Below are positions 1 through 64,000 of a DNA stretch of 64,000 nucleotides, one piece after another; position 1 is the stretch's first letter; each line of letters begins with the position of its first letter. Position numbers and translations under genes: made by a program. This DNA comes from Methylomonas paludis. GTDB taxonomy: Bacteria > Pseudomonadota > Gammaproteobacteria > Methylococcales > Methylomonadaceae. The stretch covers positions 1,736,001 through 1,800,000 of the forward strand of contig NZ_CP073754.1 in the NCBI RefSeq assembly GCF_018734325.1, in the 5' to 3' direction. The notes below the pieces were generated by a model. The model made no database searches, was not told the origin of the DNA, and saw nothing but the letters and a program-made list of their open reading frames with translations.

Positions 1-362
1 GATTAATTCGTTATCTCGAATTTCGGTACCAATAAAATCAATGCCTTGCTGATTGGTTTTTCTTGAAAAACTGCATTAATCAGAGGTTCCTTAACGAACC
101 CCATCTAAAAATCCGCGTGGCGATCTGAGAAACTATCCGGCGACTAAACTCACCGGAGAAACACCATGCCCGAAGCCCAAATTCCACAACCCACGCTGAC
201 AGCCTCTCAACGCCAGCGCGTAGGCTGGGTAGAGCAAAGCGATACCCAGCATTTAATTGGAAACAACCAAAATCAGTAGCATCGGAACCAATTTTATCAG
301 AATCTAAACTGAAAAAAGTGAACTGACCTCGTTTAAAATCGAGTAAGTATCATCAAAGAAAA
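1..362. other. Gene-free left edge with a hairpin repeat
   Basis: No convincing gene. A 37-codon ORF from the ATG at 166 runs to a stop at 277-279 but resembles nothing I know and reads through a repeat. Positions 224-250 form a hairpin (GCTGGGTA at 224-231, TACCCAGC at 243-250). It is related in style to the GGTGGGTTA hairpin at 6127-6157, so both probably belong to one intergenic palindromic repeat family. The rest shows nothing I can interpret. Confidence 0.5.
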
Positions 363-734
363 TTAAAAATCGAGTGTTAAAGACTTTAGTAATTCTGGTT
401 GACGCTCGGCAATTTTGAACAATGTTTTTGCGGCTCCAGTCGGCTGTCTCCGGCCTTGTTCCCATTCTTGCAATGTACGGACAGAAACACCAAGCAACTT
501 AGAAAACTGGCGCTGAGTTAATCCAGTATTGATTCTTGTGCTGGCTGCTACAGTCATTATTTCATCATTCTCTACTGTACCATCGGCTAATGTAACCAAT
601 CGGCGAATTTTGCCATCCTCTTGGGGTAAATACTCAGTTTTTCTGCCCCAAACTCCTGCCTGCATCTGCCTAACAGATTCCAGAAGTTTTTCACCTAGTT
701 CTTCACCGGTCATAGTGGTATTTGATTTAGACAT
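363..734 (-). CDS. HTH (XRE-type) antitoxin of a type II toxin-antitoxin module
   Basis: A 123-residue protein with a C-terminal helix-turn-helix (residues about 72-105: TQRQFSKLLGVSVRTLQEWE, then QGRRQPTGAAKTL). This is the usual arrangement in HigA/NadS-like antitoxins paired with RelE-type toxins. The N-terminal half carries a short region (LADGTVENDE) typical of these antitoxins. The ATG at 732-734 has a good AAGGAG ribosome site at 745-750. It lies 28 bases downstream of the toxin frame on the same strand, so toxin-then-antitoxin order is kept. By family it would neutralise the toxin and repress its own promoter, probably at the palindrome 1054-1078. The gene is intact although its toxin is frameshifted. 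Confidence 0.85.
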   Translation of the reverse strand: MSKSNTTMTGEELGEKLLESVRQMQAGVWGRKTEYLPQEDGKIRRLVTLADGTVENDEIMTVAASTRINTGLTQRQFSKLLGVSVRTLQEWEQGRRQPTGAAKTLFKIAERQPELLKSLTLDF

Positions 735-762
735 TGCTAATAGTCTCCTTAATGGCTTTTAA

Positions 763-1031
763 TTAATGCCCTGAGATATTGCCTTGCACATTCTTTGCAT
801 AAATCACCAGCAAGTGAATTTCGCCATGCGCCAGACGATTGTAATAGATCACTCTAACCTCACTACGTTTTCCAGTTCCTTCACGAGCCCACCTGATTTT
901 TCGGCACTCCCCCCAGAACCCGGAACTACTGTACCCACTTCTGGATGCTCTATAAGCCAAGCGCAAAATTCTCCACGTTCGTCTTCTTTCCAAATAGACT
1001 TTGAATCATGTGTGAATAGTGGTGTTTTCAA
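763..1031 (-). pseudogene. RelE/HigB-like toxin, broken by a one-base frameshift
   Basis: Two overlapping frames together give one RelE-superfamily toxin. The 5' frame (from the ATG at 1029-1031) encodes the N-terminal part ending ...VGTVVPGSGG. The other frame continues CRKIRWAREGTGKRSEVRVI and then YYN, LLVIYAKN and a stop at 763. In intact relatives the order is PxAGxxxxGTGGxRKxRWAxxGxGKxGGxRVIYY. The frames join at the run of six C on the plus strand (909-914); one extra base there would restore a single frame of about 90 codons. The loss is therefore a -1 slip in a homopolymer, either a real inactivation or a base-calling error. If real, the module keeps its antitoxin but no toxin. Confidence 0.8.
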
Positions 1032-1053
1032 TAATGGTGTACATCTGTAGGTA

Positions 1054-1078
1054 TATTATACGTCAATGACGTATAATA
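1054..1078. promoter_or_regulatory. Perfect palindrome over the toxin-antitoxin promoter
   Basis: Twelve-base arms TATTATACGTCA (1054-1065) and TGACGTATAATA (1067-1078) flank a single base. Read on the minus strand it contains a consensus -10 box TATAAT (rc of 1055-1060), about 25 bases upstream of the toxin start at 1031. A perfect palindrome lying over a promoter in front of a toxin-antitoxin operon is the usual site for autorepression by the HTH antitoxin; that role is inferred. Confidence 0.65.
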
Positions 1079-1088
1079 ACAGCACGCT

Positions 1089-1371
1089 CGCTGAAAATCT
1101 TGGAAGCGGAACGTAAGTGGAGCGAAGATTTTTAGTCCCCGATAGGCGTAGCGCCGGGCGGGTTTTCGAAGCGAAGCGGAGAAAACCTGCAAGGCATCGC
1201 GAAACGCCGTCAAGTCACTTGGAGCCGAAGTTCCGATCCCCTTGTTGGGTCGGAACGAGGTGAGGAGGACGAATCGGGGCCGCCGGAGGCATTAGCGGTC
1301 GCGTAATTTTTGCCGCTTGTTGGGGCTGGGATGCCCCTAAACAAGCTTTCGCAAAAATAGCGACTCACTGA
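1089..1371 (+). mobile_element. 283-bp structured repeat element, copy 1
   Basis: First of four copies of a 283-bp sequence that starts CGCTGAAAATC and ends GCGACTCACTGA; identical to copies 2 and 4. The inside is rich in hairpins: AAAATCTT/AAGATTTT near the left end, GGTTTTC/GAAAACC, GTTCCGA...TCGGAAC, GGCCGC/GCGGTC, and a long one near the right end (TTTTTGC, CTTGTT, GGGGC paired with GCCCC, AACAAG, GCAAAAA). No convincing ORF, no terminal inverted repeat and no flanking duplication. This copy lies between two toxin-antitoxin modules, about 10 bases upstream of the promoter palindrome of the first. Confidence 0.85.
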
Positions 1372-1430
1372 TTTGTTTAGTTTGCAAGACACATCTCACT
1401 TTAGTTGAGTTCCGCAATCTGTAGTCTATC

Positions 1431-1730
1431 TCAAACTGTTTCAGCATGAAGTTTGACACCCAAGGCCTTAATGACTTTCATAATTGTGTCAAATCTAGGT
1501 TTGGCGCCGGGAGACAAGGCTTTATAAAGGCTTTCGCGTCCCAGTCCTGATTCCTTGGCAATCAATGACATGCCTTTAGCTTTTGCAATATAGCCCAAAG
1601 CGCGCAGCAGCTCTTCGCTGTCACCATCATCCAGAACTTGGGACAAATATTCGCTGATAGCGGCATCGTTATCGAGTAGGCTGCTTATATCAAATTCCGG
1701 CAAGCTTGCCACACTAATTTTTTTGGTCAT
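1431..1730 (-). CDS. Antitoxin of HI1420 type (addiction module antidote)
   Basis: A 99-residue protein starting MTKKISVASLPEFD (ATG at 1728-1730; an upstream in-frame start is ignored because it overlaps the toxin). It contains the LLDND...ISEYLSQVLDDGD segment and a C-terminal HTH (MSLIAKESGLGRESLYKALS, ending GVKLHA). This is the pattern of the HI1420-type antitoxins that accompany HI1419-type toxins. The toxin gene ends one base upstream of this start, so the two are translationally linked. Expected role: binding and neutralising the toxin and repressing the operon. Both genes of this module look intact, unlike the module at 363-1031. Confidence 0.85.
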   Translation of the reverse strand: MTKKISVASLPEFDISSLLDNDAAISEYLSQVLDDGDSEELLRALGYIAKAKGMSLIAKESGLGRESLYKALSPGAKPRFDTIMKVIKALGVKLHAETV

Positions 1731-1731
1731 T

Positions 1732-2028
1732 CTAATCCTCCAACGTATCTGCCAAACGCTTGGCCTTAGCAATATCGGCGGCTTGTGTAGCTTTATCGCC
1801 GCCGCCCAGCATCACAATCACCACATCGCCATGTTGTACATAATACATTCGCCAACCAGGCCCGAAATGCTCACGCATTTCAAAAACGCCATCCCCAACC
1901 GGCTTCACATCACCAAACTGGCCCTGTTGAGCACGGACAAGTCTACGTGCCAATCGGATGCGCGTCATGTTGTCTTTGATGCTAGACAACCATATATCAA
2001 ACTGTGGCAGTGTGCGGATTATTGTCAT
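1732..2028 (-). CDS. RelE/ParE-family toxin of HI1419 type
   Basis: A 98-residue protein from MTIIRTLPQFDIWLSSIKD (ATG 2026-2028). The core LARRLVRAQQGQFGDVKPVG, followed by GVFEMREHFGPGWRMYY and a C-terminal LLGGGDK-like stretch (VMLGGGDKATQAADI), is typical of the HI1419 addiction-module killer family in the RelE/ParE superfamily. These toxins usually act as mRNA interferases at the ribosome; that activity is inferred from the family. It is first in a two-gene operon with the antitoxin at 1431-1730. An in-frame extension to 2055 exists but lacks family similarity. Confidence 0.87.
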   Translation of the reverse strand: MTIIRTLPQFDIWLSSIKDNMTRIRLARRLVRAQQGQFGDVKPVGDGVFEMREHFGPGWRMYYVQHGDVVIVMLGGGDKATQAADIAKAKRLADTLED

Positions 2029-2296
2029 AGTGATATTGTATTCACTTAGATACACTTATCAAGTTTTATTTGACTTGAACTATTGAATATCAAGGGAATG
2101 GAACAATTTTTTGAGCTTAATGGAATGACCTTATTTATGATCAATCAGTTTAAGTTGTAGCATTTTCATAGCTACCCCCTCAACCAAATAGAACAACTGC
2201 TGCCAGAGCAGCGAAGCAGCAGCAATATGCCGGATATTGATCTTGGTTTAATTTAAGCTGCATACCACAACTAATTGATTTTAAATGATTAATAAA

Positions 2297-2314
2297 TTGG
2301 CACATAATCTGCAC
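2297..2314 (+). promoter_or_regulatory. Sigma-54 promoter of the organosulfur operon
   Basis: The string TTGGCACATAATCTGCAC has GG at 2299-2300 and GC at 2311-2312, exactly ten bases apart, matching the sigma-54 -24/-12 consensus (TGGCAC-N5-TTGC type). It lies about 70 bases before the start of the FMN reductase gene. In Pseudomonas the dimethylsulfone genes sfnFG depend on sigma-54 and the activator SfnR, so this site agrees with the gene content. No sfnR-like activator is present in the window. Confidence 0.75.
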
Positions 2315-2331
2315 TATCTATAGTAAGAAAT

Positions 2332-2347
2332 CCTGTCGAGCGACAGG
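2332..2347. promoter_or_regulatory. Palindrome in the leader of the organosulfur operon
   Basis: CCTGTCGAGCGACAGG is a perfect 16-base palindrome (7-base arms around AG). It lies downstream of the sigma-54 promoter and 33 bases before the reductase start. It could be a protein operator or a leader hairpin; the sequence does not decide. Confidence 0.4.
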
Positions 2348-2380
2348 CGATTACTAAGCAGCATGTATCAAGGAGTTAAT

Positions 2381-2929
2381 ATGAGTGTTAAGTTAAAAGT
2401 GACCGCTGTTTCCGGTGGTGTGGGGCGGCCATCCCGAACCCTGGCGCTGCTGGAAGCGCTGACTTCCCGTTTTGCCCAGCGTATTGAAATTGATTTGCAT
2501 CTGATCGAATTAGGTCAGATCAGCGCCAAACTCGGCGCGGCTGCCAGTCGCAGCGAATTGCCGGAAGCGATTCAAAATGATATCGCCGCCATCGAAACCG
2601 CTGATTTTCTGCTGGTCGCTACACCGGTGTATAGAGCCACCTATACTGGCATTTTCAAGCACTTGTTTGATTTTGTGCATCAGGACTCTTTAATCGATGT
2701 ACCGGTTTTACTGGCGGCAACCGGCGGCAGTGATCGACATGCCTTGATTATTGATCATCAGTTACGCCCCTTGTTCAGTTTTTTCCAGGCCCTGACCTTG
2801 CCGATTGGCGTATACGGCACTGAAGCGGATTTTGTGGATTACAAAGTTGCCAGCAAAGCTCTCGATGAACGCATTGAACTGGCTGTTAGCAGAGCTTTAC
2901 CGTTTCTTAAACCCCGTTCCGGCCAGTAA
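2381..2929 (+). CDS. msuE: MsuE-type NAD(P)H-dependent FMN reductase
   Basis: A 182-residue flavodoxin-fold reductase. It opens with the FMN phosphate loop SGGVGRPSRT, continues with the ATPVYRATYTGIFKHLFDFV segment of the MsuE/SsuE family and has TGGSDRHAL near residue 120. It would supply reduced FMN to the partner monooxygenase. The start at 2381 is preferred over 2363 because AAGGAG sits just upstream of it. It is first in the operon behind the sigma-54 promoter, 52 bases before sfnG. That neighbour identifies it functionally as the SfnG reductase (called sfnF in some Pseudomonas); msuE is the family name. Confidence 0.88.
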   Translation: MSVKLKVTAVSGGVGRPSRTLALLEALTSRFAQRIEIDLHLIELGQISAKLGAAASRSELPEAIQNDIAAIETADFLLVATPVYRATYTGIFKHLFDFVHQDSLIDVPVLLAATGGSDRHALIIDHQLRPLFSFFQALTLPIGVYGTEADFVDYKVASKALDERIELAVSRALPFLKPRSGQ

Positions 2930-2981
2930 TTAAACACTGACAGTTTCAAAAATAAATTTAAAGATAATGGAGAGATAGATT

Positions 2982-4070
2982 ATGAGTGCAGAAAACATCA
3001 AATTTGCTTACTGGGTGCCTAATGTCAGCGGCGGTCTGGTGGTCAGCAATATTGAGCAGCGCACCAGCTGGGAGTTTGATTACAATTTAAAACTGGCCAA
3101 AATTGCCGAACAAAGCGGCTTTGAGTATGCCCTGAGCCAGATTCGTTTTACCGCCGGTTACGGCGCGGAATATCAGCATGAATCAGTGTCATTTTCCCAC
3201 GCCATTCTGGCCGGCACCACTAAATTAAAAGTGATCGCCGCCATTTTGCCCGGCCCCTGGGATCCGGTGGTGGTGGCTAAACAGATTGCCACTATTGATA
3301 TATTAACGGCCGGACGGATTGCCGTGAATATCGTTTCCGGCTGGTTTAAAGGTGAGTTTCATGCCATAGGCCAGCCCTGGCTGGAGCATGACGAGCGTTA
3401 TCGCCGCTCGGAAGAATTTATCGACGTGTTGAAGGGCATCTGGACTACCGATGACTTTAGCTATAAAGGTGATTTTTACCAGTACAACCACTACTCATTA
3501 AAACCTAAACCCTTACAACAACCGCATCCGGAAATTTTCCAGGGCGGTAGTTCACGGGCTGCGCGGGATATGGCGTCGCGGGTATCGGACTGGTATTTTA
3601 CCAACGGTAATACCGTGGAAGGCATTAAAGCCCAGATCGATGATATTAAGGCCAAGGCGGCTGTTAATAATCATAAAGTCAAAATTGGGGTCAATGCTTT
3701 CATCATTGCTCGTGATACAGAAGCCGAAGCGCAAGCCGTGCTGGCCGAAATTATTGAAAAAGCCAACCCGGAAGCGGTTAATGCCTTTGGCCATGAAGTT
3801 AAACAGGCCGGTGCCGCCAGTCCGGAAGGCGAGGGCAACTGGGCCAAATCCACTTTTGAAGACTTGGTGCAGTACAACGATGGCTTTAAAACCAATCTGA
3901 TCGGTACACCCGAGCAAATTGCCGAACGGATTGTGGCCTTAAAAGCAGTCGGCGTGGATTTGATTCTGTCCGGTTTTCTGCATTTTCAAGAAGAAGTGGC
4001 TTACTTTGGCGAAAAAGTGCTGCCGCTGGTGCGGGAACTGGAAGCCCGTAAAACGGCTAAAGCCGCCTGA
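2982..4070 (+). CDS. sfnG: FMNH2-dependent dimethylsulfone monooxygenase SfnG
   Basis: A 362-residue bacterial-luciferase-like flavin monooxygenase. Recognisable SfnG blocks are FAYWVPNVSGGLVVSNIEQR at the N-terminus, IVSGWFKGEFHAIGQPWLEH around residue 115, and EIFQGGSSRAARDMASRVSD around residue 185. By family it oxidises dimethylsulfone with reduced FMN and oxygen to methanesulfinate and formaldehyde, feeding sulfur (and in a methylotroph perhaps carbon) metabolism. GGAGAG precedes the ATG. The reductase upstream and the ABC importer downstream suggest an operon for uptake and use of an organosulfur compound. No msuD or ssuD desulfonating enzyme is in the window. Confidence 0.92.
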   Translation: MSAENIKFAYWVPNVSGGLVVSNIEQRTSWEFDYNLKLAKIAEQSGFEYALSQIRFTAGYGAEYQHESVSFSHAILAGTTKLKVIAAILPGPWDPVVVAKQIATIDILTAGRIAVNIVSGWFKGEFHAIGQPWLEHDERYRRSEEFIDVLKGIWTTDDFSYKGDFYQYNHYSLKPKPLQQPHPEIFQGGSSRAARDMASRVSDWYFTNGNTVEGIKAQIDDIKAKAAVNNHKVKIGVNAFIIARDTEAEAQAVLAEIIEKANPEAVNAFGHEVKQAGAASPEGEGNWAKSTFEDLVQYNDGFKTNLIGTPEQIAERIVALKAVGVDLILSGFLHFQEEVAYFGEKVLPLVRELEARKTAKAA

Positions 4071-4096
4071 TTTTCATCAAAACCAAACACTCGATC

Positions 4097-5239
4097 ATGA
4101 CAGTGGATACCTTACCGGCCTGGCTTAATTTTCAGGCCGGCCAGCGCCGGCAGCAGATAGCCATCCGCCATAAACAGCTGGGGATATGGCAAGAAAAATC
4201 CTGGGCTGAGCTACACCAGGAAATAGCCAGCCTGGTCGCGGCGCTGCAGATACGTGGGTTTGGCCGGGGAGATACGTTATATCTACTTTCTGAGCCCAGA
4301 CCGGAAGCCTTGCTGCTGGCCTTGGCGGCACAATGGCTAGGCGGCTATGCTGCGCTGTTAGATATTAGTGAGACTGCTGATACCCTGACTATATTGCAGC
4401 AACTACAAGCCCAATTTGTGTTTGCCGAGGCTCAGGCTCAGGTTGATCTGGTGCAAAGCCTGAATCTGGGCCAGCGCTTGCTGATTTATGCAAATCGGCG
4501 CGGTTTATCAGCCTATGGGCATGGCGTATTGCAACGCTACGCAGAGTTGACAGCAGCCGGGCAGGGCAGTATTAACCTGCATCCTCTGGCGGAACCTGAT
4601 CAACCAGCCTTCCGGTTTTTTCGGCTGAACCTGCAGCGGCAAATTGAACAACAGGTGTTGACGCATAGCGAGCTATTGGCGCAAGGCCGCAAATTAATCG
4701 CTCAGGAAGCTTTAACCGATCAGGAAGAGGCTCTGGCGGCCCGCGCTTTTGCCGCCAGCGGTCATACCCGCTATTTACTGGCACCCTGGTTGCTGGCCGG
4801 ATTTAAATTAAATTTTCCGGAAAATCTCAATACCAGGGATATCGACCGGCGCGAACTGGGGCCAACCCTGGTGGCCGGCACCCGGCTCAGCTATCAGCGT
4901 TTGGCAGAACTGGTCAACCAGCGCCTGCCGCTGCCGGGTACGCCTGGGCGGGCCGTAGTGGACTGGGCTTTGGCCGGCAGTGAACAGTCGAGTGGCTTGC
5001 GCCTGTGGTTAAGCCAGATCCTGATCATCCGGCCTTTGCGCGATGTACTGGGTTTAAGCCGCGCCAGAGTACCCTTGATTGTCGGGGAAAAACTAAGCCC
5101 ACAGGCCGCTCAATTGCTGACGGCTATTGGTGTCCAGGTCAAACCCTGGCCGGATTTGAAAAACTGGCAAACAGCCGGCCCGGAAAAGCTGGCGAACCCT
5201 GTTTTTGAAACAGCCGCTGCACTGGAAGCAAAATCATGA
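4097..5239 (+). CDS. Degenerate AMP-binding (acyl-CoA synthetase-like) protein
   Basis: A 380-residue protein. Its first ~200 residues follow the N-terminal lobe of long-chain acyl-CoA synthetases (RHKQLGIWQEKSWAELHQEI, GFGRGDTLYLLSEPRPEALL, ALAAQWLGGYAALLDI). Where those enzymes have the Gly/Ser/Thr-rich AMP loop before LTH, this protein reads FRLNLQRQIEQQVLTHSELL, so the loop is missing. The C-terminal adenylation subdomain is also absent; relatives are about 600 residues. The reading frame is nevertheless intact and its last four bases overlap the start of the livG-like gene. Genes for AMP-binding proteins commonly sit beside LivFGHM transporters. It is probably a catalytically dead relic or a protein with a new role. 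Confidence 0.65.
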   Translation: MTVDTLPAWLNFQAGQRRQQIAIRHKQLGIWQEKSWAELHQEIASLVAALQIRGFGRGDTLYLLSEPRPEALLLALAAQWLGGYAALLDISETADTLTILQQLQAQFVFAEAQAQVDLVQSLNLGQRLLIYANRRGLSAYGHGVLQRYAELTAAGQGSINLHPLAEPDQPAFRFFRLNLQRQIEQQVLTHSELLAQGRKLIAQEALTDQEEALAARAFAASGHTRYLLAPWLLAGFKLNFPENLNTRDIDRRELGPTLVAGTRLSYQRLAELVNQRLPLPGTPGRAVVDWALAGSEQSSGLRLWLSQILIIRPLRDVLGLSRARVPLIVGEKLSPQAAQLLTAIGVQVKPWPDLKNWQTAGPEKLANPVFETAAALEAKS

Positions 5240-6006
5240 GCACAGCCTTATTGAAACTGGAGCATATTTCCCTATCGTTTAAAGCGGTAAAAGCCATTAC
5301 CAACATCAGTTTTGCGGTGGCTCCCGGCGAAATTTGCGCACTGATCGGCCCCAATGGCGCCGGTAAAAGTTCGCTGCTGAATGTGATTAACGGGGTATAT
5401 CAGGCTGACGAGGGGACTATCAGTTATGACGGTGAAACCCGGCATATCATGCAGCCGCATCATGCCGCCGAACGCGGCATTGCCCGTACCTTTCAAAATA
5501 TTGCCTTGTTTAAAGGCATGAGTGTACTGGATAACGTGCTGACCGGGCGCAATTTAAAAGTGCAAAGCAACTGGCTGGAACAGGTGTTTAATCTGGGCCG
5601 TGCCAAACGGGAAGCCTTGGTGCAACGTAAAAAAGCTGAAGAGATTATTGAGTTTCTGCAGATTCAGCAATGGCGTAACAGTTTGGTCGGTAATTTGCCC
5701 TACGGCCTGCAAAAGCGGGTGGAACTGGGCCGGGCTTTGGCCGCCGAACCCAAACTGCTATTACTGGATGAGCCGATGGCGGGTATGAATAGAGAGGAAA
5801 AACAGGAGATGAGCCGGTTTATCCTGGATACCCAGGCCGAATTTGGTACCACCATTGTGCTGATAGAGCACGATATTGGCGTGGTGATGTCGCTGGCTCA
5901 GCATGTGGTGGTGCTGGATTACGGCAAAAAAATCGGTGACGGCACGCCGGAACAGGTGCGCAACAATCCGGAGGTGATTGCGGCTTATTTGGGGACCAAG
6001 CATTAG
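5236..6006 (+). CDS. HAAT-family ABC transporter ATPase (LivG-like)
   Basis: A 256-residue ABC ATPase with Walker A GPNGAGKSS (residues ~39-47), the family's modified signature LPYGLQKRVELGRALA, Walker B LLLLDEPMAGMN and switch histidine (LIEHDIG). The LPYG signature and the C-terminal VRNNPEVIAAYLG are typical of LivG. With the LivF-like ATPase (9960), LivH- and LivM-like permeases and the binding protein it completes an importer of the branched-chain-amino-acid family. It overlaps the AMP-binding gene by four bases (ATGA). The substrate is unlikely to be an amino acid here, because the genes share a locus with SfnG; that is inference. Confidence 0.88.
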   Translation: MSTALLKLEHISLSFKAVKAITNISFAVAPGEICALIGPNGAGKSSLLNVINGVYQADEGTISYDGETRHIMQPHHAAERGIARTFQNIALFKGMSVLDNVLTGRNLKVQSNWLEQVFNLGRAKREALVQRKKAEEIIEFLQIQQWRNSLVGNLPYGLQKRVELGRALAAEPKLLLLDEPMAGMNREEKQEMSRFILDTQAEFGTTIVLIEHDIGVVMSLAQHVVVLDYGKKIGDGTPEQVRNNPEVIAAYLGTKH

Positions 6007-6126
6007 TTTTGTGGCTGTGTGTGGTGCGAGGGTGGTTTGAATTTATAGGATGTGCCAACGTCAGGAGGTGCATCGTTCGCGATGGATGCCAAGCATTTGG
6101 GTTTCGCTGAGTATTTGGCATTGGAC

Positions 6127-6157
6127 GGTGGGTTACGCTCTATCGAGCTAACCCACC
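6127..6157. repeat. Intergenic hairpin repeat (GGTGGGTTA family)
   Basis: GGTGGGTTA (6127-6135) pairs with TAACCCACC (6149-6157), with inner GCTC/GAGC pairs, forming a strong hairpin. It lies in the 223-base gap between the livG- and livH-like genes. Just upstream, 6045-6105 resembles 48151-48215 (AGGATGTGCC and CATCGTTCGCGAT shared), a second intergenic repeat family. There is no T-run, so this is not a simple terminator. Confidence 0.6.
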
Positions 6158-6229
6158 CTACGCTGTTTTTATGCTGTTTTATTGATACACGCCTACCTGA
6201 CCGATATTAACTGATGGAGTAGTAAGGCA

Positions 6230-7111
6230 ATGAATTTTTTCTTTGAAGTGTTACTGGGCGGCCTGCTGGCCGGGGTGATGTACTCGCTGGTGGCTATCGG
6301 CTTTGTGCTGATATACAAAGCGTCCGGGGTGTTTAATTTTGCTCAAGGTTCCATGGTGCTGTTTTCGGCGCTGACTTTTGTCAGTCTGCTGGAGCGCGGT
6401 GTGGCATTTTGGCTGGCATTTGCCGTAACTCTGTTGTCTATGGTGTTACTGGCCTGGGCCATAGAGCGCTTTGTGTTACGCAAACTGGTGAACCGCTCGG
6501 CTATTACCCTATTCATGGCGACTCTGGGATTGAGTTACATCATCGAAGGACTGGCGCAATTACTGTGGGGCGCGCAGGTACATGGTCTGGATTTGGGAAT
6601 TAATGACGAACCTTTCGAATTTTTGGGTTTGCTGCTCTCGCAATTTGATTTGTTTGCTTCGGCGGTGGCCGGCACATTGGTGATTGTACTGTCTATTCTG
6701 TTTAACAAAACCCGCACCGGGATCGCCTTACGCGCCGTAGCCGATGATCAGCTGGCCGCGCTGGCGGTGGGTATAAATCTGGAAAGACTCTGGTTAATCG
6801 TTTGGTCGGTAGCCGGGTTTGTCGGGCTGGTGGCAGGTTTACTGTGGGGCGCACGACTAGGTGTGCAGTTTTCTCTGGCACTGATTGTACTAAAAGCCTT
6901 GCCGGTGCTGATTATCGGCGGCTTTACTTCAATCGGCGGTTCCATCGTCGGTGGTTTGATTATCGGCGCCTCCGAAAAACTGGCCGAGGTGTTTATCGGG
7001 CCGTATATCGGCGGCGGTATCGAAAACTGGTTTCCTTATGTGCTGGCCATGCTGTTCCTGCTGGTCAGGCCCGCCGGGATTTTTGGCGAACGCGCCATCG
7101 AACGTGTTTAA
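6230..7111 (+). CDS. HAAT-family ABC transporter permease (LivH-like)
   Basis: A 293-residue, strongly hydrophobic protein with about eight membrane segments. It starts with the LivH signature LLGGLLAGVMYSLVAIGFVL, followed by the YKASGVFNFAQGSM block. The cytoplasmic loop TRTGIALRAVADDQLAALAVG (coupling to the ATPase) and the C-terminal VGGLIIGASEKLAEV agree with the family. It forms the inner-membrane channel with the LivM-like protein encoded 12 bases downstream. Confidence 0.9.
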   Translation: MNFFFEVLLGGLLAGVMYSLVAIGFVLIYKASGVFNFAQGSMVLFSALTFVSLLERGVAFWLAFAVTLLSMVLLAWAIERFVLRKLVNRSAITLFMATLGLSYIIEGLAQLLWGAQVHGLDLGINDEPFEFLGLLLSQFDLFASAVAGTLVIVLSILFNKTRTGIALRAVADDQLAALAVGINLERLWLIVWSVAGFVGLVAGLLWGARLGVQFSLALIVLKALPVLIIGGFTSIGGSIVGGLIIGASEKLAEVFIGPYIGGGIENWFPYVLAMLFLLVRPAGIFGERAIERV

Positions 7112-7123
7112 CAGGACATTATC

Positions 7124-8191
7124 ATGTTGTATTCAGAGTCAGGACAGTTTAATACCCGTTATCAGGATGACCGGCGCAGCTTTCGTTTGTATCAGGAACG
7201 ATTAGGGTTTTATTTACTGTTAGCCTCAGCTTTTCTGTTAGTGCCATTTTGGGGGAATGACTACTGGTTCAGTGCGGTTTTGATACCGTTTCTGGTATTG
7301 TCTTTAGCCGGTATCGGCCTGAATTTGCTCACCGGTTACGCCGGGCAATTATCGCTGGGTTCTGCCGCGTTTATGGCGGTGGGGGCATTTGCCGCCTATA
7401 ACTTTAATTTGCGTGTGCCTGGCTTGCCGTTTTTGATCAGTCTGCTGCTGGGCGGTTTGGTGGCAGGGCTGACCGGTATCATTTTTGGTTTGCCCAGTTT
7501 GCGGATCAAAGGTTTTTACATCCTGGTGTCGACACTGGCCGCACAGTTTCTGGTGCAATGGATATTGACCAATTTTGCCTGGTTTTCCAATAACAGCTCG
7601 TCGGGCGTCATTACCGCGCCACCGCTACTGTTGTTTGGTCAGGATTTCAGCGCCCCGGCAGGTCGGTATTTGTTGACGCTGAGTATTGTTACCGGTCTGG
7701 GCATTCTGGCTAACAGCATCGTGCGCAGTGAACTAGGCAGAAACTGGATGGCTGTGCGGGATATGGATACTGCAGCAGCGGTGATAGGCATCGCCATCCC
7801 CAAAACCAAGTTGCTGGCGTTTGCCATCAGTTCGTTTTATTTAGGCATTGCCGGTTCGCTATGGGCCTTTACCTATCTGGGTACGGTTGAACCGCATGGT
7901 TTTGATTTAACGCGATCTTTTCAGATTTTATTCATCATTATCATCGGTGGTATGGGCAGTATTCTGGGCAATTTTCTGGGGGCAGCCTTCATCGTGTTTT
8001 TTCCGATTCTGCTGTCACAGGTATCCGCCGGCTTGTTATCCGGAGTGATCGATGCCGGGCAACTGGAAAACCTGCAGAAGATCATATTTGGGGCGCTGAT
8101 CATCTTTTTTCTGATTAAAGAACCCAATGGCCTGGCACAGATTTGGCAGACCTTTAAACAGCGGTTACGGGTATGGCCGTTGCGTTACTAA
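7124..8191 (+). CDS. HAAT-family ABC transporter permease (LivM-like)
   Basis: A 355-residue membrane protein with the LivM blocks GIGLNLLTGYAGQLSLGSAA and FGLPSLRIKGFYILVSTLAA, the coupling loop WMAVRDMDTAAAVIGIAIPK, and IIIIGGMGSILGNFLGAAF towards the C-terminus. About ten membrane segments after a polar N-terminus of roughly 25 residues. It follows the LivH-like gene by 12 bases and is the second permease of the importer. Confidence 0.9.
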   Translation: MLYSESGQFNTRYQDDRRSFRLYQERLGFYLLLASAFLLVPFWGNDYWFSAVLIPFLVLSLAGIGLNLLTGYAGQLSLGSAAFMAVGAFAAYNFNLRVPGLPFLISLLLGGLVAGLTGIIFGLPSLRIKGFYILVSTLAAQFLVQWILTNFAWFSNNSSSGVITAPPLLLFGQDFSAPAGRYLLTLSIVTGLGILANSIVRSELGRNWMAVRDMDTAAAVIGIAIPKTKLLAFAISSFYLGIAGSLWAFTYLGTVEPHGFDLTRSFQILFIIIIGGMGSILGNFLGAAFIVFFPILLSQVSAGLLSGVIDAGQLENLQKIIFGALIIFFLIKEPNGLAQIWQTFKQRLRVWPLRY

Positions 8192-8565
8192 CAGTACGCC
8201 AAACCTGACGTCAGCTTTTGGGGGGCGTGCCTCGATGAAATACAGTGGAATCGAGGGATACACAGCATAGCCTTGGGCAGCGAAAAACCGTTGCAAACAG
8301 GACAAAGGATGATGAACGCAGCGTTTAGATAATCTGGTAAGCCGACACCTCGATTCCGCGTTGCTACATCGAGGCTACATTAGGTTTTTTGGAAGCCTCG
8401 ATGAAACATCGTGAAATCGAAGGATGCGCAGCCCAACCCATTTTTTAAAAATCTCATGCTTGGTTTTTGGACAGCCACACTGTCAGGAGTATTGCCCATG
8501 GATAGCTAACAAACTTCTCTCAACAAAATTTTAACTGTAATTTTATCAATCAATAGGTATTCAAT
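8192..8565. repeat. Intergenic repeat cluster before the binding-protein gene
   Basis: No gene. Three copies of a family built on CCTCGATG and its inverse lie here: about 8230-8257, 8347-8378 (inverted orientation, CCTCGATTCCGCG...CATCGAGG) and 8395-8425. The same family recurs at 10714, 17376, 23098 and in the tandem array 30705-31699. Facing copies can form hairpins, as in REP/BIME sequences. The promoter or ribosome site for the gene at 8566 must lie in the last ~100 bases; I see no clear -35/-10 pair. Confidence 0.65.
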
Positions 8566-9903
8566 ATGAAAGGAATTTTAAACAAATACGCCGGCGTGAT
8601 GCTGGCGATGAGCCTGGGTGTTGCCATCTCTGCCAATAGTGCCCAAGCCGACTCCGAACAATACTTTCCCTTGCAAAGCTACCGGATAGGCCCTTATGCG
8701 GCTGGTGGTACCGGCTTTTTTGGTGGTTTTATCGATTATCTGCAATACATCAATGCCAAAGATGGCGGGGTTAACGGGGTAAAACTGACCTGGAGCGAAT
8801 GCGAAACCGAATATGTGGTGGAAAAAGGCGTGGAATGCTATGAGCGTCTGAAACAAGGCTTAAACGGCGCACCGGCTGCGGCCACCAACCCCTTATCGGT
8901 GGGAATTGCCTATGCCACACTGGATCGTTCCACCGCTGACAAGCTGCCGCTGATTACCATCAACCACGGTCGTACCGATTCCACCGATGGCAGCGTGTTT
9001 CCTTATATTTTCCCGCTGCAATTAAACCCTTACAGCGAAGTATCGGCCATTATCAATTATATTGGCGTTCAGGCCGGTGGGTTAGACAAGCTGAAAGGCC
9101 AAAAAATCGTCACCCTGTATCATGGTTCGCCTTATGGCAAGGAAACCAGCCCGATTCTGGAATTGCTGGCCAAAAAATACGGCTTTGAACTGACTTTGCT
9201 GGAAGTGCCGCATCCCGGCAATGAGCAGCAGTCACAATGGTTAAATATCCGCCGCATTAAACCGGACTGGGTAATCCTGCGTGGCTGGGGGGTAATGAAT
9301 CCGGTGGCTTTGAAAACCGCGCAAAAAACCGGCTTCCCGGTTGATCATATTATCGGCAATATCTGGAGTAACTCCGAAGATGACGCCGCGCCGGCCGGTA
9401 ATGCGGCTAAAGGCTTTATCTCTATTACCACCCATCCTTCCGGTACCGCTTTCCCGGTATTGCAGGATATTGATAAATACGTAATTCAGCCCGGCAAAGG
9501 CAATCTGGCCGATCCCAAACGCTTTGGCACTGTTTATTACAACCTGGGCGTGGTTAACGGTATCCTAAATGTCGAAGCCGTGAAAGTGGCGCAACAAAAA
9601 TTCGGCAACCGGCCGCTGACTGGTGAGGAAGTCCGCTGGGGCTTTGAGAATATCAAGCTGGATCAAAATCGTCTGGAAGAGCTGGGCGCCTTGGGTCTGG
9701 TACAGCCGCTGAAACTGTCCTGTTCTGATCATGAAGGCGGCGGTGCGGTGCGCTTTCAACAATGGGATGGCAGTAAATGGAATGTCATTTCCGACTGGAT
9801 TTTGGCAGACCGCGAACTGCTGCGGCCTATCATCGAAGAATCTTCGCATAAATACGCGGCTGAAAAAGGCATTACGCCGCGTGACTGTGCTAAAGAGTCT
9901 TAA
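8566..9903 (+). CDS. Periplasmic substrate-binding protein of the Liv-like importer
   Basis: A 445-residue type I periplasmic binding protein with a Sec signal peptide (about residues 1-28, cleavage after SANSAQA). Its length and motifs (GGFIDYLQYINAKDGGVNGV, WSECETEYVVEKGVECYERL, VTLYHGSPYGKE) match the leucine/branched-chain-type receptors, in a subgroup often found beside AMP-binding proteins. It would capture the ligand and deliver it to the LivH/LivM-like channel. Cysteines in ECETEY..VECYE may form a disulfide. The ligand is not readable from sequence; dimethylsulfone-related or other organosulfur compounds are possible given sfnG. Confidence 0.85.
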   Translation: MKGILNKYAGVMLAMSLGVAISANSAQADSEQYFPLQSYRIGPYAAGGTGFFGGFIDYLQYINAKDGGVNGVKLTWSECETEYVVEKGVECYERLKQGLNGAPAAATNPLSVGIAYATLDRSTADKLPLITINHGRTDSTDGSVFPYIFPLQLNPYSEVSAIINYIGVQAGGLDKLKGQKIVTLYHGSPYGKETSPILELLAKKYGFELTLLEVPHPGNEQQSQWLNIRRIKPDWVILRGWGVMNPVALKTAQKTGFPVDHIIGNIWSNSEDDAAPAGNAAKGFISITTHPSGTAFPVLQDIDKYVIQPGKGNLADPKRFGTVYYNLGVVNGILNVEAVKVAQQKFGNRPLTGEEVRWGFENIKLDQNRLEELGALGLVQPLKLSCSDHEGGGAVRFQQWDGSKWNVISDWILADRELLRPIIEESSHKYAAEKGITPRDCAKES

Positions 9904-9910
9904 TTAGTCT

Positions 9911-9937
9911 GCCGGCGCAGCGCTGGGCTGCGCCGGC
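9911..9937. promoter_or_regulatory. GC-rich hairpin between binding protein and ATPase genes
   Basis: GCCGGCGCAGC (9911-9921) pairs perfectly with GCTGCGCCGGC (9927-9937), loop of five bases, no T-run. A hairpin just after a binding-protein gene inside a transporter operon usually stabilises the upstream mRNA or partly terminates, giving more receptor than ATPase. That role is inferred. Confidence 0.6.
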
Positions 9938-9959
9938 AACCATCACTATTGGAGGCACT

Positions 9960-10703
9960 ATGTCGATCAGCCCAATTTTACAGCTGGACAATATTGAAGT
10001 GATTTATGAAAAAGTCATCCTGGCGGTCCGGCATATTTCCCTGACGGTAAGTCAACACAGTATTGTGGCATTACTGGGCGCCAACGGTGCCGGCAAAAGC
10101 ACCACACTGAAAGCCATCTCCGGTCTGGCCAATGCCCAGCGCGGCGAAATTGTCGCCGGACGCATTGCCTATCAGGGCAGGGATGTCACTGATACCAGTC
10201 CCGGTGATTTGGTGAAGCAGGGCCTGGTACAAGTGCTGGAAGGCCGGCATTGCTTTGCCCATTTGACAGTGGAAGAAAATCTGCTGACCGGCAGTTTTAT
10301 CCATAAACCCTCCAGAGAGCAACTAAGTCAGCAACTGGAACTAATTTATCATTATTTTCCCAGACTTAAACTATTGCGCAAAAGTCTGGCCGGTTATACT
10401 TCCGGCGGCGAACAGCAAATGGTGGCCATAGGCCGGGCGCTGATGAGCCGGCCCAAACTGGTGTTGCTGGATGAGCCCTCAATGGGTCTGGCACCGCAAA
10501 TTGTCGAGGAGATATTTGCGATTGTTAACCAGCTTAGACAGGATAACGGCGTGAGTTTTCTGGTGGCCGAACAAAATGCCACGGTGGCGCTGCGCTACGC
10601 CGATTATGCTTATGTACTGGAAAACGGCCAAATCAACAATCAGGGCGATGCCCAAACCATTAACCAGTCAGCTGAGTTGCTGGCCTCGTATCTGGGTGGT
10701 TAA
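9960..10703 (+). CDS. HAAT-family ABC transporter ATPase (LivF-like)
   Basis: A 247-residue ABC ATPase: Walker A GANGAGKST (residues ~39-47), signature YTSGGEQQMVAIGRAL, Walker B LVLLDEPSMGLAP and the LivF-type ending VAEQNATVALRYADYAYVLE. The loop LVQVLEGRHCFAHLTVEENL is the usual LivF Q-loop region. It closes the importer operon. The last ~85 bases of the gene and the following repeat are duplicated at 17306-17411, on the far side of the caspase module. Confidence 0.9.
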   Translation: MSISPILQLDNIEVIYEKVILAVRHISLTVSQHSIVALLGANGAGKSTTLKAISGLANAQRGEIVAGRIAYQGRDVTDTSPGDLVKQGLVQVLEGRHCFAHLTVEENLLTGSFIHKPSREQLSQQLELIYHYFPRLKLLRKSLAGYTSGGEQQMVAIGRALMSRPKLVLLDEPSMGLAPQIVEEIFAIVNQLRQDNGVSFLVAEQNATVALRYADYAYVLENGQINNQGDAQTINQSAELLASYLGG

Positions 10704-10751
10704 AAATAAAACCATAGCCTCGATGCAGCAACGCGGAATCAAGGCTGTGGG
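10617..10751 (+). repeat. livF 3' end, source copy of a duplicated segment
   Basis: This segment covers the last 29 codons of the LivF-like gene plus the CCTCGATG-type repeat after it. A shortened copy in the same orientation lies at 17306-17411. Shared stretches include CTGGAAAACGGCCAAATCA, TGAGTTGCTGGCCTCGTAT and CCATAGCCTCGATGCAGCAA. The copy lacks about 30 internal bases. Confidence 0.8.
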
Positions 10752-10756
10752 CTAGA

Positions 10757-11851
10757 TTAATACATATTTGCAAACCTAGTTTGACACATGTATTGGCGTT
10801 CTCTAATTAGAGATTTATCCATGCCGTTAGCCAGCCAGTCCATGTTATGTGGCAATAAGCTGTTAATCTGCTCAAATCCGCGATTATTTTTCGATTCCTG
10901 CTCTAGATTTGCGAACTTAGCCGTATTTTTCTGCACCGATTCCTGTTTCTCCTGCATGGTAGATACAAGTGGCTTAAGAGGATTACCGTTTGGATTAATT
11001 TTATTTTTCACGTTATTCTCTTTTGCTTTATAGCTCTCGGAAATCTCCGTCACTTTTTGCTTATGATTATCATGCAAAGCAGTCTTGGCTTTTTTGGTCA
11101 ACTTTTTTTCTAGCAATTTATTATTAAGTTCTGCTTCTGCGGCCGCCAATTCTGCGGCTTTTTTTGCTTCAAGCTCGGCCTTCCATCTGTTCTGCATTTC
11201 TTCTGTGATATAGGAAGTATTTTCAATGGCATTTGCAGCAAAACTGTACGACTGCTCAATTTTTTTGATGTTATTCAAGGCATCGCTTAAATACTGCATT
11301 TCCTGCCGATCTTTTTGAAGTTGATCTCCCCAAGCCTTCCAGCGTTTTTGCGCCTCAGCCTCATTTATTGCCCCAGAGGCAAATTGATGCTTGATTTGGT
11401 CGCGGGTTTCGGTACGACAACGCACCAGGGTACTGATTTCCTGATCAATCTGGCTAATATTTTGAATATCGGACTGTATATCTCTTTCAATCGATGCTTG
11501 GGCTGAATCTAACTGATTATACAAAGTCTGCATCTTATTTTTCCAATAGGCATCGGCAACGAACCCACCGGAGATACCGCCGACAAAAGAGGAAATCAAC
11601 ACAGCGGTACTATTACCACCTGCCAAAGCAGCCGCCCCTGCTCCCGTTGCCGCCCCCAGAATCACCCCTGCAGCAATTTCGTTCATACGTTGATCTTTAT
11701 AATAAATGGCGATGTTGTCCAATCTGTCCAGACTAAGATAGCAGGGATCGCTGCCATCGTTATTGCCTATTCGGTTTTGCTTCATAGCACCGGCGCAACC
11801 TCCCAGGGCTAATGCGATTGATATGGACAAACATAACCTTCTCAATTTCAT
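10757..11851 (-). CDS. Coiled-coil lipoprotein of the caspase module
   Basis: A 364-residue protein with a lipoprotein signal (lipobox LGGC, Cys19). Residues ~60-100 form a glycine-zipper-like hydrophobic patch (GVILGAATGAGAAALAGG, then VGGISGGF), as seen in proteins that insert into or oligomerise at membranes. The remainder is charged and largely helical, with an Ala/Glu/Lys-rich coiled coil around 215-260. It is the last of three genes read towards lower coordinates, 17 bases after the caspase-like gene, so it is probably co-expressed. I do not recognise a named family. An outer-membrane-anchored partner or scaffold for the two caspase-like proteins is a guess. Confidence 0.75.
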   Translation of the reverse strand: MKLRRLCLSISIALALGGCAGAMKQNRIGNNDGSDPCYLSLDRLDNIAIYYKDQRMNEIAAGVILGAATGAGAAALAGGNSTAVLISSFVGGISGGFVADAYWKNKMQTLYNQLDSAQASIERDIQSDIQNISQIDQEISTLVRCRTETRDQIKHQFASGAINEAEAQKRWKAWGDQLQKDRQEMQYLSDALNNIKKIEQSYSFAANAIENTSYITEEMQNRWKAELEAKKAAELAAAEAELNNKLLEKKLTKKAKTALHDNHKQKVTEISESYKAKENNVKNKINPNGNPLKPLVSTMQEKQESVQKNTAKFANLEQESKNNRGFEQINSLLPHNMDWLANGMDKSLIRERQYMCQTRFANMY

Positions 11852-11868
11852 AGATCAATCCTCGATGC

Positions 11869-13797
11869 TCAATTTACATTTGCGGTAAAACTAGGGAGTA
11901 TTCCCAACTGATAACCACCGGAAGACAGCTCTTCCAGAATAACTTGTTTCAAGGCATCAGTAGCGGGAGCGCCGGCATCCTGAATTGATTTCAGGGTCTT
12001 ATGCAAGCCTAGTAGGGGATGGTCGCTCAGTATGACCACAAAATGATCACCGCCAAACGGTTCGGTTACTTCCAGGTCGTCTATTTTGTAGGGCCTGTCG
12101 AGCGGGATTTGCAGAATATCAGTCTGCAATACTGGATAAAGGAAGTTTAAAGTCCCGTCAACCGCAAGGTTGAATACAGTTAAAAATGGATTACGTATTT
12201 GCTCGACTTGAATTGCCAGCTTATCGCCCTTTTTATGCAATTTGTCGTCAGGTAGCAGTCGCACAGCCAAACTCCCGTCATTGATACATTTAAAACTCTC
12301 AACGAGTCGATATTTGTTAATCACGCCTTGCAGATTCTTTACCAGTGGTAAAGAATCATCCTTGCCGATTCTGGCAATACCACGAGTTTGGCCGTCATCT
12401 TTGCTAAAATGGTACACCACATCACTAAACTCATTACGGATTAGGTTGTTTCCCACATCCCATTCCAAAGAAGCTTTAACTTTATCGGCTACTTTATAAC
12501 CGGACAGTTGCTTGAGTACAGAATTGGCAAATTCGAGTTGATTGCTGTCCGCCTTGATTCCCAGTGCCAGAGCACCTTGGCCAATGTCTCGCATGGTTTT
12601 TGTCACATTGGATTGCTTATTCCGATAGCCGTCTACAGCTGTCTGAATACCAGTTAATAACTCGCCTAACGCTGCATCAGCTTCGTTTAGGCGCTTATAC
12701 CCGCGCGTTGTTGTTTCCCCAGATCCGGCAAACGCGGCCACAATATTGTTGTTTTTGTCGACAAGCCGGTGTTTGTCTACATCCCAAAACAAATCGGCAT
12801 TTTGCTTGTCTGTGGTCGCCACGTTTTTTAGATTGGCTAGTACGAAGTTTACGGCAGTATCATTGCCTGAGATATTTACCACCGCAAATCCGAGGCTTGT
12901 ACCGCCTGAACCAGAAATTGCCTTGTTTGGCGAAACTCTGAACAATTCCCGGTCATTTATGAAATTGATTTCAGGATGTTGTATCCCTTCGGTTTGCATT
13001 TTGACTTTTTCGTTAAGATACGGCTTTAGCTCGCTCAAACTAACCGCGCCGTCCCGGTTGAAATCAGCCTCTCCCAATATACCCTTGGCGAAAAACCAAC
13101 TTAATGCGCCATGCGGCGTATTTTCAATTCTCACTTCCGGCACTTCCTCATTGTCGTGCACACCAGAAATTGATATCACGTGCGTCAAAACGTTTTTTTG
13201 TTCGTCTACCATTTGAGGATTAGCGGGGAGGGGAAGGGCGTCTTGCTGAATGCCCTTGATAGTGACTCGGCGGCGCTTTAATTTCGAAGTTTGATAGGCT
13301 CGGGTCATGGTGCCGGAATGACAGGAGTCGGAAATCAGAACGATATTCAAATCCGGTCTTTTACCAAACCATTCCCATAAATCATCGTCAACTATACGTT
13401 CAAAGGTATTTTTACCGCTTTCAGCAAATTTGCCCAAAACGTAAAACTCATCCAGACCATCAGTTTCCGAGCCTTTTATCCGTTCAGGAAGCTGAGAACC
13501 ATGCCCGGCATAACTTAAATACACCGAATCTCCGGTTTTGGCCTGCTTGGAGATTTCGTCCCAGGCGTTTTTTATGTTGTTCCGACTAGCCTGATCGTTA
13601 ACGAGCGTAATGACGTGCTTAACTCCAGCGCTTTTCAATGCCTCAGCCACCACCTTGGCATCATTGACCGCACCATCCAGCGAGTTGAAATCTTTGTATT
13701 TATCGACCCCCACCACTAGTGCGAAATTTTCCGCCTGAGCCATGGCTACAGCACCAAGACACCATAAACCGCTACTTACTAAAAGCAATCTATTCAT
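11869..13797 (-). CDS. Exported caspase-family (C14) protein with EF-hand-like loop
   Basis: A 642-residue protein with a signal peptide (residues ~1-22, ending AMAQA). The peptidase C14 fold spans about 23-290, with catalytic His99 in SYAGHG and Cys159 in ISDSCHSG. An EF-hand-like loop at 245-256 (DFNRDGAVSLSE) suggests calcium control, as in metacaspases. The C-terminal ~130 residues (GDKLAIQVEQIRNPFLTVFN, LNFLYPV) resemble the DUF4384 domain found next to bacterial caspase domains. Its start overlaps the end of the WD40-caspase gene by eight bases, so the two are translationally coupled. Both catalytic residues are present, so it is probably an active periplasmic protease; the substrate is unknown. 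Confidence 0.85.
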   Translation of the reverse strand: MNRLLLVSSGLWCLGAVAMAQAENFALVVGVDKYKDFNSLDGAVNDAKVVAEALKSAGVKHVITLVNDQASRNNIKNAWDEISKQAKTGDSVYLSYAGHGSQLPERIKGSETDGLDEFYVLGKFAESGKNTFERIVDDDLWEWFGKRPDLNIVLISDSCHSGTMTRAYQTSKLKRRRVTIKGIQQDALPLPANPQMVDEQKNVLTHVISISGVHDNEEVPEVRIENTPHGALSWFFAKGILGEADFNRDGAVSLSELKPYLNEKVKMQTEGIQHPEINFINDRELFRVSPNKAISGSGGTSLGFAVVNISGNDTAVNFVLANLKNVATTDKQNADLFWDVDKHRLVDKNNNIVAAFAGSGETTTRGYKRLNEADAALGELLTGIQTAVDGYRNKQSNVTKTMRDIGQGALALGIKADSNQLEFANSVLKQLSGYKVADKVKASLEWDVGNNLIRNEFSDVVYHFSKDDGQTRGIARIGKDDSLPLVKNLQGVINKYRLVESFKCINDGSLAVRLLPDDKLHKKGDKLAIQVEQIRNPFLTVFNLAVDGTLNFLYPVLQTDILQIPLDRPYKIDDLEVTEPFGGDHFVVILSDHPLLGLHKTLKSIQDAGAPATDALKQVILEELSSGGYQLGILPSFTANVN

Positions 13798-16700
13798 AAT
13801 GAGTAATATCGAAATTTAAAATGTCACCGCCCTGTACCAACTGAAACCGGGCTTTTTGTTTATACAAAGTTTGATTTTGCGTGACCTTATCGATCCGGCG
13901 TTGAACGAAACTACCCAGATTCAAACTGTCCACCACATTGTCGTCTGCGCGATGGGCTAGGCCATTGAGACCTTCCAGCACCACATGAGCAAACAGGCCA
14001 TTGTCATCCGTTTGCCCATTGGCTGATTTGAATTGATCTTGCCCCTCCTGATCTTCTCCGGCGGCAGCCAGGATGAAAATATTATCCCCTAGCTGGTGTT
14101 TGATCTTATCGAAGCCGATTATGTCTTGCTGTATGCCATCCAGGGTAACTGCCCCAGAATGGCAACTATCAAGAAACACGAATACACGATTGGTTTTTTC
14201 CAATTTGGCAATATTCCGTTTTAACACAGCCTGGGAAATTGCACTCCCGGCTAAATTGTCATCATTAACATCGACCGGAATAAAATAAAAATCGTTTTCG
14301 TATTTCAATCCGTGACCGGCAAAATAAATCAAAACTGAGTCTTCCGGCCGAAGAAGGGCGGCCAATTTATCGAAACTAGCTTCAATATTACTAAGGGTGG
14401 CTTGCTCGTCGAAAAGTGTAATCGGCACAAATCCACCATACGCAGTGCTTTTGCGTTTCTGCAACGCAGCTACTACATCCTTGGCATCTTTAACTGCAAA
14501 TTTAAGCTGATTGGGTTCCCGATAGCGGTCGATACCGATCGCCAGTACAGCAAGCTTGGGTTTAACGCCTTCTGCTTCAGCAGGAGGCGTCACATCCGGC
14601 GGATTAATCAATTCAATTGAACCGGATACCGCCGCCGCTCCACCGGATTGTTCATAAGCTTGAACGCTGATTGAATTATTACCGGGCTGCAAGTAAACTC
14701 GCTGTTTGTAATAATTGCCACCAGCAGTAGCGACATTTTCCGGCAACGGCTTCAAAGTGTGGCGGATCTGGTTATTGACATAAATATCAATATCCCCAGA
14801 ACCTCCTGATCTTGGATTTACCCGAAAATACAAATCAATAAAATGCGTCAATCCCGCTAACTGATTTCGGTAGGTGCTGGATTTTACCGATGCCTTGCGC
14901 AAGAAACCTCGGGTTTGCCCCTGACCGGCTATTTCTTGGCATGAGGCAGGATCAGGATCCGGATTACTTTGATTTTCGGCAACTATAGGCGAGCGGGTGG
15001 CGGAAGGTGTTGCAGATAGGCCAAACAGATTCTGACACCATTGCAAGAACAGTTCTAAATAATATGTGAAGCGCTCCAACCACCCCAACTCACTCAGGGT
15101 CACTGTTGGTTCGGTTTGTACAGAAGGAACGCAATATTTCGCCAGATTAATCAGTGGAATTGCCTTGTTGTTGAAGCGCTCGTCGGCTTTTTGAATTGTT
15201 TGCAATCGCTGATTGATTCCCTCTTCCTGCCGCAGCAATTTCGACTTTATCAGTTCCGGGGAGTAATATAATTGATAAACCTGTGAGAACTCTATCCACT
15301 CCGGTCGCTTATCTTCGCCCTTATTTAAATGATAACCGGCCAGCTTTTCTCCACCCCCGTCAGAATTACCAAAAAAACCTTCCTCGGTCCAGATAATCCA
15401 ATCTTTGCCCTCGTTATAGGGAAACAGCGTCGCCAACTCCCGTAATTCCTCATTATTTTCCAAGCTGTACCATCGGATGGTGCCATCCCCAAGTGCCGCT
15501 AACGCTAATTTACCATTCCCGGCTATGTTTACTGCGTAGACGGCCGCCGGAGTGTATATTTTTTTAATTTGCCTGCCATCGGCAGCATATACGCGTAAAT
15601 TATAATTAGTACCCAGCAAGGCATGGTCACCCGTACTGGAAACTGCCGCCGCATAGGCCAGCTCATAACGTTCGAACTCTGGTGTCACACCATTAATTAA
15701 AGGCAAACCCCGCCGCCAATCTTTGACCTTGAGTGAGCCTGCTTCAGTGGATGGTGAACTTAACTGAGCCAAAACATCGGCAGAAGTATCATCGTGAAAC
15801 TCCAGAGTATTAACATCAAAACTGAATACCTTATCTGAAGTTGCATCTGCACTGTAGGCTATCGTCAACCCATTCCCAGAAACTGCAAAAATCTTCCCAG
15901 GCAACTCAACCGCCCGGGCATCCCACAATTGCGCTTGGTGTTTATAGAGTTCATTGTCCTGATCAATCGCTGCCCATGCCGGCTCTGCGGAGCTGTAAAA
16001 AGCTTTGGGACTATCTTCTGTGACTTGTGCAAGGCTAATAATATCGGTTACGGTATTGCTTCCAGCTTTAATATCGTTGTATTCGTTTTTACCGGCATCC
16101 GACCAATGACGAATAATGTAATAACCATCTATATTTTGCAAATTACCGCCGGCATACAAGCCATTTGCAACAGTTTTGTCCCATGCCACAATTGAAGCAT
16201 TGGCATGCGTGCTAGCCAAGGCGTTATCCAGCACCAATGATCCAGTTAGATTAAGTTGGGTGTCTAATATATCCACCCGCAATGCATTGGCATAACCCAC
16301 CGCCAATTTTTGGCCATCAGCCGAATACGAAACGGAAGCCGGTTTCAACCCGGCGTGAGGAGCGATTTTCTTGATTAGTTTAAAATCGCTACCATAAACG
16401 CGAATAAATCCATCGTAGGAAGCACTAACCATGTGTCCGTTTTGGTCAAAATCCAGCCAATTGACCCGGTCATCATAATCTTGATCCTGCCCTACCAATT
16501 TGCCCGTTTGGCTGTCCCAAATTCTAACACCATAACCACCGGCAAAGGCTGCGGCGAAATATTTGCCATCGGGACTATAACTTAAATGATAAATTGCGCT
16601 AGGCTGCCCTGAAATTCGGGCTTTTAATAGCCTTTCAGCAGTATCGAAAACATAGATAGAAAATAATTGCTCTGCATCGCCAGTTGCACCCGCAGTGATT

Positions 16701-16987
16701 ACAGTCTTGCCGTCAGGCGAAACTGCTACCGCATACAAAGCACCCTTAAGCTGTTCATCGATAGGTACTCGCAGGGTGGTGTAATGCGTGCCTTCAGGCA
16801 AATTCCAAAGCCGGAGGGTTTTATCGTCCGAAACTGTTGCCAGTAATTTACCCGCTTTATCAGCAGCCATACGATTAATCATAGCCGTATGTTGACCAAC
16901 TTCAATACGTAACAATGGCTTTTCTGGATAATTATCCGCATTTGTTACACTGGCGAAAACAATCAGCAATACGAAATAAATACGCAT
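13790..16987 (-). CDS. Exported WD40-repeat protein with C-terminal caspase domain
   Basis: A 1065-residue protein starting MRIYFVLLIVFASVTNA (signal peptide). An in-frame TTG four codons upstream is not preferred. Residues ~30-540 are WD40-like repeats (DKTLRLWNLPEG, SPDGKTVITAG, GVRIWDSQTGKLVG, GDGTIRWYS). A linker with a possible Ig-like segment (IDIYVNNQIRHTLKPLPENV) follows. The C14 domain occupies ~805-1065, with His892 in IYFAGHG and Cys942 in FLDSCHSG. WD40 repeats usually act as interaction sensors, and here they precede an intact His/Cys dyad. The gene is first of a three-gene module with another caspase-like protein and a lipoprotein. The signal peptides argue against an ordinary cytosolic abortive-infection role. 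Confidence 0.88.
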   Translation of the reverse strand: MRIYFVLLIVFASVTNADNYPEKPLLRIEVGQHTAMINRMAADKAGKLLATVSDDKTLRLWNLPEGTHYTTLRVPIDEQLKGALYAVAVSPDGKTVITAGATGDAEQLFSIYVFDTAERLLKARISGQPSAIYHLSYSPDGKYFAAAFAGGYGVRIWDSQTGKLVGQDQDYDDRVNWLDFDQNGHMVSASYDGFIRVYGSDFKLIKKIAPHAGLKPASVSYSADGQKLAVGYANALRVDILDTQLNLTGSLVLDNALASTHANASIVAWDKTVANGLYAGGNLQNIDGYYIIRHWSDAGKNEYNDIKAGSNTVTDIISLAQVTEDSPKAFYSSAEPAWAAIDQDNELYKHQAQLWDARAVELPGKIFAVSGNGLTIAYSADATSDKVFSFDVNTLEFHDDTSADVLAQLSSPSTEAGSLKVKDWRRGLPLINGVTPEFERYELAYAAAVSSTGDHALLGTNYNLRVYAADGRQIKKIYTPAAVYAVNIAGNGKLALAALGDGTIRWYSLENNEELRELATLFPYNEGKDWIIWTEEGFFGNSDGGGEKLAGYHLNKGEDKRPEWIEFSQVYQLYYSPELIKSKLLRQEEGINQRLQTIQKADERFNNKAIPLINLAKYCVPSVQTEPTVTLSELGWLERFTYYLELFLQWCQNLFGLSATPSATRSPIVAENQSNPDPDPASCQEIAGQGQTRGFLRKASVKSSTYRNQLAGLTHFIDLYFRVNPRSGGSGDIDIYVNNQIRHTLKPLPENVATAGGNYYKQRVYLQPGNNSISVQAYEQSGGAAAVSGSIELINPPDVTPPAEAEGVKPKLAVLAIGIDRYREPNQLKFAVKDAKDVVAALQKRKSTAYGGFVPITLFDEQATLSNIEASFDKLAALLRPEDSVLIYFAGHGLKYENDFYFIPVDVNDDNLAGSAISQAVLKRNIAKLEKTNRVFVFLDSCHSGAVTLDGIQQDIIGFDKIKHQLGDNIFILAAAGEDQEGQDQFKSANGQTDDNGLFAHVVLEGLNGLAHRADDNVVDSLNLGSFVQRRIDKVTQNQTLYKQKARFQLVQGGDILNFDITHYE

Positions 16988-17518
16988 ATACGATTCCAAT
17001 TATTTAAATGCATTAAGTAGGTATGCTAAAGCTGTTCCCTGGAGCATTGCCTAAGCATCTTAAAAAATTACTATTTAAAACACAAGTAAATAATTTTCGT
17101 ATTCGTTTCTAGCCCCCAGGATACTAATAAGTAAACTTTGAAAATTGGATATCAAGAATAATTTTCTGATTTTTGTTTAACTGATAAACACTGTGGCTAA
17201 GAGTATTATGCTAGACTCATGGAGATATTTACCGCCATCAAAGGGAATGATTGGCGCTAGTAGACAGGATAAAATAAACACCGTTTTATCAATATGCCGA
17301 CTGTGCTGGAAAACGGCCAAATCAGCAATCAGGTGAGTTGCTGGCCTCGTATCCTGGTGATTAAAAAAAACCATAGCCTCGATGCAGCAACGCGGAATCG
17401 AGGGTTTTGGCTTGCCGGATACCCAGGCGCGGCCTTCGCGACCATTCCCGTTCAGCATACCCACCCCTTGATGCAGCAAAGCAGCGCCAGTTGGTCTCGG
17501 CTCAATACCCTCGAACCT
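16988..17518. repeat. Gap holding a decayed copy of the livF 3' end
   Basis: No gene. Positions 17306-17411 repeat the 3' end of the LivF-like gene (10617-10751) in the same orientation, with about 30 bases deleted and the final stop region altered. The last part is a CCTCGATGCAGCAACGCGG repeat. About 6.6 kb carrying the three caspase-module genes lies between the two copies. The AT-rich stretch 16988-17290 should hold the promoter of the WD40-caspase gene (minus strand); I cannot fix its boxes. Confidence 0.75.
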
Positions 17519-17827
17519 TCACTCAATCCCGGCCCGGTACAAGCGGCGTTTCAGCTCGGCTATTTCTTCCTGCATATCCGCTACCAGTGCCGCCAGTTCC
17601 GGCACCGCATCAAAATCCCGCTCCAGCACCAAAATCCGTTGCACCCTGATGCGGTTGCGATATGAAAATCGCCACTGGCTTTGCTCCGGGTTTAAAGGCT
17701 CCAGCAGGCCTTCCTGAACATGCTGAATCAGCCAGTCCGGATGCACCGCACAACTTACGGCTAATTCGGCCAGACTCAGCTCGGCTTCGCCAATATCAGG
17801 TTCTATTAACTGTTCTGAATGTTGCAT
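17519..17827 (-). CDS. cbpM: Chaperone modulator CbpM
   Basis: A 102-residue MerR-like protein (MQHSEQLIEPDIG..., ATG at 17825-17827). It contains LSLAELAVSCAVHPDWLIQH, then VQEGLLEP and RFSYRNRIRVQRILVLERDF, ending in the AELKRRLYRAG helix. This is the pattern of CbpM, which binds the J domain of CbpA and inhibits it. An extension to 17884 overlaps cbpA and is rejected. The gene starts one base after the cbpA stop codon, the standard cbpA-cbpM arrangement of gammaproteobacteria. Confidence 0.88.
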   Translation of the reverse strand: MQHSEQLIEPDIGEAELSLAELAVSCAVHPDWLIQHVQEGLLEPLNPEQSQWRFSYRNRIRVQRILVLERDFDAVPELAALVADMQEEIAELKRRLYRAGIE

Positions 17828-17828
17828 A

Positions 17829-18770
17829 TCAACTCCGGGTGTCGCTGCGAGGATTAAACGCCAATTCCTGGGCCATGGTTTCATACAGCTTACGGGCTAA
17901 CTCCGTGCTGGCTGCCGGTAACACCACCTGAATTTCCAGCAATAAATCACCCGGCGTTTTACTGGGAATACCTTTGCCGCGTACCCGCAACTGCTGACCG
18001 CTTTGGGTGCCTTCCGGGATGCGCACCCTGAGCTCCTTACCAAATACATCCACACTGATCTGAGAGCCTAAAGCCGCTTCCCAAGGTGTAACCGGCAATT
18101 TCAGATATAGATTGCTGCCGTCCACCCGAAATCGGGGGTGGGGATTAAAATGCAATTCCAGCAATAAATCTCCCGCTGCACCGTTACCCGTACCCGGAGC
18201 ACCTTGGCCGGCCAGACGCATGATCTGGCCTTCGTAAACACCTTGGGGGATTTTTACACTTAAAGTATGATTGGCTAGACCCACTCTGCCTTGAGCATCA
18301 ACCTTCGGCACCCGCAGCGATATTTGCCGGGTTGCACCATTAAACGCATCTTCCAGCTCCAGCAGAATTTTGGCATGATGATCTTCACCGCGCTGATTAA
18401 AGTGATGACCATGGCCAGCACCGGCGTGACTGCCGCCTGAGCCCATACGGCCAAACAAATCGCTGAATAAATCACTGAAATTCATGCCATCAGCACCGGA
18501 ATATTCAAAACCGGCATCCCAATTAGGCGGCGGCTTAAATTCTTCGCCGGGACGATAACCCTGGCCCAGCTGGTCGTACGCAGCGCGTTTTTCCACGTCC
18601 GACAGCACGGCATAAGCCTCGTTAAGCTCTTTCATTCGGGCTTCGGCATCGGCTTCTTTGGAAACATCCGGGTGATATTTGCGCGCTAGTTTGCGAAACG
18701 CCTTTTTAATGTCAGCCTGCACCGCCGTGCGGTCTACACCCAAGATTTGATAATAATCCTTGTATTGCAC
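17829..18770 (-). CDS. cbpA: DnaJ-class co-chaperone CbpA
   Basis: A 313-residue class II J protein: J domain at residues 1-70 with HPD at 33-35, a Gly/Phe-rich region ([20 protein letters not shown]) with a His/Gly-rich stretch ([18 protein letters not shown]), then the two beta-barrel C-terminal domains ([41 protein letters not shown]). No zinc-finger cysteines, as expected for CbpA. It stimulates DnaK ATPase and can bind DNA in stationary phase. Followed directly by its modulator cbpM. Confidence 0.93.
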
Positions 18771-19129
18771 GCAATAGCTCCCGGTTTATGGAAATTGGAA
18801 TATTATTCAGCAAAGTTTCAATGTAGTTACCGGAAAACGAGGCACTAGATTGACATGAATTTTGACGATTAAACATAAGGTTACAAGATCTGGCGTTTTT
18901 TGCCGAAGCAAAATAGCTTCCCAGTTCGGCATGCTTCGCTAATCCTGTAGTTTAATCACCGCTATCCTAGCAATCTGTACGCTATCGCACATTTGGCAAT
19001 CAGATCAAACCATGATTTATCTATGCCTTAAATATAAACATGCTTTATGAAAGGGCAGGCGCATCAACTCTGTTAAAATGTCGGTTTACCCTTATAAAGG
19101 GTACTTCCATACAATCTATCGGAAATTTC
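18771..19129. other. Divergent gap between cbpA and ybiT
   Basis: About 360 bases without a gene. It must contain the cbpA promoter (minus strand) and the ybiT promoter (plus strand). I see no strong promoter box, riboswitch or terminator. A loose inverted repeat, GCCGAAGC (18902-18909) against GCTTCGC near 18935, is the only structure noticed. Confidence 0.35.
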
Positions 19130-20722
19130 GTGATCTCAACAGCTAATATCACCATGCAGTTCGGGGCAAAGCCCCTGTTTGAAAACATTTCAGTCAAATT
19201 TGGTAACGGCAATCGTTTTGGCTTGATCGGGGCCAATGGCTGCGGCAAATCTACCTTTATGAAAATCCTCAGCGGTGATTTGGAGCCTTCCGCCGGCAAC
19301 GTCAGCATTACTCCCAACGAACGCATCGGCGTGTTGCGGCAGGATCAATTTGCTTACGAAGAATACCGGGTACTGGATACCGTCATCATGGGTCACAAGG
19401 AACTATGGGAGGTCAAACAGGAGCGTGACCGCATTTATGCCTTACCGGAAATGTCCGAAGAAGAGGGGATGCGTGTAGCCGAACTGGAAGTAGAATTTGC
19501 CGAAATGGATGGCTACACGGCTGAATCACGCGCCGGTGAGTTATTGCTGGGTCTGGATATTCCCCTGGAACAACACGACGGCCTCATGTCTGCCGTGGCA
19601 CCAGGCTGGAAACTAAGGGTACTGCTGGCCCAGGTATTGTTTGCCGATCCCGACATCATGCTGCTGGACGAGCCCACCAACAACCTGGATATCAACACCA
19701 TCCGCTGGGTGGAAAACATACTTAACGAACGCGAATCCACCATGGTGATAATTTCCCATGACCGCCACTTTCTTAACAGCGTCTGCACCGATATGGCTGA
19801 TCTGGATTACGGTGAGTTGCGGGTTTACCCCGGCAATTATGATGATTACATGATCGCCGTTACCAGCGTCCGGGATAGTTTGTTAGCCAGTAACAGCAAG
19901 AAAAAAGCCAAGATCGCCGAGTTACAAACCTTCGTCAGCCGTTTTTCTGCCAATGCCTCAAAAGCCAAGCAGGCCACTTCACGGGCCAAGCAGATAGACA
20001 AAATCAAACTGGATGAAGTCAAACCATCCAGCCGGGTTAATCCCTTTATTCGGTTTGATCAAACCAAAAAGCTGTATCGTGTGGTTCTGGAAGTAGAGGA
20101 AGTCAGCAAAGGCTATGGTGAAGCCCCGTTATTCAAAGATTTGAGTTTGATGATAGGCGTGGGTGAGCGCGTTGCCGTGATCGGCCCCAACGGCATTGGT
20201 AAATCAACGCTGTTAAAAACCCTGGCCGGCGATTTAAGCCCCGATGCCGGGATTGTAAAATGGTCGGAAAACGTGGAATTGGGCTATTTTGCCCAGGATC
20301 ACGCCGAAAGTTTTGCGGAAGACTTGTCACTGATAGAATGGATGGGGCAATGGCGCAAGGAGTCCGATGATGATCAGATGATACGCGGCACATTGGGGCG
20401 CTTGTTATTCTCTCAGGATGATATTCATAAATCCGTCAAAGTATTATCAGGCGGCGAACAGGGCCGAATGTTATTCGGCAAATTAATGCTGCAAAAAGCC
20501 AACATCATGATCCTGGATGAACCCACCAACCATCTGGATATGGAATCCATCGAATCGCTAAATACTGCGCTGGAAAGTTACCCCGGCACCCTGATTTTTG
20601 TCAGTCATGACCGCGAGTTCGTCTCGTCTCTGGCTACCCGCATCATAGAATTAACCCCACAGGGTGTTGTTGATTACCAGGGCGATTACGAAGAGTATTT
20701 GCGAAGTCAGGATATTGTTTAA
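19130..20722 (+). CDS. ybiT: ABC-F family ATPase YbiT
   Basis: A ~530-residue soluble double ABC ATPase closely matching E. coli YbiT along its length, for example [40 protein letters not shown] and [20 protein letters not shown]. Two Walker A motifs ([18 protein letters not shown]), two Walker B motifs ([22 protein letters not shown]) and the interdomain linker are present, with no membrane segment. ABC-F proteins act on the ribosome E site. The GTG at 19130 ([11 protein letters not shown]) aligns with the E. coli start; a longer frame from 19040 is rejected. Confidence 0.93.
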
Positions 20723-20748
20723 GCTTATTGACTGCCTCTGATAGTAAA

Positions 20749-20781
20749 ACGGGATTTAAGCCTAAGCTGGCTAAATCCCGT
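20749..20781. terminator. Bidirectional terminator between ybiT and the aldehyde dehydrogenase gene
   Basis: ACGGGATTTA (20749-20758) pairs with TAAATCCCGT (20772-20781). A-rich bases on the left and ATTGTTT on the right flank the stem. It sits between convergent genes and can serve both strands. Confidence 0.8.
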
Positions 20782-20787
20782 ATTGTT

Positions 20788-22191
20788 TCAACTTAATGCC
20801 ACAGGCCCCCAAGGGTAAGCACCGGGTGGCGCAACGTTAACCAGCTTTTCGTTGACAAATTCGTAAAAACCACGTTCCGATAGCTCACGGCCAAATCCGG
20901 AATTCTTGATCCCACCAAACGGAAGTTCCGGCCCAGTCCAGACCGGTTGGTTGATAAACACCATCCCTGTTTCAATTTTCGCCGCTAAGTTTTGACCGTG
21001 TTCGATATCCGCTGTAAAAATGGATGCGCCGAGTCCAAACGGCGTTGCATTGGCTAATTCAATAGCCTGTGCTTCGTTATCAACCACATAAAAAGCCGCC
21101 ACTGGGCCAAATAGCTCTTGAGTATAAATCGGATTGTTTTCGTTAATGCCGCTTAGTATTGTGGGCTCTAGAAAATAACCCGGCCTATCGATTCTATTTC
21201 CGCCAACTACGATTTTTGCCCCGGCTTTTTGGGCCTGATCAATCTGATCAAGCAGCAGATTCAGCGCTTTTTCCGAGGAAAGCGGTGCCAATGTCGTGCT
21301 TGGATTCATCGGGTCGCCGGCAGTAAAAGAACCCATCCGCTTAACGAACCCAGCTAAGAAATGCTGCCCGCGCTCCTGCCCAACCACGATGATGCGTTTG
21401 GAAGCAACGCAACACTGACCGGCATTAAACATACGGCCAAATAGGGCACTGTCCAGGGTGGCTTCAAGTGGGGCATCTGCAAGGACAATCAGCGGGTCGC
21501 TGCCCCCCATTTCCGCAACTACTTTTTTCAAAGCGCGACCAGCCCGCTCAGCCACCGCAGCACCCGCCCGTTCACTACCGGTTACTGTGACCCCGCGCAC
21601 CCGCTGATCCTCAATAACGCGACCGATTTGGTCGATACTGACAAACAAATTGGTATAAACCCCAGTCGGCGCACCGGCCTCTTCGAACAGCCTAGCCAAA
21701 GCCAGGGCCGACTGTGGAACATTTTCCGCGTGTTTCAGCAGCAGCACATTGCCGGCCATCAACTGCGGGCCCGCCACACGGGCAACCTGGTAATAAGGAA
21801 AATTCCAGGGTTCTATACCCAGCACCACACCGATAGGCTCAATCAGCACTTTCGCGTTTGGTGATTCTGCTAATGCTTTCGGGGCCAAATAAGCTTTCGC
21901 GTGTTTGGCATAGTACTGCAGTATTCCAGCCGTAATATCCACTTCTGCGTAAGCTTCGCCGATCAGCTTACCCATTTCTAAGGTCAAATATTGCGCGTAC
22001 TCTTGTTTTCTTTCCAGCAGTATGTCAGCTGCCTTAAACACAATCTTGGCCCGTTCGTCGATGGAACGCAGCCGCCAGTCCCTATAGGCCTGGTCGGCAT
22101 TCGCAATGGCAAGCTCCAGATCTGAATCGGATAGTTCTGGATAAGATGCCAGTAATTCGCCGGTTGCCGGATTAATCGTTTGATAAGCCAT
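20788..22191 (-). CDS. NAD(P)-dependent succinate-semialdehyde-type dehydrogenase
   Basis: A 467-residue aldehyde dehydrogenase of the YneI/GabD-like branch: GVVLGIEPWNFPYYQVARVA, LLLKHAENVPQSALALARLF, GSERAGAAVAE (cofactor loop), the catalytic glutamate in VAEMGGSDPLIVL and catalytic cysteine in FNAGQCCVASKR. The C-terminus ELPFGGIKNSGFGRELSERG is standard. It would oxidise a semialdehyde or other aldehyde to the acid. Start at 22191 (MAYQTINPATG) with AGGGGTG upstream; a longer frame to 22242 is not needed. The tautomerase gene lies 140 bases upstream on the same strand. Confidence 0.88.
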   Translation of the reverse strand: MAYQTINPATGELLASYPELSDSDLELAIANADQAYRDWRLRSIDERAKIVFKAADILLERKQEYAQYLTLEMGKLIGEAYAEVDITAGILQYYAKHAKAYLAPKALAESPNAKVLIEPIGVVLGIEPWNFPYYQVARVAGPQLMAGNVLLLKHAENVPQSALALARLFEEAGAPTGVYTNLFVSIDQIGRVIEDQRVRGVTVTGSERAGAAVAERAGRALKKVVAEMGGSDPLIVLADAPLEATLDSALFGRMFNAGQCCVASKRIIVVGQERGQHFLAGFVKRMGSFTAGDPMNPSTTLAPLSSEKALNLLLDQIDQAQKAGAKIVVGGNRIDRPGYFLEPTILSGINENNPIYTQELFGPVAAFYVVDNEAQAIELANATPFGLGASIFTADIEHGQNLAAKIETGMVFINQPVWTGPELPFGGIKNSGFGRELSERGFYEFVNEKLVNVAPPGAYPWGPVALS

Positions 22192-22331
22192 ATTTTGCAC
22201 CCCTGTATAGTCAAGTCCGTCTTGCTTAGTAATACTTAGCAAGACGGATAACCTGATTTGATCTGGTCAGGATAACGATGATAGTCAGTCGAAGTGACCG
22301 GCTCAGGTGGAGACGGTCACTCAATTTTTAG

Positions 22332-22811
22332 CTAACCCGTCACACCTGGCGTTAATAAAAACTGGCCCGCAGGCAGCTTTTCCTGATACGGGTAAGGACT
22401 GGCCTTGTTTTCCGCCACCCAACGTTTTTCTGCTATCGATTCAAACGGTGGCGGCAGTTCACCTTGCAAGGACCAAAGGTCAAATGGGGTTTCATCAATG
22501 GAAATTTCCCAATCGAAACCACGCTGCTTCACAAAAGGAGCAATTACCTCGTCCAGGGTTCGCATCCACCACTCGCGGATAATAGCGCCGGGTAAAGTGC
22601 GGGCTATTTGGTCAACCTTAAAGCGAATAAACTTGTCATTACGCTCTCCACCAACAAAACAATTGCCTTGTTCCACTGTTTCGAAAATAACCACGGCATA
22701 AAATTTGGGGATAGGCACACCCGCATAAACGTTAGTAATGCGTTCAGCCAATTCTTGTTTGTCTTCGGCGCTAAAAGCACCGCTAGGATGATAAACTTTC
22801 CACAAGGGCAT
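22332..22811 (-). CDS. Tautomerase-superfamily protein (Tautomerase_3-like)
   Basis: A 159-residue protein beginning MPLWKVYHPSGAFSAEDKQE, with catalytic-type Pro2 as the amino-terminal residue after Met removal. The segments VPIPKFYAVVIFETVEQGNC and RTLPGAIIREWWMRTLDEVI and the C-terminal WEISIDETPFDLWSLQGELP match the putative oxalocrotonate tautomerase family common in fungi and some bacteria. The reaction is not predictable beyond keto-enol chemistry. The ATG at 22809-22811 is chosen because Pro2 follows; the upstream in-frame stretch to 23006 is low-complexity non-coding-like sequence. An operator-like site (22966-22994) lies upstream. Confidence 0.8.
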   Translation of the reverse strand: MPLWKVYHPSGAFSAEDKQELAERITNVYAGVPIPKFYAVVIFETVEQGNCFVGGERNDKFIRFKVDQIARTLPGAIIREWWMRTLDEVIAPFVKQRGFDWEISIDETPFDLWSLQGELPPPFESIAEKRWVAENKASPYPYQEKLPAGQFLLTPGVTG

Positions 22812-22965
22812 GTTGTTGTCTCCAGTAAACTGAAATTTATAATTAATTATCCAAACCTTACTCAGGTGATTATTGTCTACCTTAGTATTTATGAATAAGC
22901 TCGTTGGGAACGGACATTTATTCTGCGAAGAAATACTGAGTGCTATTGAGGGAAACTGACACCAG

Positions 22966-22994
22966 ATATTTATATACCGTTCGGTACAAAATAT
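22966..22994. promoter_or_regulatory. Operator-like palindrome, probably for the TetR regulator at 28016
   Basis: ATATTTATATACCG and its near mirror CGGTACAAAATAT flank TT. The right half CGGTACAAAATAT (22982-22994) differs by one base from CGGTATAAAATAT (27924-27936), which lies in the palindrome between the MATE and TetR genes. Two such 13-base matches 5 kb apart beside related genes suggest one regulator. It lies about 155 bases upstream of the tautomerase start. Confidence 0.6.
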
Positions 22995-23283
22995 TACAGA
23001 CAACATATAGCCATGTCAACTGGGACAAATGAAAAAACTTCTATGCTTTTATTTAAGCCATGTTTGCTAGAGCAAGATCGGCTAATTTGGCAGCCCGTAG
23101 CCTCGATGCAACGCAGTGGAATCGAGGGATTCGCAGCGTAACCTTTAAATATTCTTCAATTAATCGATGATAGACACCAATCGGTGGAATATGTTCAGCT
23201 ATTCCACCTTATGAAAACCAACATGCCCCTTATGGCCTTAAAAATATGACCAGCGGCTAACCTGATCAACCTACATTTTTGGT
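22995..23283. repeat. Gap with a CCTCGATG-type repeat
   Basis: No gene. One copy of the intergenic repeat lies at about 23098-23131 (GTAGCCTCGATGCAACGCAG, then TGGAATCGAGGG). The remaining sequence holds nothing I can support. Confidence 0.6.
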
Positions 23284-24342
23284 TTATGCAGATTTCAACG
23301 TAGCCATATCAATGGAAAATCGATACTTTACATCCGACTTCACCAGTCTGTCCTAGGCCGTGTTGACTTCCTGGATCGGGATGACTTCAACATCGGCAGT
23401 GATGTTATGCGTGCCGCAGAAATCCAGCATTTCCTGAGTCTCCCTAAGCCCACCAATTATCGAACCGGACAGGCTACGGCGGCCAAACAACAGAGCGAAG
23501 GCCGACACCGCCAGTGGCTTTTCAGGCGCGCCCACCAAGGTAATGTTGCCGTCATGACCAAGCAGGTTGAGATAGGCATTGATGTCGTGATCGGCGGCGA
23601 TAGTATCAAGAATGAAGTCAAAACTGCCTGCGTGGTTTTGCATCTCCTCAACATGGGTGGAAACGATGACTTCGTGCGCACCTAGGCGCAGCGCATCCTT
23701 TATTTTACTGGGCGAAGTCGTGATGACCACAACCTGGGCACCAAAAGCACGGGCAAATTTAACGCCCATATGACCCAGTCCGCCGAGTCCGGCCACCCCA
23801 ATCTTCTTGCCTTTAATGTCGCCCCAACGGCGTATCGGCGAGTAGGTGGTGATTCCAGCACAGAGCAAGGGAGCAACCCCGGCAAGATCAAGGTTTGCGG
23901 GTATATGCAGCACGAAGCGTTCATCGACAACAATGCTTTCCGAGTAACCTCCATAGGTAACACCACCCAGATGCTTGTCTGGAGAGTTAAAAGTGAGCGT
24001 CTGATGGGGGCATAACTGCTCCAGATTATCCAAGCAATTTGGGCAAGTATGGTCGGAATCCACCAAGCAACCCACACCGGCCAAATCGCCCGGTTTAAAA
24101 TGAGTAACGGCGAAACCGACCTTGGTGACGCGGCCCACGATTTCATGGCCGGGGACAATCGGGTAGATCGTAGGCATGATGCTACTCCATTCGTTACGCA
24201 CGGAATGGAGATCTGAGTGGCAAATACCGCAGTAGAGAATATCAATCTGCACATCGCGCTCGGTCGGATTGCGTCTTGGAATAGTGGTTGAAGCCAACGG
24301 CGATGTCGCACTGACTGCAGAGTATGCTTTTGCATTGAACAT
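23284..24342 (-). pseudogene. Zinc alcohol dehydrogenase (YahK/CAD type) with premature amber stop
   Basis: A medium-chain zinc alcohol dehydrogenase: catalytic zinc site ILYCGICHSDLH (Cys41) and GHE (His66-Glu67), structural zinc cysteines CPNCLDNLEQLC, nucleotide site GLGGLGHMGVKFA. It acts on aldehydes/alcohols with NADP in this family. Translation stops at a TAG (23353-23355) after IQEVNTA. The same frame continues DRLVKSDVKYRFSIDMATLK to a TAA at 23284-23286, the expected C-terminus (relatives read NxAYxRxxxxDVxYRFVID). One base changed a Tyr codon to TAG, removing about 22 residues. The shortened 329-residue protein may still fold. AGGAG precedes the ATG at 24342. It follows the aldo/keto reductase gene by 54 bases. 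Confidence 0.85.
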
Positions 24343-24397
24343 ATAATATGCTCCTGTTAATTTAGGTTTAAGTGATAACGGCTTTTTATGCCACGGC

Positions 24398-25420
<1,023 letters not shown>

Positions 25421-25538
25421 TCAAAGCCTCTCTTGCTTAGAGAGACTAACTCCTTTCCTGATGAGCGCTAGTTTAGCCAGTATCTTGTCAGTTGATTAGC
25501 GGGTATAATCGGCATGACTCTATGAGTAGGATTCATGA

Positions 25539-26432
25539 ATGCAACGCCAGAACTACAACGATCTTTTTGCTTTTGTCATGGTGGCGCGGCTAGGGAGTTT
25601 TACTAGAGCGGCGGCGCAGCTTGGAGTATCGCAATCGGCGCTGAGCCATACGCTCCGCGCTCTAGAACTAAGGCTAGGCATCAGGCTGCTGACCCGAACT
25701 ACGCGTAGCGTCTCCCCCACCGAAGCAGGAGCACGCCTACTCTTGACCGTCAGTTCCCGATTCGAGGAGATAGAAGCCGAATTGGCTGCCTTGAGCGAAC
25801 TTCGCGACAAACCGGCAGGTACGATACGCATCACCACGGCTGAGCATGCCGCCGATTCCATAATCTGGCCCAAGCTGGCCCAATGTCTTGTGGATTACCC
25901 TGATATCAAAATCGAGATTAATGTCGACTATGGATTAACCGACATCGTTGCCCAACGCTATGATGCCGGCGTGCGTCTGGGTGATCAGGTGGAAAAAGAC
26001 ATGATAGCCGTACGTATCGGCCCTGATCTGCGCATGGCCGTGGTGGCTGCGCCAAGTTACTTTACCAAACGAGCGCCGCCGCAAACGCCACAAGATTTGG
26101 CTACGCACGATTGCATCAATCTACGCTTACCCACCTATGACAGCTTACTGGTTTGGGAATTCGAGCGAAATAATCATGCCCTGAAGGCCCACGTACATGG
26201 TCAGTGGGCGTTCAACAACGGCACCGCAATTTTAAGAGCCGCATTGGCTGGATTTGGTTTGGCATACCTGCCGGAGGATATGATAATGCAGCCTATAACT
26301 GAAGGCAGGCTTGTCGCTGTTCTTCAGGATTGGTGCCAGGCGTTTCCCGGTTATCACTTGTATTATCCGAATCGCCGGCAATCTTCCCCCGCATTCAAAC
26401 TAGTGGTAGATGCATTGCGCTACCACGATTAA
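25539..26432 (+). CDS. LysR-family transcriptional regulator
   Basis: A 297-residue LTTR: N-terminal HTH at residues ~1-60 (FVMVARLGSFTRAAAQLGVS, QSALSHTLRALELRLGIRLL) and an effector-binding domain (GTIRITTAEHAADSIIWPKL, GDQVEKDMIAVRIGPDLRMA). The sequence resembles the PA2220/YafC-like group often placed divergently from oxidoreductase genes. It is divergent from the aldo/keto reductase with a 139-base gap, so it probably regulates that gene and itself; the inducer is unknown. Confidence 0.9.
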   Translation: MQRQNYNDLFAFVMVARLGSFTRAAAQLGVSQSALSHTLRALELRLGIRLLTRTTRSVSPTEAGARLLLTVSSRFEEIEAELAALSELRDKPAGTIRITTAEHAADSIIWPKLAQCLVDYPDIKIEINVDYGLTDIVAQRYDAGVRLGDQVEKDMIAVRIGPDLRMAVVAAPSYFTKRAPPQTPQDLATHDCINLRLPTYDSLLVWEFERNNHALKAHVHGQWAFNNGTAILRAALAGFGLAYLPEDMIMQPITEGRLVAVLQDWCQAFPGYHLYYPNRRQSSPAFKLVVDALRYHD

Positions 26433-26463
26433 ATCCTGATATTGGTTTTCACGCTTTTGAAGG

Positions 26464-27876
26464 CTATCTGAACCATACACCAAACCGTACTGCGGTTGCG
26501 ATGATTACCCCGTAACATACCAAAGCAGCCGCTAATGCAATGAAAATATCGTTACTGGTACCGGAAATATACAACCCGTACCATCCGCCACCCAGTGCCA
26601 CAATCAGACGGATAACACCACTCAAGATAGGCCAAAACATTCGACCAACTCCCTGAGAGGCAAAATAGAGGGCCAAGCCCAAACCGAAGAATCCATAGCA
26701 AGGACCCACTATACGCAAATACGCGCTGCCTACAGCGATCATATCCGGTTCAGCGCTAAATAAGGCCAGCCATTGTTCAGGCCAAATTGCCGCCAAAATG
26801 CCGATTATTTCAGTTACCACAAATGCAAACGCACCGCCTGTTAAGGCAATGCTTAAAGCCCGTTGGTGCTGGCCCGCACCTATATTGGTTCCAACCAATG
26901 CAACCAGTGGTGCACCAATGCCAAATATTAAAGGGATAAGTAAATATTCAATTCTCGCCCCGGTACCGAATCCGGCTACCGCATTAAAGTCGGCAACCGA
27001 TGCGACCAATGCAGTTGCGCCTATCATTATCACAGTCGTCAATAGTGAATTGATTGCAGATAGCCCTCCAATATGTAGAATACTATTGATATTTGCCCAC
27101 CGCAGCCGGACCCACCGAAAGCGTACCGCATTTCGACCGGATATAATGTATCCCCACATAGCTAAACTTCCCAAAAAATAGAAAATTAGCATGGCTATGC
27201 CGCCACCGGTAATGCCAAAAGCCGGAATAGGGCCAAAACCGAAAATCAGCAAGGGCGACAGCGGTATCAACAACAAGGTACCAATACAAGTAACCAGCGC
27301 CGGGAAAAGCATATTGCCGGTGCCGCGAATTACACTTGCCAGCCCATTCATCAACCACAAAAAGATATTCCCGGCAAAGATTACGTTTGAATAAGTGAGC
27401 GCCGCCTGAAGTGTTTCATCTTTGCCGCCCATCGCCCAATAAATTGGCTCACCGAAAATGAGAAACACCAGACTTAAAACCATGCTTGTTACTATATTGA
27501 TAACTATTGCGTGTAACACCAGTCCGTCTGCCTCTATTTGACGGCCTGCGCCCAGCGCTCTTGCCACTGCCGAAGAGATGCCGCCACCCAAAGAGCCGGC
27601 CGAGATCATGGTAAGCAGCATCACCACCGGAAATACCAAAGCCATTCCGGCTAATGATTGCGCGCCAAGTTTGGCTATCCACCAAGTCTCAATCAAACCG
27701 GTACTGGCTTGGGCCAGCATAATTAACATATTCGGCCAAGCCAACTTTAGCAGCAGCGGAATGATAGGCGCTTGTAGCAAGTTTAGCGTTCTGGCATCCA
27801 GGGATAGGGGTTTTGCCTGGCATTTTTCAGCCGGGCGAGTTGCTGGCGACATGGTTGTTTTACACCTTGTTTTCAT
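26464..27876 (-). CDS. MATE-family multidrug efflux protein
   Basis: A 470-residue membrane protein with about twelve helices. MATE motifs include PLLLKLAWPNMLIMLAQAST, WWIAKLGAQSLAGMALVFPV, LNLLQAPIIPL near the N-terminus and TNIGAGQHQRALSIALTGGA at the start of the second bundle. It would expel drugs or toxic organics in exchange for Na+ or H+. The ATG at 27874-27876 follows an AAGGGGGAT ribosome site. It is divergent from the TetR gene, with a 32-base palindrome between, so TetR repression is likely. Confidence 0.9.
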   Translation of the reverse strand: MKTRCKTTMSPATRPAEKCQAKPLSLDARTLNLLQAPIIPLLLKLAWPNMLIMLAQASTGLIETWWIAKLGAQSLAGMALVFPVVMLLTMISAGSLGGGISSAVARALGAGRQIEADGLVLHAIVINIVTSMVLSLVFLIFGEPIYWAMGGKDETLQAALTYSNVIFAGNIFLWLMNGLASVIRGTGNMLFPALVTCIGTLLLIPLSPLLIFGFGPIPAFGITGGGIAMLIFYFLGSLAMWGYIISGRNAVRFRWVRLRWANINSILHIGGLSAINSLLTTVIMIGATALVASVADFNAVAGFGTGARIEYLLIPLIFGIGAPLVALVGTNIGAGQHQRALSIALTGGAFAFVVTEIIGILAAIWPEQWLALFSAEPDMIAVGSAYLRIVGPCYGFFGLGLALYFASQGVGRMFWPILSGVIRLIVALGGGWYGLYISGTSNDIFIALAAALVCYGVIIATAVRFGVWFR

Positions 27877-27906
27877 CAATTAATCCCCCTTTGTTGTAGT
27901 GGAGGC

Positions 27907-27938
27907 TTATATTTTGTACTATACGGTATAAAATATAA
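27907..27938. promoter_or_regulatory. TetR operator between the MATE and TetR genes
   Basis: A 32-base palindrome: TTATATTTTGTAC (27907-27919) against GTATAAAATATAA (27926-27938), 12 of 13 positions complementary, six-base centre. It lies 30 bases from the MATE start and 77 from the TetR start. Its CGGTATAAAATAT half is repeated at 22982-22994 with one change. Confidence 0.75.
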
Positions 27939-28015
27939 GCCCGACACTTTCCAGTGTCAATAGCTGTGTTTTCTGCCAATTGTTATAATGCTTACCATTT
28001 CAACATCAAAAATTT

Positions 28016-28618
28016 ATGTGTTCAGAAATCACAACCACACAACGGGGACGTCCCCGTGCTTTCAATCAGGATCATGCATTGGAGCAAGCGGTGCGGGTAT
28101 TCTGGAAATATGGCTATGAAGGCGCGTCATTAGGGGCTTTAACCGAAGCAATGGGTATTAATAAACCCAGCATGTATGCCGTGTTCGGAACCAAGGAAGA
28201 ATTATTCCGCAAGGCTGTGCAGAAATATTTAACCGGACATGTGGCCTTTGTTCCAGAAGCCCTGAATGAACCGCTATTGCATGTCGCTTTGCGAAAATTA
28301 CTCACCCAATCCATCGCCTTCTTAACCGATAAAAGTCATCCGCTGGGCTGTCTTATCATGCAAGGCGCATTAAATTGTGGCCAAGGTCATGAAAGCATCC
28401 AGCAACAACTAATCGCGCAACGCCAAGGTTATGAAAACCTGTTGCGCAAGCGCTTTGAATTAGCGCAAGCACAACAGCAATTAAATGATCAGTTCGATGC
28501 GGCGGTAATGGCTAAATATTTTGTCACCGTTCATGAAGGACTATCAGTCCAGGCAACTAGCGGCGCAACCGAGCAGGAATTGCTGGCCGTAATGGAGATT
28601 GTACTCAGTCACTTTTAA
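28016..28618 (+). CDS. TetR-family repressor
   Basis: A 200-residue regulator: HTH at residues ~10-55 (RGRPRAFNQDHALEQAVRVF, then LGALTEAMGINKPSMYAVFG and TKEELF), followed by an all-helical ligand domain containing HPLGCLIMQGALNCG with two cysteines, a pattern seen in electrophile-responsive members such as those near aldehyde/quinone reductases. Divergent from the MATE pump. It probably represses the pump and itself at 27907-27938, and perhaps the tautomerase gene through the matching half-site at 22982. Confidence 0.88.
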   Translation: MCSEITTTQRGRPRAFNQDHALEQAVRVFWKYGYEGASLGALTEAMGINKPSMYAVFGTKEELFRKAVQKYLTGHVAFVPEALNEPLLHVALRKLLTQSIAFLTDKSHPLGCLIMQGALNCGQGHESIQQQLIAQRQGYENLLRKRFELAQAQQQLNDQFDAAVMAKYFVTVHEGLSVQATSGATEQELLAVMEIVLSHF

Positions 28619-28628
28619 ACCTGAAAAG

Positions 28629-30047
28629 TTATATACCTAAAGCAACAGACTGGGCTTCCTCAGGATTTCCGCCCGCCGGAAAATGCAACTCAAGCACCGT
28701 CCCTTTACCCAGCTCACTACTCACCGTCAGCCAACCGCCATGCAAATCCATAATCGATTTAACAATAGCCAGCCCCAATCCGGTTCCCTGTTCCGAACGC
28801 GCCGGATCAACCCGGTAAAATCGGTCAAACAAGAGGGGTAGATGGGCCGCAGCGATACCGCAACCATTATCTGCAACGGATACGACTGTGGTGCCGTTGT
28901 CTGCAGAGCTTACCGATAGGCTGATTTCACCACCAGCAGGGGTATGTTGCACGGCGTTCAGCAACACATTACTCAGTACCCGTTTAAATAATTGGCTATC
29001 GGCATATAAAACCGCCTGTCCCCGGCAAATCAGACTAATATTTTTTTCCTCGGCCAAGGCTTCGTGGTAACTACAAACCGCTTCCAGCTCCGCCCGACCA
29101 TTCAGTCCGCTGGTGCGCAAGGCAATCTCGGTATTTTCCGCCCGGGCTAAAAACAGCAGGGTTTCAACGATACGTGACAAGCGGCCATATTCTTCCAGGT
29201 TCGATTCCAGTATGTCCCGGTATTCATCGGCAGAGCGGGGTTTGGCTAAAATAACTTCTACTTCGCCCATCAGATTATTGATCGGCGTGCGCAGTTCATG
29301 TGCCAGATCAGCTGAAAACTGGTTGAGTTGGGCAAAGGATTTGGCCAGACGCAACAGCATGGCATTAAAAGCAATGGCTAAAGCCGATAATTCCTGGGCT
29401 AACTCTGCCGGCTCCAGTTGTTCGTGCAATTGGCTGGCAGTGATGCCTTCCATGTGCAAGACCATTTCGGTTAGTGGACTCAAGCCGCGCCGGGCCACCA
29501 ATAACGCAGCCAGGGTTGAAAATAACAGTCCCAGCAGCAAGGCCCCGACCAAATTGTGTTGGTAAGCTGTCAACAGAGCGGCCTGATGGCTGGTATCCAG
29601 GGCAATTTGGATGGTATGCCCTGATCCGGTTTCCCGCACGGCCATCAGTATAAAGCTGCGGCCATCTGCCAGTTTCGCTATCACACCTTCGGCATTCGCC
29701 ATCGCTTGAGCTGGCGGAAATGGCAGGGCAGTCATTAAATCCGGGGTTTCGCTTAAAGGCTGTCCAACAGCATCCAGTATCCTTGAATAATAACGCCCCA
29801 CTGGTAAATTTAGCCCCTCGCCTTGTTCATCTGCCAGACGTTCCAGATTAAAGGGCTGTTCCTGTAACACCGTGTGCAACAACTGGATTTCTTTAATTAA
29901 AAACTGCCGGTTCCCCTGATAAAAGTTATCAACCAGAGTCTGATGCAGATACCAGCCTATCGACACTAAAATCAGCACAGCAGACAGCATAGACAACAGG
30001 GTCAGACGGGTGGTAATCGACCAAGGTTTAGCGTTCTTCCAGCACAT
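28629..30047 (-). CDS. Sensor histidine kinase (heavy-metal-sensor type)
   Basis: A 472-residue membrane kinase. TM1 lies at about residues 13-34, a periplasmic sensor of ~125 residues follows, TM2 is at 165-185, then HAMP ([20 protein letters not shown]), the H box with His250 ([14 protein letters not shown]), N box ([11 protein letters not shown]) and G boxes ([23 protein letters not shown]). It resembles CusS/IrlS sensors. The ATG at 30045-30047 overlaps the regulator gene end by 20 bases; the longer frame to 30179 lies inside that gene and is rejected. It phosphorylates the regulator at 30028-30699; the likely target is the RND pump upstream. Confidence 0.88.
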
Positions 30048-30699
30048 AACCCACCCCCCGCACAGTATGCAGCAGTTTTTGCGGAAACGGATCGTCCAGC
30101 TTTTGCCGCAAACGCCGCACTGCCACATCCACGATATTGGTATCACTGTCAAAATGCACATCCCAAACCTGTTCGGCAATCAAAGTTCGCGACAACACTT
30201 CCCCTTGTCTTTGCAGAAATAAGGACAGCAGGGCAAATTCTTTGGGTGACAAATCCAGCCGTTGACTATGACGAAACGCCTTGTGCTTCACCGGATCAAG
30301 CTGAAGATCAGCTATGCCCAGATGTTCTGCCTGACGCAGCGGCCCCCTGCGTAAAATGGAACGGATCCGCGCCAGCAATTCCACAAAGGCAAATGGTTTA
30401 ACCAGATAATCGTCTGCGCCCAGTTCCAAACCTTTCACCCGGTCATCCACAGAGTCTCTAGCTGTTAAAAACAATACCGGTGTCAAATTACCGCGTTCCC
30501 GCAAGGCTTGCAATACCGACCAGCCATCCCGCAACGGTATCATCACATCCAGAATAATCAGGTCATAAGCTATGCTGTCAGCCAGCAGCAAACCGGTTTC
30601 ACCATCTGCGCCAATATCGACGATAAAGCCTTGCTCGGTCAGGCCCTTATGTAAATAAGCCGCTGTTTTCTTTTCGTCTTCAATAATCAGGATACGCAT
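30028..30699 (-). CDS. OmpR-family response regulator (CusR/CopR-like)
   Basis: A 223-residue regulator: receiver domain with acidic pocket EDE (7-9), phosphorylation site Asp51 (LIILDVMIP), the conserved Thr in LTARDS and Lys in [10 protein letters not shown]. The C-terminal winged helix ([51 protein letters not shown]) follows. Family members control heavy-metal or multidrug efflux operons. It is encoded with its kinase, separated from the RND operon only by the tandem repeat array. Confidence 0.92.
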
Positions 30700-30704
30700 A
30701 GCTG

Positions 30705-31699
30705 TCTATTTTTGGCATGAATGAGTAGATGATATCCAGATAAAGCCACCAAAACTTAGCGGGTTATCATAGCCTGCATCGTCGCCACTCGTAGCCTCGA
30801 TGTAACGCAGTGGAATCGAGGGATTCGTAGCGCAGCCTAAATCAAAGTAGGGTCAGCGGCATTCAACAATGCCCGCTACCGCCTGAACCAAAATCAACTA
30901 TTAACGCCAACATAGTCCTATTTTTGGCAGGGTAGATAAAGCCACCAAAACTTAGCGGGTTATCATACCCCGCATCGTCGCAACCCGTAGCCTCGATGTA
31001 ACGCAGTGGAATCGAGGGGTTCGCAGCGCAGCCTAAATCAAAGCAGGGTCAGCGGCATTCAACAATGCCCGCTACCGCCTGAACCAAAATCAACTATTAA
31101 CGCCAACATAATCCTATTTTTGGCAGGGTAGATAAAGCCATCAAAACTTAGCGGGTTATCATAGCCTGCATCGTCGCAACCCGTAGCCTCGATGTAACGC
31201 AGTGGAATCGAGGGGTTCGCAGCGCAGCCTAAATCAAAGCAGGGTCAGCGGCATTCAACAATGCCCGCTACCGCCTAAACCAAAATCAACTATTAACGCC
31301 AACATAGTCCTATTTTTGGCAGGGTAGATAAAGCCACCAAAACTTAGCGGGTTATCATAGCTTGCATCTTCGCAACCCGTAGCCTCGATGTAACGCAGTG
31401 GAATCGAGGGATTCGCAGCGCAGCCTAAATCAAAGCAGGGTCAGTGGCATTCAACAATGCCCGCTACCGCCTGAGCCAAAATCAACTATTAACGCCAACA
31501 TAGTCCTATTTTTGGCAGGGTAGATAAAGCCATCAAAACTTAGCGGGTTATCATAGCCTGCATCGTCGCAACCCGTAGCCTCGATGTAACGCAGTGGAAT
31601 CGAGGGGTTCTCAGCGCAGCCTAAATCAAAGCAGGGTCAGCGGCATTCAACAATGCCCGCTACCGCCTGAACCAAAATCAACTATTAACGCCAACATAA
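30705..31699. repeat. Tandem array of five ~196-bp units
   Basis: The marker GATAAAGCCA(C/T)CAAAACTTAG starts at 30739, 30935, 31131, 31327 and 31523, an exact 196-base period. Units differ by a few substitutions (AACCCGTAG versus CACTCGTAG; TCAGCGGCATT versus TCAGTGGCATT). Each unit contains one GTAGCCTCGATGTAACGCAG hairpin of the intergenic repeat family. The left edge (30705-30738) is a divergent partial unit; the right end stops just before the RND gene stop codon at 31702. No ORF runs through the array. It separates the two-component genes from the pump genes. Confidence 0.93.
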
Positions 31700-31701
31700 C
31701 T

Positions 31702-34700
31702 TTAAACCCTATGAATGTTATTAACTGGATTTACCGCCCAAGAACGCAGCAAAAAATAAAGCGTCGGAGTAGCAACCAGCGAAAGCAGCACGGATAATGT
31801 CAGTGCGCCTATCACTGCAATAGCCAATGGCTTCAGCATATCCGATCCGGCACCAATACCATAGGCTAAAGGCAACAAACCCAAAGCCGCCGCCAAGGAA
31901 GTCATCAACACCGGCCGTAACCGGCGCCGGCCCGATTCCACCAGGGCATCGGCCAGATTATGGCCTTGCGACTCGTACCGGGACACCGCATCCAGCATCA
32001 GAATGCCGTTTTTAGCAACCACGCCGATACCAATGATGGCGCCCAGCAGAGAAACGATATTCACCGAAGTACCGGTCAGATACCAGGCCATAATGGTGCC
32101 GCACATGGCCAGCAGCGAACCAAACACAATCGCGACAGGTTCATAAAACGAACGGAATTCGATCAGTAACACACTGAATACCAAAAATACCGAAGCCAGC
32201 AACACAATCAGCAGGTTGTGAAACGATTCCTGCTGTTGCTGATACAGCCCGCCAAATTCCAGTACCCCTGGCGGCAGGGTGTTATCCTGACTCAGTTTAC
32301 GCTTGATTTCGGCAATGGCACTGCCCAGATCGCGGTTTTCCAAACGGGCAGACACCGCCACCAATTGCCTCAAGTCCTCGCGGTGCAATTCCAGTTGGCC
32401 GGTTTCAGTGATCACATCGGCCACTTGTGATAGCTTGACAGTGCGGCCATCTGCGGAGCGCAACGGCAATTCCCGCAGTTTGGCCAGCTGATCGGTGACC
32501 GCACTATTCATTCTGACCCGGATATTCACCACCCGATCACCTTCCAAAACATAAGAGGCCTTTTGCCCCAGCATGGCAGCATTCACTGCCAAAGCCACAT
32601 CATTAACAGTTAGCCCGAAGCGCTGTGCATCTTGATAGCGCACCCGTAAACTCAAGGCTGGGCCGGTGGTTTCCAAACCATCAAAACTATCGACCACACC
32701 CGGCACTTTGGCCAGCTCGGCCTCAATCTGCGGTGCTTTTTGCTTGAGCCACTCCACATCGGTAGCAAACAATTTGATTTCGATTGGTCGCGGCGACCAA
32801 GTCAAATCGCCGATCAGATCGCCGAGAATGCCGGCAAATTCCCAATGCAAGCCTGGAACAGCCGCATTCAGCTGTTGGCGCAGTTCCGTCACCACTTCAT
32901 CGGTTTTGCGTAGCCGCTTGGTTTTTAATTTGACTAAAAAATCGCCTTTATGGGCCTGGGAAATCCCCAAAGCCAGTCTGGCACCGGTACGCCGGGAATA
33001 ACCTTCCAATTCCGGTATCGCCCGCAGGATGGTTTCCGCCTGCTGCAATTGCCGGTCGGTTTCACTCAAACTGGTTCCCCACGGCGCATGATAATCAAGC
33101 ACAAAGCCGCCTTCATCCATAAACGGTAAAAACTCACTTTCCAGACGTCCGTAAAGCCAGGCTCCCAGCACCAATATCAGCGCGCAACCGATCAGCACTT
33201 TACCGGTCTGATGGAGCGCAGCACGCAGCATTTTTTCATAAAGACTAATCAGTTGCCCAAGCCAGTTTGGGCGTTCCGTTGACGGCTTGGATACGGACTG
33301 GCAGGCCGGCATCCACCAGGCCGCCAAGACCGGAATCAATGAAATGGCCAGTACCAGCGAGGTCAACAGCGACACCACCATCGTCAAAGCCAGCGCCTGG
33401 AAAAAGCAACCGGCTACCCCATCCAGAAAAGCCAGCGGGATAAATACCACCACCGGGGTCAGCGTCGAAGTCAGCAAAGGCCGAAAAATTTCACTAACAG
33501 CCTGCTGAACAGCAGTCAGGCGCGGCACACCAGTGGCAATTCTGGCATGAACGGCTTCCACCACCACGATAGCATCGTCGATAATCAGACCAATGGCAGC
33601 AGCAATTCCGCCCAGAGTCATTAAATTAAACCCCATACCCATGATGCGCAGCACCAGCAGAGTAATCAATACCGTAGCTGGAATCACCACTGCCGCGATT
33701 AAAGTCGCCCCCCAATTATTTAAAAAAATATAGAGTATGACAATGGACAGGATCAGGCCCAAAATAATCGCTTCCCAGACACTCTGGATGGAATCACCCA
33801 CCAAAACCGATTGATCGTAGAACACTTTGGCCTGCAGATCCGCCGGCAAAGTGGCTTTTAATGCGGCCAGCTCTTGTTTTAGTTGCTGGGCAATATCCAA
33901 AGTGCTGCCGTCCGGTTGACTATAAATATTCAGCAATACGGCATTCACGCCATTAGCCGTCACCACATTAAATACCGGTTCCTGGCTGCGTTCAACTGTT
34001 GCAAAATCCTTGATGCGGATTGGATGGGGTGTCGCAGTAAGTGCACCGGGAGTAGGGGAGTTACCGCTGACAGCCACAGTCAGATTTTCAATGTCTGCCA
34101 AGCTATGCACCCGGCCATCCACCTGAGTCAGATACAGCCGGTAATTTTCTTCCAGCATGCCGGTGGGTGCCACCAGATTGTTTTTGAGTAAGGCATCGCT
34201 GATCTGACTTAGGCTGAGATTCACCGCCTGTAACCGTAAAGGATCAACGCTGATCTGATATTCTGGTGCGCGTCCACCGACAATGCCGATTCTGGCCACG
34301 CCCGGTATGCGCAGCAAACGCGGTTGCAGGGAATAGCGGGCAGTTTCCCAAAGGTCGGTGAGTGAATGGTTAGGCCCGGTTAAACTGAGACCTACCACCG
34401 GAAATGCGGCAAAAGTCAATCGCCAAACGGCTGCACTGGCCGTAGCGGGCAGGGCCTTTTGGACGATGCCCAAACGGCCCTGGACAAACAGCTCGGCCTG
34501 TACCATATCGGTTTGCCAAGTAAAAAACACATTGATTTCAGCAGAGCCCCGCCCCGTTTTTGAACGCACGGTAACCACGCCGGGAATGTCTTTCATCGCC
34601 TCTTCAACCGGCCGGGTGATAGTGGCCATCATTTCATTAGCCGGCATTACCCCGTTATCAATCAAAATCACCACACGGGGGAAATTGGTCAGCGGAAAAA

Positions 34701-34815
34701 TAGCAGAAGGCATCCCCAAGGCCGCATAAGCACCGGCCAGACACAGGGCAACACACAAAAAACTGATGGATAGCCGGTGATGTATGGCAAATGAGCCAAT
34801 AACAGAGCTGGCCAT
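31702..34815 (-). CDS. RND efflux pump, inner-membrane transporter
   Basis: A 1037-residue RND permease with twelve predicted membrane helices and two large periplasmic loops. The proton-relay pair Asp413-Asp414 in TM4 (AIGLIIDDAIVVVEAVHARI) is of the AcrB (HAE) type rather than the CusA metal type. GRGSAEINVFFTWQTDM near residue 90 and GIGVVAKNGILMLDAV in TM10-11 are family blocks. It shares an operon with the adaptor (34815) and outer-membrane channel (35843); the adaptor stop and this start overlap. Together they span the envelope. Regulators of CusRS type lie downstream, yet the DD motif suggests organic substrates. Confidence 0.9.
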   Translation of the reverse strand: MASSVIGSFAIHHRLSISFLCVALCLAGAYAALGMPSAIFPLTNFPRVVILIDNGVMPANEMMATITRPVEEAMKDIPGVVTVRSKTGRGSAEINVFFTWQTDMVQAELFVQGRLGIVQKALPATASAAVWRLTFAAFPVVGLSLTGPNHSLTDLWETARYSLQPRLLRIPGVARIGIVGGRAPEYQISVDPLRLQAVNLSLSQISDALLKNNLVAPTGMLEENYRLYLTQVDGRVHSLADIENLTVAVSGNSPTPGALTATPHPIRIKDFATVERSQEPVFNVVTANGVNAVLLNIYSQPDGSTLDIAQQLKQELAALKATLPADLQAKVFYDQSVLVGDSIQSVWEAIILGLILSIVILYIFLNNWGATLIAAVVIPATVLITLLVLRIMGMGFNLMTLGGIAAAIGLIIDDAIVVVEAVHARIATGVPRLTAVQQAVSEIFRPLLTSTLTPVVVFIPLAFLDGVAGCFFQALALTMVVSLLTSLVLAISLIPVLAAWWMPACQSVSKPSTERPNWLGQLISLYEKMLRAALHQTGKVLIGCALILVLGAWLYGRLESEFLPFMDEGGFVLDYHAPWGTSLSETDRQLQQAETILRAIPELEGYSRRTGARLALGISQAHKGDFLVKLKTKRLRKTDEVVTELRQQLNAAVPGLHWEFAGILGDLIGDLTWSPRPIEIKLFATDVEWLKQKAPQIEAELAKVPGVVDSFDGLETTGPALSLRVRYQDAQRFGLTVNDVALAVNAAMLGQKASYVLEGDRVVNIRVRMNSAVTDQLAKLRELPLRSADGRTVKLSQVADVITETGQLELHREDLRQLVAVSARLENRDLGSAIAEIKRKLSQDNTLPPGVLEFGGLYQQQQESFHNLLIVLLASVFLVFSVLLIEFRSFYEPVAIVFGSLLAMCGTIMAWYLTGTSVNIVSLLGAIIGIGVVAKNGILMLDAVSRYESQGHNLADALVESGRRRLRPVLMTSLAAALGLLPLAYGIGAGSDMLKPLAIAVIGALTLSVLLSLVATPTLYFLLRSWAVNPVNNIHRV

Positions 34816-35846
34816 TATTGCGCCACCTTGACGCGCGTTTTGCTTGGCAAACCGTAAGCGCCCTCAGTAACGACAACGGTTCCCTCGACCAAACCGGCAC
34901 CTGCCACTTCAATAAAACCGCCATCCCGTAAACCGGTTTTGATGGTTTGCTGTACTGCGCTGTCTCCATCAACCACAGCAATCAAGCTGGAACCCTCCTT
35001 GTTTACCACGCTGGCAACCGGCACCGCCAATCGGTCCGGCCGCTCTTCCACCAGGATACCCACACTAACAAACTGACCGGGTCGCAAGCCGGATTCTGCC
35101 ACAACTGACGCTCTAACCAATATGGTATCTGTCAACTGATCAATCTGGGCGCCTATCAATGTTACCGATCCAGTAATATTAGCCCCGGAACCTGCTGTTA
35201 TTGCAACAAATTGCCCCAAACGGATGTCGGTCACTTCCACACTAGGCACTTTTACGGCAATATGCAAACGCCGTAAATCAATCAGATCTGCCAATACCGT
35301 GTTCAGATTTACCGCCTCACCAACTTTAAAATGGATAGCCGCCACCGTACCGGACAACGGTGCTTTGATTTGTAATAATTCGCGCTGGGTCTGCACACTT
35401 AATAAATCCTTGCGGGCAGCTTGCAGCAATTGTTCCGCTTCATCGTAAAGTTTGCGCGAAACATTATCACTGGCATTGAGCTGTTGTTTACGGGCAAAAT
35501 TCTTTTCCGCAAATGCCACTGCCACCCCCGCCTTGGCAATCAAAGCATCGCTGCTGCGGGTGTCCAGCTCAAATAATAAATCGCCTTTTTTAACTAACTG
35601 ACCTTCCCGGCAATGGATTTGGCTAACAATACCCGCCAGCGGTACAGCTATTTTGGCGCTGGCCGCCGGCTCTGGCTCGACCAGACCATAGCCAAAAATA
35701 AACCGCCGAAAATTCATCTTGACGATACTGGCGGTTTGCACGCTGACTTCTGTGATCACTTCCGGTTCTGCCACTGGTTCGGCGTTTATTTTCCAAAACA
35801 TCACGCCAATAATGCCGGCAATGATTAGCCAAAATCCGTATTTCAT
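34815..35846 (-). CDS. RND periplasmic adaptor (membrane fusion protein)
   Basis: A 343-residue adaptor: N-terminal membrane anchor (YGFWLIIAGIIGVMFWKI), a first lipoyl half (VPLAGIVSQIHCREGQLVKK, then GDLLFELDTR), a short helical hairpin (residues ~110-160), the second half (LLQIKAPLSGTVAAIHFKVG) and beta-barrel/proximal domains. It bridges the RND transporter and the TolC-like channel. Its start overlaps the channel gene by four bases and its end overlaps the transporter start. Confidence 0.9.
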   Translation of the reverse strand: MKYGFWLIIAGIIGVMFWKINAEPVAEPEVITEVSVQTASIVKMNFRRFIFGYGLVEPEPAASAKIAVPLAGIVSQIHCREGQLVKKGDLLFELDTRSSDALIAKAGVAVAFAEKNFARKQQLNASDNVSRKLYDEAEQLLQAARKDLLSVQTQRELLQIKAPLSGTVAAIHFKVGEAVNLNTVLADLIDLRRLHIAVKVPSVEVTDIRLGQFVAITAGSGANITGSVTLIGAQIDQLTDTILVRASVVAESGLRPGQFVSVGILVEERPDRLAVPVASVVNKEGSSLIAVVDGDSAVQQTIKTGLRDGGFIEVAGAGLVEGTVVVTEGAYGLPSKTRVKVAQ

Positions 35847-37261
35847 GGGCTGGTTTTCCTCAGAACAGAATCCGAAATTTGCGTGGTTGTCAACGTGGAA
35901 GCCAGCGGAAAGCGCAGGGTGTCTTCCAGGGTATTGAGGGCTTGCTGGGTTTCTATCAGCACATCCAGATGGCTACGTTCAGCAATCGCGTTTTCCAGTG
36001 CTGTGCTTAACAATGCCAGGCGATCGACTTCCCCGGCTTGCAATAAAGCCTGGGCAGACTGTAAATTATCCTGCTGTAGTTGTTTTTGTTTTTCGGCTAC
36101 TTGCCATTTGCTCAGCACTGCCGCCACACCCGCATCAGCCCGGTCAATATCACCCAGAATACGCAATTGCAAAGCCTCAAAACGTACCGCAAACTCATGA
36201 CGTCTGGCTTCAGCTTCGGCAATCGGACCTTGATTTTGATGCAACACCGGCAACTGTATCAAAGCACCCAAGGTCCACAGGTTTTCGCCTAGTTCCCAGG
36301 CATAACCAGGATTGGCCTGCACATTGGGATATTGATTGGCTATTTCCAGTTGCAGTGCCGACTGTGCCGCATCGTAATCAGCCAAAGCCGCCAACACATC
36401 AGGGCGTTGCTGTAAGGCAATGCTTCTTAAGTCTCGCACCGGAATACGCTCAAGCACCGGCGGTTTGGCCAGATCACTGAAATCGAAAGTTATTCCGGAT
36501 AAAGCCGTTACCGGTAAACCGACTGCGGCGGCCAATAACACCCGGCTTTCCGCTGTTCTTTTTTGGGCCGCGCTGCTGTTCAACTGCAATTGGTTTAAAG
36601 CTAAATGAGTACGCATCAGTTCCAGCCGGGTTATTTCACCGGCTGAAAATTGCTGTTCCAGGCTGACACTCATAGCCTGCTGAATACCCAGTTGCCGTTG
36701 CAACAAGCGCTCGGCTTCTTGCGCCGCGTAAGTTTCCAGCATGGCTAAGCGCAAGCGGGCCCGTACCAGCCAAGCTGTTTCTTTAATGCGCAACTTGGCC
36801 GCCGCGCTCAGATGTTTGGCTTTATCCATACGAAAACCGCGTTTACCGGCTGTTTCGATAGGAATATTCAGATTACCCAGCGCATACCAAGGCATGGCGG
36901 TAGTGGCGATATGAGTGAGATAGGAAGTTGACGGATTGATGGATGGGTTGGGTCGCTGCGCGGCAGTCATATTAGCGGCATCAACCGTGTCAGCCTGAGC
37001 GCGAGCCAGCGCCAAATCGGGATGATAATAAAACGCCGCCAGGCTAAGCTGATCAATATTCCAGGATTTAAGCGGCCAAACCGAGTCCTTAGCCAATGCA
37101 GCTACCATAAAATCGTATAGTCCGGCATCGCTCAAAGTGCGAGCTTCCATGTTAAGCATGGTTGCCGGCGCTTGCAGCGGCACCTCCTGGAACCGGGCAC
37201 AGCCGGTTAGGCCTAAGCCGATAAAATTGACAACAATAATAATGGAGAATAATTTGTGCAT
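35843..37261 (-). CDS. Outer-membrane efflux channel (TolC/CusC-like lipoprotein)
   Basis: A 472-residue outer-membrane factor with a lipoprotein signal (GLGLTGC, Cys21) and two TolC repeats. The first includes YHPDLALARAQADTVDAANM and RPNPSINPSTSYLT; the second includes QQRPDVLAALADYDAAQSAL and QYPNVQANPGY. It resembles CusC/CzcC/NodT channels and is the first gene of the pump operon. Sequence upstream (37262-37352) is short and ends at copy 2 of the 283-bp element, so the element sits in the promoter region of this operon. Confidence 0.88.
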   Translation of the reverse strand: MHKLFSIIIVVNFIGLGLTGCARFQEVPLQAPATMLNMEARTLSDAGLYDFMVAALAKDSVWPLKSWNIDQLSLAAFYYHPDLALARAQADTVDAANMTAAQRPNPSINPSTSYLTHIATTAMPWYALGNLNIPIETAGKRGFRMDKAKHLSAAAKLRIKETAWLVRARLRLAMLETYAAQEAERLLQRQLGIQQAMSVSLEQQFSAGEITRLELMRTHLALNQLQLNSSAAQKRTAESRVLLAAAVGLPVTALSGITFDFSDLAKPPVLERIPVRDLRSIALQQRPDVLAALADYDAAQSALQLEIANQYPNVQANPGYAWELGENLWTLGALIQLPVLHQNQGPIAEAEARRHEFAVRFEALQLRILGDIDRADAGVAAVLSKWQVAEKQKQLQQDNLQSAQALLQAGEVDRLALLSTALENAIAERSHLDVLIETQQALNTLEDTLRFPLASTLTTTQISDSVLRKTSP

Positions 37262-37352
37262 GACTGCATATTAACCATGCAGTCCTGACAGCGGCATGAC
37301 GAGAACATTACAATATTGTCAGAATTGCACAATGAATCGAATATTGAACTAA

Positions 37353-37635
37353 CGCTGAAAATCTTGGAAGCGGAACGTAAGTGGAGCGAAGATTTTTAGT
37401 CCCCGATAGGCGTAGCGCCGGGCGGGTTTTCGAAGCGAAGCGGAGAAAACCTGCAAGGCATCGCGAAACGCCGTCAAGTCACTTGGAGCCGAAGTTCCGA
37501 TCCCCTTGTTGGGTCGGAACGAGGTGAGGAGGACGAATCGGGGCCGCCGGAGGCATTAGCGGTCGCGTAATTTTTGCCGCTTGTTGGGGCTGGGATGCCC
37601 CTAAACAAGCTTTCGCAAAAATAGCGACTCACTGA
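37353..37635 (+). mobile_element. 283-bp structured repeat element, copy 2
   Basis: Identical base for base to copies 1 and 4 over 283 bp. It lies 92 bases upstream of the start of the efflux operon (minus strand) and directly at the end of the hsdS remnant. Flanks GAACTAA and ACATTATC show no duplication. Its position may alter or supply a promoter for the efflux genes; the sequence does not show which. Confidence 0.85.
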
Positions 37636-37639
37636 ACAT

Positions 37640-38057
37640 TATCACTTTCGGAAATTTTCAGAGTAGTTGTCGCCTCGATGATCCGCAAAAATACAAGCCT
37701 GCCACGACGACCAGTCAACAGGATATCTTACAACCCGCACGCAGGGCCGTTTGAATAGTTTGGATGTACTCACCGCCAAACAGTAAGCAGAGCAAAAAAG
37801 GCTGGGGTTGGGTCCACAGTAGCGGCCTGAATATCCCTCGACTGAGTTTTTCAAATCCTTGTCGAATACGAATGATGACAATTTGATAAAGGTCGTACCG
37901 TTCGCCACATTGCCCTAACTGCGCCCGACTCCAAATGCTCCAGTCCGACAATGCGCTCAACACCTTCGGCCAGCGGATTCGCGCAACGAACCTTGGACAA
38001 GCGTACAACATCGCCAAACTTTACCCTGGGCCAGTCTTTACTCGATTCCTTCGACAT
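37640..38057 (-). pseudogene. Type I restriction specificity subunit (hsdS) remnant
   Basis: From the ATG at 38055-38057 the frame reads MSKESSKDWPRVKFGDVVRL, with the HsdS start of target domain 1 continuing to VGLEHLESGAVR. The expected next block appears in another frame as NVANGTTFIKLSSFVFDKDL and later frames are further scrambled. At least two frameshifts and truncation at about 37640 leave ~140 codons of a ~400-codon gene. Its ATG lies two bases after the subtilase stop codon, so it was once translationally coupled to that gene. No hsdM or hsdR remains here. Confidence 0.75.
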
Positions 38058-38059
38058 TT

Positions 38060-40396
38060 CTATCCCCTTGCTCTTGCTCGTTGACGCTGTTGCAAGCGGT
38101 TTTGTATTTGACTGTATAGTTTGGCTTGCTGATGCTCACGATCACGTAAACAGACCACCAGCGAGTATTCCTCTAATGTTTTGGTATCAGTCTCACCCCA
38201 GGGATGATCATTCCGAGTGATTACAACAAATAGTTTTTGGGTTTTTAATTTGTGAACTTTAGACAGAACTTTGAATTGCCACATAGCTGACTGAACTGTG
38301 CCCTTACTTCTTAAAGTTTTGCTAACATTAGCACCATCTAACTCTTTAATGTTCTTAAAATCTTCCTCATTAGTCGCCTTATTGAACATTTTGACTGCAT
38401 GATCAAGATCGGGTGCTGCGACTAGACGAAAATCTATTCGCGTGGCCTTGTATGAAACCCGCGTTGATCGTACTGGTGGTGTATGGGCTAGACTGACTGA
38501 TATTTCACGAGTTCTTTTGCCTCGTGAAACAAAATCGTCTGGCACCACCACTTCGTAAAAATGATGATGCTTGTTTTCAATTTGACCTTCAGCAATCAGG
38601 GTGACTTCATTTTCTAGGGATTTCAGCAACGCCCGTGCATCAACAAGACCATATCCCACAACTTTTCTTAATGACTCCTCATCGTCAAGAACTTCTGAAG
38701 CGGATTTTGGAACGGTGGCGTGAGTCACCAATAAAGCACGTAACAAATTGGCGCTGGCTTCCGGGTGTTCCGATAGTATTTTTCCAGCTAAATGCGTGAT
38801 ATGCGGTGCAGCAAAACTGGTCCCGCATTTTAGCCCCAACAAATTACCTTGGGTGAAATCAAGATTGGTGGAAAGCTCACCTAGGCCTTGATCGTGAATA
38901 TGATTTGCACCGCTACGTGCATTCAAAACCCAATTGCCGCCAAAGGCCACCAGTTCAGGTTTTATTGCACCACCTACCGTTGGCCCATGACGGGTAAAAG
39001 GGGAAGGCTGTTCGGTTTTGGCTATGGGTAATTCCGCAGGATCATGAATATGACGTTGGGTATTAAAACTGGCCTCTTGACGAGCCAAACTGCCAACTGT
39101 CAATACGTTAAGTGCTGTGGCCGGGTCAATGATAGCCCAATCATCATGCGTTAAATAATCCGGATATTCTTGTCTCCAGGCTAGGCCATCAAGTTGGCCA
39201 GATAATACATTACCAGCAGAAACGACAAATAAAACACCTAGTTCACGCGACAATCTGTCTAAGGTATAAGCCAAACCACGGACGTGTCCACCTAAATAAG
39301 GTTTGCGGCTATCGCCGAAAGAAAGATTGAAAACACGACAATTGTATTGAATGACAAAATATCGAACGGCAGCGTCAATGTGGTTTTCAATCAAGCCGTT
39401 ATTTTCATTATCCTTGTCCAGAATCCGACCGCTGAAAAGACGCAATTCCGGTATGAAAGCCCCCGCTTCAATTGATTTAGCCAAATCGCCATACAATGCA
39501 ATTCCGGCAACATGGGTACCATGACCACTCTCGTCTGTCGCCATATGACCAGGCAAAAAGCTTTGCGCATCGCCTACTGCCGACCCTAACAAGGGATGGC
39601 CGGTTACCAGCCCACTATCCAGCACCACAACACCAGGCGCATTAGGTAACGGTGAAGGTGGAATCGGGAAGTGCTGTATGTCCAGGCCAAGATATTTTCT
39701 ATCCAAACCAAAGCGCGGCGGTAAATCGATAATACGTATATCTCGATGATGCAGGAGTAGTTCGGCTTGATGGCGATCACAGCGTACGCGATAGATGGTT
39801 AGTCCAGGCTGTTTGACACTATCAGGAAATTCAATGCCATTTTCTTTCAGCCATGCTTCAAACTTGCTCCACAACAGTTGGCGTTCTTTGGCGTTGTCCT
39901 CAATCGGCCAAAGCTCGAGGTCGATGTAAAAGGTTTCTGACTCTGGAAAGCCTTCCTGCTTTAACGACCATCCGGTTCTGTCTTCAGACGTCCAACCTGA
40001 CATGCCTTGTAAGGCATAATAGATTTGTTTATAGGTAACGTTTTCGTTTTTAGCTATTGATGCTAATTTGGCCTCGAACGATTGCAAGGCTGATTGACTA
40101 ACAAAGGCAACCACCACCTCGTCATTCTCCTGACTGACGAATTCAATGTCACTGGAAATTTTTTTCAATTCGTCAGGATTAAATCCTTTTTCAACCTGAA
40201 AACGAAACAATTTGCGATTATCAAAACCACCAATATCTTGTTCGGTTTGCTGGATGGTTTTTTGTAAAGCCAGCCCCAGCGCTTTGCCATGCGCAGCCGG
40301 ATCTGGAGGCAGCTGGAACAGTGGAGGTCTACCTGGTCTTTTTTCAGTAATGGGTTCCTCACGCTGCAGCGGCAAATGAGGGTAGCTTGATATCAT
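38060..40396 (-). CDS. ietS: Subtilisin-like serine protease of an AAA-subtilase pair (IetS-like)
   Basis: A 778-residue S8 protease with no signal peptide, so cytoplasmic. A ~240-residue N-terminal region precedes the catalytic domain: Asp260 (VVVLDSGLVTGH), His292 (DESGHGTHVAG), oxyanion Asn396 (VVSAGN) and Ser527 (CGTSFAAPHITHLAG). About 200 further residues follow. Pairing with a small AAA ATPase six bases upstream matches ietA/ietS, known from Agrobacterium plasmids as a toxin-antitoxin-like incompatibility locus and listed among anti-phage systems. All catalytic residues are present and the frame is open, so the module could be functional. The ATPase probably restrains or directs the protease. 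Confidence 0.85.
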   Translation of the reverse strand: MISSYPHLPLQREEPITEKRPGRPPLFQLPPDPAAHGKALGLALQKTIQQTEQDIGGFDNRKLFRFQVEKGFNPDELKKISSDIEFVSQENDEVVVAFVSQSALQSFEAKLASIAKNENVTYKQIYYALQGMSGWTSEDRTGWSLKQEGFPESETFYIDLELWPIEDNAKERQLLWSKFEAWLKENGIEFPDSVKQPGLTIYRVRCDRHQAELLLHHRDIRIIDLPPRFGLDRKYLGLDIQHFPIPPSPLPNAPGVVVLDSGLVTGHPLLGSAVGDAQSFLPGHMATDESGHGTHVAGIALYGDLAKSIEAGAFIPELRLFSGRILDKDNENNGLIENHIDAAVRYFVIQYNCRVFNLSFGDSRKPYLGGHVRGLAYTLDRLSRELGVLFVVSAGNVLSGQLDGLAWRQEYPDYLTHDDWAIIDPATALNVLTVGSLARQEASFNTQRHIHDPAELPIAKTEQPSPFTRHGPTVGGAIKPELVAFGGNWVLNARSGANHIHDQGLGELSTNLDFTQGNLLGLKCGTSFAAPHITHLAGKILSEHPEASANLLRALLVTHATVPKSASEVLDDEESLRKVVGYGLVDARALLKSLENEVTLIAEGQIENKHHHFYEVVVPDDFVSRGKRTREISVSLAHTPPVRSTRVSYKATRIDFRLVAAPDLDHAVKMFNKATNEEDFKNIKELDGANVSKTLRSKGTVQSAMWQFKVLSKVHKLKTQKLFVVITRNDHPWGETDTKTLEEYSLVVCLRDREHQQAKLYSQIQNRLQQRQRARARG

Positions 40397-40402
40397 GAAT
40401 AA

Positions 40403-41401
40403 CTATTCCTGTTTAGAAACCCGATTCCTTCTTGCATCTTCTCGGCGTATGGCTGACTGAATATGCCGTTCGGTCAAAAACTCTTTACCGGACAACACTT
40501 TTTCTTTAATGGCTCGGCGTAAAACCCGTTCGACATCGGCATGTGACATGCCTTTAAAAAGTCCGGAAATTTTGCCGTTGTCGATTTCAAACTCCCTGCG
40601 CACGCCTTTAAGCTTGATGGCAAGTAAGCGTTTAAGCTGTTCCGAATTTGGGGCTTCAAACACTAACACTTCATCAAAGCGCCGCCAAATGGCGGAATCC
40701 AGAATACCTTCATGATTAGTGGCTGCGATTAACAGACTTTTGCCGTCATAGGCATCCAGCATCTGTAAAAATGCATTGACCACACGTTTTAATTCACCAT
40801 GTTCGGCACTGTCGGCACGTTCTTTCGCCAAAGCATCAAATTCGTCGAATAAAACCACCATAGGGATTGTAGTAATAAAATCGAACACTTTACGCAGGTT
40901 TGCCGCCGTTTCTCCCAGATAGGATGAAACAACGCTATCGATTCTAACAATCGCCAGAGGTAAACCGAGTTCGCCGGCAACAATTTCCGCCGATAGTGTT
41001 TTCCCGCATCCAGGCGGACCGCAGAATAGCAAGCGATCAGCCGGAAATAAACCGTGCGAGTTGAGTATTTCCACACGATGATGCTCTTCAAGAATTTCAT
41101 CCAACAGCGAACGATTTTCATCCGATAAAACCACATCATCAATTCTGCGTAAGGGCTCTTTTATCTGTAATAGAGCCAAGCCACGTTCTTTGTCTTCCGG
41201 TAATTTAGAAAACTCAAAACGCTTTGCTTGCTCAGTAGAACTGCGCCGGCCATAGAGAATTTTTTCCAAATCATTGGCAAGCAAATGATGTTGCTTATCG
41301 CGCTCTTCCTGAATAATTTTTTCCGAAACACGGCGAAAAGAGTCCGAGTCGCCTTCAGATCCTGACTTTATGAGCTGTCTTAGTAATGCACCGGAAGCCA
41401 T
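40403..41401 (-). CDS. ietA: AAA ATPase of the AAA-subtilase pair (IetA-like)
   Basis: A 332-residue single AAA domain: Walker A GPPGCGKT (128-135), Walker B VVLFDEFDALAKER (DEFD 186-189), sensor 1 LLIAATNHEG and arginine-finger region (IWRRFDEVLVF). An N-terminal helical region (~90 residues) precedes it. This size and order match the ATPase that partners cytoplasmic subtilases in Iet-type systems. It is first in the operon; the subtilase start follows six bases after its stop. The upstream region is IS debris, so the promoter should lie in 41402-41470. Confidence 0.85.
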   Translation of the reverse strand: MASGALLRQLIKSGSEGDSDSFRRVSEKIIQEERDKQHHLLANDLEKILYGRRSSTEQAKRFEFSKLPEDKERGLALLQIKEPLRRIDDVVLSDENRSLLDEILEEHHRVEILNSHGLFPADRLLFCGPPGCGKTLSAEIVAGELGLPLAIVRIDSVVSSYLGETAANLRKVFDFITTIPMVVLFDEFDALAKERADSAEHGELKRVVNAFLQMLDAYDGKSLLIAATNHEGILDSAIWRRFDEVLVFEAPNSEQLKRLLAIKLKGVRREFEIDNGKISGLFKGMSHADVERVLRRAIKEKVLSGKEFLTERHIQSAIRREDARRNRVSKQE

Positions 41402-41469
41402 TCCCCCTCCCTATCGCCAGTTTGTTATGATATTTTGGCTAAAATTTTTTGTAAAATTTTAAACTATTT

Positions 41470-41551
41470 TTGCCACCTAGAGTAAAAGTAGGTGCTACGA
41501 CTACGGTTAGTGCAAAATCATCATCAGGGTTACCTGTTGTGCTAAAGTCCA
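41470..41551 (+). pseudogene. Fragment resembling a bacterial Ig-like repeat
   Basis: About 27 codons read PRVKVGATTTVSAKSSSGLP then VVLKSMT, a pattern seen in repeated Ig-like domains of large surface proteins. The frame then runs antisense through the IS4-type transposase fragment. It is too short to be sure. Confidence 0.3.
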
Positions 41552-41567
41552 TGACTCATAATATTTT

Positions 41568-41900
41568 TCAATTGACCGAAAACACTTTGAAAGCTGTTGG
41601 TGCGAAAAACCGGGTCACAACTTGGGCAAGAGCTGTTTCCAAAACACGTTTCATCAATTCGCAAGCCTCTTGGGTGAAGCGCTTGTCCAACCCCTGAGCG
41701 CTGATCTTTAATCCATGAGTATAGCCGGCTCTAGCCAAGCCTTCGACTGACGGTGTGAAGTACTGCATCCAACCAAAGATCAACGTTTTCACAAAATTAG
41801 ACCCCGTGATTTTACGCTGGCGTTTGATGAATCCCTCTTTGGCGAGTTCGTTAGACTTAGTGGTCAGAACCGAACAAACTGCAGGGTTTGCGCCAGCCTA
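41568..41900 (-). pseudogene. IS4-family transposase, N-terminal fragment
   Basis: Read on the minus strand this gives VLTTKSNELAKEGFIKRQRK, followed by MQYFTPSVEGLARAGYTHGL and KISAQGLDKRFTQEACELMK. This is the N-terminal part of an IS4-group DDE transposase. No catalytic DDE residues remain and the frame ends at 41568. It is debris marking rearrangement beside the ietAS genes. The region 41905-42100 shows nothing clear. Confidence 0.55.
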
Positions 41901-42165
41901 AAAAAATTTCCATTTCGAATATTAGTTTACAAGTAAATAATATCTATTTTATCATATGGTTAAACAGTATATTTCGCCTAATTTATACTAAGTTGATGCG
42001 TATGGGGTATTTTCTGAAAGGGGCTGGTTCATCGGCTATCCTCATCAATTTACGGTGAGGATACTTTCCCAAATTCAATTGATTACGGGTAGATGGGGTT
42101 TGTTAAGCGCTTACGTTTCGTCGGCCATGATCACGTTCCCGGCCAGTTGATGCTCCCGGATCAGA

Positions 42166-42444
42166 TTAATCAAAGGTTGTAACGGTCTGGCCAGTGCAAT
42201 GACCCAGTTCGCCAGCGGCCCTTGAGAGTTCGCCACCATAACGCGATAAAATACTTTCAAGCCGATACAGCGGCAAGCCATCGCAGTATTTATAGATCAG
42301 TACCAAACCGCCGCCAAACGGATTATGACCGAGCTCACACTCCACAATCGCCGCCAGTCCGCGATGAGATTTACGAAAATCAATTGGCTGACGGTAAAGA
42401 TAAACCTGTGTCAGTTCCAAAGAAGGCCGCATGATGCGGGTCAC
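42166..42444 (-). pseudogene. Chimeric IS66 tnpB-tnpC remnant
   Basis: The first ~50 residues (MRPSLELTQVYLYRQPIDFR, then KSHRGLAAIVECELGHNPFG) are the start of IS66 TnpB. The frame then jumps to YCDGLPLYRLESILSRYGGE, an internal TnpC piece. After a further frameshift, ANWVIALARPLQPLINLIRE and NVIMADET continue on the same strand to about 42117. A deletion of more than 1 kb has joined the two genes. Not functional. Confidence 0.75.
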
Positions 42445-42770
42445 CGCAACACCTCAATCAATTGTTTAATCAAGGCCATCTGATGCTGAGCAATCCCCGT
42501 CAACTGAGTGCCATCCCGGAAGCACAAAGACAAGCCAGGTGAAAAGGGCGGGGCGGCAGACGCTACGACTTGAACCCGGGCAAAGCCGGTGACAGGGGCC
42601 GGGGCAACCAACTCGTGGCCTACCTGAAACTGATGTTTCCAATAACGAAACTGGTGCGTCACCAGTTCCTGCTCACGGCAGTAACGGGCTTGGGATAACC
42701 CAGATGCCTGCCATTGCTCAATGTGAAGCCGCCAAAAGGCGTGATCGGTATTGTTTTCCGTGGATGTCAT
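42441..42770 (-). CDS. tnpA: IS66 accessory protein TnpA
   Basis: A 109-residue IS66 TnpA-like protein (HAFWRLHIEQWQASGLSQAR, then YCREQELVTHQFRYWKHQFQ) with an HTH-like N-terminal half. Start at 42768-42770 (MTSTENN). Its stop overlaps the start of the tnpB remnant as in intact elements. The open frame survives, but its partner genes are destroyed. Confidence 0.8.
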   Translation of the reverse strand: MTSTENNTDHAFWRLHIEQWQASGLSQARYCREQELVTHQFRYWKHQFQVGHELVAPAPVTGFARVQVVASAAPPFSPGLSLCFRDGTQLTGIAQHQMALIKQLIEVLR

Positions 42771-42865
42771 CGCTAATCCCAAAATTATTGTCGTTGGGAA
42801 AGTCTGACATGGTCGACACAGGGGGTAAATTATGCTGAGTATTGAGCGCTTACCTTACAAACTTA

Positions 42866-43120
42866 TCAGTTCGTAGTGAGTTCATCACCTGAACGTGGTG
42901 GTTGTCCACCTTCACGGGTTAAAATTTTTCTAAATGCTTCGAAATCTGCACGATTTTTTCTTTCTGCAAAGAAATTAGCCGTTTTCATAGCGGTAAGTTT
43001 TTCAGCAACAGCAGTGGCCACAAATTGGTTTAGGCTTACGCCTTCTTCTTTGGCTAGTTTTTCAACAGCTGCTTTCACTGAACGTGGCAAACGAAGTGGG
43101 TAGGAGCTTACATTACTCAT
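42866..43120 (-). CDS. Antitoxin paired with a PIN-domain toxin
   Basis: An 84-residue protein: ribbon-helix-helix-like N-terminus (YPLRLPRSVKAAVEKLAKEE, then GVSLNQFVATAVAEKL) and a charged C-terminal tail that likely wraps the toxin (FFAERKNRADFEAFRKILTR). The order is toxin first, antitoxin second, with a four-base overlap (toxin stop 43117-43119, this ATG 43118-43120). It is intact although the toxin is frameshifted. Confidence 0.8.
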   Translation of the reverse strand: MSNVSSYPLRLPRSVKAAVEKLAKEEGVSLNQFVATAVAEKLTAMKTANFFAERKNRADFEAFRKILTREGGQPPRSGDELTTN

Positions 43121-43541
43121 TGTTTTAACCTCTGGAGAGCTTCAAACGGTTTTAGGATTTCAATTCCAAAGTCATTCGGGGTAGTCCCGTAATCACGGTG
43201 ATTGAAGGTAACAATTGCATCAACTCTGCCGTTTACTGCCGCTTCAAGTACCATTTCATCGGCTGGATCACGCAATCTTTGCCGCCAAAGAAAATGTGTT
43301 TCAACAGGCTCAACCAAGCCCGCCAATGCATCCAAATATATACCAACCTCAGTTTCATTCAATCCAGCAGCTAGTTGATGGGCTGGCAAAAACTACAGGT
43401 TGCGTCATATTCGACGACCAAAGGTACATTTGCTACCATTACAAATAAGCCATCAAGTGCTGCTAGTAAAAGTGCTGCTGAAGCTCCTGTTGGGCTACGC
43501 ATAGCTGAAACGATTACATCAGTATCTAAAACATATCTCAT
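43117..43541 (-). pseudogene. PIN-domain (VapC-like) toxin with a one-base frameshift
   Basis: From the ATG at 43539-43541: MRYVLDTDVIVSAMRSPTGA, then ASAALLLAALDGLF and VPLVVEYDATCS. The other frame continues LPAHQLAAGLNETEVGIYLD, HFLWRQRLRDPADEMVLEAA and VTFNHRDYG to the stop at 43117. Together they form a complete PIN protein of the COG1569-like toxin family, with acidic residues in LDTD, ADEMVLEAA and NHRDYG. The join is at the run of five A on the plus strand (43388-43392); one more A would restore the frame. Either a real inactivation or a homopolymer error. Confidence 0.82.
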
Positions 43542-43759
43542 ATCACTTATAGTATCACATTCAAAAAATTAGCTTTTATTTGCTTTTGTCCTATTTTTTG
43601 AACTTATTAGGCCTGTAATGTAGATAAATTAATTGTTTAATTTTTAACAAAGTTTTCAAAGTCATCTGCACGATGCCAATTTTCTTTACTTAATGCTCGC
43701 CAAAATGATTAAAAACATGATGTTTTAAACATAAACCGATTCAGCTATGAAAACTTTGA

Positions 43760-44467
43760 AGACTGAAGGACTTCCAAAACTCCCTTTCAAAACCTAAATT
43801 TCTCTCTACGATCTTGGCCGCATTAGCAAATGCTATGTTTCTGCTGGTGGCAAGTGGGGCAATTGCCTGGGAAGCAATCCAACGTTTAGCAAATCCACCG
43901 GCGGTAGCGGGTTTAACGATCATGGAAGTCGCAGCCATCGGTATTGTCATTAATGGCCTGTCAGCCTGGCTGTTTGTCAAAGGCAGCAAAGGCGATTTGA
44001 ACATTCGGAGTGCTTACCTGCATATGCTGGCAGATGCACTTGTCTCATTAGGTGTGGTTAGCGGCGGTATTTTAATGATATATACCCAGTGGTTCTGGCT
44101 TGACCCCGTCATTAGCCTACTGATCGTATTAGTAATTGTCATAGGTACTTGCGGGTTGCTGCGCGAATCAACACAACTGGCGTTAAGCGCCGTTCCTCGT
44201 CACATTGATCTGGCCGCGATCGATAGCTTCCTGCGCCAATGTCCTGGTGTCAGCGATATACACGATTTGCATATATGGGGCATAAGCACCACTGAAACAG
44301 CGCTAACGGTGCATTTGGTGATGCCAGCAGGTCACCCCGGCGATAAGTTTATGGATGAGTTAGTATTAACATTAAACCAAAGATATTCCGTGCAGCACAG
44401 CACATTACAAATCGAACAGGGCACAACCAATCACAGTTGCACCCTTATCTCGGTAGGTCGGCACTGA
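43760..44467 (+). pseudogene. Cation diffusion facilitator, 5'-truncated
   Basis: The frame opens after a stop at 43757-43759. The first ATG is at 43814, but similarity to CDF zinc/cobalt/cadmium exporters (CzcD-like) begins earlier at KPKFLSTILAALANAMFLLV. It retains TM3-TM6, the second metal-binding motif in YLHMLADALVSLGVV (His/Asp pair) and the cytoplasmic domain (HIDLAAIDSFLRQCPGVSDI, HDLHIWGISTTETALTVHLV). The N-terminal ~85 residues with TM1-TM2 and the first metal motif are absent, so transport is unlikely. The cut lies at the right edge of the decayed island. Confidence 0.75.
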
Positions 44468-44483
44468 TAATCTCAACTATATT

Positions 44484-45218
44484 TCAGCCCATAATCAGTT
44501 GGTAAATCTTTTTTTCCGCCTGATAGCAAGAACAGGCGGCTGCTTCCAAACCAGCGCGGTTAAGTACGGTGATATGGCCGCGCCGATAACTGATCAGTTT
44601 CCGGCGTTGCAATGAACTGGCGGCTTTAGTGATACCCACTCGGCGTACACCCAGCATATAGGCCAAAAATAAGTGGGTAATGTGAAAAGTGTCGGCGTGG
44701 GCACGATCCTGCGTCATCAACAGCCAGCGCGCCAGACGGGCTTCTACCACATGAATCCGGCAACAGGCCGCAGTTTGAGCCAGTTCGCTAACTGTTACAT
44801 AAAGATAGCGTTTTAACATGCTGTATAGCGCCGGACTGTTGGCAACTTCCTGAGTAAATGCCGCCGCACTAATGCGCAATGCCGGCCCAGCTCCCTGAAC
44901 TAGGGCCTGAAACGGGGCAATTTCTACACCCAGGATTAAAGTAATGCCTGCCATGCCTTCGTTACCGATTAATCCCACTTCCAAACCAGCATTGCCTTCC
45001 AACGGCGTTACCAGTGAAATAAAACTACCGGTGGGAAAATACACGTGCGGCACCTGATCGCCATGTTCGTAAATAATATCGCCAAATTCAAGTTGGACAG
45101 GTTCACAAAGGCTGACTAACTGTTCACGATCAGCAAACGGCAATGCTGTCAGGAGTTGATTGGCGGCATAATTAGGTCGGGTGGATGTCAATATCTTTAC
45201 TCCGTTAAGGTTTAACAA
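44484..45218 (-). CDS. Crp/Fnr-family transcriptional regulator
   Basis: A 244-residue regulator with an N-terminal cyclic-nucleotide-binding-like beta roll (FGDIIYEHGDQVPHVYFPTG, VGLIGNEGMAG) and a C-terminal winged helix (AYMLGVRRVGITKAASSLQR, then RKLISYRRGHITVLNRAGLE). It lacks the FNR iron-sulfur cysteines at the N-terminus. Two adjacent cysteines (AACCR, ~160) and a CSC (near the end) are present. Convergent with the CDF remnant; divergent from the small-protein genes that start at 45546. Effector unknown. Confidence 0.87.
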   Translation of the reverse strand: MLNLNGVKILTSTRPNYAANQLLTALPFADREQLVSLCEPVQLEFGDIIYEHGDQVPHVYFPTGSFISLVTPLEGNAGLEVGLIGNEGMAGITLILGVEIAPFQALVQGAGPALRISAAAFTQEVANSPALYSMLKRYLYVTVSELAQTAACCRIHVVEARLARWLLMTQDRAHADTFHITHLFLAYMLGVRRVGITKAASSLQRRKLISYRRGHITVLNRAGLEAAACSCYQAEKKIYQLIMG

Positions 45219-45545
45219 TGCACTTTACACCATCAAACTGACACTAAAGATGGCTGTTAGCATCCACAATACGCCCCAGGCCACCAATAGTCTGTCTGGT
45301 AGCGTACGGAGTTTGTAAATATTTACTTGTCAAACAATTTATGTGTTGTAGCGTACAGACGGGTATCTTGACTTTAGCTATGCTAAATGCCGGAGACTGG
45401 AAGTAACTCTTACCTGCTGTCGGCTTACGCCCGGCATGGCGTGCCTGATCAGGCCATTTTCCTGACGAGACTAAATCAATAGTGGTGTCGGCGATTTATA
45501 TGCGGTATTCCCGATGCCTAATTCTTTATCCGCAAGGAGTCATTT
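45219..45545. other. Divergent gap upstream of the envelope genes
   Basis: About 330 bases between the Crp/Fnr gene and the gene at 45546, presumably with both promoters. AAGGAG (45533-45538) is the ribosome site of the latter. I see no complete FNR/CRP box, riboswitch or repeat. Confidence 0.4.
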
Positions 45546-45965
45546 ATGAAACGATTATTGGCAATATTACTGCTCCAGGTGCTGTATCAAACGGTAAGCT
45601 ATGCAGAACAACCTGCAGTCGAACCCCAAACTCAAGGCGAGGTCAGTTTTGTCAGCGGCGGGGTAGGCGGCGAGGAACGTCATGCTCTGCAAGCCTTGCG
45701 GTCTGAATATAATTTAAGTTTGCTGTTTTCGGTAAAAGGCAGTGGTGAGTATTTGAGTGATGTCAAAGTGCGTATCGAAGACGCTAAAGGCAAAATCTAT
45801 CTGGAAACAGTCTCTGACGGACCGATTTTATATGCCAAGCTGAAACCAGGCAAATACCATGTATCCGCCGCTCAAAATGGTTATGAAATCTATAAAAAAG
45901 TCACGTTGGATACCAGCAAAATCACAGCACTATCTTTCGTTTGGCCGCAAGAAAAATCCAATTGA
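45546..45965 (+). CDS. Small exported protein with a carboxypeptidase-regulatory-like fold
   Basis: A 139-residue protein with a signal peptide (cleavage near SYA-EQ, residue 20). The mature part contains GEYLSDVKVRIEDAKGKIYL and LYAKLKPGKYHVSAAQNGYE, the pattern of a transthyretin-like/carboxypeptidase regulatory-like beta sandwich. It probably resides in the periplasm or on the outer membrane. No catalytic residues are visible and the function is unknown. AAGGAG precedes the ATG. Divergent from the Crp/Fnr gene. Confidence 0.78.
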   Translation: MKRLLAILLLQVLYQTVSYAEQPAVEPQTQGEVSFVSGGVGGEERHALQALRSEYNLSLLFSVKGSGEYLSDVKVRIEDAKGKIYLETVSDGPILYAKLKPGKYHVSAAQNGYEIYKKVTLDTSKITALSFVWPQEKSN

Positions 45966-46129
45966 ATTTAGCGTTGCTGACAGAGCAGAAAATTAGCGCT
46001 GATTATGTTCGATGTCGCACAGAACTCGACCTATTATAGGTTTACAGTTATTACACCTATTGCCGCCAAGTTTGGCGGCTTGCCAGTGTTCATTGTCTGC
46101 TCCTAAGTAGCCCTGATCGTTTGATCGCC

Positions 46130-46168
46130 CGCCTCATGTGTTTCAGCAACGCAATGAGGCGTTTTTTT
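46130..46168 (+). terminator. Rho-independent terminator
   Basis: CGCCTCAT (46130-46137) pairs with ATGAGGCG (46154-46161), followed by seven T (46162-46168). It ends the transcript of the gene at 45546-45965 and separates it from the lipoprotein genes at 46332. Confidence 0.85.
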
Positions 46169-46331
46169 GCATTCTACAGCCTGATTTCGGCCACCTCATA
46201 ACCCTTTCCGATTTCAATGCCGCTGGTCTCGATAGCAGCTCTCTAGTCAATGTTCGTTAGCGCACTGTTTTAATTAAGCGAAACGTGTCTAATTGATTTG
46301 TATTCGAAGTTAACTTACTGGATAAAACATC

Positions 46332-46724
46332 ATGAACACATTTTACCGATTCAGATCAACTCAATGGCTACAGATTTTAGGGGTTAGCGTTTCTGCCGTA
46401 CTTTTAACCGCTGCCTGTGCCAACAACCCGCCACCTACTGAGCAAATAGCCGTAGCCAAAGCCGCTGTCAACAATGCCAGTGCCGCCGGTGCTACCGAAT
46501 TTGCCCCATTACCGCTCAGATATGCTCAGGACAAAATGGAAGCCGCAGAGCATGCCATGGACAAAGAAGATTATCACGTAGCCCGGCTATTGGCAGAAGA
46601 AGCTGAAGTGGATGCTTTGCTGTCAACAGCAACCGCGCGTTCCGTTAAGGCGCAAAAAGCAGTTAGCCAGTTGCAGCAGGACAATACCGTGCTGCGCCAG
46701 GAAATTGATCGTAAAACCCAATAA
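46332..46724 (+). CDS. DUF4398-type lipoprotein
   Basis: A 130-residue protein with a lipoprotein signal (VLLTAAC, lipid Cys about residue 29). The mature part is alanine-rich helix with the DUF4398 pattern (AKAAVNNASAAGATEFAPLP, then YAQDKMEAAEHAMDKEDYHV). It lies 18 bases before the OmpA-like gene, which begins with a similar helical region. These small helical lipoproteins are usually linked to the envelope; the exact role is unknown. Confidence 0.82.
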   Translation: MNTFYRFRSTQWLQILGVSVSAVLLTAACANNPPPTEQIAVAKAAVNNASAAGATEFAPLPLRYAQDKMEAAEHAMDKEDYHVARLLAEEAEVDALLSTATARSVKAQKAVSQLQQDNTVLRQEIDRKTQ

Positions 46725-46742
46725 TCAGCTCAGGAATTCAAT

Positions 46743-47567
46743 ATGAAAACTATTCACTATCTATCCATAAGCCTGATTGCCACCCTGCTGGCCGGTTGCG
46801 GTGCCAATCCCAAGAATGCTTCGCTGGTCGATGCACATGAACGTTATAACACTGCCAGAAATAATGCAGAAGTCACCAATCAGGCGCCGCTGGAATTGAA
46901 AGATGCCGCCGATACCCTGAAAAAAGCAGATTCTGCTTTCCAGGAAGATGATGATGACGTGCAAACCGTTGATCATCTGGCCTATGTCGCTAGTCAGCAG
47001 GTCGGCATTGCTCAGGAAACCGCCAAACGCAAAATTGCAGAAATTGCCGTCACCAATGCCGAAGCCAGTCGCAGTAAAGTGCAACTGGATGCCAGAACCG
47101 CCGAAGCAGACTCAGCCAAACGCCAAGTGGCCGGCGACAAAGACATCATTGCCCAGCAGGCTATCCTGATCAATGAATTAAACGCCAAAAAAACTGAACG
47201 CGGCTTCATGATTACCTTGGGCGATGTATTGTTTCGTACCAATAAGGCTCAACTTGAATCCGGCGGTACCCGTAATGTGGCAAAACTGGCGGATTTTTTG
47301 AACCAATATCCCGATTATAAAGTGCTGATTGAGGGTTATACCGATAGCACCGGCAGCCATGACTATAATCAGGAACTGTCTGATCGCCGTGCCTACTCAG
47401 TGCGTAGCGCTTTAGTCGATATGTCCATCAACAGCAATCGTATTGAAACCCGTGGCTATGCCGATGAGTATCCAGTGGCCAGCAATGCCACCGCTGCTAA
47501 TCGCCAGTTAAATCGCCGGGTAGAAATTGTGCTGTCCGATGCTAACGGCAATATCACCGAGCGCTAA
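46743..47567 (+). CDS. OmpA-family lipoprotein with DUF4398-like helical region
   Basis: A 274-residue protein: lipoprotein signal (ATLLAGCG, Cys19), a helical region of about 120 residues resembling the preceding protein, then a C-terminal OmpA domain (ITLGDVLFRTNKAQLESGGT, VLIEGYTDSTGSHDYNQELS, SDRRAYSVRSALVDM, NRRVEIVLSD) with the Asp/Arg pair for binding meso-diaminopimelate. It should link the outer membrane to peptidoglycan. Probably co-transcribed with 46332-46724. Confidence 0.88.
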   Translation: MKTIHYLSISLIATLLAGCGANPKNASLVDAHERYNTARNNAEVTNQAPLELKDAADTLKKADSAFQEDDDDVQTVDHLAYVASQQVGIAQETAKRKIAEIAVTNAEASRSKVQLDARTAEADSAKRQVAGDKDIIAQQAILINELNAKKTERGFMITLGDVLFRTNKAQLESGGTRNVAKLADFLNQYPDYKVLIEGYTDSTGSHDYNQELSDRRAYSVRSALVDMSINSNRIETRGYADEYPVASNATAANRQLNRRVEIVLSDANGNITER

Positions 47568-47649
47568 TCCAGCCTAACTATAGGCCGAACATTTCCCAAA
47601 ATGCCTTAACGGTACTTAAACAATGACGACAATTAACAAAGAGAATCTT

Positions 47650-47937
47650 ATGAAAACTAAAGAAGAATATATAGACAGCCTCTCCGCCGAATTAAAAGAA
47701 TGGAGTGCTGAAATTGATGTGTTAAACGCCAAAGCCGAACTCGCTGCGGAAGACATAAAACTGCAATATTACGCCGATATCGCTGCCTTAAAAGCCAAAG
47801 AAGCGGTAGCCACAGCTAAAATCAAGGAATTACAAGAGGCTAGCGGTGATGCCTGGGATGCGGTGAAAGATACTGCTGAACATGTTTGGCATGACTTGCG
47901 TACCGGTCTGGCCAGCATAGTTTCCAAATTCAATTAA
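47650..47937 (+). CDS. Small coiled-coil protein
   Basis: A 95-residue, highly charged, alanine/lysine/glutamate-rich helical protein (KEEYIDSLSAELKEWSAEID, AALKAKEAVATAKIKELQEA) with an amphipathic C-terminus (AWDAVKDTAEHVWHDLRTGL). No signal peptide. The start at 47650 is favoured by AAAGAG just upstream; an ATG at 47623 is in frame. Proteins of this shape are often stress-induced, but I recognise no named family. A terminator follows. Confidence 0.7.
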   Translation: MKTKEEYIDSLSAELKEWSAEIDVLNAKAELAAEDIKLQYYADIAALKAKEAVATAKIKELQEASGDAWDAVKDTAEHVWHDLRTGLASIVSKFN

Positions 47938-47949
47938 TTCGGTACCAAC

Positions 47950-47980
47950 TCAAGCCCGCCCAAACCGGGGCTTGAATTTT
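47950..47980 (+). terminator. Rho-independent terminator
   Basis: TCAAGCCC (47950-47957) pairs with GGGCTTGA (47968-47975), then ATTTT. Directly after the coiled-coil gene. Confidence 0.75.
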
Positions 47981-48296
47981 ACGGCATTAAAAAATTAGTA
48001 ACTACTCAGCGTCCAAGTATCTCCTTAAAAAACCAGGTAGTTGTGGGTGCAAAACGCAGTACAACGCATCAATAAAAGCTAAGTACTTGTTTAAAAAGGA
48101 TCATACAAAGTTACGCTGAGTAATTACAAAATTATCTATCAAATACCTGAATATAGGATGTGCCGAGGCAAGAATGCGCATCGTTCGCGATTGATGCGCA
48201 TCGCAGCGTGCCGCACAACCTATTTTTATTGAAGCGCCATTCGACATTGGATTTGATTTCGGCAACGCTGAGTAAGAAAAATATGGAGAAGTCAAT
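47981..48296. repeat. Gap with an intergenic repeat before the glucan synthase gene
   Basis: No gene. Positions ~48151-48215 (AGGATGTGCC, GCATCGTTCGCGATTGATGC) match the repeat at ~6045-6105, and part of it recurs at ~57680-57715. The ribosome site (ATGGAGAAG, ~48282-48290) of the next gene lies at the end. No promoter could be fixed. Confidence 0.5.
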
Positions 48297-51200
48297 ATGG
48301 CAAAACAGTTACAGCGCAGAAAAAAAGTCAGGCTAGCCCATCCTGGCGGCGATGAAACGCCGATTCGCTTTGAATTATTCAGCACCGAACGACTGACGGA
48401 ACATGCCTATAGTTTGGCTAAAGCCCAAAAAGTGGCTTATCCCAAAGTCGGGCAGCGCCTGATTCCCCGAGTCCGGGAAAACGCCGAAGTATTATTTGCC
48501 GCCTATCAAGCGGTCGCTAAGACAGTGCGCGAACAGCGCGCCATTACCCCGGCAGCAGAATGGTTGCTGGATAATTTTCATATTATTGAAGAACAAGTCA
48601 GTAATATAGACATTGATTTGCCGGAAAGCTATTACCAGGAACTGCCAAAATTGTCGGAAGGATTTCTGGTCGGTTATCCCCGCGTCTACGGTATAGTCTG
48701 GGCTTTGGTGGCGCACACCGACAGCCGCTTTACCCCGGAACTGCTGACTCTATTCGTTAATGCCTATCAGGAAGTAACACCGCTCAGTCTTGGCGAATTA
48801 TGGGCAATACCGATTACCCTGCGTGTGGTGCTGGTCGAAAACTTGCGGCGACTGGCAGTCAGTATCATGCGCTCCCAGTCTGGCCGGGAACTGGCAGATG
48901 AGTATATCGACGCAACTGAACAACTTGGCATACACAATGATAGGCCCAGCCCGGATATCGCCCCGGCGGAACTGCCGACTGAACCATTACGTCAGGCCTA
49001 TGCCGTACAGATTCTGCTGCGCTCCCACGATCCGCATCCTGCCGGCTCATTGTCTCTGGATTTTCTCAATGACTGGCTGAAACAGCAGAACCTGAGTCTG
49101 GAAGATCTGGTGCATCGCGAACATGCCGAACAAATTGCCGACAATCTGACCGTCCGCAATATCATTACCAGTATGCGCGCTATTTCCGCTTTTGAATGGC
49201 CGGATTTTATCGAAGCCGTCAGCCATGTTGATCACTGTTTACGTGGTCACCCCGGTTATGCCGCAATGGATTTTCTTACCCGCGACCGCTATCGCCATGC
49301 CATCGAAGAACTGGCCAAACGTTCTGTTTACACGGAATTAGCCATAGCCCAGCAATTGATGCTGAAAATTCAGAACATCAGCACCAGTTCAGCGGGGTTC
49401 GAACGGCTAATTGAGCCGGGCTACTACTTAATCGGTGCCGGGCGTTATGGCTTTGAAACTGAAGTCGGTTACCGGGCCAGTCTTAAGCAAAAACTGCTGC
49501 GCGGCTATGTAGCCGATTCGGGGCTGGCTTATCTGAGCAGTCTGGCCGGTTTGACGTTATTATTATTCTGCTGGCCGTTGGCGGCCAGCATCAATGCCGG
49601 ACTGGGCGGTCTGGCTATTAGCTTGATTGCTTTATGTATTCTGTTTCCGGTTTCGGATATCGCTATCGGATTTTTCAATCAATTAATCATCGCCGGTCTG
49701 CCGCCCCGGCATTTGCCGCGCCTGGAACTCAAAACCGGCGTTCCGGCAGACGTGAGTACCTTTGTCGTGGTGCCCACGCTGTTTTTTAAAGAAGCCGAGG
49801 TGCTGGATCAGGTCAGACAGATGGAAATTCACTATCTGGCCAATCCGGACGGAGCGGTGCGGTTTGCACTGTTGTCGGACTGGATCGATGCCGACCAGGA
49901 AACCCTGGCAAATGATGCCAAACTGTTAGCCTTGGCCGTCGGCGGTGTAGCGGCACTTAACACCAAATACGCTGCAGAACGATTTTTTATCTTTCACCGT
50001 AAACGCTTGTGGAATCCCAGCGAAGCCAAATGGATGGGTTGGGAACGCAAGCGCGGTAAGCTGCATGAATTTAACCGTTTATTGCGCGGCGCCACCGACA
50101 CCTCGTTTCTGGCAGTCAATGGTCAGCCCGCAGCAGCCCCTCCAGGGGTGTGTTATGTCATTACTCTGGATGCCGATACCAAATTACCGATGGGCACAGT
50201 GGCCCAATTAGTCGGCGTGGCCATGCACCCGTTAAATCAGCCGGTTTTTGACAGCAAAAGCCAGCGTATAGTTGATGGTTACGGCATACTCCAGCCGCGG
50301 GTAACGCCAACCCTGCCGCAACGCCGCGAACACTCATTGTTTCACCAGTTGTTCGCCGGCGCAGCCGGGTCGGATGCCTATGCCAGTTCGGTTTCTGAAC
50401 TCTATCAGGATTTATTTGCACTGGGTACCTATAGCGGTAAGGGTTTATATCATGTTGACAGTTTCGAAGCGGCATTAGCCGGGCGAGTGCCAGACAACAC
50501 TCAGCTGAGTCATGATCTGTTTGAAAGTGTTTACGCTCGCTGTGCACTGGTTAGTGATATTGAGTTTTTTGAAGAATTTCCTTGTCATACCGAGGTAGCG
50601 GCTTCGCGGGAACATCGCTGGGCGCGCGGCGACTGGCAGTTATTGCCCTGGATATTCGGCACCAGCGGCAGCAATATGCCCTTGTTGGGCCGCTGGAAAA
50701 TGCTCGACAACTTACGCCGTTCCCTGTCGGCACCGGCAGCATTTGCGGCGCTGGTGTTGAGTTGGGCCATTCCCGGTGCGCCGCACGCGTTGCTGACCGG
50801 CCTGGTGCTGACGGCTCTGGCTATTCCCACCATCATGGCCTGCACCAAAAGCCTGGCACCGCCCAGGCGCGGCATTTCATCGTTTACCCATTGGCGAAAC
50901 ACCTTGCAGACTGTGCTCTGGGCTATCGGTAACAGCCTGGTGGCACTGGTGTTTCTGGTGCAACATGCCTGGTTGATGACCGATGCCATCGCCAATACCC
51001 TGGTCAGATTATTAATTACCCGGCGGCGCTTGCTGAAATGGGTAACGGCCTTACAGGCCAAAAATGTTTCGGATAATACTCTAAAAAATCTGCTTAAGCC
51101 CTTGGGCCGTTCATCCTTGCTGGTGCTTGGTGCGGCGGCGGTGGTGTTAATCGGTAATCCCGCCGGATTGACGGTGGCTGCGCCGTTTATGCTGTTGTGG

Positions 51201-54200
51201 TTATTGGCCCCAATACTTGCCCGCAGCTTAAGTCTGCCACCCAAGCTGGATAAAGCCGAACAGCTGCAAGCAGGGGATGCCCAAGCCATGCGTTTGCTGG
51301 GTCGGCGTATCTGGCGGTTTTTTACCGTTTTTGTGACGGCAGACGAACATCATTTACCCCCGGACAATTTTCAGGAAGACCCGGAACCCGTTATCGCCCA
51401 GCGCAGTTCGCCCACCAATTTTGGCCTGTATCTGTTGTCGGTGGCGGCAGCCCGTGATTTTGGCTGGATCGGTCTGCTAGAGGCTATGGACAGGCTGGAG
51501 GCCAGTATGACCACACTGAACGGTCTGGCCCGGCTGAACGGTCATTTTTACAACTGGTACGATACCCGTGATTTACGAATTTTGGAACCCGCTTATATTT
51601 CCACTGTGGATAGCGGAAATCTGGCCGGACATCTGCTTACCTTGGCGGAAACCTGCCGGGAAACGCTGAGCAAACCGCTGTTGCTTAGGCACAGTTTGCC
51701 GGGTTTGATCGATACTCATGCTTTATTGACAGCCGAACTTGCCGCCATCAGTGATGATAAACGCACCTTGACGGTCACACTGGCTGAGCTACGCCAAAAA
51801 ACCTCATTACTGGGCGAGATGTTGCAAACAAGACCAGTCGATGCCCCAGCTTGGGCCGAGCTTTGGCAGAAATTGCCAAAATGTGCCGAGAATCTGCAGG
51901 ATTTGGCTAGTGCTTACGCTGCCGAACGCGGCGATGCCGAACACAGCGAAATGCTGACTTGGTGCGGATTGCTATGTGACGATATTCGTTCCCAGACCCG
52001 CGACATCGATACTTTGTTGCCCTGGATTAAGCTCACCAGCCAATTTGACGCCATTCACCTGGTAGCCAGCCAAGCCCAGCATCCCGTCTGGTGGCAGGCC
52101 GCCGTACTGGATATCCCTTTAAACCAGTTGGCAGATTTCTACACCAGGACTTTGGACGAGTGGCAGGGTATCAATGCCCCCGATTTGCCGGTGGCTAGTT
52201 TGAAGGCGTTGGTGAAATTGCGCTGGGCGGCTGAGCAAACTAATTTGTTATGCAAGCGTCTGGAACGCTTGGCGGCCCAATCGGACAAGTTGTTTAATGA
52301 GATGGATTTTGGCTTTTTGTATGACCACAAACGCCACATGCTGACCTTGGGTTATTCCGCAACAGAAGGTCGTGCTGATGACAGTTATTATGACTTGCTG
52401 GCTTCCGAGGCCAGACTGGCCAGTTTTATTGCCATTGCCAAACGTGAAGTGCCCAGCAACCACTGGTTTCATTTAGGCCGGCGCGTCACCCGCGCCGCAA
52501 AGGGTACAGTGTTGTTATCCTGGTCGGGGTCTATGTTTGAATATCTGATGCCTTCACTGGTCACATTTACTCCGCGTTACAGTCTGCTGGATCAAACCTG
52601 CCGGCTGGTGGTAAAACGCCAGATCGAGTATGGCAAAGAATGCGGCATACCTTGGGGCGTGTCGGAATCGGCGTTTAACAGCCGCGATATTGCCCTGACT
52701 TACCAGTATTCGGCGTTTGGTGTTCCCGGTCTGGGCATGAAGCGCGGACTAGGCGAAAACCGGGTGATTGCGCCTTACGCAACGGCGCTGGCCGCCATGT
52801 ATTCACCCCATGCCGCCGTGGAGAATTTTGCCCGACTTACTGAACAGGGCGCTTTGGGCCGCTATGGTTTTTACGAAGCTCTCGATTATACGCCGGTGCG
52901 GCTTTCCGAAGGCCAGCAAGTAGCGATAGTACGTTGTTATATGGCTCATCATCAGGGCATGTCCTTACTGGCATTTGCCAATGCTGTGCATGACGGAACC
53001 ATGCGTCACCGCTTTCACAATGCTGCCCTAATCCAGGCAGCGGATTTGCTGTTGCAGGAACGCATACCCCAAGGGGCCGATACCAGCAGCCTGCCTTTGA
53101 CTCAAGCCTTGGCCGAAATCAAGGAAATAGTTCAGACTCCAGTGAAACGGCTGTCGTCACCCATGTCGGCCAGTCCGTCCACTCAATTGCTTTCCAATGG
53201 CCGCTATACCGTCATGATCACCGGCTCCGGCTCCGGCTACAGTCAATGGCGTAATCTGGCCTTGACTCGCTGGCGTGAAGATGTCACCCGGGATGCCTGG
53301 GGAAGTTATCTGTATCTGCGCGATGTCGAAAGTGGACAGGTCTGGTCGGCCACTTATCAACCGACCACAGTTATCCCGGAACATTATGAGGTGGTGTTTG
53401 TAGAGGATAGGGCCAAAATCAGCCGTAGCGATTTTGATATCACCAGTACCCTGGAAATTGTGATTTCCCCGGAGGACGACGCCGAAATCCGCCGGTTGAG
53501 TTTAACTAATAACGGTATGCACAGCCGGGAAATTGAAATTACCTCCTATGCCGAGCTGGTGCTGACCAGCGCAGCAGCGGATATTGCCCATCCGGCATTT
53601 TCCAATTTATTTGTCCAAACCGAATATCGGGCGCAAAGTCGGGGTTTGATTGCGCATCGCCGCCCCCGCACCCAGGAAGATCGACCTATCTGGCTGGCCC
53701 ATGTATTGGCGGGCAGTCAGGCCAACGAAGGCCTGCAATATGAAACCGACCGCTCGCGTTTTATTGGCCGCGGCCTGAATTTACGTGCGCCGATTGCGAT
53801 CATGGATGGCCGGCCTTTGAGTAACACGGTCGGATCGGTACTTGATCCGATCTTTAGCCTGCGCACCAGGGTGCGGATTGCGGCGGGTACGACTGAACAC
53901 CTGACCTTTACCACCTTGGCAGCCTTATCCCGCCAGCATGCCGAAGATCTGGCCGACAAATATCATAACACCGAGTCCTGGGAACGGGTGTCTGCACTGG
54001 CCTGGACACATGCTCAAGTGCAACTGCATCATTTGCATACCAAACCGGAGGAAGCTCAGTTGTTTCAGGCTTTGGCCAATCGCTTGATTTATAGTGATTC
54101 TACCTTACGGCCATACGGCCGATTATTGCAGATGAACACGCTGAACGTGACCAGTTTGTGGCGCTACGGCATTTCCGGTGACCGGCCCATTATTTTGTTG

Positions 54201-57026
54201 CGGGTTAAAGAGTTGGAGGATAGGCGCATCGTCGAGCAATTGTTGCGTGCTCATGAATACTGGCGCATCAAAGGCCTAAAGGCAGATCTGCTGATTCTCA
54301 ACGAAAAAGAATTATCTTATGTAGAAGATTTACAGGCTTTGCTGGAAGCGATGGTGCGGGATATGCAATCACGCTCCACACCCGAACCGGACAGCAAAGG
54401 TGATATTTTTGTGTTGCGCATGGATCAGCTGTCCGTGGAGGAACGGGTGTTTCTGCAAAGTGTAGCCAGGGTGGTGCTGGTCAGTAATCGCGGCAGCCTG
54501 TCTGAACAATTATTAAGACATCCGCGCCCCGAAACCGCTTTTATTAACTGGCAGACCCCGGTTCCGGCACAAGATCCGCCTGAAAAACTGGCTCAACCCA
54601 CCCTGGAGTGTTTTAACGGCTTGGGTGGATTTGGCAATAACGGCAGTGAGTACGTGATTGTGCTCGATAAAGGCCAATGGACGCCGGCCCCCTGGGTTAA
54701 TGTAATCGCTAATCCGGAATTTGGCTTTATCGTCTCGGAACTGGGCAGTAGCTGTACCTGGGCCGGCAACAGCCGGGCCAACCAGCTCACACCCTGGTCT
54801 AACGATCCAGTCAGCGATGCATCCGGCGAAGTGTTTTATATCCGCGATGATCAAAGCCAGGCCTTATGGTGCCCGACCGCCTTGCCGATCCGTGTGGAAA
54901 ATGCCGCCTATCAGATCCGCCACGGTCAAGGTTACAGCTGTTTTGAACACGACTCACACGGTATCCACAGTAACCTGATGCAACTGGTCAGCCCTGATGA
55001 TCCGGTAAAAATTTCCATTCTGACTTTAAAAAATCACTCGGGTCGCACCCGCAAACTGACCGTGGCTGCCTATGTGGAATGGGTGCTAGGCGCAAGCCGC
55101 ACTGTCACCGCCAGTCATATTGTCACCGAACTCGATCCAGAGACCGGTGCTGTGTTTTCCTGTAATCCCTGGGATGCAGAATTTGGCGGGCGCTACGCCT
55201 TTGCCGATCTGAGTGGCCAGCAAACCAGCTGGACCGGTAATCGCCGGGAATTTATCGGCCGCAACGGCAGTTTACAAGCCCCGGCAGGATTATTGACGGC
55301 CAGCACGTTGAAAAACCGGCTGGGAGCCGGGCTAGATGCCTGTGCAGCCTTGCAGACCCAGGTGATACTGGCTGCAGGCGCAGAAATCGAGCTGGTTTTT
55401 GTGCTGGGCCAGGGATTGCAACGGAGTCATGCCGTAGAATTGATTAAACGGTATCGGCTAAGCGATCCAACTGCCATCCTGGAACAGGTTAAGCAATTCT
55501 GGCAGGGTGTGCTGACTACGGTGCAGATTAAAACCCCGGATCGGGAGCTGGATTTGTTAATAAACCGCTGGCTGCTGTATCAGACCCTGAGCTGCCGGAT
55601 GTGGGCCAGAGCCGGATTTTATCAGGTAGGCGGGGCGTTTGGCTTCCGGGATCAATTGCAGGACTGTATGGCTCTAGCGGTAACCCGGCCCGATTTGAGC
55701 CGCCGGCATTTGCTGTCTGCCGCTGAGCGTCAGTTTGGCGAAGGTGATGTACAGCATTGGTGGCACCCGCCTTCAGGGCGTGGTGTGCGCACCCATTTTT
55801 CCGATGATCGTCTGTGGCTAGCTTATGCCGTGGCCTATTATGTAAAAATCAGCGGCGACAACAAGATTCTGGATGTGCTTTTACCTTTTCTGGATGGCCC
55901 GACATTAGCGGCTGACCAGGAAGATGCGTATTTCCTGCCTACTGTATCTGTAGAACATGCCGGTCTATATGAACATTGCCGACGCGCCATCGATCTGAGT
56001 TTAAGCACCGGTCGACATGGATTGCCTTTAATCGGCAGCGGCGACTGGAATGATGGCATGAACCGGGTAGGTCGGGAAGGTCAAGGCGAAAGTATCTGGC
56101 TGGCCTGGTTTTTGATTGCCACACTAAAACAATTTATCCCGCTGGCCGAGTCCCATGGCGACCACGCCAGTGCCGAGCGCTGGCAACAGCATATCACCCA
56201 ATTAAAACTGGCCGTAGAAGCGGAAGGCTGGGACGGAGCCTGGTACCGGCGCGCCTATTTTGATGACGGCTCACCTTTGGGTTCGGCAGCCAATGCTGAA
56301 TGCCGGATAGATTCCATCGCCCAAAGCTGGGCGGTAATATCTGGCGCGGCAGATGGCGAACGGGCAGAGCGGGCCATGCAGTCAGTTAAAGAATATCTGG
56401 TCCGCTATGGTGATGATCTGGTTTTGCTATTTACCCCGCCGTTTGACAAAACCGAGCGCGATCCCGGCTATATCAAAAGCTATCCGCCCGGTGTGCGTGA
56501 AAACGGCGGTCAATATACTCATGCCGCCATTTGGTCGGTTATTGCCTACGCCATGCTGGGGGAAGGTGATCAGGCCGAAGAATTGCTGCGTTTGTTGAAT
56601 CCCATTAAGCGTACCAGTTCCCGCACCGGTGTTTATGCCTATAAGGTGGAACCCTATGTACTGGCCGCCGATATTTACTCGGAACCCCCTCATGTCAGAC
56701 GCGGCGGCTGGACCTGGTATACCGGTGCAGCGGGCTGGTTTTACCGGGCCGGATTGGAATCCATCCTGGGTTTGCAAATTCATGGCGATCAATTGCTGAT
56801 CAAACCTTGCATCCCCAGATCCTGGCCGAGCTACAGCATGGTGTATCAGTATCTTAACAGTCGCTATGAAATCAGCGTGGAAAATCCTGATGCAGTATGT
56901 CAGGGCGTAATTCTGGTCGAACTAGACGGTATCAGCCAGCCGGATACGACTATTGATTTACAAAACGACGGGCAGGTGCATCAGTTACGCATAATTTTAG
57001 GTGAAAACCATTTGCTGGACGGATAG
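48297..57026 (+). CDS. ndvB: Cyclic beta-1,2-glucan synthase (NdvB/ChvB type)
   Basis: A 2909-residue membrane enzyme, the usual size of NdvB (~2800-2900). Order: N-terminal cytoplasmic region; membrane segments near residues 412-465; a GT84-type glycosyltransferase domain (VITLDADTKLPMG near 620, RGDWQLLPWIFG near 776); further membrane helices (~840-990); a large beta-sandwich/linker region; and a C-terminal GH94 phosphorylase-like domain with GSGDWNDGMNRVG (acid Asp near 2580) and ENGGQYTHA (near 2735). It builds and cyclises beta-1,2-glucan and controls ring size; the product is exported to the periplasm. No ndvA exporter lies nearby. Only a small gene (57072) follows. AAGG-like ribosome site upstream. 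Confidence 0.93.
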   Translation: MAKQLQRRKKVRLAHPGGDETPIRFELFSTERLTEHAYSLAKAQKVAYPKVGQRLIPRVRENAEVLFAAYQAVAKTVREQRAITPAAEWLLDNFHIIEEQVSNIDIDLPESYYQELPKLSEGFLVGYPRVYGIVWALVAHTDSRFTPELLTLFVNAYQEVTPLSLGELWAIPITLRVVLVENLRRLAVSIMRSQSGRELADEYIDATEQLGIHNDRPSPDIAPAELPTEPLRQAYAVQILLRSHDPHPAGSLSLDFLNDWLKQQNLSLEDLVHREHAEQIADNLTVRNIITSMRAISAFEWPDFIEAVSHVDHCLRGHPGYAAMDFLTRDRYRHAIEELAKRSVYTELAIAQQLMLKIQNISTSSAGFERLIEPGYYLIGAGRYGFETEVGYRASLKQKLLRGYVADSGLAYLSSLAGLTLLLFCWPLAASINAGLGGLAISLIALCILFPVSDIAIGFFNQLIIAGLPPRHLPRLELKTGVPADVSTFVVVPTLFFKEAEVLDQVRQMEIHYLANPDGAVRFALLSDWIDADQETLANDAKLLALAVGGVAALNTKYAAERFFIFHRKRLWNPSEAKWMGWERKRGKLHEFNRLLRGATDTSFLAVNGQPAAAPPGVCYVITLDADTKLPMGTVAQLVGVAMHPLNQPVFDSKSQRIVDGYGILQPRVTPTLPQRREHSLFHQLFAGAAGSDAYASSVSELYQDLFALGTYSGKGLYHVDSFEAALAGRVPDNTQLSHDLFESVYARCALVSDIEFFEEFPCHTEVAASREHRWARGDWQLLPWIFGTSGSNMPLLGRWKMLDNLRRSLSAPAAFAALVLSWAIPGAPHALLTGLVLTALAIPTIMACTKSLAPPRRGISSFTHWRNTLQTVLWAIGNSLVALVFLVQHAWLMTDAIANTLVRLLITRRRLLKWVTALQAKNVSDNTLKNLLKPLGRSSLLVLGAAAVVLIGNPAGLTVAAPFMLLWLLAPILARSLSLPPKLDKAEQLQAGDAQAMRLLGRRIWRFFTVFVTADEHHLPPDNFQEDPEPVIAQRSSPTNFGLYLLSVAAARDFGWIGLLEAMDRLEASMTTLNGLARLNGHFYNWYDTRDLRILEPAYISTVDSGNLAGHLLTLAETCRETLSKPLLLRHSLPGLIDTHALLTAELAAISDDKRTLTVTLAELRQKTSLLGEMLQTRPVDAPAWAELWQKLPKCAENLQDLASAYAAERGDAEHSEMLTWCGLLCDDIRSQTRDIDTLLPWIKLTSQFDAIHLVASQAQHPVWWQAAVLDIPLNQLADFYTRTLDEWQGINAPDLPVASLKALVKLRWAAEQTNLLCKRLERLAAQSDKLFNEMDFGFLYDHKRHMLTLGYSATEGRADDSYYDLLASEARLASFIAIAKREVPSNHWFHLGRRVTRAAKGTVLLSWSGSMFEYLMPSLVTFTPRYSLLDQTCRLVVKRQIEYGKECGIPWGVSESAFNSRDIALTYQYSAFGVPGLGMKRGLGENRVIAPYATALAAMYSPHAAVENFARLTEQGALGRYGFYEALDYTPVRLSEGQQVAIVRCYMAHHQGMSLLAFANAVHDGTMRHRFHNAALIQAADLLLQERIPQGADTSSLPLTQALAEIKEIVQTPVKRLSSPMSASPSTQLLSNGRYTVMITGSGSGYSQWRNLALTRWREDVTRDAWGSYLYLRDVESGQVWSATYQPTTVIPEHYEVVFVEDRAKISRSDFDITSTLEIVISPEDDAEIRRLSLTNNGMHSREIEITSYAELVLTSAAADIAHPAFSNLFVQTEYRAQSRGLIAHRRPRTQEDRPIWLAHVLAGSQANEGLQYETDRSRFIGRGLNLRAPIAIMDGRPLSNTVGSVLDPIFSLRTRVRIAAGTTEHLTFTTLAALSRQHAEDLADKYHNTESWERVSALAWTHAQVQLHHLHTKPEEAQLFQALANRLIYSDSTLRPYGRLLQMNTLNVTSLWRYGISGDRPIILLRVKELEDRRIVEQLLRAHEYWRIKGLKADLLILNEKELSYVEDLQALLEAMVRDMQSRSTPEPDSKGDIFVLRMDQLSVEERVFLQSVARVVLVSNRGSLSEQLLRHPRPETAFINWQTPVPAQDPPEKLAQPTLECFNGLGGFGNNGSEYVIVLDKGQWTPAPWVNVIANPEFGFIVSELGSSCTWAGNSRANQLTPWSNDPVSDASGEVFYIRDDQSQALWCPTALPIRVENAAYQIRHGQGYSCFEHDSHGIHSNLMQLVSPDDPVKISILTLKNHSGRTRKLTVAAYVEWVLGASRTVTASHIVTELDPETGAVFSCNPWDAEFGGRYAFADLSGQQTSWTGNRREFIGRNGSLQAPAGLLTASTLKNRLGAGLDACAALQTQVILAAGAEIELVFVLGQGLQRSHAVELIKRYRLSDPTAILEQVKQFWQGVLTTVQIKTPDRELDLLINRWLLYQTLSCRMWARAGFYQVGGAFGFRDQLQDCMALAVTRPDLSRRHLLSAAERQFGEGDVQHWWHPPSGRGVRTHFSDDRLWLAYAVAYYVKISGDNKILDVLLPFLDGPTLAADQEDAYFLPTVSVEHAGLYEHCRRAIDLSLSTGRHGLPLIGSGDWNDGMNRVGREGQGESIWLAWFLIATLKQFIPLAESHGDHASAERWQQHITQLKLAVEAEGWDGAWYRRAYFDDGSPLGSAANAECRIDSIAQSWAVISGAADGERAERAMQSVKEYLVRYGDDLVLLFTPPFDKTERDPGYIKSYPPGVRENGGQYTHAAIWSVIAYAMLGEGDQAEELLRLLNPIKRTSSRTGVYAYKVEPYVLAADIYSEPPHVRRGGWTWYTGAAGWFYRAGLESILGLQIHGDQLLIKPCIPRSWPSYSMVYQYLNSRYEISVENPDAVCQGVILVELDGISQPDTTIDLQNDGQVHQLRIILGENHLLDG

Positions 57027-57071
57027 GGTAATCATTACCAGATTTTAAGCTTTTAATTACGGAGTAATATT

Positions 57072-57629
57072 ATGAAAAACAATAAATTATTGACTTCATT
57101 TCATATGAAGTCTAAATCAGTGTTATTGCGCAGTCTGACCTTGAACCTGCTATTGATCCTCCCTGCGGCAACACCGGTTAACGCCATGAGCACTTGGGAG
57201 AGTCTGGATTTAATCAAGTCTGGGTGCCCTGCTGGTTCTGAGCAGTATCAAAAACTTAACGCCCTTAAAACTCAAATCAGCCAGGCAGAAACCGTGGATG
57301 CAGCGCGAATCATGGCGTTGACCCCCACAAATGCAGCCCTGTCCGCATTGGACAATGCCTATACCTTGCTGCCGTTCAGCGATGAACTGGCAGGTGCAAA
57401 AGACCGGCTCAGTGCGGTACGCAGCCGAATTATCCTGGCATCATCCCAAGCACAAGTGGCAGACGAATTTTCCGGTATGTTGCTGGCTGGTCTGGACGAC
57501 GACAAACAGGCACATGTCAGTGTAGGCAAAACTGGTTGTAACTATTCAACCGGCGAAACTATTGCTATTGTCATAGGATTGATCTTAGGCATAATTCCTG
57601 GGCTGATATTACTGGTGGTGTTGTGTTGA
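57072..57629 (+). CDS. Small membrane-anchored exported protein, unknown function
   Basis: A 185-residue protein with an N-terminal hydrophobic signal (residues ~18-40, ending PVNA), a helical middle (GSEQYQKLNALKTQISQAET; AALSALDNAYTLLPFSDELA) and a C-terminal membrane helix (ETIAIVIGLILGIIPGLILL). The ATG has GGAG nearby. It lies 45 bases after the glucan synthase gene on the same strand, so it is probably co-transcribed. I do not recognise the family. An accessory factor for glucan synthesis is only a guess from position. Confidence 0.65.
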   Translation: MKNNKLLTSFHMKSKSVLLRSLTLNLLLILPAATPVNAMSTWESLDLIKSGCPAGSEQYQKLNALKTQISQAETVDAARIMALTPTNAALSALDNAYTLLPFSDELAGAKDRLSAVRSRIILASSQAQVADEFSGMLLAGLDDDKQAHVSVGKTGCNYSTGETIAIVIGLILGIIPGLILLVVLC

Positions 57630-57780
57630 ATGGTATTGAAAGCTTATTTTTATAGTAGCGTGCCAATCGTATTTTGACGGATACGGCGTGAACGCAGTGA
57701 TGCGCATCAATCGCAAACCATGCGCCTTCAGAGTCATCACATCATCATAGCGCTTCCGTCAAAGTAATGTTGGGCAACCA

Positions 57781-58116
57781 CTAGTGAGCTTTCTGCTGTT
57801 GTGCATAGGCCTCGACAATAGCCTGAATCATAGGACCAAACCGTTCTTTAAGTTCTTCACAGCGTGTGGAGTTGATAAGCTCGACACCCTTGCGTTCGCT
57901 GCGGATCAGACCGGCCTCGCGCAAAATGCGGAAGTGTTGGGATAATGTTGATTTAGGCAGTATTTCTTTTTGGATGTTTAAAAAGGTTGAACAATTCTTG
58001 GCGCATTCTGATTTGGCTAGATTGGCGAATATTTCTATACGCACCGGGTCAGAAAAAGCATGCAGTATGCCTTCGACCGTAATTTCTTCGATGTTCGGAT
58101 GAAAAACCTTTCTCAT
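57781..58116 (-). CDS. ArsR-family regulator
   Basis: A 111-residue winged-helix protein: FSDPVRIEIFANLAKSE, then KSTLSQHFRILREAGLIRSE and RKGVELINSTRCEELKERFG, as in HTH_5/ArsR repressors. Cysteines occur at CAKNCS, but the classic CxC metal site in the recognition helix is absent, so it may sense something other than metal. The start at 58114-58116 (MRKVFHPN) is preferred; a longer frame begins at 58146. Divergent from the SDR gene; the palindrome 58115-58133 overlaps its start and is the likely operator. Confidence 0.82.
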   Translation of the reverse strand: MRKVFHPNIEEITVEGILHAFSDPVRIEIFANLAKSECAKNCSTFLNIQKEILPKSTLSQHFRILREAGLIRSERKGVELINSTRCEELKERFGPMIQAIVEAYAQQQKAH

Positions 58117-58133
58117 GCTAATTATATTAGCAT
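58115..58133. promoter_or_regulatory. Palindromic operator between ArsR and SDR genes
   Basis: ATGCTAAT (58115-58122) and ATTAGCAT (58126-58133) form a perfect 8-base inverted repeat with a three-base spacer. It overlaps the ArsR start and lies 96 bases upstream of the SDR gene. A typical site for an ArsR-type dimer, so autorepression with control of the SDR gene is likely. Confidence 0.6.
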
Positions 58134-58228
58134 AGTTTAACAGCATTGTTTAATAGTTCCATAATACCGAACAAATGAATAATTGAATTCATTTTGGCAA
58201 GATTACTGTTAACTTTAGAGGATTAGTC

Positions 58229-58978
58229 ATGAACAAACTTTCTGGAAAAATTGCGGTTATTACTGGTGGTAATAGTGGTATTGGCTTGGCAACAGCCAAA
58301 TTATTTGTCAAAGAGGGGGCTAAAGTCGTTATTACCGGCCGCAGGCAAGAGGAACTTGATGCCGCCGTGGCATCAATTGGTGGCAGCGTTGTTGGTGTGC
58401 GAGGTGATGTTGCCAATCTAGCAGATCTTGATCGGCTTTATGCCGAAGTTAAAGCCAAGTTTGGAAATATTGACATCCTGTTTGCTAATGCCGGCATAGC
58501 AGAGTTATCGCCTATAGACGCGGTTACTGAAGAGCATTTTGACAAAACCTTTGGCATTAACGTCAAAGGCTTGCTGTTTACGGTGCAGAAGGCTTTGCCG
58601 TTATTGGTGGATGGCGGTTCGGTGATCCTGAACTCGTCAATAGCAAATACAGTGGGCATGGACGGCTTTGGAGTTTATTCTGCGACCAAAGCTGCCGTCC
58701 GTTCTTTTGCCCGCACTTGGACGACTGAATTAAAGGCCCGTAGCATTCGGGTCAACGTGGTCAGTCCCGGCCCGGTTGAAACACCAATATTTGACAAAAT
58801 GGGCTTGTCAGTCGAACAAATTGCAGCATTTGGGACAAATATAGCAACTCAAGTGCCTTTAGGCCGCTTTGGCCGTCCTGAGGAAATCGCCCAAGCGGTA
58901 CTATTCTTGGCATCATCCGACAGCAGTTATATCGCTGGCGTGGATTTGTATGTCGATGGCGGCATGGTCGCCGTTTAA
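58229..58978 (+). CDS. Short-chain dehydrogenase/reductase
   Basis: A 249-residue classical SDR: cofactor motif TGGNSGIG (residues ~12-19), NAG (ANAGIAELSP), catalytic Ser (LNSSIANTVG), Tyr and Lys in YSATKAA, and PGPVETPIFDKMG. Arg-rich ITGRRQEELD after strand 2 suggests NADP(H). It resembles oxidoreductases that ArsR-type regulators often control. The substrate is unknown. AGAGG ribosome site upstream. Confidence 0.9.
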   Translation: MNKLSGKIAVITGGNSGIGLATAKLFVKEGAKVVITGRRQEELDAAVASIGGSVVGVRGDVANLADLDRLYAEVKAKFGNIDILFANAGIAELSPIDAVTEEHFDKTFGINVKGLLFTVQKALPLLVDGGSVILNSSIANTVGMDGFGVYSATKAAVRSFARTWTTELKARSIRVNVVSPGPVETPIFDKMGLSVEQIAAFGTNIATQVPLGRFGRPEEIAQAVLFLASSDSSYIAGVDLYVDGGMVAV

Positions 58979-59381
58979 TTTAATAACACCATCAGTTGCT
59001 TAAACAAAAAGCTATTCCAAATTGGCCGTATATACTAGGGAAATCTGGTGACAAGTGCCCGAACAAAAAAAACAGCCACTATCAAGAATTTGTCATTTGC
59101 AAAATAACCATTTTGATAAAAGATATTAATGTTCAATGGCTTGTAAATATGACAGTATTTTCCCTCAAGTCTATCGCTGATTTCTTATAGCCATGAAGCT
59201 TGGAGTGAGGTGGCTTTATTAGTCATGCCTGAATTGCTACATAGTTCATTGCCAACGAGATAAACATGAAATGCGAAAAAAGGCTATTCGCAGCAACAAT
59301 GCTGCTCAGTCCGCAACCATGGGAGGATGTCTATCAATCATCCAGCTACAATAAGTATCTTCACTGCTATTATCAATTCCT

Positions 59382-59597
59382 GTGGCGGAGTGGTTCAGGA
59401 CTATAGCTTTGATAGCGGAGTATTCGCACACACTGACTCATGCGGATTTTGGTAGCGGCGGAACCGTAAACTGGTGGGCTGGACGTGCGTTTGTGCATTA
59501 TTTAGACACCATCAATTATAATCACTCCATGCATTGGTCTTTGCCGACTCCGCCTATAGCGGACAAGAAAATTATTAAAGGGTTAAATTGTTCCTGA
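59382..59597 (+). pseudogene. DUF1566/PEP-CTERM-like protein fragment
   Basis: About 70 codons. DFGSGGTVNWWAGRAFVHYL followed by DTINYNHSMHWSLPTP resembles the DUF1566-like core of secreted PEP-CTERM proteins of methylotrophs. The upstream part is in another frame (CGGVVQDYSFDSG) and the 3' end runs into the IS1380 left end at 59593. Broken and partial. The rest of 58979-59381 shows nothing I can support. Confidence 0.4.
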
Positions 59598-59809
59598 ATC
59601 CGTGACTTCAGTTGTTGCAATGAAATTCATCTGTGCTCATTTAAAAAATAGCCGTCAATTTGTTCAATTTCCAGAGGGAAAATAGTTTGGCCATTCCATT
59701 CGTGGGTATTTTCCGGCAATTATTGGCTGAATATGCGTCATTTATTTTCTGTTGGCAAGTCTCCGCCCGCGGCGGCAGGTGTCGCCGGTATTAACTGGGT
59801 GGATTTGGA

Positions 59810-61427
59810 TTAGCTGGCGGCTAATTTAGCATAGGTAGCCTCGAAAGCCTTAAAGCCAGTGCAGGCAGCGGAAAACCGCAGTTTCAGGCGGCGGCCGGTT
59901 CGGATGACCCTCGCAGCTAGGTACATGAGTTCCTGCATAACCGTTTTGATGCGCCGCCGTTTGGCAGGGTGTCTAACGGGACTGATGTCGCCGAGTAAGC
60001 CTATCAGGCCGATCCAGCGCAAAATGTTGTAGCTGTAGGCGCTCAAGGTCATAATCAGATCGTTGGTGGCAAATTTGCCGGACGGCAAGCGCTCAATGTC
60101 CAGATCAGTTTTGAATTCACTGTGAAATTGTTCGGCAGTGGCATGATCCCGGTACAGGGCGATGATGTGGGCGTCATCGTAGTGCGATTGATCCAGGGAA
60201 GTCCACCAACCTTCGATTTCGATGTCGGGTATCAACAGCATTTGGCCGCTGGCCGTGGTGGTGCGTTCGGTGATTTGCATGACGCGGCGGAAGCGATAGG
60301 TTTTATCGCTACGGGTCTGTTGCTCTTCCACGCTGAACAGCGCAACGCGCTTGCCTTCTCGTGGACTTGTCCATTGACCTTTTTGTTCGGCTTGCGCTAA
60401 CCAGGTTTCAACGTCTTGTTTGCGCGGATTCCATTTCACAATGAAATCGACTTGCTCGTCACCGCTCAGCCAGATGCGGGTATCCAGTGCATCATGACCG
60501 CTATCCAGGCGTACCAGCAATGGCTTATCGGTCAGACGTTTGGCGGCAGGAATGACGCGTTCCAGGGTATATTGAAATTCGGATTGGCTCAGTGAGTCGC
60601 TATTTTTGCGAAAGCTTGTTTAGGGGCATCCCAGCCCCAACAAGCGGCAAAAATTACGCGACCGCTAATGCCTCCGGCGGCCCCGATTCGTCCTCCTCAC
60701 CTCGTTCCGACCCAACAAGGGGATCGGAACTTCGGCTCCAAGTGACTTGACGGCGTTTCGCGATGCCTTGCAGGTTTTCTCCACTTCGCTTCGAAAACCC
60801 GCCCGGCGCTACGCCTATCGGGGACTAAAAATCTTCGCTCCACTTACGTTCCGCTTCCAAGATTTTCAGCGAATGCTGTTTGCCCACTCTGAGTTCATTG
60901 GTCAAACACCAGCCTTCGTTACCCAAATAAGCGGCTATCGGTGCGTAACCGTCATAGCCTTTGTAGGTTCTGGAGATGCCTTCCTTGCGGGTCTTCTCGT
61001 TATTCATGGGGTAGACATCCATATCCAGTGCCACATGGCCGGTTTTTAAGGGGGTGACGGGGACTTGTGCCTCAACCATGAAGTCGATATTGCTGTTATA
61101 GACAATGGGCAATAATGCTTCGGCTTGCTCATCCAGGCGCTGTCTGAGGCGTGCGGTTGAAGGCACTTGCTTAATTGATAGGGATGATTTGAAATACAAG
61201 TCGTGACGATAGTTTTCAATGGCTTCAAAGTCGCTTTTCCCTAAGCATAAGGTCCCCATATAGGATTTGATAATGTCGCTGTGCGCTATGCCGTGCCGCA
61301 GTGGTATACCGCTTTTCAGCGCTTGATTAAGTTTGCCGTATTGGTTTAGGCATAAACCCACTAAGGCTAACCCAGAATGGCTGGTATAAATTTCCGTTTC
61401 GGATTGTTCAAGGATAAAATGTTCCAT
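59810..61427 (-). pseudogene. IS1380 transposase split by the 283-bp element
   Basis: N-terminal part (61427 to 60872): MEHFILEQSETEIYTSHSGL up to NELRVGKQH. C-terminal part (60588 to 59810): QSEFQYTLERVIPAAKRLTD, LLVRLDSGHDALD (catalytic Asp region), YRDHATAEQFHSEFKTDLDI (catalytic Glu region). Deleting bases 60589-60871 gives KQHCQSEFQ; IS1380 transposases typically have QHC at this place, so the join is exact and in frame. The transposase is therefore inactive as DNA stands, unless the element is removed from RNA. Confidence 0.85.
60589..60871 (-). mobile_element. 283-bp structured repeat element, copy 3 (inside transposase)
   Basis: Same 283 bp in the minus orientation, that is, in the sense of the transposase. 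One base differs from the other copies (A at 60783 instead of G). Flanks on the transposase strand are CAGCATT and GCCAATCC; no duplication. The pre-insertion site reads GCATT-GCCAAT. Confidence 0.9.
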
Positions 61428-61534
61428 GGCTCACTCAATGGGTGAAATTATATTGAGCCTATTTTATCAAATTATGCCTTTTAAATCATTCGGATAGAGG
61501 AATTCTTGTGATTTAAAGTCACGGATTCAGGTTG

Positions 61535-62528
61535 TTAAAAAGCCCGAATAGCACGCACCCCAAACTCATTGCCCTTATCGACGTTGGAGTACTGGAAGCC
61601 ATTGTTGAAGTTCTGATACCACGCATAGTTTTGGTCGTACTCGGTAGAACTCCAATAGCTATTGTTGTAGTTAACAAAACCACCTACAACTTTACTTTCC
61701 TGATATAACCATTTCAACTCTTGTTTTGAAGGTAAGTACCAGTCACCATAACAGCTTTCTGTTGTTGAACCCGAACAAGCCGTGATGCCATCGTCATGAA
61801 TGCTGTAATTTGCAGCCAATAGTGCGGCAAAATTAGCGAGCGGAGCATCGCGGATTTGAGTGGCTACTTCTATAGTGGTATTCATAGCACCTGCAAACAG
61901 TCCATCACCTGAAGTGCCGACAATACCAAAATTTCCATTATTCCATGGTGCTGAGCCTTGGTCGGCCCTTGCCGCGATTAAACCGTGTTGACCATCAGCA
62001 GAAACGTAAAATATGATCCCTCCCTGATAAGAGTCACCTTTTTTATGAATGGTGACCCCTATACCCGCAGGGCCTTGTATACCCTGAGTGCCGCGAGGCC
62101 CTGCTGGGCCTTGTACGCCTTGAGGGCCACGAGGACCAGCCGGGCCTTGAGAACCTGTTGTAACTGCTTGAGCAGTAGTAATAAATAGCGTTACTAATGC
62201 CAGCATTTCAGTGAGTCGCTATTTTTGCGAAAGCTTGTTTAGGGGCATCCCAGCCCCAACAAGCGGCAAAAATTACGCGACCGCTAATGCCTCCGGCGGC
62301 CCCGATTCGTCCTCCTCACCTCGTTCCGACCCAACAAGGGGATCGGAACTTCGGCTCCAAGTGACTTGACGGCGTTTCGCGATGCCTTGCAGGTTTTCTC
62401 CGCTTCGCTTCGAAAACCCGCCCGGCGCTACGCCTATCGGGGACTAAAAATCTTCGCTCCACTTACGTTCCGCTTCCAAGATTTTCAGCGGAAGCAATTG
62501 TTAGTGGTTTTAGAGTTTTGTTTAACAT
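61535..62528 (-). pseudogene. Collagen-like DUF1566 exported protein, signal peptide split by the 283-bp element
   Basis: The downstream part (62206 to 61535, 223 residues) has a short hydrophobic start, Gly-X-Y collagen-like repeats (GSQGPAGPRGPQGVQGPAGP) and a DUF1566-like domain (GGIIFYVSADGQHGLIAA, CYGDWYLPSKQELKWLY, YWSSTEYDQNYAWYQNF). Upstream of copy 4 an ATG at 62526-62528 opens MLNKTLKPLTIA. Removing 62208-62490 fuses this through a Ser codon to MLALVTLFITTAQA, giving a textbook signal peptide (n-region with lysines, h-region, AQA cleavage) and a 236-residue protein. Without removal, translation could restart at the ATG at 62206, giving a weak signal without the basic n-region. Confidence 0.8.
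62208..62490 (-). mobile_element. 283-bp structured repeat element, copy 4 (inside a signal-peptide coding region)
   Basis: Identical to copies 1 and 2, in the sense orientation of the collagen-like gene. Flanks on the gene strand are ATTGCTTC and AATGCTGG without duplication. The target opposite strand reads CCAGCATT-GAAGC, sharing CAGCATT-G with the copy 3 target (ACAGCATT-GCCAA), but in the other orientation. Confidence 0.9.
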
Positions 62529-62758
62529 AATCAAACGCTTTTATTTATAAGATGGGGTCTTGACGCAATAATTAGGCACTATGCTTCTTGGGCATTATCC
62601 AAGATTATACGGGTAAAGATGCGTAGCGCAAAATGCACTTAATTCCAATTGTCAATAAGCTATTAAAGGCCTTTACTGTGATCTTTATCCCGTTAGGCCC
62701 TTACAAAAAGCGATTTTGTGGTCCATATCCAAGCAACTGTAGCCACTGGCCCGGGTGT
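62529..62758. other. Gap before the MFS gene end
   Basis: About 230 bases with no gene and no recognisable terminator. It should contain the promoter of the collagen-like gene (minus strand); no clear boxes seen. Confidence 0.35.
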
Positions 62759-63976
62759 TTATTGCAATTGCCCAAGTTCCAATCGCCTCAGCTTTGGCGC
62801 CAGTTTTGCCGTTGCACCCACCACGATCAAGGTCATTGTGCCGCCAAAAATCACCGAAGGTACCAGCCCCATCAGACGTGCAGCGATGCCGGATTCAAAA
62901 GCACCCAACTCATTAGACGAGCCGATAAAGATGCCGCTGATCGCAGAAACCCTGCCGCGCATGGCATCCGGAGTGGCTAGTTGCAAGATAGTGCTGCGCA
63001 ACACCACGGATACACCGTCGAACACGCCTGACAATATCAAGAGTAAACCGGCAAGCCAAAAATTCACAGACAGGGCAAAGCAGATCATGCTAATACCAAA
63101 ACCGGCCACTGCCGCCAGCAACCACTTGCCGGTATGGCGGTGGATGGGATTACGGGCCATATACAGCCCGGTCATCACCGCACCAATGGCCGGAGCAGCG
63201 CGGAGTATGCCCAGTCCTTCCGGGCCGTAATGATAGACATCATGAATGAAAGCCGGCAGCAAAGACACGGCACCGCCAAACAGTACTGCAAACATGTCCA
63301 GAGATTGCGCGCCCAGGATGATTTGATTGCTGAATACAAACCGGAAACCCTGGCCGATACTGGTGGCGATGGATTCGCTGATCTCGGATTTGGGGATTTT
63401 AACGCGTATACTTAGCAATGCAGTGGCCGAACCTAAACATAAGCCAGCCGCCACACCATAGGCCGAGATTTTACCGGCCCAAGCAACCAGTATCCCGCCC
63501 AAGGCCGGCCCTACCACCAAGCCAAACTGAAATACTGAAGTGGCAAATCCCGCTGCTCTTGCATACCGGTCACGGGCTACCACTAAAGCAAACATGGCGC
63601 TGAAGGTGGGGCCAAAAAATGCTCTGGCCAGACCAGTCAAGCCAATAGAGCCATATATCCACCATAAAATATTATCGCCTAGCCAGCCTGCCGAGATGGC
63701 GGCCAGGGTCAGCGCATTACCAAACAGCAGCAGACAGGCCACTACGCCAAACAATCGGCGGGAATAATGATCTATCGCATACCCGGCAAACAAAGCTGAA
63801 CAGAAATAAGCAATCGCCTCGGTCAAACCGATCAGACCCAGGGCCAGTGTGTCATGAGTCAGTTCGTAGATGTGCCAGCCAACTACCGTAGCGATGATCT
63901 GGTAGGCCAATACTATCAGGATACGAAACGATAATAGCTTATAAAAGTTGCCATTCGAGTGGCCGGATATTTGCAT
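62759..63976 (-). CDS. MFS transporter (EntS/MFS_3-like exporter)
   Basis: A 405-residue major facilitator with about twelve helices: YQIIATVVGWHIYELTHDTL in TM1, GLTEAIAYFCSALFAGYAID between TM2 and TM3, then HYSRR (the loop 2-3 motif), RDRYARAAGFATSVFQFGLV and TPDAMRGRVSAISGIFIGSS. The arrangement resembles the enterobactin exporter EntS and related drug exporters. Substrate unknown; no siderophore genes are nearby. The complete gene lies inside the window, with only 24 bases beyond its start. Confidence 0.87.
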   Translation of the reverse strand: MQISGHSNGNFYKLLSFRILIVLAYQIIATVVGWHIYELTHDTLALGLIGLTEAIAYFCSALFAGYAIDHYSRRLFGVVACLLLFGNALTLAAISAGWLGDNILWWIYGSIGLTGLARAFFGPTFSAMFALVVARDRYARAAGFATSVFQFGLVVGPALGGILVAWAGKISAYGVAAGLCLGSATALLSIRVKIPKSEISESIATSIGQGFRFVFSNQIILGAQSLDMFAVLFGGAVSLLPAFIHDVYHYGPEGLGILRAAPAIGAVMTGLYMARNPIHRHTGKWLLAAVAGFGISMICFALSVNFWLAGLLLILSGVFDGVSVVLRSTILQLATPDAMRGRVSAISGIFIGSSNELGAFESGIAARLMGLVPSVIFGGTMTLIVVGATAKLAPKLRRLELGQLQ

Positions 63977-64000
63977 ATTTAAAGGTTAAATAAAACGGCA

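What the first reader, a model, noticed from the sequence alone, without database searches (positions are those of the whole stretch)
1089..1371. A four-copy, 283-bp structured element of unknown type
The window holds four copies (1089-1371, 37353-37635, 60589-60871, 62208-62490), all exactly 283 bp; three are identical and one differs at a single base. The ends are fixed (CGCTGAAAATC ... GCGACTCACTGA). There are no terminal inverted repeats, no target duplications at any copy, no left-flank tetranucleotide shared by all copies (flanks CGCT, CTAA, CATT, CTTC) and no convincing ORF. Six to seven hairpins cover most of the length, the strongest at the right end. This does not fit an ordinary MITE (needs TIR and TSD) or a typical IS200/IS605 derivative (needs a fixed flanking target). 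Near identity plus insertion into an IS points to recent movement in trans by an unknown machinery.
Basis: partly seen in the sequence, partly recalled or inferred. Interest (0 to 1): 0.8.

Follow-up and report, generated by a model that had tools for sequence, protein, structure and literature searches.

The report
Structured mobile element using topoisomerase I
A 283-base element with no gene of its own, folded like an RNA, is scattered through methane-eating and other bacteria, and its ends and landing sites carry the cutting signature of topoisomerase I, an ordinary cell enzyme, which suggests that it moves by borrowing that enzyme.

Summary
All four copies are real, and the genome holds 23 full-length copies. 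A 100%-identical second copy of the interrupted IS shows an exact 283-bp insertion with no duplication and no loss. The element belongs to a large family: matches in 49 of 101 genomes (own included) and in 25 of 369 Gammaproteobacteria (own included). Copies are about 250-310 bp; the longest closed ORF inside 110 copies is 79 aa. The folded core is strongly supported: 37 of 44 pairs change on both sides in a class-wide alignment. It reached no Rfam gathering score.

New rule: the target reads C-N-N-N^element, with C at -4 in 105 of 110 copies and consensus TCNTY^W, and in 52 of 53 of a largely separate set. The element's right end also has C at -4 (108 of 110). This is the cleavage motif of bacterial topoisomerase I (E. 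coli TCNTTA/T, PMC9352719 passages), not that reported for Topo III or RAYT. No Y1, RAYT, RT or TnpB gene is shared by all tested carriers. Best reading: a transposase-less structured element cut and rejoined by host topoisomerase I. The signature is shown; the enzyme is inferred.

The parts
1089..1371 (+). element copy 1 (reference), 283 bp; right-terminal tetramer CTGA at 1368-1371; no ORF of 80 aa or more spans its joined flanks
1085..1088 (+). target tetramer CGCT left of copy 1 (C at -4 = 1085)
1090..1136 (+). 5' hairpin P0 of copy 1 in the minimum-energy fold; its two sides change together in relatives by eye (not part of the counted structure)
1132..1293 (+). conserved structured core (covariance model R1, 44 pairs: long-range CCCCGAT/ATCGGGG stem, two multi-helix arms, GCCGNAGGC hairpin)
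1294..1371 (+). exchangeable 3' domain: long imperfect hairpin followed by the CNNN end
37353..37635 (+). element copy 2, identical; target tetramer CTAA at 37349-37352
60589..60871 (-). element copy 3 (one substitution), inserted in an IS1380-like DDE transposase gene; target tetramer CATT at 60875-60872
59810..61427 (-). interrupted DDE_Tnp_1_4 transposase gene (ORFs 59810-60520 and 60825-61427; the second ORF starts inside the element); intact copy, 100% identical over 800 bp, at the locus of G000:C1:1376195 (L086). The IS1380 name is recalled
62208..62490 (-). element copy 4, identical; inserted near the start of an Lcl_C-domain protein gene; target tetramer CTTC at 62494-62491

Best explanation
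This is a transposase-less mobile element whose whole body is one structured nucleic acid with an RNA-like fold; it is moved by the host's topoisomerase I (TopA, type IA). Shown by sequence: (1) exact insertion without duplication or loss; (2) both strand-exchange points, the target and the element's own right end, lie 3' of C-N-N-N; (3) the target consensus is TCNTY^W, the cleavage motif of E. coli topoisomerase I; (4) a core fold kept by compensatory change across Gammaproteobacteria. Inferred: TopA cuts the folded single strand (displaced + strand of an R-loop or supercoil-extruded DNA, or the RNA itself) after CNNN at both ends, leaving a 3'-OH and a 5'-phosphotyrosine. It rejoins flank to flank and element end to element end, giving a circle with junction ...CTGA^CGCTG.... 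It then reopens this and joins it into a TopA-cut single-stranded target. The fold would bring the two ends together and recruit TopA. Whether the intermediate is DNA or RNA is open.
For: Empty site, 800 bp of identical joined flanks. 36 of 110 copies interrupt an ORF of at least 170 aa (and 1.4 times the next candidate) that reads on in frame when the element is left out (no chance control was run). C at -4 of the target in 105 of 110 copies (p = 7e-59); -5 T 47 and C 5; -2 T 53; -1 T 43 and Y 80; +1 A/T 78; exact TCNTT^W in 9 against 0.25 expected; given C at -4, match score to the EcTopoI motif 2.04 against 1.26 for background C positions (maximum of 20,000 resamples 1.62). Largely separate set of 53 copies: C at -4 in 52, -5 T 27, -2 T 23, -1 T 28; 11 of the 53 are from Methylotuvimicrobium buryatense, the same contig as G046 by its length, without them 41 of 42. 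Right end C at -4 in 108 of 110 (end positions set by patterns taken, where copies of one genome stop being alike). Distant species: target C at -4 in 23 of 25 scored copies from six genomes, right ends CCGG, CCAG, CGCT, CCGC, CTTG (read by eye). The consensus was derived before the motif paper was opened. Literature passages: EcTopoI motif with central TCNTTA/T and C four nt 5' of the cut (PMC9352719); C at -4 for all bacterial Topo I but not Topo III (PMC6101483; PMC7587558). Every organism has a type IA topoisomerase (PMC7587558), which fits the lack of a shared dedicated gene: Y1 missing in 6 of 25 carriers, RVT_1 in 4 of 19, TnpB in 16 of 19, RAYT in 1 of 18.
Against: No biochemical or genetic test exists; TopA of these hosts was not examined here. 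I know of no report that TopA transfers strands between two sites in cells. EcTopoI prefers T^A; C at -1 is common here (37 of 110) and the surroundings are only mildly AT-rich (53% rising to 58-61%). Right ends are not AT-rich. Five of 110 targets lack C at -4. If TopA is universal, the patchy spread (25 of 369 genomes) must come from the element. Truncated copies are inconclusive: flank C at -4 in 5 of 9 left-truncated copies (p = 0.04), break-point C at -4 in 3 of 9 left- and 2 of 7 right-truncated copies. A single-strand cutter with the same rule but unknown to Pfam is not excluded. RNA-level need for the fold is not proven: DNA folding is also better than shuffled (mean z -3.4 against -4.4 for RNA, 15 elements).
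Confidence: 0.5

Rival explanations
1. A dedicated HUH (Y1) single-strand transposase acting in trans, of the IS200/IS605 or RAYT kind, cuts after CNNN at both ends and moves the element as a single-stranded circle.
For: Clean insertion, asymmetric ends, a tetramer cut site both in the target and at the element's right end, as in IS200/IS605. G000 carries 9 RAYT matches and 6 Y1_Tnp matches. RAYT matches occur in 17 of 18 tested carriers, over the family's cut-off in 14. Five copies in G000, G031 and G013 lie within about 0.2-1.5 kb of a RAYT match (coordinates).
Against: Known TnpA_REP enzymes cut at C|T (or CA), with C at -1 (PMC8266576 passages). IS200/IS605 cut sites are chosen by guide sequences (same paper), whereas here only C is fixed and no consistent guide pairing was found. 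Y1 is absent in 6 of 25 carriers, among them G130, 100% complete with two copies identical over 247 bp, one of them on a 3.5-kb contig. No replichore strand bias in my hand count: 43 to 35 over six genomes, origin assumed opposite dif (coordinates).
Confidence: 0.2
2. Retro-insertion: the structured RNA itself inserts (reverse-splicing-like or target-primed) and is copied into DNA by an RT or a host polymerase.
For: RNA-like fold with G-U but few A-C mismatches (177 against 10 cells) and strong covariation. Element ends coincide with the structure's ends. Left-truncated copies show target C at -4 in 5 of 9 while their own break points have it in 3 of 9.
Against: RVT_1 is absent in 4 of 19 carriers, two of them 100% complete. 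Not a group I or II intron by Rfam. Gene-interrupting copies are 14 sense to 22 antisense, so insertion into mRNA is unlikely. No sigma-70-like promoter in window 1000-1450 around copy 1.
Confidence: 0.15
3. A guide-RNA-only derivative of an IscB/TnpB element (omega-RNA type), kept by an RNA-guided nuclease in trans.
For: Standalone structured RNA element ending at the element end; HEARO RNAs are structured and mobile (recalled; HEARO RNA of IscB-type nucleases in PMC9755519 passages).
Against: TnpB domain matched in only 3 of 19 carriers; no Rfam gathering match and no HEARO among the weak ones; the target needs only C at -4. IscB itself was not searched.
Confidence: 0.06
4. An ordinary MITE of an unseen DDE element, or a conserved regulatory RNA gene duplicated by recombination.
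For: Short, multicopy, without a gene.
Against: No TIR, no target duplication, exact ends, insertion into unrelated ORFs and an IS.
Confidence: 0.02

Closest known systems
IS200/IS605 single-strand transposons and their gene-less derivatives
   Same: clean insertion, no TIR or duplication, structured ends, cut site present both in the target and at the right end
   Different: no tnpA in the element, no fixed target tetramer, no guide covariation found, 160-nt covarying core, no overall replichore bias
REP/REPIN elements moved by RAYT (TnpA_REP)
   Same: gene-less folded repeat moved in trans; RAYT genes in most carriers tested
   Different: 283-nt multi-helix body instead of a short palindrome; cut rule C-N-N-N^ instead of C^T
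HEARO / IscB omega RNA
   Same: structured mobile RNA element of similar size (recalled)
   Different: no Rfam similarity, no nuclease gene in the element, different target rule
Bacterial topoisomerase I cleavage sites
   Same: TCNTT^A/T motif with required C four nt 5' of the cut
   Different: not known to me as a transposition system
Group II introns
   Same: exact insertion of a structured RNA without duplication
   Different: no Rfam intron match, no multi-base matched target, RT not shared; in G032 a group II intron sits inside two copies

Membership tests
Topoisomerase I-type cut sites | C at -4 of the target cut | tested here: met
   105 of 110, 52 of 53, 23 of 25 scored in distant genomes; 2 further copies of G332 with an unclear left end lack it
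Topoisomerase I-type cut sites | T-C-N-T-T^A/T context | tested here: met
   each of -5, -2, -1, +1 enriched as expected; -1 is T or C rather than T alone, and only 9 of 110 sites match the full motif exactly
Topoisomerase I-type cut sites | actual cleavage by TopA | not testable with these tools
   bench work
MITE | terminal inverted repeats and target duplication | tested here: not met
IS200/IS605 derivative | Y1 transposase in the genome | tested here: inconclusive
   present in G000 and 19 of 25 carriers, absent in 6
IS200/IS605 derivative | fixed target tetramer with guide pairing | tested here: not met
   only C fixed; guide pairing inconsistent
REP/RAYT | short GTAG-tagged palindrome, cut at C|T | tested here: not met
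   against PMC8266576 (passages)
HEARO/omega RNA | match to the Rfam model | tested here: not met
HEARO/omega RNA | IscB or TnpB in carriers | tested here: inconclusive
   TnpB domain absent in 16 of 19; IscB not searched
Group I/II intron | Rfam match, conserved intron ends (ends recalled) | tested here: not met
   ends and flanks
IS110 / bridge RNA | core dinucleotide at both junctions, multi-base target match (features recalled) | tested here: not met
   only C at -4 shared; IS110 genes were not searched

The most novel reading that the evidence does not exclude
The first mobile element that carries no recombinase and uses the host's type IA topoisomerase as its transposase, by folding into a structured single strand, possibly RNA, that presents two topoisomerase I cut sites.
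Probability: 0.45. Interest if true: 0.95.

Novelty: categorically new. Interest (0 to 1): 0.85.

Why it matters
If true, transposition would not need a transposase: a folded strand could hijack a universal housekeeping enzyme. It would give topoisomerase I a role in genome plasticity, name a new class of bacterial mobile RNA/ssDNA element, and offer natural fossil records of topoisomerase I cutting in vivo. Even without the enzyme, a class-wide structured RNA family without an Rfam entry and a precise C-N-N-N^ insertion rule are new facts that can be tested directly.

Tried and rejected
A longer autonomous relative: the partial matches that I followed (1-203, 1-133, 188-278) turned out to be sister subfamilies of about the same size with exchanged 3' domains; the G056 type (178-272) was aligned only over 104 bp. 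The wide searches scored at most 7 matches a genome, so a rare long form could be missed. A gene beside the element: Pfam on 30 chosen ORFs in the loci of distant copies gave no recurrent recombinase or nuclease family; methyltransferase and response-regulator domains each came up twice, single hits were an IS110 transposase, a phage integrase, a group II intron RT and a Y1 transposase. Clustering 752 ORFs around 80 loci gave one cluster in 5 assemblies and four more in 3-4; four members looked up were a multicopper oxidase, a protein without family, a short-chain dehydrogenase and an HD/response-regulator protein. Guide pairing of the IS608 type: the TTAG/CTGA pairing of G000 is not kept elsewhere. 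Replichore bias: strong only in G018 (8 of 9 full-length copies), not overall (hand count). Flank GC skew: G000 -0.001 +/- 0.015, other loci +0.014 +/- 0.006. Truncated copies as an extra test: inconclusive. Phages, two viral-contig patterns and E. coli genomes: no match. Papers: the listings (one search returned none) showed no description of this element or of topoisomerase-driven transposition, within the held open-access library; passages only were seen of PMC8266576, PMC3733652, PMC9755519, PMC9352719, PMC7587558 and PMC6101483. Rows dropped: 12 of 122 left-end rows lacked a definable right end; 65 nhmmer hits were skipped for not reaching the left end or lacking flank, and exact duplicate flanks were merged. 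mis-oriented the minus-strand loci and was redone.

Full report
Observation. The four window copies are real, 283 bp each, two on each strand. The window lies in a 3.67-Mb single-contig genome (G000). It is very probably Methylomonas: two 'same genus' genomes, G032 and G005, hold the element at the coordinates of Methylomonas plasmids CP157006.1 and NZ_CP123898.1. G000 has 23 full-length copies: 19 identical, 3 with one substitution, 1 a base shorter, plus two decayed relics.

It inserts exactly. Copy 60589-60871 splits an IS1380-like DDE transposase gene. The same genome has an intact copy of that IS, 100% identical over the 800 bp of joined flanks, reading GGCAAACAGCATT^GCCAATCC. So exactly 283 bp were added, with no duplication, no loss and an unambiguous boundary. 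This is the only empty site compared directly. In 36 of 110 copies from many genomes the element interrupts an ORF of at least 170 aa that reads on in frame across the joined flanks; 14 are sense and 22 antisense (no chance control was run).

It is a family. Of 101 genomes (G000 and 100 relatives) 49 have matches, often many and near-identical within a genome but different between genomes. Partial matches are sister subfamilies of about 270-310 bp with exchanged 3' domains. Among 110 copies the length is 269-309 and the longest closed ORF inside is 79 aa, mostly under 60. A covariance model of the 162-nt core (R1) hits 25 of 369 Gammaproteobacteria, G000 included. There too the repeats compared within a genome are units of about 250-302 bp. 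R1 gave 100 matches in these 80 loci but none in the Roseococcus, Streptomyces, Frankia and Planctomycetota ones.

It is structured. In 22 sequences from the relatives 25 of 44 pairs, and in a class-wide set of 37 sequences 37 of 44 pairs, show two-sided changes, with 0 of 500 shuffles reaching the observed values and slid controls far lower (the class-wide alignment was fitted to the model, which leans towards it, and related sequences can exceed shuffles). G-U outnumbers A-C 177 to 10 in a 31-sequence alignment, so the + strand is the folded one. Mean fold z over 15 elements is -4.4 (RNA +), -3.2 (RNA -), -3.4 (DNA +) and -2.7 (DNA -). RNA is favoured but ssDNA is not excluded. No Rfam family reaches its gathering score in the window, and relaxed scans of copy 1 and of 16 other loci gave only weak, unrelated matches.

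The insertion rule. The left flank varies except for C four nucleotides before the element: 105 of 110 copies with both ends defined (117 of 122 by left end alone). Weaker preferences lie at -5 (T, not C), -3 (A/C), -2 (T), -1 (T/C) and +1 (A/T), and little is informative further out. The last four bases of the element, seen where within-genome identity stops, are CTGA, CCGA, CCGG or CTTG in Methylomonas kin (a few variants), and CCGG, CCAG, CGCT, CCGC, CTTG or CTTA elsewhere. They again begin with C in 108 of 110 (end positions were assigned by patterns taken). A largely separate set of 53 left ends gives C at -4 in 52, and T, C, C/A, T, T as the commonest bases from -5 to -1. Distant genomes, read by eye: G134 8 of 9, G063 4 of 4, G426 1 of 1, G365 4 of 4, G130 3 of 3, G110 3 of 4; two copies of G332, whose left end is unclear, do not fit.

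What cuts like that. Passages of PMC9352719 give the in vivo binding and cleavage motif of E. coli topoisomerase I as AT-rich with central TCNTTA/T, the C four nucleotides upstream of the cut and required for cleavage. Passages of PMC6101483 and PMC7587558 state that C at -4 holds for bacterial topoisomerase I and reverse gyrase, not for topoisomerase III. They describe a 5'-phosphotyrosine and a 3'-OH, and RNA topoisomerase activity in this enzyme type. The consensus here was derived before these passages were read; that topoisomerase I likes C at -4 I first recalled. The five informative positions (-5, -4, -2, -1, +1) agree, except that -1 also takes C. Known RAYT enzymes cut at C|T (PMC8266576 passages).

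Candidate dedicated enzymes fail as common denominators: TnpB is absent in 16 of 19 carriers, reverse transcriptases in 4 of 19, Y1 transposases in 6 of 25, RAYT in 1 of 18. G130, 100% complete with two copies identical over 247 bp, lacks all four, though one of its copies lies on a 3.5-kb contig. No recurrent recombinase gene lies near the element in the loci examined. A universal host enzyme explains this; loss of a dedicated enzyme remains possible.

Mechanism proposed. TopA cuts the folded strand after CNNN at both ends and reseals crosswise, giving a restored flank and a circle. The circle junction keeps a C at -4 and can be reopened and joined into a TopA-cut target. Shown: exact ends, the C rule at both junctions, the motif match, the conserved fold. 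Inferred: that TopA is the enzyme, strand exchange, the circle, the role of the fold, and DNA or RNA as intermediate. The structured core argues for an RNA or RNP step; the lack of transcriptional strand bias and of a universal RT argues for DNA as target and perhaps as intermediate.

Verdict. Real, widespread and outside the named families tested. The topoisomerase reading is the best available and directly testable; I give it 0.5.

Noticed in passing
L194 2034-4341 and L195 (plasmid G032:C2): Two copies of the element are split at position ~100 by a group II intron-like insert (about 2.0 kb in L194; its RT matches TIGR04416; the second copy is rearranged); the element serves as intron home.
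   Followed up: partly
L330, L388, L380 (Bathymodiolus japonicus symbiont contigs): Dense islands with seven core matches of several subfamilies within 8 kb each, in both orientations.
   Followed up: no
L271 427-724 and 911-1155 (G063): A copy lies about 190 bp from four evenly spaced CRISPR-repeat-like matches (CRISPR-DR32, below gathering score).
   Followed up: no
G018:C1:2287533-2287594 (L458); G009:C2:1087972: An element fragment lies 10 bp from the dif site of G018, and a copy 1.6 kb from dif in G009.
   Followed up: no
L143 (G063:C1:1945258-1945433): A distant family member lies between the two halves of a Y1_Tnp (IS200-like) gene, at model positions 54/55.
   Followed up: no
G000:C1:1737089-1879747: 9 of the 23 copies cluster in 143 kb of the 3.67-Mb genome; dif is at 2.047 Mb.
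   Followed up: no
L140 (G000:C1:2385117-2386014): A RAYT gene lies 178 bp from an element copy; four other copies in G000, G031 and G013 lie within 1.5 kb of RAYT matches.
   Followed up: partly
L154 (G429): A group II intron RT gene overlaps a distant family member on the other strand.
   Followed up: no
window 363-734 and 1431-1772: MqsA-like HTH antitoxin and HI1420-type addiction-module antidote genes on either side of copy 1.
   Followed up: no
window 48297-57026: A 2909-aa ORF, not examined.
   Followed up: no
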